Source of the DNA: an uncultured Oscillospiraceae bacterium | GTDB lineage: Bacteria > Bacillota > Clostridia > Oscillospirales > Oscillospiraceae | Length of the DNA: 32,315 nt | NCBI GenBank assembly: GCA_947627285.1 | Contig: CANQVL010000032.1 | Location: 1 to 32,315 of the forward strand | Direction of reading: 5' to 3' | The notes under the pieces: model-generated | Seen by the model: only the letters and a program-made list of their open reading frames with translations | Told to the model about the DNA's origin: nothing | The model's database searches: none | Program-made: the position numbers and the translations under genes | Part shown: positions 1 through 32,315 of the stretch, piece after piece | Layout of the letters: each line of letters begins with the position of its first letter | How positions within the stretch are numbered: position 1 is the stretch's first letter

Positions 1-134
1 GGGTGGAAAAGCACTATCCCGTGGTCCAATACACCACTATGCCCCGAGGCGGTCATTTCGCCGCTTTGGAACAGCCGAGGGAGTTTGCGGAGGATATTAC
101 TCGGTTTGCTGATATGCTGGCAAGTCGTGTGTGA
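1..134 (+). CDS. C-terminal end of an alpha/beta hydrolase (epoxide hydrolase-like), truncated by the window edge
   Basis: An open frame enters from the left edge (first full codon at base 3) and gives 43 residues before TGA at 132-134. The segment RGGHFAALEQP followed by an FAEDITRF-like helix matches the C-terminal end of epoxide hydrolase-type alpha/beta hydrolases, where the His of GGHF is the catalytic-triad histidine. The nucleophile and acid lie outside the window, so substrate cannot be inferred. The stop is 57 bases upstream of the acetyltransferase gene on the same strand, so co-transcription is possible. Base composition is AT-richer than most of the window, as in the next gene. 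Confidence 0.75.
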   Translation, partial: VEKHYPVVQYTTMPRGGHFAALEQPREFAEDITRFADMLASRV

Positions 135-191
135 GGAATATTCTTATTGAATTGAACGTGACAGATTGAAATCTAAAGGGGAGGCAGCAAT

Positions 192-722
192 ATGATAGAG
201 ATTAGAATAATTGATTCGGCCCACAAACAGGATATACGCATTCCCAACGAGCCATTTCCGTTGTGGGGGCGGATGATCCCTTCCTATGAAAATGAGACTT
301 GGCAGTATACCGTGGAGGAATTTGCCCCGCAGGACATCAGCGAGATGTGCTTTCCTGATGAGGACTACGATTACGACAGCCTTTCCAACGACCACGTTTT
401 TGTTGGTGCTTACGACAGAGATAAATGCGTCGGGCTTGCCGTTTTATCGGACGATTGGTTCAAATATATGTATCTGGACGATCTCAAGGTCTGTAAGCTA
501 TACAGAAAACAGGGAGTCGGAAAAGCTCTGCTGGAAAAGGCGTTGGAGATCGCGCATGACAGGAATTACAACGGCATTTACACGATTGGACAGGATAACA
601 ATCTTAGCGCGTGCCTGTTTTATCTGAAAATGGGGTTTATCATAGGCGGCTTTGACAATCACCTATATCATGGCACATCGCAGGAAAATAAAGCGAACAT
701 AATTTTCTATTTAGATCGCTGA
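192..722 (+). CDS. GNAT N-acetyltransferase, streptothricin acetyltransferase (Sat)-like
   Basis: This 176-residue protein is the full length of a single-domain GNAT enzyme, which transfers acetyl from acetyl-CoA to an amine. The acetyl-CoA-binding motif A is visible near residues 108-113 as R-K-Q-G-V-G, after a beta strand ending DDLKVCKLY. A QDNNLSACLFYLKMGF segment near residue 136 is the usual C-terminal GNAT helix-strand. The N-terminal part (NEPFPLWGRMIPSYENETW, then FPDEDYDYD) resembles what I recall of the streptothricin acetyltransferases SatA and Sat4, so aminoacylation-type antibiotic inactivation is a plausible role. Other amine substrates cannot be excluded. The ATG follows a GGGGAGG ribosome binding site at good spacing. 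The gene is AT-richer than the downstream glucan locus, hinting at separate ancestry. Confidence 0.8.
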   Translation: MIEIRIIDSAHKQDIRIPNEPFPLWGRMIPSYENETWQYTVEEFAPQDISEMCFPDEDYDYDSLSNDHVFVGAYDRDKCVGLAVLSDDWFKYMYLDDLKVCKLYRKQGVGKALLEKALEIAHDRNYNGIYTIGQDNNLSACLFYLKMGFIIGGFDNHLYHGTSQENKANIIFYLDR

Positions 723-750
723 CCTTTTTTCCGGCACATGAACATCGACA

Positions 751-818
751 GGCGGCGGGAATGACCCGCCGCCTGGCATATTTTCCGGCGGGGGAGAAAT
801 CACCCCGCCGGTATTTTT
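751..818 (+). terminator. Two tandem GC-rich hairpins, the second followed by a T run
   Basis: GGCGGCGGG at 751-759 pairs with CCCGCCGCC at 765-773 (9 bp, 5-base loop). CCGGCGGGG at 785-793 pairs with CCCCGCCGG at 803-811 (9 bp, 9-base loop) and is followed by TATTTTT. The T run lies on the plus-strand side, so these most likely terminate the acetyltransferase transcript. A third small stem (820-835) abuts the end of the opposite-strand gene. I see no T-tailed hairpin terminating the minus-strand GH16 gene. Confidence 0.7.
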
Positions 819-840
819 CCGCCGCTTATGCGGCGTACTT

Positions 841-3800
841 TTATTTGTCCAGGGACAGCTCGCTAAAGCGCATGACCAGCGTTACCATCTCGGCGCGGGT
901 GGCGGTGCCTGACGGGTCCAGAGTTGCGTTGCCCTTGCCCTGGATAAGCCCCGCGGCGACCGCCCACTCCATGGCGTCACGGGCCCAGGGGGAAACCGCG
1001 TTCACGTCGTTGTAAACGGTCAGTCCGGCGCGTTTTTGTACGTCATATCCGAGCTTCTTTGCGTAGTTGAAAAGTATGACCACAAACTGCTCTCTGGTGA
1101 CGGGATCTGACAGGCCAAACGTTCCGTCCCCGCGTCCGTTGACCACGTTGTTTGCCTGAGCCCATGCAATGGCGTCGGAGTACCACTTTCCTTCCTCTAC
1201 GTCGCCAAATCCGCAGGTGTCAGCGTCCGGCTCATAGGCCAGGCGGTAGAGGACGGTGACCACAGAGGCGCGGTCGGTCTTTGCGTCAGGTGAGAAGGTG
1301 CCGGGCGCCGTGCCGCTTATCAGCTCCCGCGCGGAGGCAAAGGCGATGGCGTCAAGCGCCCAGGGGACGGAGGCGGTGTCATTGAAGTTCGAGGCCATAT
1401 CAACCAGCTTGACGGTCATCTCGCCGCTGACATTCAGGACAACGCCGGTCTCGGTCACCACGCTGTCTCTGACTACGGTCTCGGTGCCGTCGGAATTTAC
1501 TACCACCGCGACAGTGCCGGGGGTGACGCCCTTGACCGGGATCTCAAGCCGGGCCGATCCTTCGCCCTCCACCTTCACGGATATTTCCGGGGCCTTGTCG
1601 GAGGAAGCGGAGCCCGGTATCTCCACAGGAGCGGTCAGAACCTTGCCGGTCTGAGCCGCCGCCTCGGGAATCACGATATCCGCCGAGGTGACGGTCCCGC
1701 CCGTCCTGTGCGTCTCGCCTTTTACTCCGTCGGGGCTGACGACGGGGCCGGACTGAGCGGAGCCGCCAACACCGCCGGAGCCGCCGGAACTGTTGGTGAC
1801 GGTGATCACCGCTTCGGCCTCCGCCGCTTCGTACAGCGTCTCGCTCTCATCGGGCGTGAAGACCACCTTGACCGTGTGCTCTCCCAACGCAAGGCCGGTA
1901 AGGGTCGCGACGTTTCCGTCGCTCTCGATCTCGCTGCCGTCCACATAGAAGGTCAGCGTGCCGTCGGGCTCCTCCTCGGATTCCAGCATCGGCTCCTTCT
2001 CAAGCACCGCCGTCACCGTGACGGTACTTCCGAAGGTCGCCGTCGCGGGAACGTCAAGCGTCAGGATGGGCTTCACCGTGCTGGGGATGTACGCGGCATT
2101 TTGGGGGAGGAAGCTTATGCCGTTTAAGTAGAAATTGTGGGGCTGGTAATCACTGTAATCGGTGCCGCTTTCAAAATACCCATTATCCGTATTCGGATTC
2201 ACGGCGCTGAGGAAGAACTGGAGCTGGTATGTCCCGGAGGACGGGATCGTAACGTCAAAGCTGTGCTCGTTCCATGTGGTGTCCATCTTGACCTTCTGGA
2301 CGATAACATCGGTGTTTGCGGACACGTTCTTGACGGTTACCATGATGTACCTCTCCACCTCGGACTCGGCGTAGAAATGGAGCGTATAGGTCCCGGGGTC
2401 CGCCGGGAAATACTGGTTGAGCTGTATGGCCCAGGGGACAGCCGGGTTGCCCCACTCGTCGCCCTCGGCGTGGAGGTAGCGGGCGGAGAGGAAGGAGCTG
2501 TCAAAGTCCAGCGTGCCGCAGTTGTTCTGGATATATGTCTCCCAGCCCTCGCTGCCGTCGGAGAAGCCGCCGTTTATGAGCCGCTCGCCGTTCGCCGGGT
2601 AGATCCACAGCTCCACTGCCGGCGTGTCGGCATACCCCTCGGTCTTGGCGGAGAGTGAATATACGCCGTCGTCGTCAAAAAGATCGGCGTTGAGGACGAG
2701 GTTTTCTCCCTCAAACCTATAGCTATTTGCGCTCAGAAGCTTGCCGTCAAGGTAGAGCTTCGCCGCCTTTGTCCACTCGGTTGTGCCAATAAAGGGGACG
2801 GTAATATCATCCGTCAGCTTATTGTAGTCCTTCGGCAGGAACGCGCCGGGCTGTGTCGGGGCGCCCGCCAGCTTCAAAACCACGTTGTCAAGATACAGGG
2901 TATAGTTTTCATCAGCGCCGCCCACAAGGAACTTGAGGGACAGCGTGGCGTCGGAGCTGAGCTTGAAGGCGTGCTCATGGTGCTGCCATTCGGTGCTAAC
3001 CTCGATCCCGGTGTGCTGGAAAGCGCGGTTATAGCTTGCGTCCTCCAATGCCACGTCGATGACGGCATTGGCAGATGCCTTTATGTCAAAGGATATCACA
3101 TAGCTGTACCCGCCAAGGAGATTGAGCTTGTCGTAGCTGAGCAGCGCGTCGTAGGTGTGATCAGTTTTCTTGCCGGCGACGGCGCCGACCCAGCTCCCAT
3201 GGCCTTCCTCGGTTGTGGATTGGACGGTAAGGTCCGTATTGTACGTCCCCCACCCAAGCTCTTTATGCTCAAAGTCGCCGTTTACCAACGGATAGCAGTC
3301 AAGGCCGGAGTAGTCCACGTTGTTAAATGTGGTGCGTTCAAGGAAAACGTCGTCAAGGGTCGCGCCGGAGGCGAGGGTAAAGGTTATTTTGGCGTTTTTA
3401 TCAGTTACGCCCACGGGCATGATGAACGCGTTGCTGGCGATGGTGCTGAGCGGGTGCTTTTCAAGATATGTGACGCTCCCGTCGGCTGACGTGACCTCCA
3501 CGTATACCGTGCCGGTAGAATCGGCGTTCAACACATATTGGTCGCTCTGTAAAAGCTCGACGCCAAGCTGATACACCGTGGCTTCGCCATCAGCCTTGAA
3601 AACGTGGTTGTAGGCGTTATTTTCCTTCTGCCGGACGACCTGACCGCCCGTGGCGTGCCAATAGGCCAGACGGTCCACGGTGCCAAGCTCGAAGCTGCCG
3701 TTATAGATCCCGTTTCCGTCGTCCAGAGGGGCCTTTTGAACATCATGGTTGATGGTGAGTCCGTCGGCGTGCTCCAGCTTTACATTTGCGAAGTACACCC

Positions 3801-6800
3801 CGCCGGTGGCGTAGTTCATGTTGAGCTCCAGTCGCGAGCAGTCGTCGCTTGTGTTGAGCATCTGGAAGATGTACTCATAGTGCCGCGCGTTTTGGGTCAG
3901 CGGCACCTCCACGCTGTTGTAGGCGCTCCAGCTGTGCGTGCCGTCGCCGCCTATCTTGGCGATAACGGTGTGGTTGGAGTCGGCGTAGGCGTCAAAGGAC
4001 AGGGTGTACCAGTTCCCGGTGTAGAGGGCCAGCTTCTGCGTCAGCTGTACGGCGTAATTCTGATTTCCGGCGGCGGTGATGTTGACCTTGCCGAACACGG
4101 TGCCGTCGTCAGCCGTGACCGTGGAGAAATCCGCCGCGCCGCCGTATGCCTCAAGGGTCAAAAGGTTCCAGCCGTTTTCGTTTCTTGAGTTGTTGTCGTG
4201 AACCACCTTTTTGACGTTCGTAAATTGCGTGTCGATAATGGTGTCCTTGGCTCCCTGGGGGATCTCCTCGGCCTCGACCTCCGGCTCCGCCGGCATGTAG
4301 CCCTCGGCTGTCCTCTCGGTATCCGTCATCTGATAGACGCGGACGTAGTCCACGCACATCTCGGCGGGGAGAGCTCCGCTGGCGGGCTCCCGGTTGCCGT
4401 CGTAGGTGCCGCCCACAGCCATGTTGAGGACGATGTAGAAGGGCTGATCGAAGGGCGCTCCGAAGGCGTTCTTTGTGGGCTGGGCGGGGTCCTCGCTGTA
4501 CCAGTTGTTGACGCGGTAATATTCCTCGCCGTCCACCTGGAAGCTCATGTATTCGGGGGTCCAGTCCACAGAGTAGATGTGATACTCGGTGATGGCGAGC
4601 GGGTCGTCCCACTCATAGGTGTCGCCGGAGCTTCCGTCGTTGGGCCAGGGGCGACCGAAGTGGATGGTGCCGTCGGCCTTGTTCCCCTCGCGGCCCCGGG
4701 CCTCCATGATGTCGATCTCGCCGGAGAGGGGCCAACCGCCGTATACGCTGTCCACAGGCAGCAGCCAGAAGGCAGGCCACAGGCCCTCCAAGCTGGCCCC
4801 GGCGGGGAGCTTCATCTTCGCCTCAAAGCGCCCATAGGTCTGGGCAAATTTGGGGGTGGTCTGGTCGTCTTTCATGGTCCAGATACGGGCGGAATCGTAC
4901 CTTTTGCCGTTTTCGCCGGAGGTGGCGGTTATGGTGAGCAGGCCGTCCTCGACCTTGAGATTGTCGCTCGTATAGTATTGCTGCTCGTTGTTGCCCCAGC
5001 CGTCCAGCCCGTACTCCGCGCCGGTGCCGTTCTGGTAGCCCCATTTGGACTCGTCAAGCTCCGTGCCGTTAAACTCGTCGCTCCACGTCGCCTTCCACAT
5101 CTCGGAGGCATACACGATCTGTATGGCCTTGGCGTCATAGTACCAGTCGGCGGAGACGGTTATGTTGAAGGTCTGCCGCTCGTTTTTGCTGTCAACGGTG
5201 AAATACTTGCCGGGGATCGTGATCTTGCCGTCCTCTGCGGTATAGTCGTTGACTGGGACGCCGTCGCCCTTGACGCCGGTGATTTTTTCCTTGAAATTCG
5301 CATTTGCCTCACTTGTCTCATATGTCAGCGTCACGTCCTGCCCGGACAGTGCCCCTGCCATCTCGCTGAGAAGCGGAGGCGTGTCCTTTGTAAGGCGCGT
5401 GATGTCATGGTCGGCGGCGTCTATCCCGGCGGCCTCGGCGTAGCCTGAGATGTCAAGGCGCACGGTGTCGAGGCAGATGATGTCGTCCTCGCCGGAGAAG
5501 TCGAATTTCAGTTGACCGCTCTCGCCGCTCGCGGTAAAGTTCGCGGTGTACTCCACGGCCTCGTCGGTGAGGGTATATGTCTTGTTCTCACCGTTGGGGA
5601 GCGTGACCTTGATGTCCCTCTTGCCGCTGACGGCGCCTGCCACGAAGGAGAGGGTGTAGTCAGCGCCGCTCTCCATGCCGTCGACGGTGCGGCTCAGGGT
5701 GTCGCCCTGCTGCGCCGTTGAGATTGCGGCGATACCCGCCGTGCCCGACTTTATATTTGCCAGTACATTGCCGTTCTCAACGGTGATCTCGCTCCCGGAG
5801 CTGCCGGAGGTGGAGGCTTCAAACTCTCCAAGACCGTCGGCAAAATCCCCGTCGGGGATCAGCACCGCCTTGTCGCTGTAGCCGTTTATCTCGATTTTTA
5901 TATTTTTAAATGTGATGTTTGTGTTCGGCTTCTCCTGCTCGGATACCCAGCCCAGCTGGAAGGAGAAGGTCTTGTCAAGAGCGTCCGTCTCAAGCTCACC
6001 CACATTGAGCACCACATGGCGCTCGTCGTTTGCCTGGAGGCCAATCATCTTGGAAAAGCTGCTGTCATCTCCGTAGAGCTTGTCAATCACGACGTTAAAG
6101 GCGCGTGGCTTGTCGGAGGTCACGTCAAAGGAAATGGTGTATTTGTGACCCGCCTTCAGGCTGATTTTCTGATTGAGCTGTATGCTCCAGGCGTTATTGT
6201 TTGCCACATCCGCGCCGATCTGTACGGTCATGCCGCCGCCCTTGGCGGGGACGAAGTGTACGGAGTCATACTGCCTTATCCAGTCCTCCGCCCAGGTCTC
6301 CCAGTGGTCAAGCCCCTGCGTGAAATTCCCGTCCTTGAGAATGACGCCCTCGTCGGCGGGAATGTCCTTGATGCTCTTCACCGCTGTCGGCGGTGTGTCA
6401 TTTGGTGTATCATCCTCAAACGTGATCGGCATCGGCACCACGCTGACGTCGGTGATGACCACGGAGTGCGGATATTGGACTTCCACGCCGCCCAGGTAGA
6501 TGTAGAAATAACCGCCGTCCCTGACAGAGCCGTCCGTCTCAAAGGTGACTACGGTTTCTTGACCTGCCTCAATCACAGGCGAGGTGTACGCCACGTCCGT
6601 GCCCGCCTCTTTAAGGTTCACCGTGACGGTGCGTGCCACATCCGTCTTGACCTTGAAGGAAACCTTATATTTTGTGCCGTCCTCCAGTTTAAGCGTCTGC
6701 TTCAATCCCTGCTCCCAGTCGGCGGTCTTTCCCTTGAGGTAGAAAACCGTGCGGTACTGATTGAAATAAACGTCGGCGTTTGTATTCGCGACTTCCCAGT

Positions 6801-7425
6801 TATCCTGTTTGTTAGCAAAATTGCCGTTCTGCAGAAGGTTCCCCTCGACCTCGGCAACTTCCTCCCCGTTTTCGGTGTCCTCGCCGGGCGCCTTGATTCT
6901 GTCGCCCTTGACGATGCTGATGTCTTTGACGGTGACGGTGTGCTCACCAACAGCGGTGTACGCATCGCCTTCAAGGCCAAAGTAAATAGCAAAATCCCCC
7001 GTGCCGAACTTGTCGGTCGTGAAAGAAATCTTATTTTCCTCGTCGGCCTTAAGGTCAAAGGTATGCGCTCTGTTGTCAAATGACTCGAAGCCGATCACGA
7101 CCGACCTTGCCTTTGTGGTGGTGATCGTAGCCGACACCGTGTAGGAATATTGATCTTCCAGCGTGACACTTCTCTGTATCAGAGATTGACCCCAGTCCGC
7201 CGCGCTGGACTTTATTTCAAGTGATGCCGTCCCTCCTGAATACGTCCATCCGCCATAGTTGTCCCACCCCTCCGCGCTGTCATTTTCAAAGCTCGGATTT
7301 TTCAAAATGTTTGTTTCTTCCGCCCTCGCTGTCAGCGGAAGGAGCTGTATCGCCAGCATCAGCGCCAGCAAAATACACAGCCCCCGGCGTAAATCACACC
7401 ATCGTACCGATCCTGTTTTCTTCAT
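841..7425 (-). CDS. Cell-surface GH16 beta-1,3-glucanase (laminarinase-like) with multiple CBM-like modules and three SLH domains
   Basis: This is a 2194-residue secreted enzyme. Start: the ATG at 7425 has AGAGGAGG upstream and opens a signal peptide (MKKTG..., hydrophobic core at residues 16-31, likely cleavage after ARA at 35); the open frame upstream has no such signal. Order of domains: about four CBM4/9-like jelly-roll modules (starting near 39, 195, 361 and 519, each opening with a G/P-x-F-x(n)-W pattern), an Ig/X2-like stretch (about 640-775), a GH16 catalytic domain (about 778-1033) with the GEIDIME signature (Glu903 nucleophile, Glu908 acid/base), about four more CBM-like modules (near 1062, 1235, 1377 and 1613), an Ig-like domain (about 1787-1877), a Gly/Ser linker, and three SLH domains (about 2014-2194). 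SLH domains normally bind secondary cell-wall polymer, so the enzyme should sit on the cell surface. It is divergent from the phosphorylase operon, which fits extracellular cleavage of beta-1,3-glucan. The exact linkage specificity within GH16 is inferred. Confidence 0.92.
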   Translation of the reverse strand: MKKTGSVRWCDLRRGLCILLALMLAIQLLPLTARAEETNILKNPSFENDSAEGWDNYGGWTYSGGTASLEIKSSAADWGQSLIQRSVTLEDQYSYTVSATITTTKARSVVIGFESFDNRAHTFDLKADEENKISFTTDKFGTGDFAIYFGLEGDAYTAVGEHTVTVKDISIVKGDRIKAPGEDTENGEEVAEVEGNLLQNGNFANKQDNWEVANTNADVYFNQYRTVFYLKGKTADWEQGLKQTLKLEDGTKYKVSFKVKTDVARTVTVNLKEAGTDVAYTSPVIEAGQETVVTFETDGSVRDGGYFYIYLGGVEVQYPHSVVITDVSVVPMPITFEDDTPNDTPPTAVKSIKDIPADEGVILKDGNFTQGLDHWETWAEDWIRQYDSVHFVPAKGGGMTVQIGADVANNNAWSIQLNQKISLKAGHKYTISFDVTSDKPRAFNVVIDKLYGDDSSFSKMIGLQANDERHVVLNVGELETDALDKTFSFQLGWVSEQEKPNTNITFKNIKIEINGYSDKAVLIPDGDFADGLGEFEASTSGSSGSEITVENGNVLANIKSGTAGIAAISTAQQGDTLSRTVDGMESGADYTLSFVAGAVSGKRDIKVTLPNGENKTYTLTDEAVEYTANFTASGESGQLKFDFSGEDDIICLDTVRLDISGYAEAAGIDAADHDITRLTKDTPPLLSEMAGALSGQDVTLTYETSEANANFKEKITGVKGDGVPVNDYTAEDGKITIPGKYFTVDSKNERQTFNITVSADWYYDAKAIQIVYASEMWKATWSDEFNGTELDESKWGYQNGTGAEYGLDGWGNNEQQYYTSDNLKVEDGLLTITATSGENGKRYDSARIWTMKDDQTTPKFAQTYGRFEAKMKLPAGASLEGLWPAFWLLPVDSVYGGWPLSGEIDIMEARGREGNKADGTIHFGRPWPNDGSSGDTYEWDDPLAITEYHIYSVDWTPEYMSFQVDGEEYYRVNNWYSEDPAQPTKNAFGAPFDQPFYIVLNMAVGGTYDGNREPASGALPAEMCVDYVRVYQMTDTERTAEGYMPAEPEVEAEEIPQGAKDTIIDTQFTNVKKVVHDNNSRNENGWNLLTLEAYGGAADFSTVTADDGTVFGKVNITAAGNQNYAVQLTQKLALYTGNWYTLSFDAYADSNHTVIAKIGGDGTHSWSAYNSVEVPLTQNARHYEYIFQMLNTSDDCSRLELNMNYATGGVYFANVKLEHADGLTINHDVQKAPLDDGNGIYNGSFELGTVDRLAYWHATGGQVVRQKENNAYNHVFKADGEATVYQLGVELLQSDQYVLNADSTGTVYVEVTSADGSVTYLEKHPLSTIASNAFIMPVGVTDKNAKITFTLASGATLDDVFLERTTFNNVDYSGLDCYPLVNGDFEHKELGWGTYNTDLTVQSTTEEGHGSWVGAVAGKKTDHTYDALLSYDKLNLLGGYSYVISFDIKASANAVIDVALEDASYNRAFQHTGIEVSTEWQHHEHAFKLSSDATLSLKFLVGGADENYTLYLDNVVLKLAGAPTQPGAFLPKDYNKLTDDITVPFIGTTEWTKAAKLYLDGKLLSANSYRFEGENLVLNADLFDDDGVYSLSAKTEGYADTPAVELWIYPANGERLINGGFSDGSEGWETYIQNNCGTLDFDSSFLSARYLHAEGDEWGNPAVPWAIQLNQYFPADPGTYTLHFYAESEVERYIMVTVKNVSANTDVIVQKVKMDTTWNEHSFDVTIPSSGTYQLQFFLSAVNPNTDNGYFESGTDYSDYQPHNFYLNGISFLPQNAAYIPSTVKPILTLDVPATATFGSTVTVTAVLEKEPMLESEEEPDGTLTFYVDGSEIESDGNVATLTGLALGEHTVKVVFTPDESETLYEAAEAEAVITVTNSSGGSGGVGGSAQSGPVVSPDGVKGETHRTGGTVTSADIVIPEAAAQTGKVLTAPVEIPGSASSDKAPEISVKVEGEGSARLEIPVKGVTPGTVAVVVNSDGTETVVRDSVVTETGVVLNVSGEMTVKLVDMASNFNDTASVPWALDAIAFASARELISGTAPGTFSPDAKTDRASVVTVLYRLAYEPDADTCGFGDVEEGKWYSDAIAWAQANNVVNGRGDGTFGLSDPVTREQFVVILFNYAKKLGYDVQKRAGLTVYNDVNAVSPWARDAMEWAVAAGLIQGKGNATLDPSGTATRAEMVTLVMRFSELSLDK

Positions 7426-7453
7426 GCCGCTTCCTCCTCTGAAATAAATTAAT

Positions 7454-7529
7454 TGAACACGTTCACCGCGGGGCCCAATGCCCCATTTGAGCCTGAACAT
7501 AGTATAAATCCGCCCTTTCCTCAGAAAAA
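7454..7529 (-). promoter_or_regulatory. Possible promoter and operator-like inverted repeat for the GH16 gene
   Basis: Read on the minus strand, TATACT (7501-7506) is a good -10 box, with a poor -35 (TTTTTC at 7524-7529, 17-base spacing), as expected of an activator-dependent promoter. Between the predicted start of transcription and the GH16 start codon lies the inverted repeat TGAAC-N2-GTTCA (7454-7465), a LacI-operator-like size. The spacer also holds the 8-bp inverted pair ACGGCTGT (7529-7536) and ACAGCCGT (7585-7592). No regulator gene is present in the window. Promoter and operator are both inferred. Confidence 0.35.
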
Positions 7530-7631
7530 CGGCTGTATTTTTCAGGAAGTGTGTTATTTTCAGAATTAATCGCCAAAATCACCGACAGCCGTGAACAGTG
7601 AAAAAATGACACCTCGATAAAACGGTACAGG

Positions 7632-7660
7632 TTTCCGCGTCGCCGGCGCTGCGCTACAAT
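7632..7660 (+). promoter_or_regulatory. Weak candidate promoter for the GH94-GH161-GH30 operon
   Basis: TACAAT at 7655-7660 is a fair -10 box 33 bases upstream of the TTG start of the GH94 gene. The -35 at 17-base spacing (TTTCCG) is poor, so expression probably needs an activator or uses another start. The rest of the 267-base divergent spacer holds the GH16 promoter candidate and small inverted repeats, and no gene. Confidence 0.3.
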
Positions 7661-7692
7661 GCTGTCATAAACTCAGGGAAGGCGGCGATGAT

Positions 7693-10326
7693 TTGAGTAC
7701 GCTTCAATTTATAAATGATAACGGGGACTTTGTCCTTGAGGAGGCCCAGCGGTATCCGGGGACGTATTTTCCCTTGGTGAACGAGGCCGGGATGATCTCC
7801 TCGGTGACGCCGATGCTGGCAGGCGACTGCAAGACGGGGCAGAACACCTACCTTCTCCCTCCGGCAAGCGCCGAGACGCTCCACGAGAGCCGCGCGGCCC
7901 GGAACTTTTGGATTATTGCCGACGGTCACGCCCCCTGGTCCGCCGTGGGCCAGAGCGCCCCGCAGCAGGCGGGGCGGTTTTCACCGAACGAAGAGAAGGC
8001 GGTTTTGAACGGCGGCCTTTTGTGGCAGGAGACGCGGCGGGAAAGCCGGGAGCTGAAGCTGTCCGCCGCTGTGCTGAGCTTTGTTCCGGCGGTGGAAGAC
8101 CGGGTTGAAATTATGCGGGTGACGCTGAAAAACGAGGGGCCCGAGCCCCTTGACCTGACGCCCGTGGCGGCTATACCCGTCTATGGCAGGTCGGCGGACA
8201 ATATACGGGATCACCGCCATGTGACGAGCCTTCTGCACCGGGTGGAGCTTCGGCCCCACGGACTTGACGTGACGCCGACGCTGACCTTCGACGAGCGGGG
8301 CCACCAGCCCGGACGCGTCACCTACCGGGTGTGGGGCGGCGACGAGACGGGCAATCCGCCCCAGAGCTTTTTGGCCCTGACCCGTGATTTTGTGGGCGAG
8401 GGGAGCTGGGACTGGCCTGAGGCGCTCGCCCGGCCCTCTCTCGCCAACCGTCTTCACGCCGGACAGTGCGTGGACGGCGGAGAGGTGGCGGCGGTCCTCT
8501 TTTTCCCCGCGGTGACGATAAAGCCCGGGGAGCGTCTGCGGTACCAGCTCGCGCTGGCTGTGGATGACAATCCCGCCCCGTATCTCCTGCCGGACGCAGT
8601 GGACGCGGCCCTTGAGGAGACGAAGCGCTGGTGGAGCCGGAGGGCCGGTCAGAGCTTTTCGGCGTTTGACCGGGACTTTCGCCCCTGGATGCGCTGGGTG
8701 GCTGTCCAGCCCACACTCCGGCGTATCTGCGGGTGCAGCTTCCTCCCTCACCACGATTACGGACGCGGCGGACGTGGCTGGCGGGACCTCTGGCAGGACA
8801 GCCTCGCCCTGCTGCTCACCGACCCAAAGGCGGTGCGCGGCGATCTGCTGAGCTATTTCGCCGGCGTGCGTCCCGACGGCACCAACGCCACCATCATCGG
8901 GAACCGCCCCGGTGAATTCAAGGCCGACAGGAACAACATACCCCGCGTATGGATGGACCACGGCTTCTGGCCCATGCTGACCGTGGCGCTTTATATGGAC
9001 GAGACGGGTGACACCGGCTTTCTTTTGGAGGAGCAGTCCTATTTCTCCGACGCCCTCCCCTGGCGCGGGGAGTGGACGCACACATCAACAAGCTCCCACG
9101 CAAGGACGGGGACGGTGCTGGAGCACATACTCACCGAATTTGTAACGGCCTATTTCGACGTGGGCGAGCACGGCTTCATGCGCCTGAGGGGCGCGGACTG
9201 GAACGACGGGCTGGATATGGCCCGTGAGCGCGGCGAGAGCGTGGCCTTCACCGCCGCCTACGCCTACGGCTTTGAGCAGCTGGCGGGATTCGCGGCGGAG
9301 CTTGGCGGCGAGCTCAGGATAGCAAGGCCTCTGGCGGAGCTTATGTCCGTCTCCACCGACGACCCCGACCGCCGGCGGGAGGCTCTTATGGGCTACTGTG
9401 AAAAAATCGAAGGCGACCCGGAGACGGTCACTCTCTCCGCCGCCTCACTCGCTGACACGCTCCGGCAGATGGCGGATAACATCAAACGGCACGTAAACGC
9501 CACGGAGTGGGTGGGCGACGGGGCGGACCTCCACTGGTACAACAGCTACTATGACAACTCAGGCCGCCAGGTGGAGGGCCTTCGGGGGGAGACGGTCCGC
9601 ATGATGCTGACGGGTCAGGTCTTTACCGCCCTCTCCGGTACGGCGGACGACAAGAGGCTTTCCGAGATGGTTCGTGCCGTGGACTGGTATCTGGACGGCC
9701 CCGCCCGGGGCGGGTACTGCCTCAACACCGATTTCCGGGAGGTCAAGCTGGACATGGGGCGGATGTTCGGCTTTGCCTACGGGAACAAGGAAAACGGCGC
9801 CGTATTCTGCCACATGGCGGTGATGTACGCCTACGCCCTCTACTCCCGCGGCCTTGCCAGGGAGGGCTGGAGGGTGCTGGAAAAGCTCTACCGGCAGAGT
9901 ACGGATTTCCCGCGCAGTCTCATTCTCCCCGGTATCCCGGAATACTTCGACGGACGCGGACAGGGGATGTACCCCTATCTCACCGGCGCGGCAAGCTGGC
10001 TTCTGCTCACCGTGCAGACGCAGGTCTTCGGAGTCAGAGGCAGGCGGGGAGACCTGGAGCTGGCTCCCCGGCTGACGGCGGAGCTCTTTGACGAGAGCCA
10101 CCGGGCGGAGATCCGGTGTACCGCCGCCGGCAGGAGATTGAAGGTCACATATGTAAACCCCAAGGAGCTTGACTGGGGCGAATATGACATCGCCGCTGTG
10201 ACCTGCGGTGAAATGGCGTGGAAGGGCTCCGGGGCGTCCGTCGTGATCGCGCGGGAGGACCTGCCCCGTGGGGAGATCAGCCTGACCGTTACGCTGACAG
10301 AGAAAGGAGAAAAACGAAATGTTTGA
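7693..10326 (+). CDS. GH94 glycoside phosphorylase, laminaribiose phosphorylase-like
   Basis: An 877-residue cytoplasmic protein without signal peptide. GH94 enzymes cleave a beta-linked disaccharide with phosphate to give alpha-glucose-1-phosphate and a sugar. The catalytic-Asp motif ADWND is present (Asp502 and Asp505). Segments such as YFPLVNEAG near the N-terminus, YGRSADNIRDHRHVTSLLHR, and YHDYGRGGRGWRDLWQD-like text closely resemble what I recall of Paenibacillus laminaribiose phosphorylase, and length (about 900) fits. Neighbours (GH16, GH161, GH30) support a beta-1,3-linked substrate; cellobiose or another disaccharide remains possible. The only in-frame start is TTG at 7693, with AGGGAAGG upstream; the ATG five bases earlier is out of frame and stops at once. 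Its 3' end overlaps the next gene by 8 bases, so translation is coupled. Confidence 0.85.
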   Translation: MSTLQFINDNGDFVLEEAQRYPGTYFPLVNEAGMISSVTPMLAGDCKTGQNTYLLPPASAETLHESRAARNFWIIADGHAPWSAVGQSAPQQAGRFSPNEEKAVLNGGLLWQETRRESRELKLSAAVLSFVPAVEDRVEIMRVTLKNEGPEPLDLTPVAAIPVYGRSADNIRDHRHVTSLLHRVELRPHGLDVTPTLTFDERGHQPGRVTYRVWGGDETGNPPQSFLALTRDFVGEGSWDWPEALARPSLANRLHAGQCVDGGEVAAVLFFPAVTIKPGERLRYQLALAVDDNPAPYLLPDAVDAALEETKRWWSRRAGQSFSAFDRDFRPWMRWVAVQPTLRRICGCSFLPHHDYGRGGRGWRDLWQDSLALLLTDPKAVRGDLLSYFAGVRPDGTNATIIGNRPGEFKADRNNIPRVWMDHGFWPMLTVALYMDETGDTGFLLEEQSYFSDALPWRGEWTHTSTSSHARTGTVLEHILTEFVTAYFDVGEHGFMRLRGADWNDGLDMARERGESVAFTAAYAYGFEQLAGFAAELGGELRIARPLAELMSVSTDDPDRRREALMGYCEKIEGDPETVTLSAASLADTLRQMADNIKRHVNATEWVGDGADLHWYNSYYDNSGRQVEGLRGETVRMMLTGQVFTALSGTADDKRLSEMVRAVDWYLDGPARGGYCLNTDFREVKLDMGRMFGFAYGNKENGAVFCHMAVMYAYALYSRGLAREGWRVLEKLYRQSTDFPRSLILPGIPEYFDGRGQGMYPYLTGAASWLLLTVQTQVFGVRGRRGDLELAPRLTAELFDESHRAEIRCTAAGRRLKVTYVNPKELDWGEYDIAAVTCGEMAWKGSGASVVIAREDLPRGEISLTVTLTEKGEKRNV

Positions 10327-13300
10327 CGAGCAGGGCCGCTATGTTATTGAAAATTACGTGTCCAAGCCCACGTTCTCCAGCTTTCTTCCCGGAATTGCCG
10401 GACCCATGGGCGTACCGGCGTGGTGCTTCTACGTGAACCGGGGCCAGGCCGTGTGCAGCTTCGGCGGCAGGGACCGGGACCACGCCATCATGGAGTTTTC
10501 CCCGGCGTATTGCGCCTACCGGGACGTGGGAAGGCGGGGCTTTCGCACCTTCTGCCTTGTAAACGGCGCGTACAGGGAGCTTTTCACCGTCCGCCCGGAT
10601 ATGCACATCGGTCTTGGCGAGCTTGAGATCGCCGACAGCTCCGACGGGCTCGGCACCTCCGCGCTGTATTTCGGACTTCCCGGTGAGAGGTCAGCGGCGC
10701 TGGTCAGGATTCTGACGGTTCGCAACACCTCCGGCGAACCGCTTGATCTTGAGCTCCTTGACGGGATGCCGGAGGTCGTGCCCTACGGCGTCAATCATGA
10801 GGCTTTGAAGAACATGGCGAATCTCGCCGCCGCGTGGATGCGCGTCGAAAATCTGGAGAAGGGTGCGCCCCTATTCCGCGTCCGCGCTTCCATGGAGGAC
10901 TCCGCCCGCGTCACCCAAATCCGGGGCTGTAATTTTGCCCTGGGCTTTGCCGGCTCCGGCAATCTCCTTCACCCCTTAGTCGACCAGCGGCTCGTTTTCG
11001 GCGAGGATACGTCTCTGGCAACGCCTGAAGGCTTCATTCGCGCGGGACTGGCGGGGCTTTCAGGGAAAAAGCAGATGACGGAGAACGCCTTCCCCTGTTG
11101 CTTCATGCCGATGACCGCCCGGCTCATGCCGGGGGACGAGGTCAAGATATACTCCCTCTACGGTCAGGCGGATACCGCCGGCGCTGTGGACATGCTCACA
11201 GGTAAGGTTGCGGGGCCTGTATGGTTTGAGGCCAAGCGCCGGGAGGCTTGCGAGCTCATTGACGGGCTCACATCGGCAATAGATACCAAAACGGCAAGCC
11301 CCGTCTTTGACGGCTACTGCCGCCAGACTTACCTCGACAATCTCCTCCGGGGCGGAGCGCCTTATTTCTTCGAGTACGGCGGCAAAAAGGCGCCCTTCTA
11401 CCTCTATTCCCGCAAGCACGGCGACCCGGAGAGGGAATATAACTACTTCTCCCTGGGCGGAGAGTATTTCGCCCAGGGCAACGGCAACTTCCGGGATGTG
11501 AATCAAAACCGCCGGTGTGACGTGCTGTTCGCGCCGATGATGGGGGACGGGAGCATACGCACCTTTTTTGACCTCATCCAGCCGGACGGGTATAATCCGC
11601 TGGTGTTGAAGGCCGAGAGCTACACGCTCCCGGAGGAAAGCTTAAACACCGTACTTGAAACCCTCCCCGCCGCCAGCCGAGAGGACGCAAAAGCCCTTCT
11701 GTCAGCGCCCTTCACGCCCGGCGCGCTGGCAATGGCGGCGGAGGACTGGGGCCTTGACGAAGAGACCGTTATGACGCTCACCGCCGAGACCCTGTGCCTT
11801 GCCCAAAGCGAGCCCAACGCCGATTTCTCCGAGGGGTATTGGTGCGACCACTGGACATATAATTTGGACCTCATCGAAAAGTATCTGGCTGTCTACCCGG
11901 AGGCGGAGCAGGAGCTCCTCTTTGGCGGTCGGGATCACCGCTGGTACGCCCCGCGCGCGGCGGTCAAGCCCAGGGCGGAGCGGTATGCCGTCACGCCCGA
12001 GGGCCTGCGCCAATATGACGCGCTCCGTCCCATCACGCCCACGGGAAAATGGGTCAAGACAGCCGACGGGGAGGACGCCCGAAGCGCCCTTATCGAAAAG
12101 CTCCTTCTCCTTTGTGCCGTAAAAGCCGCCACACTGGACGCCGCCGGTATGGGCATCGAGATGGAGGGCGGCAAGCCGGGATGGTACGACGCGCTCAATG
12201 GTCTTCCGGGATTGCTGGGTTCGTCCACAGCCGAGACCTGCGAGCTTTTGCGCCTGGTGCGCTTCACCCGCGCCTCCGTGGGACGCTTCGAGGGAGAGAT
12301 AGAGCTGTACAGCGAGATTGCAGTGCTTCTGGAGGATGTGTCCAGGGCCTTCCGGGAGGTGGAGTGCCCCTATACCAGGTGGGACCGGCTCAACTATGTA
12401 AAGGAGAGGTACAGGGCCTCCGTTGAAAACGGCTTTTCCGGCGCCCGCAGGGAGTTCACCCCGCAGGACATTTTGAGCAATCTAAAAACGCTGGAATCGG
12501 CGCTGGTTCGCGGAATAGAGCGAGCCATGGAATATGGCGGCGGAATCCTCCCGACCTATTTCACTTTTGAGGCCGATAAAATCGTCGAAACACCTGACGG
12601 CCCCATGCCGCGAAAGCTGACGCCCCATCCGCTGCCCCTTTTCCTGGAGGGCCCGGTACACTGGCTGAAGCTCGACAACGGGGAGGAGGAAAAGCGCGCC
12701 ATGGCCCAGCGTATCAGGGCCAGCGGGCTTTACGACAGGGAACTTCGGATGTATAAGGTCAACGAGAGCATCGCCGGTGTGAGCTTTGAGGCCGGCAGGG
12801 CCCGCGCCTTCTCTCCGGGGTGGTTGGAGAACGAGTCCGTTTGGCTCCACATGGAGTATAAATATCTCCTGGAGCTTCTGAAAAGCGGGCTGTACAGTGA
12901 ATTTTCGACAAGCTTCCGTGATGCCGCCGTCCCCTTTATGGACCCCATTCGCTATGGGCGCAGTCCCCTTGAAAACGTGTCGTTCCTGGCGTCCTCCGCC
13001 AATCCCGACCCCTCCCGCTGGGGGAGAGGCTATGTGGCGAGACTATCCGGGTCCACGGCTGAGTTCCTTGAGATGTGGCAGATCATGTTCTTCGGAAAGC
13101 GCCCCTTCCGCATGACACAAGATGGCCTTACGCTGTCGTTCACGCCGTTTATCCCCGCATATCTCATTCCGCAGGACGGCCTTCTACAGGCGACCTTCCT
13201 TGGCTCGGTCCCGGTGACATACAAATGCCCCGGACGCTCCGCCGGACCATTCTCACCGGTACAATGGACCCTCAAATTCCGTGACGGCGGGGAAAAAGCC

Positions 13301-13396
13301 GTAGACGGCCCCGCTCTTGCGGAGGATGACGCCCGCGCCGTCCGAGACGGACGAGTGGCGGAAATGCTTGTCACCTTGAAGGAGGCGGAATTATGA
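10319..13396 (+). CDS. GH161-like beta-1,3-oligoglucan phosphorylase
   Basis: A 1025-residue cytoplasmic protein distantly related to GH94 phosphorylases (beta-sandwich N-terminal half followed by an (alpha/alpha)6-type half). The stretch NYFSLGGEYFAQGNGNFRD followed by VNQNRR (Asp393 in it) is the kind of conserved block seen in the GH149/GH161 beta-1,3-glucan phosphorylases, which release glucose-1-phosphate from oligosaccharides longer than laminaribiose. Size fits those families better than cellobiose phosphorylases (about 800). The N-terminus is divergent from the preceding GH94 protein, so the two are not recent duplicates. ATG at 10319 has AAAGGAG upstream and overlaps the stop of the GH94 gene by 8 bases; its own stop overlaps the GH30 start by 4 bases (ATGA). 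GH161 rather than GH149 is the less certain part of the call. Confidence 0.72.
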   Translation: MFDEQGRYVIENYVSKPTFSSFLPGIAGPMGVPAWCFYVNRGQAVCSFGGRDRDHAIMEFSPAYCAYRDVGRRGFRTFCLVNGAYRELFTVRPDMHIGLGELEIADSSDGLGTSALYFGLPGERSAALVRILTVRNTSGEPLDLELLDGMPEVVPYGVNHEALKNMANLAAAWMRVENLEKGAPLFRVRASMEDSARVTQIRGCNFALGFAGSGNLLHPLVDQRLVFGEDTSLATPEGFIRAGLAGLSGKKQMTENAFPCCFMPMTARLMPGDEVKIYSLYGQADTAGAVDMLTGKVAGPVWFEAKRREACELIDGLTSAIDTKTASPVFDGYCRQTYLDNLLRGGAPYFFEYGGKKAPFYLYSRKHGDPEREYNYFSLGGEYFAQGNGNFRDVNQNRRCDVLFAPMMGDGSIRTFFDLIQPDGYNPLVLKAESYTLPEESLNTVLETLPAASREDAKALLSAPFTPGALAMAAEDWGLDEETVMTLTAETLCLAQSEPNADFSEGYWCDHWTYNLDLIEKYLAVYPEAEQELLFGGRDHRWYAPRAAVKPRAERYAVTPEGLRQYDALRPITPTGKWVKTADGEDARSALIEKLLLLCAVKAATLDAAGMGIEMEGGKPGWYDALNGLPGLLGSSTAETCELLRLVRFTRASVGRFEGEIELYSEIAVLLEDVSRAFREVECPYTRWDRLNYVKERYRASVENGFSGARREFTPQDILSNLKTLESALVRGIERAMEYGGGILPTYFTFEADKIVETPDGPMPRKLTPHPLPLFLEGPVHWLKLDNGEEEKRAMAQRIRASGLYDRELRMYKVNESIAGVSFEAGRARAFSPGWLENESVWLHMEYKYLLELLKSGLYSEFSTSFRDAAVPFMDPIRYGRSPLENVSFLASSANPDPSRWGRGYVARLSGSTAEFLEMWQIMFFGKRPFRMTQDGLTLSFTPFIPAYLIPQDGLLQATFLGSVPVTYKCPGRSAGPFSPVQWTLKFRDGGEKAVDGPALAEDDARAVRDGRVAEMLVTLKEAEL

Positions 13397-14724
13397 AAGC
13401 GACACTAATTGTCACAAATCTGACCGAGGGGCTTTACTGGAGGGAAACCGAGCTCACAGGCGGTGAGCGGGATTTTTGCCACCAGGTCAACGTCTATCCC
13501 GGCCTGCGCCGTCAGACCTTCCATGGCTTTGGCGGCGCGTTCACCGAGGCCGCGGCCGGATGCTGGCGCGGCCTTCCCGCGGGCAAGGCGGAGGAATTGA
13601 TAGAAAGTTATTATGGCAAAAGCGGCCTGCGCTACTGTATAGGCCGTGTGCCAATGGGCAGCAGCGACTTCTCTGTCGGAAATTACTCCTGCGTTGACAG
13701 CGCCGATGAGCCGGAGGACACCTTCAGGACAGCCGTGGACGACAGTTACCTGATCCCCATGATCCGCGCGGCTCAAAGAGTGTCCGGCAGCCCCGTGGGT
13801 CTTGTCCTCAGTCCCTGGAGCCCGCCCGGTTTCATGAAGACGAACGGCGAGCGCAACAATGGCGGGAAACTCCTGCCGGAGTACCGCGCTCGGTGGGCCG
13901 AATGCCTTGCCCGGTACGCCGCCCACTACCGGAGCGCCGGGTGCGATGTGCGCCTTATGACCATTCAGAACGAGTCGGAGGCCGTGCAGACATGGGATTC
14001 CTGCGTCTGGACACCCCAGGAGGAGGGACACTTCGCCGCCGAGTATCTGCTTCCGGCACTCAAGGACGCCGGGTGCGGCGACGTGGGCATCCTCGCCTGG
14101 GATCACAACAAGGAGGGCCTTTTGAGGCGCGCGGAGGGGACCCTGTCCGTACCCGGAGCGGCGGAGGCCGTGCGGGGCTTCGCCCTCCACTGGTACACCG
14201 GCGACCACTTTGACGCCCTTCGCGCCGCGCGTGAGCTTTGGCCCGACAAGGGGCTGTGGTTTACGGAGGGCTGCGTGGAATACGGACGCTTCGGCGGCAT
14301 GACGCCCCTCCGAAAGGCGGAGATGTACGCCCACGATATCCTTGGAAATCTGAACGCGGGCATTTGCGGCAGTATCGACTGGAACCTCCTGCTGGACGCC
14401 CACGGCGACCCCAACCACGCGGGCAATTATTGCGAGGCCCCGATCATGTTGACCGAAGATAGGGACGGCTTCATAAAAAACAGCGCGTATTGGTACATAG
14501 GCCACTTCTCACGGTACATCGTCCCCGGCTCCGTGCGTCTGGCGTCCTCCACCTGGACCACGGACGTCGAGTGTACAGCCTTTGAGACCCCCGAAGGCTC
14601 CCTTGTCCTTGTACTCCTCAACCGCACCGACACCGTCCTCCCCATCTCAATCCCCACCCCCGAAACAACCCTGAACTTCCCCCTTGCCGCACATTCTATC
14701 GCCACGGTCAGTATTTCACCATGA
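13393..14724 (+). CDS. GH30 family beta-glucosidase/beta-1,6-glucanase-like, cytoplasmic
   Basis: A 443-residue protein with the GH30 (glucosylceramidase-type) barrel. The N-terminal strand HGFGGAFTEAAA is the family hallmark; TIQNESE carries the acid/base (Glu194) and WFTEGCVEY the nucleophile (Glu292). The short C-terminal beta domain that completes GH30 is present (residues about 375-443). No signal peptide, unlike many secreted GH30 enzymes, so it acts on imported oligosaccharides. In a beta-1,3-glucan operon it could remove beta-1,6-linked glucose branches or act as a general beta-glucosidase on ends the two phosphorylases cannot take; that role is inferred. Start ATG overlaps the GH161 stop as ATGA. 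It is the last gene of the operon, followed by a strong terminator. Confidence 0.87.
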   Translation: MKATLIVTNLTEGLYWRETELTGGERDFCHQVNVYPGLRRQTFHGFGGAFTEAAAGCWRGLPAGKAEELIESYYGKSGLRYCIGRVPMGSSDFSVGNYSCVDSADEPEDTFRTAVDDSYLIPMIRAAQRVSGSPVGLVLSPWSPPGFMKTNGERNNGGKLLPEYRARWAECLARYAAHYRSAGCDVRLMTIQNESEAVQTWDSCVWTPQEEGHFAAEYLLPALKDAGCGDVGILAWDHNKEGLLRRAEGTLSVPGAAEAVRGFALHWYTGDHFDALRAARELWPDKGLWFTEGCVEYGRFGGMTPLRKAEMYAHDILGNLNAGICGSIDWNLLLDAHGDPNHAGNYCEAPIMLTEDRDGFIKNSAYWYIGHFSRYIVPGSVRLASSTWTTDVECTAFETPEGSLVLVLLNRTDTVLPISIPTPETTLNFPLAAHSIATVSISP

Positions 14725-14770
14725 GCAATCACTCCCCACAGCCCACAATTTCAATTTCCATATGCACAGA

Positions 14771-14806
14771 AAAAGACGCAGTTGGCCCCCCAACTACGTC
14801 TTTTTT
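14771..14806 (+). terminator. Bidirectional intrinsic terminator after the glucan operon
   Basis: AAAAGACGCAGTTGG (14771-14785) pairs with the arm from 14790 to 14804 around a CCCC loop, with one A/C mismatch, and is followed by a T run to 14806. The A run before the left arm gives a T run on the other strand too, so it could also stop minus-strand transcripts. Confidence 0.88.
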
Positions 14807-14866
14807 CCTATGCCATACCGTCTTGCCCCATGGTTCACTTTGTTTTCCTATCCTACGGGGCACATG

Positions 14867-14957
14867 CGCGTCGGAAAAATCACCTTATGTCGCGCAAGTG
14901 TGCCGCGCGACAGCAGGAAAAAAGCTGTGAATTCCGCAGAATTCACGGCTTTTTTCC
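14867..14957. repeat. Palindromic dispersed repeat, copy 1 (internally deleted), including a T-flanked terminator hairpin
   Basis: This stretch matches the reverse complement of 23716-23823. Shared in order: a module reading CGTCGGAAAAATCACC, then TTATGTCGCGCAAGTGTG, then an A-flanked, T-flanked hairpin around GTGAATTC-CGCA-GAATTCAC (14916-14957). In this copy the middle palindrome has shrunk to TGTCGCGC/GCGCGACA (14889-14896 and 14905-14912). The final hairpin has A and T runs on both sides, so it should terminate transcription from either side, including read-through from dnaJ. Origin (terminator cassette, MITE-like element, REP-like repeat) is unknown. Confidence 0.8.
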
Positions 14958-14970
14958 GCACGTTTCCTAT

Positions 14971-15020
14971 TAATAACGGTCAAAGATTGAAAATCTTTGA
15001 CCGTTATTATTTATTTTTTT
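14971..15020 (+). terminator. Perfect 18-bp hairpin with GAA loop touching the dnaJ stop codon
   Basis: TAATAACGGTCAAAGATT (14971-14988) pairs perfectly with 14992-15009 around a GAA loop. A T-rich run (15010-15020) follows on the plus strand and overlaps the dnaJ stop codon. It should block plus-strand transcription entering dnaJ; on the minus strand there is no T run, so there it may protect the mRNA 3' end instead. Confidence 0.75.
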
Positions 15021-16150
15021 CTTCCGAATTTTCTGGGCTTGCCGGCGGTGCCGCCTAGGGTTTCGTCGAGCTTTTTGACCAGCTCGCGCTGTTCGGAGGT
15101 GAGGCTTTTGGGGATCGTCACGGAGACGGTGACGTATTGGTCGCCTCTGCCGGAGGAGCGGAAGTAGGGGATTCCCTTGCCGCGAAGCCGGAAGGTCTCG
15201 CCGTGCTGGGTGCCCTCGGGTATCGCGAATTTGACCTTGCCGTCCAGGGTGGGGACGTCGATCTCCGCGCCGAGCATGGCCTGGGTGACGGTGATTGGTA
15301 TCTCGCACAGGACGCTGGTGCCCTCGCGCTCGAAAAACTCATGGGGGCGGATGGAGACGGTGATGAGAAGGTCGCCCGCCGGCCCTCCGTTGTACCCCGC
15401 GCTGCCCTGACCGGAGAGGGCGATGGTCACGTTGTTCTGGATGCCCGCGTCAATGTGTACGTTGACGGTCTTCTGCCGCCGTACTCTGCCCTGGCCCTTG
15501 CATTTGGGGCAGGGGTCATGTATTATCTTGCCGCGTCCGCGGCATTTGGGACATTCGCCCTGGGACTGCATCACCCCGAAGGGGGTGCGCTGGGTGGTGG
15601 TGACCACGCCGGAGCCGTGGCAGTCCGGGCAGGTCTCCGGGGCGGAGCCGCCGGCGCATCCGGTGCCGTGGCAGTCGTCGCACAGCTCCACGCGGCTGAC
15701 GTTCAGCGTCTTGTCACAGCCGAATGCCGCCTCCTCGAAGCTCAGGGATATGCCCATGCGCACGTCGTCGCCCTTGCGGGGACCGTTGCGGGTGCGGGAG
15801 CGGCCTCCGCCGAAGCCTCCGAAGCCGCCGCCGAAGATGTTGCTGAAAAGGTCGTCAAGTCCTCCGAAGCCCGTGAAGTCAAAGCCTCCGCCGTCTCCGG
15901 CGCCGCCGGCGCCGTAGCTGGGGTCCACGCCGGCAAAGCCGAACTGGTCGTACTTCGCCCGCTTGTCCTTGTCGGAGAGTATCTCGTAGGCCTCGCCGGC
16001 CTCCTTCATCCGCTTCTCGCACTCCTTGTCGCCGGGGTGCAGGTCCGGGTGGTTCTCCTTGGCAATCTTGTAAAACGCCTTTTTCAGGTCCGCGTCCGTT
16101 GCCGTCTTTGGAACGCCGAGGACCTCATAATAATCTCGCTTATCCGCCAT
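15011..16150 (-). CDS. dnaJ: Chaperone DnaJ (Hsp40)
   Basis: A 379-residue type I Hsp40 that delivers unfolded clients to DnaK and stimulates its ATPase. Domains: J domain (about 1-70, HPD at 34-36), Gly/Phe-rich linker, a zinc-binding region with four CxxCxGxG repeats (CDDCHGTG, CPDCHGSG, CPKCRGRG, CPKCKGQG), and the C-terminal client-binding domains. I chose the ATG at 16150 (MADKRDYYEVLG) because this is the canonical J-domain start. No good ribosome binding site lies close to it. An in-frame GTG at 16195 would add a 15-residue Arg-rich extension, but its AAAGGAGG (16217-16224) is 21 bases away, farther than usual. Last gene of the heat-shock operon, 155 bases after dnaK. Confidence 0.95.
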   Translation of the reverse strand: MADKRDYYEVLGVPKTATDADLKKAFYKIAKENHPDLHPGDKECEKRMKEAGEAYEILSDKDKRAKYDQFGFAGVDPSYGAGGAGDGGGFDFTGFGGLDDLFSNIFGGGFGGFGGGRSRTRNGPRKGDDVRMGISLSFEEAAFGCDKTLNVSRVELCDDCHGTGCAGGSAPETCPDCHGSGVVTTTQRTPFGVMQSQGECPKCRGRGKIIHDPCPKCKGQGRVRRQKTVNVHIDAGIQNNVTIALSGQGSAGYNGGPAGDLLITVSIRPHEFFEREGTSVLCEIPITVTQAMLGAEIDVPTLDGKVKFAIPEGTQHGETFRLRGKGIPYFRSSGRGDQYVTVSVTIPKSLTSEQRELVKKLDETLGGTAGKPRKFGRKK

Positions 16151-16273
16151 ACGTCGTCGCGAAAGCCGCTTCCCTCGCCGCGCCGCTTGCGGCACGGCTC
16201 AGGCGCGGGCTTCGCTCCTCCTTTCCGTCCCGAACCCGCTGCGCTGGGCTTCGGGCCGGTAAATCACAAGGTG

Positions 16274-16297
16274 GCGGAGCCGCGCAAGCGGCTCCGC
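16274..16297 (-). other. Perfect 10-bp hairpin between dnaK and dnaJ
   Basis: GCGGAGCCGC (16274-16283) pairs with GCGGCTCCGC (16288-16297) around a four-base loop. No T run follows on the minus strand, so it is not a standard terminator. A second imperfect stem (CCCGAA... with ...TTCGGG, about 16233-16258) sits nearby. Together they make a structured dnaK-dnaJ spacer that could act in mRNA processing or stability. Confidence 0.55.
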
Positions 16298-16305
16298 ATG
16301 AAATT

Positions 16306-18165
16306 TTATTTCCTGTCGTCGTCCTCAACGGTGTAGTCGGCGTCGTAATACTGCTGTCCGCCGTTGGCGTTGGGGTTGCCCTGGTTGGGGTCATAGCCCT
16401 GAGCGCCGGGGTTGAAGCCCTGACCCTGGGGATTTGCCTGGGAATAGAGCTTCTCGGAGACCTTGTAGAACGCCTGGGTGAGGGCCTCGGTAGCGGACTT
16501 GATGGCGGCGGAGTCGGTGCCGGAGAGGGCGGTCTTCAAAGAGCCCAGGGCGCTCTCCACACTGCTCTTGTCGGAGGCGTCGAGCTTGTCGCCGTTCTCG
16601 GAGAGGAACTTTTCGGTCTGGTAGACCATCTGGTCGCCCTGGTTGCGGACCTCAACCTCCTCCTTGCGCTTGGCGTCCTCGGCGGCGTACTGCTCCGCCT
16701 CGCGGACGGCGCGCTCCACGTCCTCCTTGGACATGTTGGTGGAGGAGGTGATGGTGATGTGCTGTTCGCGGCCTGTGCCCAGGTCCTTTGCGGAGACGTT
16801 CACGATGCCGTTGGCGTCGATGTCGAAGCTGACCTCAATCTGGGGGACGCCGCGGCGCGCCGGGGCGATGCCGTCCAGGTGGAAGCGTCCAAGGGACTTG
16901 TTGTACTGCGCCATCTCGCGCTCGCCCTGGAGGACGTTGACCTCAACGGAGGTTTGGTTGTCCGCGGCGGTGGAGAATATCTGGCTCTTGCGGGCGGGGA
17001 TGGTGGTGTTGCGCTCGATGAGCTTTGTGAACACGCCGCCCAGGGTCTCGATGCCCAGGGACAGGGGGGTGACGTCCAGAAGGAGTATGCCCTCCACGTC
17101 GCCGCCCAGGACGCCGCCCTGGATAGCGGCGCCGACTGCCACGCACTCGTCGGGGTTGATGCCCTTGAAGCCGTCCTTGCCGGTGAGCTTCTTCACCTCG
17201 TCCTGTACGGCGGGGATACGGCTGGAGCCGCCAACCATAAGGACCTTGGAGATGTCAGCGCCGGAGAGACCGGCGTCGGACATGGCCTGACGCACAGGGC
17301 CGGCGGTGGCCTCCACCAGGTGAGCGGTGAGCTCGTTGAATTTGGCGCGGGTGAGGGTCACGTCCAGGTGCTTGGGGCCGGTGGCGTCGGCGGTGATGTA
17401 GGGGAGGTTGATGGTGGTGCTCATCATGCCGGAGAGGTCGCACTTCGCCTTCTCAGCCGCCTCGCGCAGCCGCTGCATGGCGACGCGGTCGGAGGACAGG
17501 TCGACGCCGTCGGACTTCTTGAAGGAGTCGATGAGGTATTTGACGACGCACTGGTCAAAGTCGTCGCCGCCAAGACGGTTGTTGCCGGCGGTGGCAAGGA
17601 CCTCGATGACGCCGTCGTCGATGTTGAGTATGGAGACGTCGAAGGTGCCGCCGCCCAGGTCGTAGACCATGATCTTCTGGGACTGCTCCTTGTCCACGCC
17701 GTATGCCAGCGCCGCGGCGGTGGGCTCGTTGATTATGCGCTTCACGTCAAGACCCGCGATCTTGCCCGCGTCCTTGGTGGCCTGGCGCTGGGAGTCGGTG
17801 AAGTAGGCGGGGACGGTGATGACCGCCTCGGTGACGGACTGACCGAGATACGCCTCGGCATCGGATTTGAGCTTCATGAGGATCATGGAGCTTATCTCCT
17901 GGGGTGTGTAGGACTTGCCGTCGATGGTGACGCGGTAGTTGGAGCCCATCTCACGCTTGATGGAGCTCACGGTCCTGTCGGGGTTGGTGATGGCCTGGCG
18001 CTTTGCCACGTGCCCCACCATGCGCTCGCCCTCCTTGGAGAACGCCACCACGGACGGAGTGGTGCGCATACCCTCGGCGTTGGCGATGACCACGGGCTCG
18101 CCGCCCTCCATGACCGCCACGCAGCTGTTTGTGGTGCCCAGATCTATACCGATTATTTTACCCAT
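16306..18165 (-). CDS. dnaK: Molecular chaperone DnaK (Hsp70)
   Basis: A 619-residue Hsp70, ATP-dependent cytoplasmic chaperone working with DnaJ and GrpE. The N-terminal phosphate-binding motif [13 protein letters not shown] opens the ATPase domain, followed by the [17 protein letters not shown] and [14 protein letters not shown] motifs, and the substrate-binding domain ([18 protein letters not shown], about residue 360 on) and helical lid. The C-terminal tail is Gly/Asn/Gln-rich and ends acidic (EDDDRK). Length is that of the shorter Gram-positive form. ATG at 18165 has AGGAGG eight bases upstream. It lies 73 bases after grpE; that gap holds a small GACCGC/GCGGTC hairpin at 18213-18227. Confidence 0.98.
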
Positions 18166-18238
18166 TGTTGTTTCCTCCTGTATTGAAATGTTTGAGTGTA
18201 TTTTTATTTACGGACCGCACAGCGGTCGGGGAGACACG

Positions 18239-18775
18239 TTAATTTGCGACCTTGACCATCGAGAAGCGTATCACCTTGTCGCCCAGGGTGAAGCCCTTTT
18301 GGAATTCCTCCACGATCTCGCTTTCGCCGAGGGATCCGTCCTCCACGTGCATGACGGCGTTGTGGAGTTTGGCGTCAAATTTTTTGCCCACGGCGTCTAT
18401 CTCCTTGATGCCCAGCTTTTCAAAGACTCCGCGAAGCTGGGCCATGGTCATCTCGATGCCCTTTAAAAACGCCTCGTCGGAGCAGCCGGTCTTCAGGGCG
18501 CGCTCTAAGTTGTCGTAGACCGGCAGGAAGCTGGTGACAGTGTCGGACTTCACCTGGCTGTAAAGCGCCTCGCGCTCCTTGGAGGAGCGTTTCCTGTAGT
18601 TTTCGTACTCGGCGTATAGCCGCATATACTTATCCTTTTCAGCCGCCAGAAGCTCCTCGGGGGTGGGACCCTGGGGCTTTTCCTCGGGGACCTTTTTCTC
18701 CTCGCTCTCGGGCGCCTCGGCCTCGGGAGCCTTTACCTCTTCGCTCTCGGGCGCCTCGCCCTTTTTCTTAGACAT
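18239..18775 (-). CDS. grpE: Nucleotide exchange factor GrpE
   Basis: A 178-residue GrpE that releases ADP from DnaK. The N-terminal ~45 residues are highly acidic and low-complexity (repeats of APESEE type), followed by a long coiled-coil helix (KDKYMRLYAEYENYRKRSSKE) and the C-terminal beta domain with the family-typical AVMHVEDGSL and QKGFTLGDKVIRFSMVKVAN. Start ATG at 18775 has AAGGAGG eight bases upstream and overlaps the hrcA stop by 8 bases, so translation is coupled to the repressor. Confidence 0.97.
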   Translation of the reverse strand: MSKKKGEAPESEEVKAPEAEAPESEEKKVPEEKPQGPTPEELLAAEKDKYMRLYAEYENYRKRSSKEREALYSQVKSDTVTSFLPVYDNLERALKTGCSDEAFLKGIEMTMAQLRGVFEKLGIKEIDAVGKKFDAKLHNAVMHVEDGSLGESEIVEEFQKGFTLGDKVIRFSMVKVAN

Positions 18776-19841
18776 CGTCGTGTCCTCCTTTTATCATCAG
18801 TTTGCCAAAGCCCGCGGGCGGGGCGGAGCCGGCGACCAGTAGCCTTGAAAGCCCGCCGGCGATGTAGCTCAGCTTTGCCGCCACCGCGGAGTAATCCATT
18901 CTTGTGGGACCTACGACCCCGATGAGCCCACGCATACCGTCGCCGGCGTCGTAGCTTGCCAGGACCACGGAGGAGTCTCTGAGCTCCAGCGCCGCGTTTT
19001 CGGGACCTATCAGGACCTTCACGTCCCCGAAGTCCGGCGTGCCGGTGAGGGCGGAGAGGTTGTGGGGGTCGGAGAGGTAGTTGATGAGGCGGTGCGCCTT
19101 GTCCGGGTCCTGAAATTCCGGGAGCTTCAGCAGGTTCGCCTCGCCCGAAACGCTGGCCCCGGCGCCGCCGGAGGAGGTGAGCGTCTCGATGACGAATCCC
19201 GCAATGACGGAGGTGAGACCCATGGTGTCGCCCACCGCGCGCTCGGCGGAGTTTATCATGTCGGAGGTTATCTTGTCCTCGGTAAGGCCGGTGAAGCTGG
19301 CGTTGAATACGGCGGAGAGGCGCCTTAAGGTGTTCTCCGTGAAGGAGAAGGGGAGGTGGACCAGCTTGTTTTTCACGGTGTCGCCGGTGAGCAGGAGAAC
19401 TATGATAAACGAGTTGGGGTCCAGGTAGATGAGATCGAAACGCTTCACCGTGGGGCTCGCCGCCGCTGAGACGGTGAGGGCGGGGTAGCTTGTGAGCTCC
19501 GTCGCCATTCTTCCCGCGTCAGCCATGAGCTTTTCGTGGGAGCCGCCGCGGAGCTTTTCGTTTATCGCCTCCGTCTCGTCGGCGGAGAGCCGCCGCTCCC
19601 GCATGAGCTCGTTTACATAGAGGCGGTAGCCCTTTGCCGTGGGGACGCGTCCGGCGGAGGTGTGGGGCTGCTCAAGGTAGCCCTCCTTGTCCAGCGCCAC
19701 GAGCTCGTTGCGGATCGTGGCGGGGGAGCAGTCCAGCGCCGCGCGCTGCTGTACCGTCTTGCTCCCCACGGGCTCGGCGGTGTTGATGTATTCCTCCACC
19801 ACGGCGCGCAGGATCTTTTTTTTCCTCTCGGTCAGTTCCAT
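18768..19841 (-). CDS. hrcA: Heat-inducible transcription repressor HrcA
   Basis: A 357-residue HrcA, the repressor that binds CIRCE. The N-terminal winged helix is clear (RKKKILRAVVEEYINTAEPVGSKTV, then the recognition region SPATIRNELVALDKEGYLEQPHTSAGRVPT), followed by the GAF-like and dimerisation part. Length is normal. ATG at 19841 follows AGAGGTGA. First gene of the operon hrcA-grpE-dnaK-dnaJ; the perfect CIRCE overlapping its transcription start makes it autoregulatory. Confidence 0.97.
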   Translation of the reverse strand: MELTERKKKILRAVVEEYINTAEPVGSKTVQQRAALDCSPATIRNELVALDKEGYLEQPHTSAGRVPTAKGYRLYVNELMRERRLSADETEAINEKLRGGSHEKLMADAGRMATELTSYPALTVSAAASPTVKRFDLIYLDPNSFIIVLLLTGDTVKNKLVHLPFSFTENTLRRLSAVFNASFTGLTEDKITSDMINSAERAVGDTMGLTSVIAGFVIETLTSSGGAGASVSGEANLLKLPEFQDPDKAHRLINYLSDPHNLSALTGTPDFGDVKVLIGPENAALELRDSSVVLASYDAGDGMRGLIGVVGPTRMDYSAVAAKLSYIAGGLSRLLVAGSAPPAGFGKLMIKGGHDDV

Positions 19842-19853
19842 AGACTCACCTCT

Positions 19854-19880
19854 TTAGCACTCCTTAACTTCGAGTGCTAA
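19854..19880 (-). promoter_or_regulatory. CIRCE operator (HrcA binding site)
   Basis: TTAGCACTC (19854-19862), nine-base spacer, GAGTGCTAA (19872-19880): a perfect match to the CIRCE consensus, lying between the predicted transcription start and the hrcA ribosome binding site. Confidence 0.98.
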
Positions 19881-19884
19881 GCAT

Positions 19885-19913
19885 AATCTACCACCAAGGG
19901 CAGGGAATGTCAA
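19885..19913 (-). promoter_or_regulatory. SigA-type promoter of the hrcA-grpE-dnaK-dnaJ operon
   Basis: On the minus strand a perfect -35 TTGACA (19908-19913), 17-base spacer, -10 TAGATT (19885-19890). Transcription would begin inside or at the edge of CIRCE, so HrcA binding would directly block the polymerase. Confidence 0.88.
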
Positions 19914-19963
19914 TAGGGTTAATAAAAAATTCACTCTTTTTATTATTATCAGGTGAGGGTATA

Positions 19964-19990
19964 AAAAATCCCTCCCGCAATTGGGAGGGA
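19964..19990 (-). terminator. Intrinsic terminator of the DUF2975-XRE-DUF4173 operon
   Basis: On the minus strand CCCTCCC (19983-19989) pairs with GGGAGGG (19970-19976) around a six-base loop and is followed by ATTTTTT. It lies 18 bases after the DUF4173 stop codon. Confidence 0.85.
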
Positions 19991-20007
19991 GGGAAGGGAA
20001 GCGCGGA

Positions 20008-21471
20008 TCATTCGTGGGACGGGAAGAGGACGCGGTTTTGCCATTCTAGGGAGGCGTTTTCCGAGGCGGAGGGGCCGAGGCCCGTGATGTAGTCGCTGTC
20101 GTAGGAGAGTATCCTGCCGGACTCGTATGCCGCCCGGTGGTAGTCGTCTATGCGGGCGTCAATGTCCACGTAGTTGAATATGAGCCACAGGACCAAAAAG
20201 GAGCTGAGGAACACGGGGAACACGTGAAAATCCGGCTTCGCCGTCTTGTACGCGGCGGCGGCGAGGGCTATGGCGATCCACGCCATGATGAGCAGGGTCA
20301 TGCACCGCAGGAGGCTCAGGCCGTAGACGCCGATGTACATGAGCATACGGAAGAGGGCGGAGGCGAGTATCACGGCGGTGAGGCCGATGAGGGACCAGAC
20401 CAAGATATTCAGCGTCCTTTTCCCACGCCCGCTTGCCTTGACGCAGGCCAGGGACGCCGCAAGATTTATCCCCGCCACCGCCGCCAGCTGGAAGAAGCCC
20501 TGGCGCGCGTATTGGGCGTAGCCGCCCTGCATTGCCGCCGTCCGCGCGCCGCCAAAGAGGAATATGAACTGTATGACGGCGAAAACGGCGTAGATGAGGT
20601 CAAGCACCGACAAAACGGCGATGAAGGGAAGGCAGGGGAGGGAAAGGGGCTGGCTCTCCGACGGCTCGCGCTTCGGATTTGGGCGGGCGAGGGAGTAGAG
20701 GAAGGAGAAGAGCATGAGCCCGAATACCGCCGCGCGTATCCAGCTCCACACCGCGCCGGGGCTGAGCGGGAAGTCCGCCAGCGCCTTGAGTATACCGCCC
20801 AGGAGACCCTTGAATACCTCATCGGCGGAGCTTAAGAGGTTCAGAACGAGGAGAAACACCGGCAGCGTGACCAGGAGCGTCAGCAGGACGATCCACACGG
20901 CGCCGGAGCTCTTTTTCGCCCTGTTGCGCTTCAGCGCCCGGAAGGGCTTTACAAAGTGGCGGAAGAGGTTGGGGAAAAAGAGGCGGAGAGTCTCGGGCAT
21001 GACGCCCAGCTCCAGCGCCGGAAAGTCACGTCCGGCAAGCGCCAGGGCGGAGGCGGGGGTGAGGCACGCCAAAAGCGCCAGGTTTATGAAGCGCACGACA
21101 TAGTCCCCGAAAAGCCCCGAGGCTATGGCGAGAAGGACGGTGCAAATCACCAGGAACAGCCCGGAGCGGGAGGGGCGGAGCCTGCCGCGAAGGTATATAC
21201 ATTCCGCCGCCAGCGCCGCCAGCACGAAGGCCGTGGTGCCAAGGCCGGGGACGTATATAAGGCTTTCAATGTTGAATACGTTGAACCACAGCACCGCCAG
21301 CGCCACACCCAGCACCAGCGCCAGCCAGTCAAAGCCGTCAAAGACCACCGGCTCTTTGGCGGGCGCGGGTACGGGCGGCTCCACGGGCACAGGGGAGAGG
21401 GGAGCGGCGCTCTCCTTTGGCGCGGTGCCCTCGGGCTTTATTTCCCGCGGCGTATTTTCGGTGTTATCCAC
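20008..21471 (-). CDS. DUF4173-type polytopic membrane protein
   Basis: A 487-residue membrane protein. The first ~45 residues are a Pro/Ala/Glu-rich soluble tail, followed by about ten to eleven hydrophobic segments from residue ~48 to ~440, with a Lys/Arg-rich cytoplasmic loop near 180-190 and a soluble C-terminus (DYHRAAYESGRILSYDSDYI). The text YGLSLLRCMTLLIMAWIA and LIFNYVDIDARI resembles the DUF4173/DUF4153 family; function unknown. Start is GTG at 21471, chosen because AGAGGAGG lies six bases upstream and no better start follows before the first membrane segment. It overlaps the preceding regulator gene by 8 bases (GTGGATAA), so it is coupled to it and is last in its operon. Confidence 0.8.
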   Translation of the reverse strand: MDNTENTPREIKPEGTAPKESAAPLSPVPVEPPVPAPAKEPVVFDGFDWLALVLGVALAVLWFNVFNIESLIYVPGLGTTAFVLAALAAECIYLRGRLRPSRSGLFLVICTVLLAIASGLFGDYVVRFINLALLACLTPASALALAGRDFPALELGVMPETLRLFFPNLFRHFVKPFRALKRNRAKKSSGAVWIVLLTLLVTLPVFLLVLNLLSSADEVFKGLLGGILKALADFPLSPGAVWSWIRAAVFGLMLFSFLYSLARPNPKREPSESQPLSLPCLPFIAVLSVLDLIYAVFAVIQFIFLFGGARTAAMQGGYAQYARQGFFQLAAVAGINLAASLACVKASGRGKRTLNILVWSLIGLTAVILASALFRMLMYIGVYGLSLLRCMTLLIMAWIAIALAAAAYKTAKPDFHVFPVFLSSFLVLWLIFNYVDIDARIDDYHRAAYESGRILSYDSDYITGLGPSASENASLEWQNRVLFPSHE

Positions 21472-21694
21472 GTAGATCCTCCTCTCCGGACTCGTCCTCC
21501 GTAAATTCCAATATGTCCCCCGGCTGGCAGCGGAGGGCGCGGCAGAGGGCGTCCAGCGTGGAAAAGCGCACGGCCTTGGCCTTGCCGGTCTTGAGAATGG
21601 ACAGATTCGCCATAGTTATGTCAACCTTCTGGGACAGCTCCGTCAGGCTCATTTTCCGCTTTGCCAGCATCACGTCAAGATTTACATTTATCAT
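21464..21694 (-). CDS. Small XRE/Cro-CI family transcriptional regulator (YozG-like)
   Basis: A 76-residue protein that is essentially one helix-turn-helix domain: LAKRKMSLTELSQKVDITMANLSILKTGKAKAVRFSTL carries the HTH, with the LCRALRCQPGDIL end typical of the YozG-like XRE group. The acidic tail (DESGEEDLRG) is short, so there is no sensor domain. It sits 9 bases after the DUF2975 gene and overlaps the DUF4173 gene by 8 bases. Pairing of such a regulator with a DUF2975 membrane protein is common in Bacillota; it probably controls its own operon, and the membrane partner could modulate it. GAGG overlapping the upstream stop serves as ribosome binding site. Confidence 0.88.
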   Translation of the reverse strand: MINVNLDVMLAKRKMSLTELSQKVDITMANLSILKTGKAKAVRFSTLDALCRALRCQPGDILEFTEDESGEEDLRG

Positions 21695-21703
21695 GGCGGC
21701 GCC

Positions 21704-22204
21704 TCATATGGTCAGGTCGCTGTCGGATTTCAGCTCCGCCGCCTTTTGCGTCAGGTGCGAAAGGGCGGCGCAGATGATCGCCATCGCCGCGCCGAAGAGG
21801 ATTATGACGATGTAGATGAGCATCAGCGACGGGTGGGCGGCGCCCATGGCAAAAAATACGCTGAAAAGCACGATGTACACGGCGGTGTCGGCGAGGGAGA
21901 GGCGGCTTATCGTCCTCAGGCGTTTGGCGTTTTCAATGCAAAAGCTGTTGTTGCGCCCGATCTCGGTGAATATCCGCCAGCCCAGCCACAGCGCGGCGAA
22001 GCAGGGGACTGACGACAGGACGATGACGCCGGGCACCACGTAGTACGCCAGCGCCCCCGCCGCGCCATCGGTCAGGCTCTCCGAGAAGAAAAGGCGCATC
22101 TCATGCGCCAGCGGCGGCAGGAAGAATGCCAGCGCCAGGGCGAGGAACACCGCCAGCACCGCGACCACGATCTTCAGAAGCAGGGATAATTCTTTTTGTC
22201 CCAT
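21704..22204 (-). CDS. DUF2975 family membrane protein
   Basis: A 166-residue protein with four predicted transmembrane segments (about 10-30, 50-75, 100-122 and 126-148) and the pattern GNNSFCIENAKRLR between the second and third, which is typical of DUF2975. ATG at 22204 is preferred over one 33 bases upstream because AAAGGAG lies nine bases before it and the upstream ATG would overlap the -10 box. First gene of the operon with the XRE regulator and DUF4173 protein. Function unknown; families of this kind are thought to work with their adjacent XRE regulator. Confidence 0.82.
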   Translation of the reverse strand: MGQKELSLLLKIVVAVLAVFLALALAFFLPPLAHEMRLFFSESLTDGAAGALAYYVVPGVIVLSSVPCFAALWLGWRIFTEIGRNNSFCIENAKRLRTISRLSLADTAVYIVLFSVFFAMGAAHPSLMLIYIVIILFGAAMAIICAALSHLTQKAAELKSDSDLTI

Positions 22205-22227
22205 GTTTTTCAACTCCTTTCGGGAAT

Positions 22228-22256
22228 ATATTACCACTGTGATTTCTGAATGTCAA
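22228..22256 (-). promoter_or_regulatory. Consensus promoter of the DUF2975-XRE-DUF4173 operon
   Basis: On the minus strand TTGACA (22251-22256), 17-base spacer, TAATAT (22228-22233). Just upstream, 22263-22281 holds an imperfect inverted repeat (TTATTGA with TCGATAA) that could bind the XRE regulator. Confidence 0.85.
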
Positions 22257-22335
22257 TAAAAATTTATCGAAAATCAATAAATATGTATAATTCGTCAAAA
22301 TATCATAAAATTGCGGATATATTCGCCGTTTGTTG

Positions 22336-22364
22336 TTGCCTTTTTCCAATTATTCTGGTATAAT
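22336..22364 (+). promoter_or_regulatory. Promoter of the phosphofructokinase gene
   Basis: TATAAT (22359-22364), preceded by TGG close to an extended -10, with TTGCCT (22336-22341) at 17-base spacing. It is divergent from the DUF2975 promoter within the same 231-base spacer. Confidence 0.75.
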
Positions 22365-22435
22365 ACACAAAAATGGGCGGTAAGGCTCGTTAAAAACGTG
22401 TCAAAATGCTTTATTAAAATAAAGGAGGCTTCAGC

Positions 22436-23665
22436 ATGAGCAAGAATGTCATGGTAGGTCAGTCCGGCGGTCCCACTTCGGTCATCAACTCATCGTTGGC
22501 GGGAGTATACGAGGCGTCCCGCGCCCGCGGCGCGGAGCACGTATACGGTATGCTCCACGGCGTTGAGGGGCTTTTACAGGGGAAATACATCGACCTTTCG
22601 GAGAAATTCAAGACGGGGCTGGAGATCGAGCTTTTAAAGCGCACGCCCTCCAGCTACCTGGGCTCCTGCCGCTACAAGCTCCCCGACTGGCGGGAGAACG
22701 AGGAGCCCTACAAAAAGCTGATGGCGCTCCTTGAGGAGCTGGACGTGGGGTACTTCATGTACATCGGCGGAAACGACTCCATGGACACCATCGGCAAGCT
22801 TGCCGACTACGGCGAATACGTCTGCTCCGACATACGCTTCATGGGCGTGCCCAAGACCATCGACAACGACCTTATGATAACCGACCACACCCCCGGCTAC
22901 GGCAGCGCCGCAAAGTACATATCCGTGGTGATGAAGGAGATAATCCGTGACGCCACTGTCTACGGCACAAAGTACGTCACCATCGTGGAGATCATGGGGC
23001 GCAACGCCGGCTGGCTCACCGCCGCCGCCGCTCTCGCCAGGGGCGAGGACTGCGAGGGCGTGGACATGATATGCCTTCCCGAGGTGCCCTTCAATGTGGA
23101 CAGATTCGTGGAGAAGGTCCGGGTCATGCAGGAGAAGAAGCCCAGCATAGTCATCGCCGTATCCGAGGGCGTGAAGCTGGAGGACGGGCGATACGTCTGC
23201 GAGCTCTCCGACGACCCACGCCGTGTTGACGCCTTCGGGCACAAGAACCTCACCGGCACCGCACGCTACCTCGCGGGCGTTGTGGAGAGGAACCTTGAAA
23301 CCAAGACCCGCTCCATCGAGCTCTCCACCCTCCAGCGCTGCGCCTCGCACCTCACAAGCCGCACAGACATAACGGAGGCCTATCAGGTGGGCGGCGCCGC
23401 GGCTCAGGCGGCTTTCCAGGGCCACACCGGCGAGATGGTGGCTCTGCGCCGCGTCTCCAACAAGCCCTACCAGTGCCTCACCGAGCTCCACCCCATCTCT
23501 GAGGTCGCCAACCTTGAGAAGAAGGTGCCGCTGGAGTGGGTGAACGAAAACTTCACGGATATGCTCCCAGCGTTCATAAACTACGCCAAGCCCCTTATCC
23601 AGGCGGAGCTTACGCCCATCTACATCGAGGGCCAGCCGTACCATATATTCTGCCCGGAGGCATGA
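22436..23665 (+). CDS. pfp: Pyrophosphate-dependent 6-phosphofructokinase
   Basis: A 409-residue PFK family enzyme phosphorylating fructose-6-phosphate in glycolysis. The N-terminal GQSGGPTSVINSS binds phosphate donor. GGNDSMDT (111-118) has Asp114 at the position typical of PPi-using enzymes, and PKTIDNDL (139-146) has the Lys140 found in PPi-PFKs where ATP enzymes carry Gly; Asp143 is the catalytic base. MGRNAGWLTAA matches the substrate-binding region. PPi dependence is inferred from these residues. ATG follows AAAGGAGG. Monocistronic: own promoter, and hairpins directly after the stop. Confidence 0.92.
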   Translation: MSKNVMVGQSGGPTSVINSSLAGVYEASRARGAEHVYGMLHGVEGLLQGKYIDLSEKFKTGLEIELLKRTPSSYLGSCRYKLPDWRENEEPYKKLMALLEELDVGYFMYIGGNDSMDTIGKLADYGEYVCSDIRFMGVPKTIDNDLMITDHTPGYGSAAKYISVVMKEIIRDATVYGTKYVTIVEIMGRNAGWLTAAAALARGEDCEGVDMICLPEVPFNVDRFVEKVRVMQEKKPSIVIAVSEGVKLEDGRYVCELSDDPRRVDAFGHKNLTGTARYLAGVVERNLETKTRSIELSTLQRCASHLTSRTDITEAYQVGGAAAQAAFQGHTGEMVALRRVSNKPYQCLTELHPISEVANLEKKVPLEWVNENFTDMLPAFINYAKPLIQAELTPIYIEGQPYHIFCPEA

Positions 23666-23668
23666 AGC

Positions 23669-23701
23669 TTATCTCAAAAGGGCGGAGCCCTTTTGAGATA
23701 A
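23669..23701 (+). other. Perfect 15-bp hairpin four bases after the pfp stop codon
   Basis: TTATCTCAAAAGGGC (23669-23683) pairs perfectly with 23687-23701 around GGA. No T run follows, so it is probably an mRNA 3'-end stabiliser or a remnant of a repeat, similar in style to the 18-bp hairpin beside dnaJ. Confidence 0.7.
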
Positions 23702-23715
23702 AGGGGAACGTTCAG

Positions 23716-23752
23716 AAAAATCCGTGAATTCTGCGGAATTCACGGATTTTTT
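23716..23752 (+). terminator. Terminator hairpin of pfp (first module of the dispersed repeat)
   Basis: AAAAATCCGTGAATTC (23716-23731) pairs perfectly with 23736-23751 around a TGCG loop, and the right arm ends in TTTTTT. The core GTGAATTC/GAATTCAC is the same as in the repeat copy at 14.9 kb. Confidence 0.88.
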
Positions 23753-23830
23753 CCTTATGTCGCGCAAGTGTGTGACCCGAAGGGTCACACACTTGCGCGA
23801 CATAAGGTGATTTTTCCGACGTACATGCCG
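23716..23830. repeat. Palindromic dispersed repeat, copy 2 (complete form)
   Basis: In order: the GAATTC terminator hairpin (23716-23751), a perfect 26-bp palindrome with a three-base GAA loop (arms 23753-23778 and 23782-23807, beginning CCTTATGTCGCGCAAG), then GTGATTTTTCCGACG. Its reverse complement aligns with copy 1 at 14867-14957, which has lost most of the long palindrome. The remaining 140 bases up to the ABC gene hold an AT-rich stretch and its promoter, and no gene. Confidence 0.82.
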
Positions 23831-23932
23831 CCGGAAAAATATTTAATTGGGTTGGGGGCTTTTGTGGGTTCGTTACAACATTATCACGACGAATTATTCA
23901 AAGTTTGTTAACCTTTTCATGCTTTATGGGGG

Positions 23933-23938
23933 TATAAT
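23933..23938 (+). promoter_or_regulatory. Candidate -10 box of the ABC transporter gene
   Basis: Perfect TATAAT 35 bases before the start codon; no convincing -35 lies 16-18 bases upstream, so strength is uncertain. Confidence 0.5.
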
Positions 23939-23972
23939 GTAAAACGATTAAATTATTGAAACGGGATGTGCC

Positions 23973-26948
23973 ATGCTTAAACTTTCCAATATCACCAAGA
24001 CCTACATAACCGGCGAGCTGCGGCAGCAGGCGTTGGACGGGATCTCCATATCCTTCCGCAAAAATGAGTTCGTGTCGGTGCTGGGGCAGTCCGGCTCAGG
24101 AAAGACCACGCTCCTCAACATAATCGGCGGGCTTGACCAGTACACCTCCGGCGATCTCATAATCAACGGCAAGTCCACAAAGGAGTACAACGACTCGGAC
24201 TGGGACACCTACCGCAACCACTCCGTGGGCTTTGTGTTCCAGAGCTACAACCTCATACCGCACCAGTCGGTGCTGGCGAACGTGGAGCTTGCCCTGACGC
24301 TCTCGGGCGTGTCCAAATCCGAGCGGCGGCGCAGGGCGGTGGAGGCGCTGCGCGCAGTGGGGCTGGAGGAGCACATCTACAAGCGCCCCAACCAGATGTC
24401 CGGCGGGCAGATGCAGAGGGTGTCCATCGCCAGGGCCCTCATAAACAACCCTGACATCCTCCTCGCCGACGAGCCCACGGGCGCGCTGGACTCCGAGACC
24501 TCCATACAGGTGATGGAGCTTTTGAAGGAGATAGCCAAGGACAGGCTTGTAATAATGGTCACCCACAACCCGGAGATAGCGGAGAAGTATTCCACCCGCA
24601 TAGTCCGGCTCCTGGACGGCAAAATCATCGACGACTCCGACCCCTATGAGGACGAGACGGTGGCGCAGGTCCTCACAAAAAAGGAGCAAAAGCGGCAAAA
24701 GAGCGAGAAGAAGAAAAAATCCATGTCCTTCTTCACCGCCCTGAGCCTGTCCCTCAACAACCTGATGACAAAGAAGGGGCGCACCTTCCTCACCTCCTTT
24801 GCCGGCTCCATAGGAATAATCGGCATCGCGCTTATCCTCTCCGTCTCCGCCGGCTTCCAGGCGTACATCGACCAGGTGCAGGAGGACACACTTGCCTCCT
24901 ACCCCATAACCATCGAGGCGGAGAGCGTGGATATGTCCTCCATGCTCCTGTCCTTCATGAACTCCCGCCAGGAGGCGATGGAGGAGGAGCGGGAGCCGGA
25001 CAGGGTCTACTCCGCTACCGTCATGTACGATATGCTCTCCTCCATGATGAACGCCAAGACAAAGACCAACAACCTCACCGCCTTCAAGGAGTTCCTTGAC
25101 GAGGGCGGAAACGGCATAATGGACGTGGCGCGGGTACACTACTCCTACGATTTCAAATTCGACGTGTACACCAGGGACGAGGATGGCAACGTGGTCAAGT
25201 CCGACGTGATGGCGATGATGCAGCAGGCCATGACCGGAATGTTCGGCGGCGACTACTCCTCCTACTTTGACAACATGGGGCAGATGTACGAGCGCATGGA
25301 CGTGTGGAACGAGCTCCTGCCCGAGGCGGACGGCACGGGCGTGGCGGAGTCCACAAAGGAGCAGTACGACGTGCTCTACGGGCGCTGGCCCGAGAATTAC
25401 GACGAGATAGTCATTTTCGTTGACGGCAGGAACGAGATCTCCGACCTCATGCTCTACGCCCTGGGCTTCATATCCTCCGACGACATGAACGAGACGATGA
25501 AGGCGATGATGAGCGGGGAGCCGGTGGAGGCGGAGACCATGAGCTGGAGCTACGAGGAGCTCTGCGACACGGGCTTTAAGTTCATACTGCCCAGCGAATA
25601 TTACCAGTGGGACGCCGCCGCGGGGAAATACGTTGACCTCTCCGCCACCGAGACCGGCATGGAATATCTCTACAACAGCTCCGAGGTGGGCCTGCCCTTG
25701 AAGGTGGTGGGTATAGTCCGGCCCAACGGCGACGACAACGGCGGCGCCGTCTCCGGGCAGATAGGCTACACCGCCGCCCTGACGCAGTACGCCATGGAGG
25801 AGACGGGCAAGCAGGAGATAGTCAAAAAGCAGCTCGCCGACGACACCGTTGACGTTTTCACCGGCCTTCCCTTCAGGACCGCGGAGTACACCGAGCCCGA
25901 GGACGAACAGAAGATTGCGGATTTCAAGGAATACGTCGCCGGCCTTGGCGTTGATGAGCGGGCGGAGCTGTTCGTTGAGATGTCCTCCGTACCCACCGAG
26001 GAATACCTGTCCTCCGCCGTGGAGCAGCAGATGGCGGATCTTGACAGGAAGTCCATAACCGACATGATGATAAGCTCCTACGCCCAGCAAATGGGCGTCA
26101 CGGACACCGCCCAGATAGAGAGCTACTTCGCCCAAATGTCCGACGAGGAGCTTTTCGATATGGCGGAGCAGGGGATACGCCAGTCCGTGAGCCAGATGTA
26201 CGCCCGGCAGGTGGAGGCTCAGCTGGCGCAAATACCGGCGGAGCAGAGGTCCGCGATGATCGACGTGACAGAGTTCACCGACGACCAGTACCTCGCCTTC
26301 TATGACAGCTTCATGCCCCCCACGGTCTCCGACGCAAGCTACGACCAGAACCTGGAGGCGCTGGGCTTCGCCGTCCCCGAGTCGCCCAGCACCGTGGCGC
26401 TGTACGCCGTGACCTTTGAGGACAAGGACATTATCTCCGACCTCATCGCCCAGTACAACGAGACGGTTGACGAGGACGATAAGATAGAGTACACCGACTA
26501 CGTGGCGCTGCTGATGAGCTCCGTCACCACCATAATCAACGCCGTGAGCTACGTGCTCATCGCCTTTGTCGCCATATCCCTGGTGGTCAGCTCCATAATG
26601 ATAGGCATAATCACCTACATCTCCGTGCTGGAGCGCACCAAGGAGATCGGCATACTGCGCGCCATCGGCGCCTCAAAGAGGGACGTGAGCCGCGTGTTCA
26701 ACGCCGAGACGCTCATAGTGGGCTTCGGAGCCGGGGCGATAGGCATAGGCGCGTCGCTTCTCATAATCCTGCCCATAAACCTTGTGCTCCACCGTCTGAC
26801 GGGAATAAACGAGCTCTCCGCCGTCCTCCCCGCGGGAGCCGGGGTGATACTGGTGCTAATATCCATGTTCCTCACCTTCATCGCCGGCCTCGTCCCCTCC
26901 GGCCTCGCGGCAAAGAAGAACCCTGTTGAGGCGCTGAGGACGGAATAA
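23973..26948 (+). CDS. MacB-like ABC transporter with fused ATPase and FtsX-type permease
   Basis: A 991-residue single-chain ABC protein. ATPase at the N-terminus: Walker A GQSGSGKTT (38-46), signature SGGQMQR (143-149), Walker B ILLADEP with Asp166 and Glu167, of the LolD/MacB type. A charged linker rich in Lys (about 235-255) leads to the first membrane helix (about 270-295), then a ~540-residue extracellular region rich in Asp/Glu, Met and Tyr, then three C-terminal helices of an FtsX domain (about 845-985) containing ERTKEIGILRAIGAS. Such type VII transporters do mechanical work on exported peptides, lipoproteins or antimicrobials rather than moving solutes through the membrane. No partner, sensor kinase or regulator is adjacent, so the substrate is unknown. 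The ectodomain is about twice what I expect for MacB. Ribosome binding site is weak (CGGGATG). No terminator seen after the stop; the next promoter begins four bases later. Confidence 0.88.
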   Translation: MLKLSNITKTYITGELRQQALDGISISFRKNEFVSVLGQSGSGKTTLLNIIGGLDQYTSGDLIINGKSTKEYNDSDWDTYRNHSVGFVFQSYNLIPHQSVLANVELALTLSGVSKSERRRRAVEALRAVGLEEHIYKRPNQMSGGQMQRVSIARALINNPDILLADEPTGALDSETSIQVMELLKEIAKDRLVIMVTHNPEIAEKYSTRIVRLLDGKIIDDSDPYEDETVAQVLTKKEQKRQKSEKKKKSMSFFTALSLSLNNLMTKKGRTFLTSFAGSIGIIGIALILSVSAGFQAYIDQVQEDTLASYPITIEAESVDMSSMLLSFMNSRQEAMEEEREPDRVYSATVMYDMLSSMMNAKTKTNNLTAFKEFLDEGGNGIMDVARVHYSYDFKFDVYTRDEDGNVVKSDVMAMMQQAMTGMFGGDYSSYFDNMGQMYERMDVWNELLPEADGTGVAESTKEQYDVLYGRWPENYDEIVIFVDGRNEISDLMLYALGFISSDDMNETMKAMMSGEPVEAETMSWSYEELCDTGFKFILPSEYYQWDAAAGKYVDLSATETGMEYLYNSSEVGLPLKVVGIVRPNGDDNGGAVSGQIGYTAALTQYAMEETGKQEIVKKQLADDTVDVFTGLPFRTAEYTEPEDEQKIADFKEYVAGLGVDERAELFVEMSSVPTEEYLSSAVEQQMADLDRKSITDMMISSYAQQMGVTDTAQIESYFAQMSDEELFDMAEQGIRQSVSQMYARQVEAQLAQIPAEQRSAMIDVTEFTDDQYLAFYDSFMPPTVSDASYDQNLEALGFAVPESPSTVALYAVTFEDKDIISDLIAQYNETVDEDDKIEYTDYVALLMSSVTTIINAVSYVLIAFVAISLVVSSIMIGIITYISVLERTKEIGILRAIGASKRDVSRVFNAETLIVGFGAGAIGIGASLLIILPINLVLHRLTGINELSAVLPAGAGVILVLISMFLTFIAGLVPSGLAAKKNPVEALRTE

Positions 26949-26951
26949 AGC

Positions 26952-26980
26952 TTGACAGTCGCGTAAAAACGTACTATTAT
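26952..26980 (+). promoter_or_regulatory. Strong promoter of the ABC-F leader
   Basis: TTGACA (26952-26957), 17-base spacer, TATTAT (26975-26980). Transcription should start near 26987, giving a leader of about 215 bases before the ABC-F start codon. Confidence 0.88.
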
Positions 26981-27016
26981 ACTATTATATAGTCAACTCG
27001 ATTTGGAGGTGAAAGG

Positions 27017-27037
27017 ATGACTTCTTATCCCGCGTAA
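27017..27037 (+). CDS. Six-residue leader peptide (MTSYPA) of the ABC-F attenuator
   Basis: ATG at 27017 follows GGAGGTGAAAGG, a near-perfect ribosome binding site at seven-base spacing, yet the frame is only MTSYPA before TAA. Such a site on a tiny frame in the leader of an antibiotic-resistance type gene is the usual mark of a regulatory leader peptide. Its Pro-Ala codons (CCC GCG, 27029-27034) are themselves one arm of an RNA hairpin, see the attenuator. Stalling of a drug-bound ribosome here is inferred. Confidence 0.8.
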   Translation: MTSYPA

Positions 27038-27182
27038 CAAAAAAGGCGCTTGCAAGGGGCTAAATGTGCCCAAAGCGCCGTAAGCGGGAAGAATTTCATC
27101 CTATCACTCAAGGGTCATAACGTACCGTAGGGGTATTATGTGCCTTTTCTGAGCCGTGGGAAGCTTCCCGCGGCTCATTTTT
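27029..27182 (+). promoter_or_regulatory. Transcription attenuator with alternative pairings ahead of the ABC-F gene
   Basis: Four segments can be read. Segment 1: CCCGC inside the leader frame (27029-27033). Segment 2: GCGGGAAG (27084-27091). Segment 3: GTGGGAAG (27156-27163). Segment 4: CTTCCCGC (27164-27171). Segments 1 and 2 close a long hairpin that also contains GGCGCTT (27045-27051) with AAGCGCC (27073-27079) and GGGC (27057-27060) with GCCC (27068-27071). Segments 3 and 4 form the terminator stem. Segment 2 is a perfect 8-base complement of segment 4, so if a ribosome stalls on segment 1, segment 2 is freed to pair with 4 and the terminator cannot form. That gives drug-induced read-through. 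Confidence 0.75.
27151..27182 (+). terminator. Attenuator terminator 20 bases before the ABC-F start
   Basis: GAGCCGTGGG (27151-27160) pairs with CCCGCGGCTC (27167-27176), one pair being G-U, and is followed by ATTTTT. Its position between leader peptide and main gene makes it conditional rather than a plain gene-end terminator. Confidence 0.88.
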
Positions 27183-27201
27183 CATTTGAGAGGTGCTTTA
27201 T

Positions 27202-28668
27202 ATGCTTATTGACGTTACGAATTTGACCTTTGCCTACGAGGGCAGCCACGACAACATATTTGAAAACGCCTCCTTCCGCATGGACACGGGCTGGCGTCTG
27301 GGCTTTACCGGCCGCAACGGGCGGGGGAAGACCACCTTCCTCCGGTGCCTCATGGGGGAGCTCCCTTACTCAGGCGCCATAAGCGCGCCGGGGGTGAGGT
27401 TTGAGTATTTCCCCTCAAGGGTGGAGGACCCGGGTCTTCCGACCCTGCGGGCGCTCATGGAGGCGGACCCGGATACGGAGGAGTGGGAGCTGAGACGGGA
27501 GCTTTCAAGGCTCAGGATACCCGAGGACGCCCTTGACCGCCCCTTTGGGACGCTGTCCAACGGCGAGCGGACGCGCTGTTCCCTGGCGGCGCTCTTTTGC
27601 CGGGAGGACGCCTTCCCCCTCATCGACGAGCCCACAAACCACCTGGATATGGAGGGGCGCGAGCTTTTGGGCGAATATCTCTCCCGCAAAAACGGCTTCA
27701 TCCTTGTGAGCCACGACAGGGCGCTCCTGGACAGGTGTACCGACCACACTTTGTCAATTAACTTGACAAATATCGAGGTGACGCGCGGCTCCTTCTCCAC
27801 CTGGTGGGAGAATAAACGCCGGCAGGACGACTGGGAGCGGGCGGAGAACGAAAAGCTCCGGGGCGAGATAACCCGCCTCACCAAAACAGCGCGGGAGAAA
27901 TCTGTATGGTCAGACAGGGTGGAGGCGACAAAAATCGGCTTCGGCCCCTGTGACCGGGGCGCCATCGGTCACAAAGCCGCCAAGATGATGAAGCGCTCCA
28001 AGGCCATCGAGGAGCGCCGGGAGCGGGCCGTGGAGGACAAGTCCAGGCTCCTGCACAACATCGAGAGGGACGAGGAGCTGAAGCTCTCGCCCCTCACCCA
28101 CAGGGCGGCGAGGCTCGTCATATTGAAGGACGTCGCCATAGATTTTGGCGGCAGGAGCGTCCTTGAGGGCGTGAGCCTGGAGATAAAGCCGGGGGACCGC
28201 CTCGCCCTGCGGGGGCCCAACGGCAGCGGCAAAACAAGCCTCCTTCGCCTCATTTTGGGCGAGGACGTGCCCCATACAGGCGAGGTCCGCGTCGCCTCCA
28301 ATACCGTAATCTCCTACGTCAGCCAGGACGTGTCCGGGCTTTCCGGCGGCCTGCGCGCCTACGCGGAGAGGTACGGCGTGGACAGGAGCGTTTTCCAGTC
28401 GATCCTGCGTAAGCTCGGCTTTGAGCGCGTACAGTTTGAAAAGCCCCTGGAGGATTGGTCGATGGGCCAGAAAAAGAAGCTCCTCTTGGCGCGCAGTCTG
28501 TGCGAGAGGGCGCACCTTTACATCTGGGACGAGCCTCTCAATTACGTGGACGTGATCTCGCGTATGCGGATTGAGTCGCTTTTAAAGGAATTTCCGCCCA
28601 CCATGCTCTTTGTGGAGCACGACAGGGCCTTCACCGACGCCATAGCAACCGGCGAGGTGAAGCTTTAG
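27202..28668 (+). CDS. Lsa-like ABC-F ribosomal protection protein
   Basis: A 488-residue protein with two ABC ATPase domains and no membrane segment. Domain 1: Walker A GRNGRGKTT (37-45), signature LSNGE (118-122), FPLIDEPTNHLD with Asp142 and Glu143. Domain 2: Walker A GPNGSGKTS (338-346), signature SMGQ (420-423), LYIWDEPLNYVD with Asp443 and Glu444. The charged interdomain linker (about 205-290) carries the ribosome-reaching tip that in this family displaces bound drug. The SMGQ signature and WDEPLNY wording are typical of the Lsa group, whose members protect against lincosamides, streptogramin A and pleuromutilins; the exact spectrum is inferred. I start at the ATG at 27202 (GAGAGG eight bases upstream) instead of the GTG at 27193, which overlaps that site. 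Expression is probably drug-inducible through the upstream attenuator. Confidence 0.9.
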   Translation: MLIDVTNLTFAYEGSHDNIFENASFRMDTGWRLGFTGRNGRGKTTFLRCLMGELPYSGAISAPGVRFEYFPSRVEDPGLPTLRALMEADPDTEEWELRRELSRLRIPEDALDRPFGTLSNGERTRCSLAALFCREDAFPLIDEPTNHLDMEGRELLGEYLSRKNGFILVSHDRALLDRCTDHTLSINLTNIEVTRGSFSTWWENKRRQDDWERAENEKLRGEITRLTKTAREKSVWSDRVEATKIGFGPCDRGAIGHKAAKMMKRSKAIEERRERAVEDKSRLLHNIERDEELKLSPLTHRAARLVILKDVAIDFGGRSVLEGVSLEIKPGDRLALRGPNGSGKTSLLRLILGEDVPHTGEVRVASNTVISYVSQDVSGLSGGLRAYAERYGVDRSVFQSILRKLGFERVQFEKPLEDWSMGQKKKLLLARSLCERAHLYIWDEPLNYVDVISRMRIESLLKEFPPTMLFVEHDRAFTDAIATGEVKL

Positions 28669-28732
28669 TTAAAAAGCTGAAAAAATATTTTCGTACCGCA
28701 AGATTCACAATGTAATACCACAATTTACACCA

Positions 28733-28760
28733 TTTACCTTGCGTAAAAAATCCTTATAAT
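28733..28760 (+). promoter_or_regulatory. Promoter of the small 46-residue protein gene
   Basis: TATAAT (28755-28760) with TTTACC (28733-28738) at 16-base spacing, 49 bases upstream of the start codon. Confidence 0.65.
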
Positions 28761-28808
28761 ATGCGGTGTTGCGATGAGCAGCAGAACATATCTTTGGAGG
28801 CATTTACT

Positions 28809-28949
28809 ATGAAAAAGCATGATACTAAAAAGAAAGGAAACGCCAGAAGAAATACCCTGGGCGTTGAGCGTGAGCTCTCCGGGGGAATGAATTTCGTGGC
28901 CCTTATCGGCAGCGTTGAGCGGCTTCGGAATCCTGAATTCTGGAGGTAA
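28809..28949 (+). CDS. Small basic protein of 46 residues, function unknown
   Basis: ATG at 28809 follows TTTGGAGG at eight-base spacing and is preceded by its own TATAAT box, so it is very likely translated. The product starts with a strongly basic segment (MKKHDTKKKGNARR), followed by a central SGGMNFVALIGSVERL stretch and ends NPEFWR. It has no Cys, no clear membrane helix and no motif I recognise; the basic start suggests nucleic-acid or ribosome association, but this is only a guess. It lies between the ABC-F gene and the convergent aminotransferase and uses ordinary codons for this genome. An in-frame ATG at 28761 would lengthen it but overlaps the promoter and has no ribosome binding site. 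Confidence 0.7.
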   Translation: MKKHDTKKKGNARRNTLGVERELSGGMNFVALIGSVERLRNPEFWR

Positions 28950-29036
28950 GCGCCGCCGGCCCTTCCCGTCCCGCAAAAGTCACAAAAATGGACGAGTATC
29001 ACGCCGGAATCAAATTGAATATCGGAAAACAAAACA

Positions 29037-29073
29037 GAAGGTCCCCGACACGTCAAGCGTGTCGGGGACCTTC
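29037..29073 (-). terminator. Terminator of the DUF3737-aminotransferase operon
   Basis: A perfect 16-bp stem (29037-29052 with 29058-29073, core GTCCCCGACACG) around a five-base loop. On the minus strand it is followed by TGTTTTGTTTT, and it lies five bases after the aminotransferase stop. It probably also ends the transcript of the small plus-strand gene. Confidence 0.88.
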
Positions 29074-29078
29074 GCTGT

Positions 29079-30251
29079 CTATTTGCTTTCCTTGTATTTC
29101 TTCACGCCCTCGATGAATCTATCCAGTCCGTCGTCGAGCCTTGCGCGGCTTGTCGCCAGGTTCAGCCTTATGAAATACCTGCCGTCCGCCCCGAACTGGG
29201 CGCCGGGGGAGAGGTAGAGCCCTGTTTCGGCGCGGATAAACCCGCACAGGTCTCCCGTGTCGCCGGTTATCCCGGAGCAGTCAAGCCAAAGAAGATATGT
29301 GGCGCGGCTTTTGGTGACAGCGATCTCCGGCAGGCTCTCGCCCAGGCGCGAGACGGCGCGGAGCTTATTTTGCCAGACATACTCCCTGAGCCCGTCCAGC
29401 CACTCCGCGCCCTTTTCAAAGGCGGCGACGGCGGCGGGGACGGCAAAGGTGTTGGGCTCCGCCACCTCGTCGGTGTTCAGCGCCCTCCACACCCTGTGGC
29501 GCAGGCGCGGCTCGGGCACGCACACCGCCGCCGTCTGGAGCCCCGCCAGGTTGAAGGCCTTGGTGGGGGCGATACAGGTGACGGACACCCTTCGGCAATC
29601 CTCAGAAACGCCGGCGAAGGGCACGTATTCAGCGCCCGGGTCGGTCAAATCGCAGTGTATCTCGTCGGATATGACGGTGACGCCGTGGCGCGCGGCAAGC
29701 TCGCCTATCTTCGCCAGCTCCTCCCGGGACCATATCCGCCCCACGGGGTTGTGGGGGTTGCAGAGTATCATCAGCGACACCTGCGGGTCCGACATGGCGG
29801 CGTCCAGCCGTTCAAAGTCGATGGAATATTCCCCGTTCTCCCTCGCCAGGGGGCACTCCAGCGGCACACGCCCGTTGTTGAGGATGGAGTTGAAGAAGAT
29901 GTTGTAAACCGGCGTCTGAATCAGCACCTTTTCCGCCGGGGTGGTGAGCTTTCTTACGCAGGTGGAGATGGCGGGCACTACGCCGGTGCAGAATATGAGC
30001 CAGTCCCGCTCCATTTCAAAGCCGTGCCGCCCGCGCCACCAGCCGATGTACGCCGCGTACCACTCGTCGGGAATTATGTTGTACCCGAAAACCCCGTGGG
30101 CGGCGCGGTCCTCAATGGCGCGCCTTATCTCCGGCGCGGCGGGAAAGTCCATGTCAGCCACCCACATGGGAAGCTCGCCGGGGGAGCACTCGTCCCATTT
30201 TAAGGACCCCGTCCCGAACCTCTCGGGCAGGGCGTCAAAGTCGTACCTCAC
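29079..30251 (-). CDS. PatB/MalY family PLP-dependent aminotransferase (cystathionine beta-lyase-like)
   Basis: A 390-residue fold-type I PLP enzyme. The N-terminal ELPMWVADMDFPAAPEI and GVFGYNIIPDEWYAAY segments are characteristic of the PatB/MalY group; LCNPHNPVGRIWSREEL and ISDEIHCDLT are the cofactor-binding regions; Lys231 in APTKAFNLAGLQ binds PLP. Members typically cleave C-S bonds (cystathionine or cysteine conjugates to pyruvate, ammonia and a thiol) and some act as regulators, so the substrate is not fixed by sequence. Start ATG overlaps the stop of the DUF3737 gene by four bases (30248-30251), implying translational coupling. Last gene of a two-gene operon. Confidence 0.92.
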   Translation of the reverse strand: MRYDFDALPERFGTGSLKWDECSPGELPMWVADMDFPAAPEIRRAIEDRAAHGVFGYNIIPDEWYAAYIGWWRGRHGFEMERDWLIFCTGVVPAISTCVRKLTTPAEKVLIQTPVYNIFFNSILNNGRVPLECPLARENGEYSIDFERLDAAMSDPQVSLMILCNPHNPVGRIWSREELAKIGELAARHGVTVISDEIHCDLTDPGAEYVPFAGVSEDCRRVSVTCIAPTKAFNLAGLQTAAVCVPEPRLRHRVWRALNTDEVAEPNTFAVPAAVAAFEKGAEWLDGLREYVWQNKLRAVSRLGESLPEIAVTKSRATYLLWLDCSGITGDTGDLCGFIRAETGLYLSPGAQFGADGRYFIRLNLATSRARLDDGLDRFIEGVKKYKESK

Positions 30252-31105
30252 GCCGAGACCTCCTGACCGCGGGCAAAAACGCGGGTCTTTGAGGGGTCCA
30301 CCTTGTCCTTCTCGATTATCAGCTCGCCTATGGACTCCGCCCTGATGGTGCCGGAGGTGGGGTTTATCACCGAGTCTATGTGTCCCGCGATGTCCGCCTC
30401 CACGGTGGAATACTCAAAGGCGAGGGTGGTGTTCAGGAGCTTGCAATTTTTCATGGTCAGGTTTTCGATGTAGCACATACCCTGAAGACTCTCAACGGTG
30501 CAGTTCTCAAAGACCAGGTTCCTGCTGTTCCAGCCCAGGTACTCGCCGGAGATGAAGGAGTTGCGCACCGTCACGTTCTCGCTGTTCCAGAAGGCGTCCT
30601 TTGAGAGGAACCGGGAGCCCTCCACGGTGACGTTCCGGCTGCCGTCAAAGCAGTAGTTCCCCACCAGCCGCAGGTCGCGGACGGTGATGTTTACCGTGTT
30701 CATGGCGAAGTAGTCGCCCTTTGCCGACACGTCCTCCAGGAGTACGCCGTCGCAGGACCAAAGCGTCTCCGCGGCGTTTGGCATATCCACGCGGCGAAGT
30801 GTGAGGTCCCGGCACCGGCGGAAGTTCTTGGGCGCCTCTATGACCGCCCGGTCAACCTCCATGTTGTCCGTGTACCACACGCCCGCCCGCGCCATCTCGA
30901 ACCATTGGCAGTCCGCGACCTTCACGTCCCGGCAGTACCACAGGGGGTATTTCCACTTGAACATACAGTTGGTGAGCCTTATGCCACGGCTCTCCTTCAG
31001 CGGCGACTCCCCGTCGTCAAAGATGGTGTCATAGATGTCCAGGTCCCTGCTCATAAAAAGCGCCCGCTCTCCCGTGAGACGCCTGGCGCGGACAGTTTCG
31101 CTCAT
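30248..31105 (-). CDS. DUF3737 family protein (predicted right-handed beta-helix)
   Basis: A 285-residue soluble protein made of short repeated strands of the form N-x-x-V/L-x-x-C/S (for example SRNVTVEGSRF, SENVTVRNSFI, SRNLVFENCTV, IENLTMKNCKL), the signature of a pectate-lyase-like beta helix. The N-terminal LTGERALFMSRDLDIYDTIFDDGESPLKES is typical of DUF3737. No signal peptide, so cytoplasmic. Biochemical function is unknown to me; I recall these genes often sitting beside PatB/MalY aminotransferases, as here, which hints at a shared pathway. ATG at 31105 follows AAAGGA at somewhat long spacing. Confidence 0.85.
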   Translation of the reverse strand: MSETVRARRLTGERALFMSRDLDIYDTIFDDGESPLKESRGIRLTNCMFKWKYPLWYCRDVKVADCQWFEMARAGVWYTDNMEVDRAVIEAPKNFRRCRDLTLRRVDMPNAAETLWSCDGVLLEDVSAKGDYFAMNTVNITVRDLRLVGNYCFDGSRNVTVEGSRFLSKDAFWNSENVTVRNSFISGEYLGWNSRNLVFENCTVESLQGMCYIENLTMKNCKLLNTTLAFEYSTVEADIAGHIDSVINPTSGTIRAESIGELIIEKDKVDPSKTRVFARGQEVSA

Positions 31106-31143
31106 TTGCGGATATTCCTTTCGCTATTTATATTTATGATTTT

Positions 31144-31172
31144 ATAATAGCACTCCTATATTTGAAAATCAA
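31144..31172 (-). promoter_or_regulatory. Promoter of the DUF3737-aminotransferase operon
   Basis: On the minus strand TTGATT (31167-31172), 17-base spacer, TATTAT (31144-31149), about 40 bases upstream of the DUF3737 start codon. Confidence 0.75.
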
Positions 31173-31257
31173 TTGCAAAATTAGCGGGAAAATGCCTTGA
31201 CATAAACCAATGTGCTCCGCGGGCAAAAAAAATTTGATAATTTTTTAACAAAACCCC

Positions 31258-31286
31258 TTGACAAGCCTCCGGAATTGTGTTAAATT
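31258..31286 (+). promoter_or_regulatory. Promoter of the riboswitch-flotillin transcript
   Basis: Perfect TTGACA (31258-31263), 17-base spacer, TAAATT (31281-31286). The predicted start lies right at the riboswitch 5' arm. The 353-base spacer 31106-31458 otherwise holds only the divergent promoter, the riboswitch and its terminator. Confidence 0.82.
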
Positions 31287-31292
31287 ATTAAC

Positions 31293-31388
31293 GTAAACAG
31301 GGAGTAGCACCTGATATAAGGTCATGCCGCCGTCAGGACGGTCCCCAAAAGGGACCCGGGGGCATGAGGAAACTTGCGAGACGTTTAC
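31293..31388 (+). ncRNA. yybP-ykoY family riboswitch (Mn2+-sensing)
   Basis: The outer stem GTAAAC (31293-31298) pairs with GTTTAC (31383-31388). Inside lie GGGAGTAGC (31300-31308) and GCGAGAC (31376-31382), the two most conserved sequences of the yybP-ykoY class. An inner stem TCATGCC (31322-31328) pairs with GGCATGA (31360-31367 region) and encloses two small hairpins (CCGTC-AG-GACGG and TCCC-CAAAA-GGGA). Members bind Mn2+ and usually turn on manganese export or homeostasis genes. Class assignment is from recall of the consensus. Confidence 0.8.
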
Positions 31389-31416
31389 AGTCATCGGACT
31401 GTGAGCGTCTTTTTTG
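31380..31416 (+). terminator. Riboswitch expression-platform terminator
   Basis: GACGTTTACAGTC (31380-31392) pairs with GACTGTGAGCGTC (31397-31409), including G-U pairs, around ATCG, followed by TTTTTTG. Its left arm shares GTTTAC with the 3' side of the aptamer outer stem, so ligand-stabilised aptamer and terminator are mutually exclusive: the design of an ON switch. Confidence 0.87.
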
Positions 31417-31458
31417 TTTACCCGCTGGCTCCCCAAAAATAAAAAGGAGGAAAAAACT

Positions 31459-32315
31459 ATGCCCAACATCCATATCCCTATCGGCGCCGTCGTCGGCGTC
31501 ATCATCGCGGCGCTTGTCGCGGCGCTGCTCATCTCCGGCTACCTGAAGGCGCCGCCCGACACGGCGTACATAATCTCCGGCCTTGGTAAAAAGCGCATAC
31601 TCATCGGCAAGGCCGGCTGGCGCGTCCCCTTCTTTGAGCGGGTGGACAAGCTGTCCCTCCGGGTCATGCAGGTGGACGTAAAGACCAGCGAGGCGGTGCC
31701 CACCAACGAGTTCATCAACGTGACAGTTGACGGCGTGGCGAACATCAAGATAAGCTCCGACCCGGAGCTCCTGAAAAAGGCGTCGGAATCACTGCTGGGC
31801 ATGAACCGCCAGGAGCTCATATCCCTGGTCACCCAGGTCCTTGAGGGCAACATGCGCGAGATCGTGGGCTCCGTGGGCCTCAAGGAGATGGTGCAGGACC
31901 GCCAGGGCGTGGCGAAGAAGATCACGGAGAACGTGGTCCCGGATATGCAGAAGCTGGGTATCGAGGTGGTGAACTTCAACATCCAGAACTTCAAGGACGG
32001 CGCGGGCACCATCGAGAACATGGGTATCGACAACGTGGAGCAGATACGAAAGAACGCCCAGATAGCCAAGGCCAACGCCCAGAGGGACATCGCCATAGCC
32101 AACGCCAACGCCGAGCAGGAGGCAAACGCCGTCAAGGTCCAGGCGGACAAGATGATCGCCGAGCAGAACGCCGAGCTCGCCGTCCGGCAGGCCGACATGA
32201 AGGTCCGCGCCGACACCAAAAAGGCGGAGGCGGACGCCGCCTACTCCATCCAGCAGGAGCAGCAGCGCAAGACCATCGAGGTCACAAAGGCCAACGCCGA
32301 CATCGCCCGCCGCGA
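31459..32315 (+). CDS. Flotillin/SPFH (band 7) family protein, 3' end beyond the window
   Basis: 285 complete codons are visible and the frame is still open at the edge. An N-terminal hydrophobic segment (residues ~7-28, IPIGAVVGVIIAALVAALLI) anchors the protein in the membrane; the SPFH/PHB domain follows (about 34-190, with PPDTAYIISG and VNFNIQNFKD), then a long Ala/Glu/Lys-rich coiled coil (from ~205, repeats of IAKANAQ and AEQEAN type) typical of flotillins. These form large scaffold cages that organise membrane domains and regulate partner proteins. ATG at 31459 follows AAGGAGG at eight-base spacing. It is directly behind a Mn2+-type riboswitch, so manganese level or membrane stress may control it; downstream partners are not visible. 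Confidence 0.9.
   Translation, partial: MPNIHIPIGAVVGVIIAALVAALLISGYLKAPPDTAYIISGLGKKRILIGKAGWRVPFFERVDKLSLRVMQVDVKTSEAVPTNEFINVTVDGVANIKISSDPELLKKASESLLGMNRQELISLVTQVLEGNMREIVGSVGLKEMVQDRQGVAKKITENVVPDMQKLGIEVVNFNIQNFKDGAGTIENMGIDNVEQIRKNAQIAKANAQRDIAIANANAEQEANAVKVQADKMIAEQNAELAVRQADMKVRADTKKAEADAAYSIQQEQQRKTIEVTKANADIARR

Follow-up and report, generated by a model that had tools for sequence, protein, structure and literature searches.

The Lsa-like ABC-F gene at 27202..28668 of the window, by which we mean the whole 32,315-nucleotide stretch of DNA analysed from an uncultured Oscillospiraceae bacterium, raises the question of whether its transcription is set by a ribosome on a short upstream reading frame and, if so, what that ribosome senses. 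An earlier note on this DNA had proposed a leader-controlled transcription attenuator with the logic of trp-type systems, answering to a ribosome stalled by antibiotic on Tyr-Pro-Ala codons. The core of that interpretation stood: we put at about 0.86 the probability that a ribosome-mediated transcription attenuator controls the gene. The codon specificity did not stand, and the topology had to be modified to one in which segment 2 is captured by segment 4.

The leader and its gene

The 488-residue product of the gene (+ strand) scores 635.9 bits against the NCBIfam profile NF000167 (Lsa), below the curated cut-off of 750, and is therefore called Lsa-like; against NF000355 (ribosomal protection-like ABC-F) it reaches 445.1 bits, above the cut-off of 380. 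On the same strand, a large ABC ATPase/FtsX-permease fusion (23973-26948) leaves 3 bases between its end and the −35 box of the attenuator's promoter. This promoter (26952..26980, +) is of the sigma-70/A type and agrees with the consensus at 11 of 12 positions (TTGACA at 26952-26957, a spacer of 17, TATTAT at 26975-26980); it is the only TTGACA-N16-18-TATWAT site in the window, against 0.01 expected. The remaining elements follow on the + strand. A Shine-Dalgarno sequence, GGAGGTGA (27005..27012, read directly), precedes a frame of six codons and TAA encoding MTSYPA (27017..27037, ATG at 27017), which contains the core of segment 1, TCCCGC (27028..27033, or +12 to +17 of the leader; UCYYGC as a family motif). 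Segment 2, GCGGGAAG (27084..27091), can pair with these leader bases (TCCCGC:GCGGGA) as an anti-antiterminator, or with its exact complement, segment 4, CTTCCCGC (27164-27171), as an antiterminator. Segment 3, GTGGGAAG (27156-27163), almost repeats segment 2 and belongs to the left arm of an intrinsic terminator (27150..27182), in which a stem of 12 pairs with a 4-base loop (27150-27177) runs into the U tract (TTTTT, 27178-27182) ahead of the gene's ATG at 27202. Two of the eight 2:4 pairs use bases of the terminator loop, and the stem does not include the ribosome site of the gene itself (27188-27195). On direct inspection, the promoter, the ribosome site before the MTSYPA frame, the T-tailed terminator, both complementarities of segment 2 and its likeness to the terminator left arm were all present as originally described.

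Folding showed the 1:2 helix to be longer than first noted, in that TCATCCTATCACT (27096..27108) pairs with the start codon (GGATGA:TCATCC) and, through 27104-27108, with the GGTGA of the leader Shine-Dalgarno sequence (GGTGA:TCACT). Because the helix includes both, the completed hairpin would close the leader's own ribosome site. The loop of the 1:2 helix holds a further hairpin (27045..27079) whose GGCGC/GCGCC arms are invariant in the 17 rows from the same genus, 15 of which also have GGAGGTG at the leader ribosome site. Another hairpin predicted by folding (27110..27147) is variable and may serve as a pause hairpin.

Taken alone, the window supports these structures unevenly. The RNA from 26987 to 27201 folds at −89.4 kcal/mol (z = −6.6), a value equalled by none of 200 shuffles, and by duplex energies the 1:2 pairing exceeds shuffled sequences (p 0.01). 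The 2:4 pairing in the window alone does not (p 0.14), and its support therefore rests on comparative data. One terminator-like site was found between 26900 and 27260; since shuffles give 0.6 on average, the presence of a terminator is by itself no proof of attenuation.

Related leaders in other genomes

The comparison began from 42 full-length Lsa-like genes with their upstream DNA, drawn from 99 genomes that include the window's own; a partial second copy in one genome (G094, L045) was excluded. A leader frame with a ribosome site was chosen by script or by eye at 38 of the 42 loci, including an uncertain MKNR frame (L031) and one with a TTG start (L041). Thirty-three leaders, the window's among them, were aligned with MAFFT (alignment A2), and the covariance model R1 was built from this alignment, which omits L031, L038, L041, L043 and L044 as well as the loci for which no leader frame was chosen (L013, L028, L034 and L040). 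An exact-word search for the three repeats had proved too strict, with most loci looking chance-like, and was replaced by duplex energies, alignments and the covariance model. The terminator finder detected no hairpin for L014 and picked wrong ones for L007 and L015, and in the duplex-energy analysis the hairpins for L044 and L031 were wrong and their values were discounted. The overlap of best partner sites (35/38) was discarded as uninformative: because segments 1 and 4 are alike, shuffled interiors often overlap too.

R1 matches 38 of the 42 loci at E ≤ 2.7e-5; 33 of these had trained it, and five of the nine others matched, with no match at L028, L031, L034 or L040. One same-genus locus matches in two separated halves (L013:3011-3101 and 3314-3460, − strand), as if split by an insertion. 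Beyond this set, matches were found in 84 of 394 genomes and 57 of 168 genera sampled across the order (E ≤ 1e-3), in 35 of 391 genomes and 26 of 222 genera across the class (E ≤ 1e-4), and in 25 of 398 genomes and 20 of 267 genera across the phylum (E ≤ 1e-4), the three samples overlapping in some genomes. The gene behind the match is overwhelmingly Lsa-like: this holds for 63 of the 67 order matches at E < 1e-5 (counting L057, whose contig holds only the first 51 residues of the gene), for 26 of 27 class loci that were fetched (three from order genomes already counted) and for 16 of 18 phylum loci. Of the weak order matches (E 1.6e-5 to 8.8e-4), 20 loci were fetched; an Lsa-like gene is present at 8, and the remainder look like chance.

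The exceptions are varied. The other four order matches comprise a leader and terminator kept before a decayed Lsa-like remnant (L095, near 441-596), a match that runs off the contig end (L105), an orphan with no ABC-F gene downstream and no terminator in the alignment (L110), and a family attenuator that precedes an MsbA-like ABC exporter in place of an ABC-F gene (L065:1501-1716 and L215:4272-5987, both −), either recruited there or left over after loss of an Lsa gene. In the remaining class locus (L236:1501-1677, −), the attenuator stands before an ABC-F gene nearer Msr/CplR than Lsa, with 28% identity to the window protein. At two phylum loci (L253:1735-1971, and L256 near 1748, judged by eye), a leader and terminator precede a truncated Lsa-like start.

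A scan of genome contigs with general ABC patterns yielded 80 loci, nine of them Lsa-like. Four of the nine (L137-L140, in MAGs labelled Clostridiaceae, Lachnospiraceae, Eubacterium and Ruminococcus) have a strong R1 match and two (L142 and L143) only weak ones, while R1 found none at L135, L141 or L136, the last being a sequence cut 28 bases before the gene. The distant Lsa-like genes at L142 (near 1660-1800) and L143 (near 2170-2310) have MRK/MKK leaders that lie, as judged by eye, inside a hairpin ending in a T run, a layout that seems simpler. The Lsa-like genes of L136:1-1485 (Merdibacter massiliensis, Erysipelotrichia) and L023 (G094, from the window's order) share 100% identity across 1485 bases, which reflects either recent transfer or a contaminated assembly. 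The 71 loci of other ABC-F proteins gave no R1 match better than E 0.57. Rfam 15 contains no family that matches the window at gathering scores or the region 26940-27230 at E up to 5. The window's leader, which helped to train R1, has the segments 1-4, the UCYYGC core and the Lsa-like gene behind that characterize this RNA family.

Base pairing across the family

Covariation was examined in A2 and in a larger alignment, A4, for which 100 loci were aligned to R1 and 99 leaders kept, L044 being lost at the cut. R1 itself does not include the 2:4 helix. In A2, 2:4 cells were 96.2% paired with 32 double-change cells, and terminator cells 96.0% paired with 39, levels reached in none of 500 shuffles. 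In A4, 93.1% of 2:4 cells were paired against 86.1% in shuffles, and 92 cells showed double changes against 34.7 (0/500 for both); sliding the helix by one to three columns lowered pairing to 45-53%. The terminator was 95.1% paired in A4. The most telling result is the covariation between segment 2 and the terminator-loop bases, which were 87.1% paired in A4 against 77.9% in shuffles, with 35 against 11.4 double-change cells (0/500), because these bases lie outside the 12-pair terminator stem of R1 and the terminator explains them at best partly, some individual terminators extending into them. Counts of 2:4 pairs changed on both sides did not exceed shuffles (28/500 in A2, 45/500 in A4 and 78/500 for the loop part), nor did further 2:4 pair types in A2 (457/500), and in all of these comparisons the shuffles leave relatedness among leaders in place.

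The 1:2 core, recounted by motif, was 95.4% paired against 91.5% in shuffles (shuffled maximum 93.1%) over 92 of the 99 rows, four rows without the motif and three gapped rows being omitted; picking by motif lifts observed and shuffled values alike. The helices with the start codon and the Shine-Dalgarno sequence were 86.0% and 79.5% paired over the 99 leaders and contain double changes, the alignment having been fitted to them. In A4 the helices in the middle of the 1:2 hairpin, as modelled, pair poorly (61.6%, 41.5% and 62.5%), partly through misalignment. The figure of 62.5%, for helix 1:2, is an undercount, because in A2 segment 1 of the window's genus is offset by one base from that of most other genera, the motif starting at +12 in that genus and +13 elsewhere. 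The four segments change together across loci: the window's genus has the quartet TCTCGC/GCGGGA/GTGGGA/TCCCGC, and elsewhere it reads TCTTGC/GCAAGA/GCAAGA/TCTTGC or TCCTGC/GCAGGA/GCAGGA/TCCTGC. The comparative search that the earlier note had suggested upstream of related ABC-F genes thus found segments 1, 2 and 4 to covary, and both the leader frame and the 2:4 complementarity, whose loss in homologous loci was to count against attenuation, proved to be conserved.

Leader frame and predicted switch

A start codon and an in-frame stop within nine codons occur in 98 of the 99 aligned leaders, against 17 and 30 for the other frames, a count biased upward because starts were chosen requiring a stop; all 98 have a ribosome-site match of at least 4 bases. 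The peptides themselves differ, relatives encoding MTSYLA, MRILIA, MNFYLA, MINFSCK, MRNFSC, MRK, MR and MK. Among these 98 leaders, 67 have the UCYYGC motif beginning at +13, 14 at +12 and four at +14, and 13 have no exact match. All 14 with the motif at +12 belong to the window's genus and read it as Leu-Ala or Pro-Ala, whereas in-frame translation gives Ser-Cys in 65 of the 98 and Ser-Arg in one, and at five loci the frame stops before the motif (L224 MK, L089 MR, L225 MRN, L241 MKL and L043 MRK). Because it is read in different frames and left untranslated in five loci, the leader element is conserved as RNA and not as peptide, and a stall specific to Tyr-Pro-Ala codons found no support. 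Conservation at the RNA level fits an arrest of ribosomes by drug at the start codon. In vmlR, excerpts of the published study place a 30S toeprint 16 nt after the start (PMC9226507), and by analogy the motif, at +12 to +19, would sit at the front edge of an initiating ribosome.

We folded leaders either free or with positions −15 to +16 masked as a stand-in for the ribosome, using 97 of the 99 rows (two were dropped for gaps). In the free window leader, the probability was 1.00 for the anti-antiterminator and, from 27173 onward, 0.98 for the terminator. Masking the leader favoured the 2:4 antiterminator for exposed RNA ending at 27168-27175 and the terminator for ends at 27176 and beyond. RNA ending near 27170 is what is exposed when polymerase stands on the U tract. 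At full length and with the leader masked, the terminator was 4.7 kcal/mol better than the antiterminator (−61.5 against −56.8), and the switch must therefore be kinetic. Across the family, terminator probability exceeded 0.5 in 97 of 97 free full-length leaders, and in 84 of 97 the antiterminator emerged only under masking (2:4 probability <0.2 free and >0.5 masked). The remaining 13 failed this strict test; one of them, L224, favours 2:4 even when free. On a more permissive measure, which counts a gain above 0.4 in the pairing of segment 4 with any of the interior, 91 of 97 leaders switched, against 5 of 194 shuffled interiors. A short leader frame with a ribosome site, a terminator between leader and gene and a predicted antiterminator exclusive of it, the computational hallmarks of an attenuator, are thus all found.

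The leader of lsa(E)

The family reaches the mobile gene lsa(E), whose leader (L218, OP662530.1) matches R1 with 65.4 bits (E 2.4e-14) and encodes MYNFSC. Its predicted switch is as in the window, with 2:4 probabilities of 0.01 free and 1.00 masked, and under masking the antiterminator stays preferred at the last RNA ends tested; it differs in having about 150 bases between terminator and gene. Among 72,556 plasmid records, 110 contain the lsa(E) leader DNA (Enterococcus 105, Listeria 3, Lysinibacillus 1 and Staphylococcus 1), 102 of these with query coverage of 80% or more. A locus from the phylum sample (L262) encodes a protein 95% identical to that of lsa(E) over 450 residues behind a leader 95% identical over 253 bases, and a Paenibacillus urinalis plasmid gene also has a family leader (R1 42.7 bits). 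Among the literature matches listed (titles, starts of abstracts and some passages, with most subscription journals outside the coverage), we found no account of lsa(E) regulation; in the excerpts of texts that name lsaE together with leader peptides, the peptides mentioned belong to erm genes (PMC11945199, PMC11083093).

Discussion

We propose that the leader works as follows. When drug is absent, ribosomes would complete the six-codon frame fast, and the leader RNA would pair with segment 2 in the anti-antiterminator, which would also shut the ribosome site of the leader itself; segments 3 and 4 would then form the terminator, and transcription would end at about 27182. Early block of the peptidyl transferase centre by a drug, expected to be a pleuromutilin, lincosamide or streptogramin A, would hold the ribosome on the leader start codon or immediately beyond it, with its footprint covering segment 1, so that segment 2 would remain free. 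On leaving polymerase, segment 4 would be captured by segment 2 before the terminator base becomes available, and polymerase would therefore read through.

The two likelier rivals of this scheme concern what is sensed and what is controlled. If the gene's own ribosome site were freed by the switch, translation attenuation could matter as much as termination, as described for vmlR and cplR, which combine both modes according to excerpts of the published work (PMC10201436, PMC9226507). We consider this unlikely here, since the ribosome site lies outside the terminator stem and the spacing between the end of the stem and the point where the gene match begins ranges over 18-62 bases among the 36 of 38 loci counted (L031 and L044, with wrong hairpins, omitted), besides the still greater distance in lsa(E). 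Arrest by the nascent peptide, as in macrolide-type leaders, would make Tyr-Pro-Ala here and Ser-Cys elsewhere the sensor, and it draws some appeal from the recurrence of Phe/Ile-Ser-Cys and from the reading of the motif as Ser-Cys before the stop in most leaders outside the window's genus, so that the peptide may make some contribution. Such arrest is distinctly unlikely, given that the 14 same-genus leaders read the element one frame off, that the five shortest-framed loci named above stop ahead of it, and that the pairing of the element with segment 2 alone can account for its conservation.

A ligand-binding riboswitch or a protein-bound leader in which the small frame is incidental would be compatible with a long structured leader that has a terminator and an antiterminator, but we regard it as very improbable, because the start, early stop and ribosome site are so widely kept, the inner loop varies in length and sequence, and no Rfam match appeared even at E 5. 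Scarcely credible is a constitutive terminator accompanied by chance complementarity and no regulation; the window-only figures, p 0.14 for 2:4 and one terminator-like site against 0.6, would allow it, but the covariation and switch tests across about 100 leaders speak against it. The ribosome-mediated attenuator thus remains the reading that we prefer.

The topology of this attenuator sets it apart from the classical case. It shares with trp-type attenuators four segments, a leader frame and alternative hairpins. The trp antiterminator is formed by segments 2 and 3. Here the antiterminator is 2:4, with segment 2 resembling segment 3 and segment 1 resembling segment 4, so the trp-type logic originally suggested does not hold in that it is the terminator 3′ arm that is taken.

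The general mechanism is already known, because ribosome-controlled leaders have been described for the ABC-F genes vmlR, cplR, vgaL, vgaA, lmrC and msrD (PMC9226507, PMC10201436, PMC12421871, PMC10219788 and PMC10314930), and those of coelicolor ABC-F genes are a further precedent (PMC12421871). The nearest likeness is to vmlR of Bacillus subtilis, in which, by the excerpts of PMC9226507, a short uORF (MIN) lies at a 5′ hairpin that acts as anti-antiterminator, an intrinsic terminator precedes the ABC-F gene, and the signal is a drug-arrested initiating ribosome, as we infer for the window's leader. The two types differ in the arm that is captured. The comparison is with a leader that precedes an ABC-F gene in Bacillus tequilensis (L149) and whose MIN frame led us to class it as vmlR-like. 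Its segment 2, AGGATTAG, favours the 5′ arm of the terminator (−8.7 kcal/mol) and hardly binds the 3′ arm (−0.9 kcal/mol), whereas the window's antiterminator takes the 3′ arm (2:4, not 2:3) and is in this respect not of the vmlR type; R1 finds no match in L149 at E up to 1.

The leaders of cplR, a clostridial ABC-F gene of Clostridioides difficile, and of VgaL/Lmo0919 are similar in having a very short uORF (MR[I/M]) and a terminator, and such leaders are induced by retapamulin or lincomycin, as given in excerpts of PMC10201436. The cplR system differs in that the ribosome site of the gene is sequestered by the terminator stem, and what is reported there as essential is stalling on the leader and not premature termination (PMC10201436); cplR also belongs to another ABC-F subfamily and is set beside the window's leader by description, not by leader sequence. 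An MRK leader, comparable to the cplR-type MR[I/M], occurs at two Lsa-like loci (L038 and L043), and an Lsa-like gene in a Subdoligranulum variabile record (L221, near 1230) has an MRI leader, the frame reported for cplR in those excerpts (PMC10201436). Within the Lsa family, lsa(A) of Enterococcus faecalis also has a short uORF, with the consensus MAGN in the excerpts of PMC10201436; our E. faecalis-derived Lsa-type gene (L220), 41% identical to the window protein, has a MAGN frame upstream but no R1 match at E up to 10. The view that the leader had not been described before held for Rfam 15 and for the literature matches listed (again titles, starts of abstracts and some passages, most subscription journals lying outside the coverage). 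What distinguishes it from known leaders is therefore twofold, capture of the terminator 3′ arm, as against the vmlR-like L149, and an RNA without an Rfam match.

On balance, we favour the broader view that these leaders form an unnamed, phylum-wide RNA family that probably senses antibiotics blocking the ribosome at an early stage through the footprint at the start codon, independently of the peptide, by last-moment capture of the terminator 3′ arm, and that it serves many Lsa-like genes of the Bacillota and has moved with lsa(E) onto plasmids, those of Enterococcus among others, and into a Streptococcus suis phage record, making that gene drug-inducible. The retention of an RNA element across different reading frames is demonstrated by the leaders compared here, and some 100 natural variants, including leaders of two and three codons, make the logic of a start-codon footprint directly testable. 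Judged by comparative tests of sequence, the attenuator appears to be a conserved one, for which the kind of mechanism first suggested was right and the codon detail wrong, and its practical weight would come through lsa(E). If the predicted switch works, carriage of lsa(E) would not equal constant expression, and the choice of drug could affect whether the gene is switched on.
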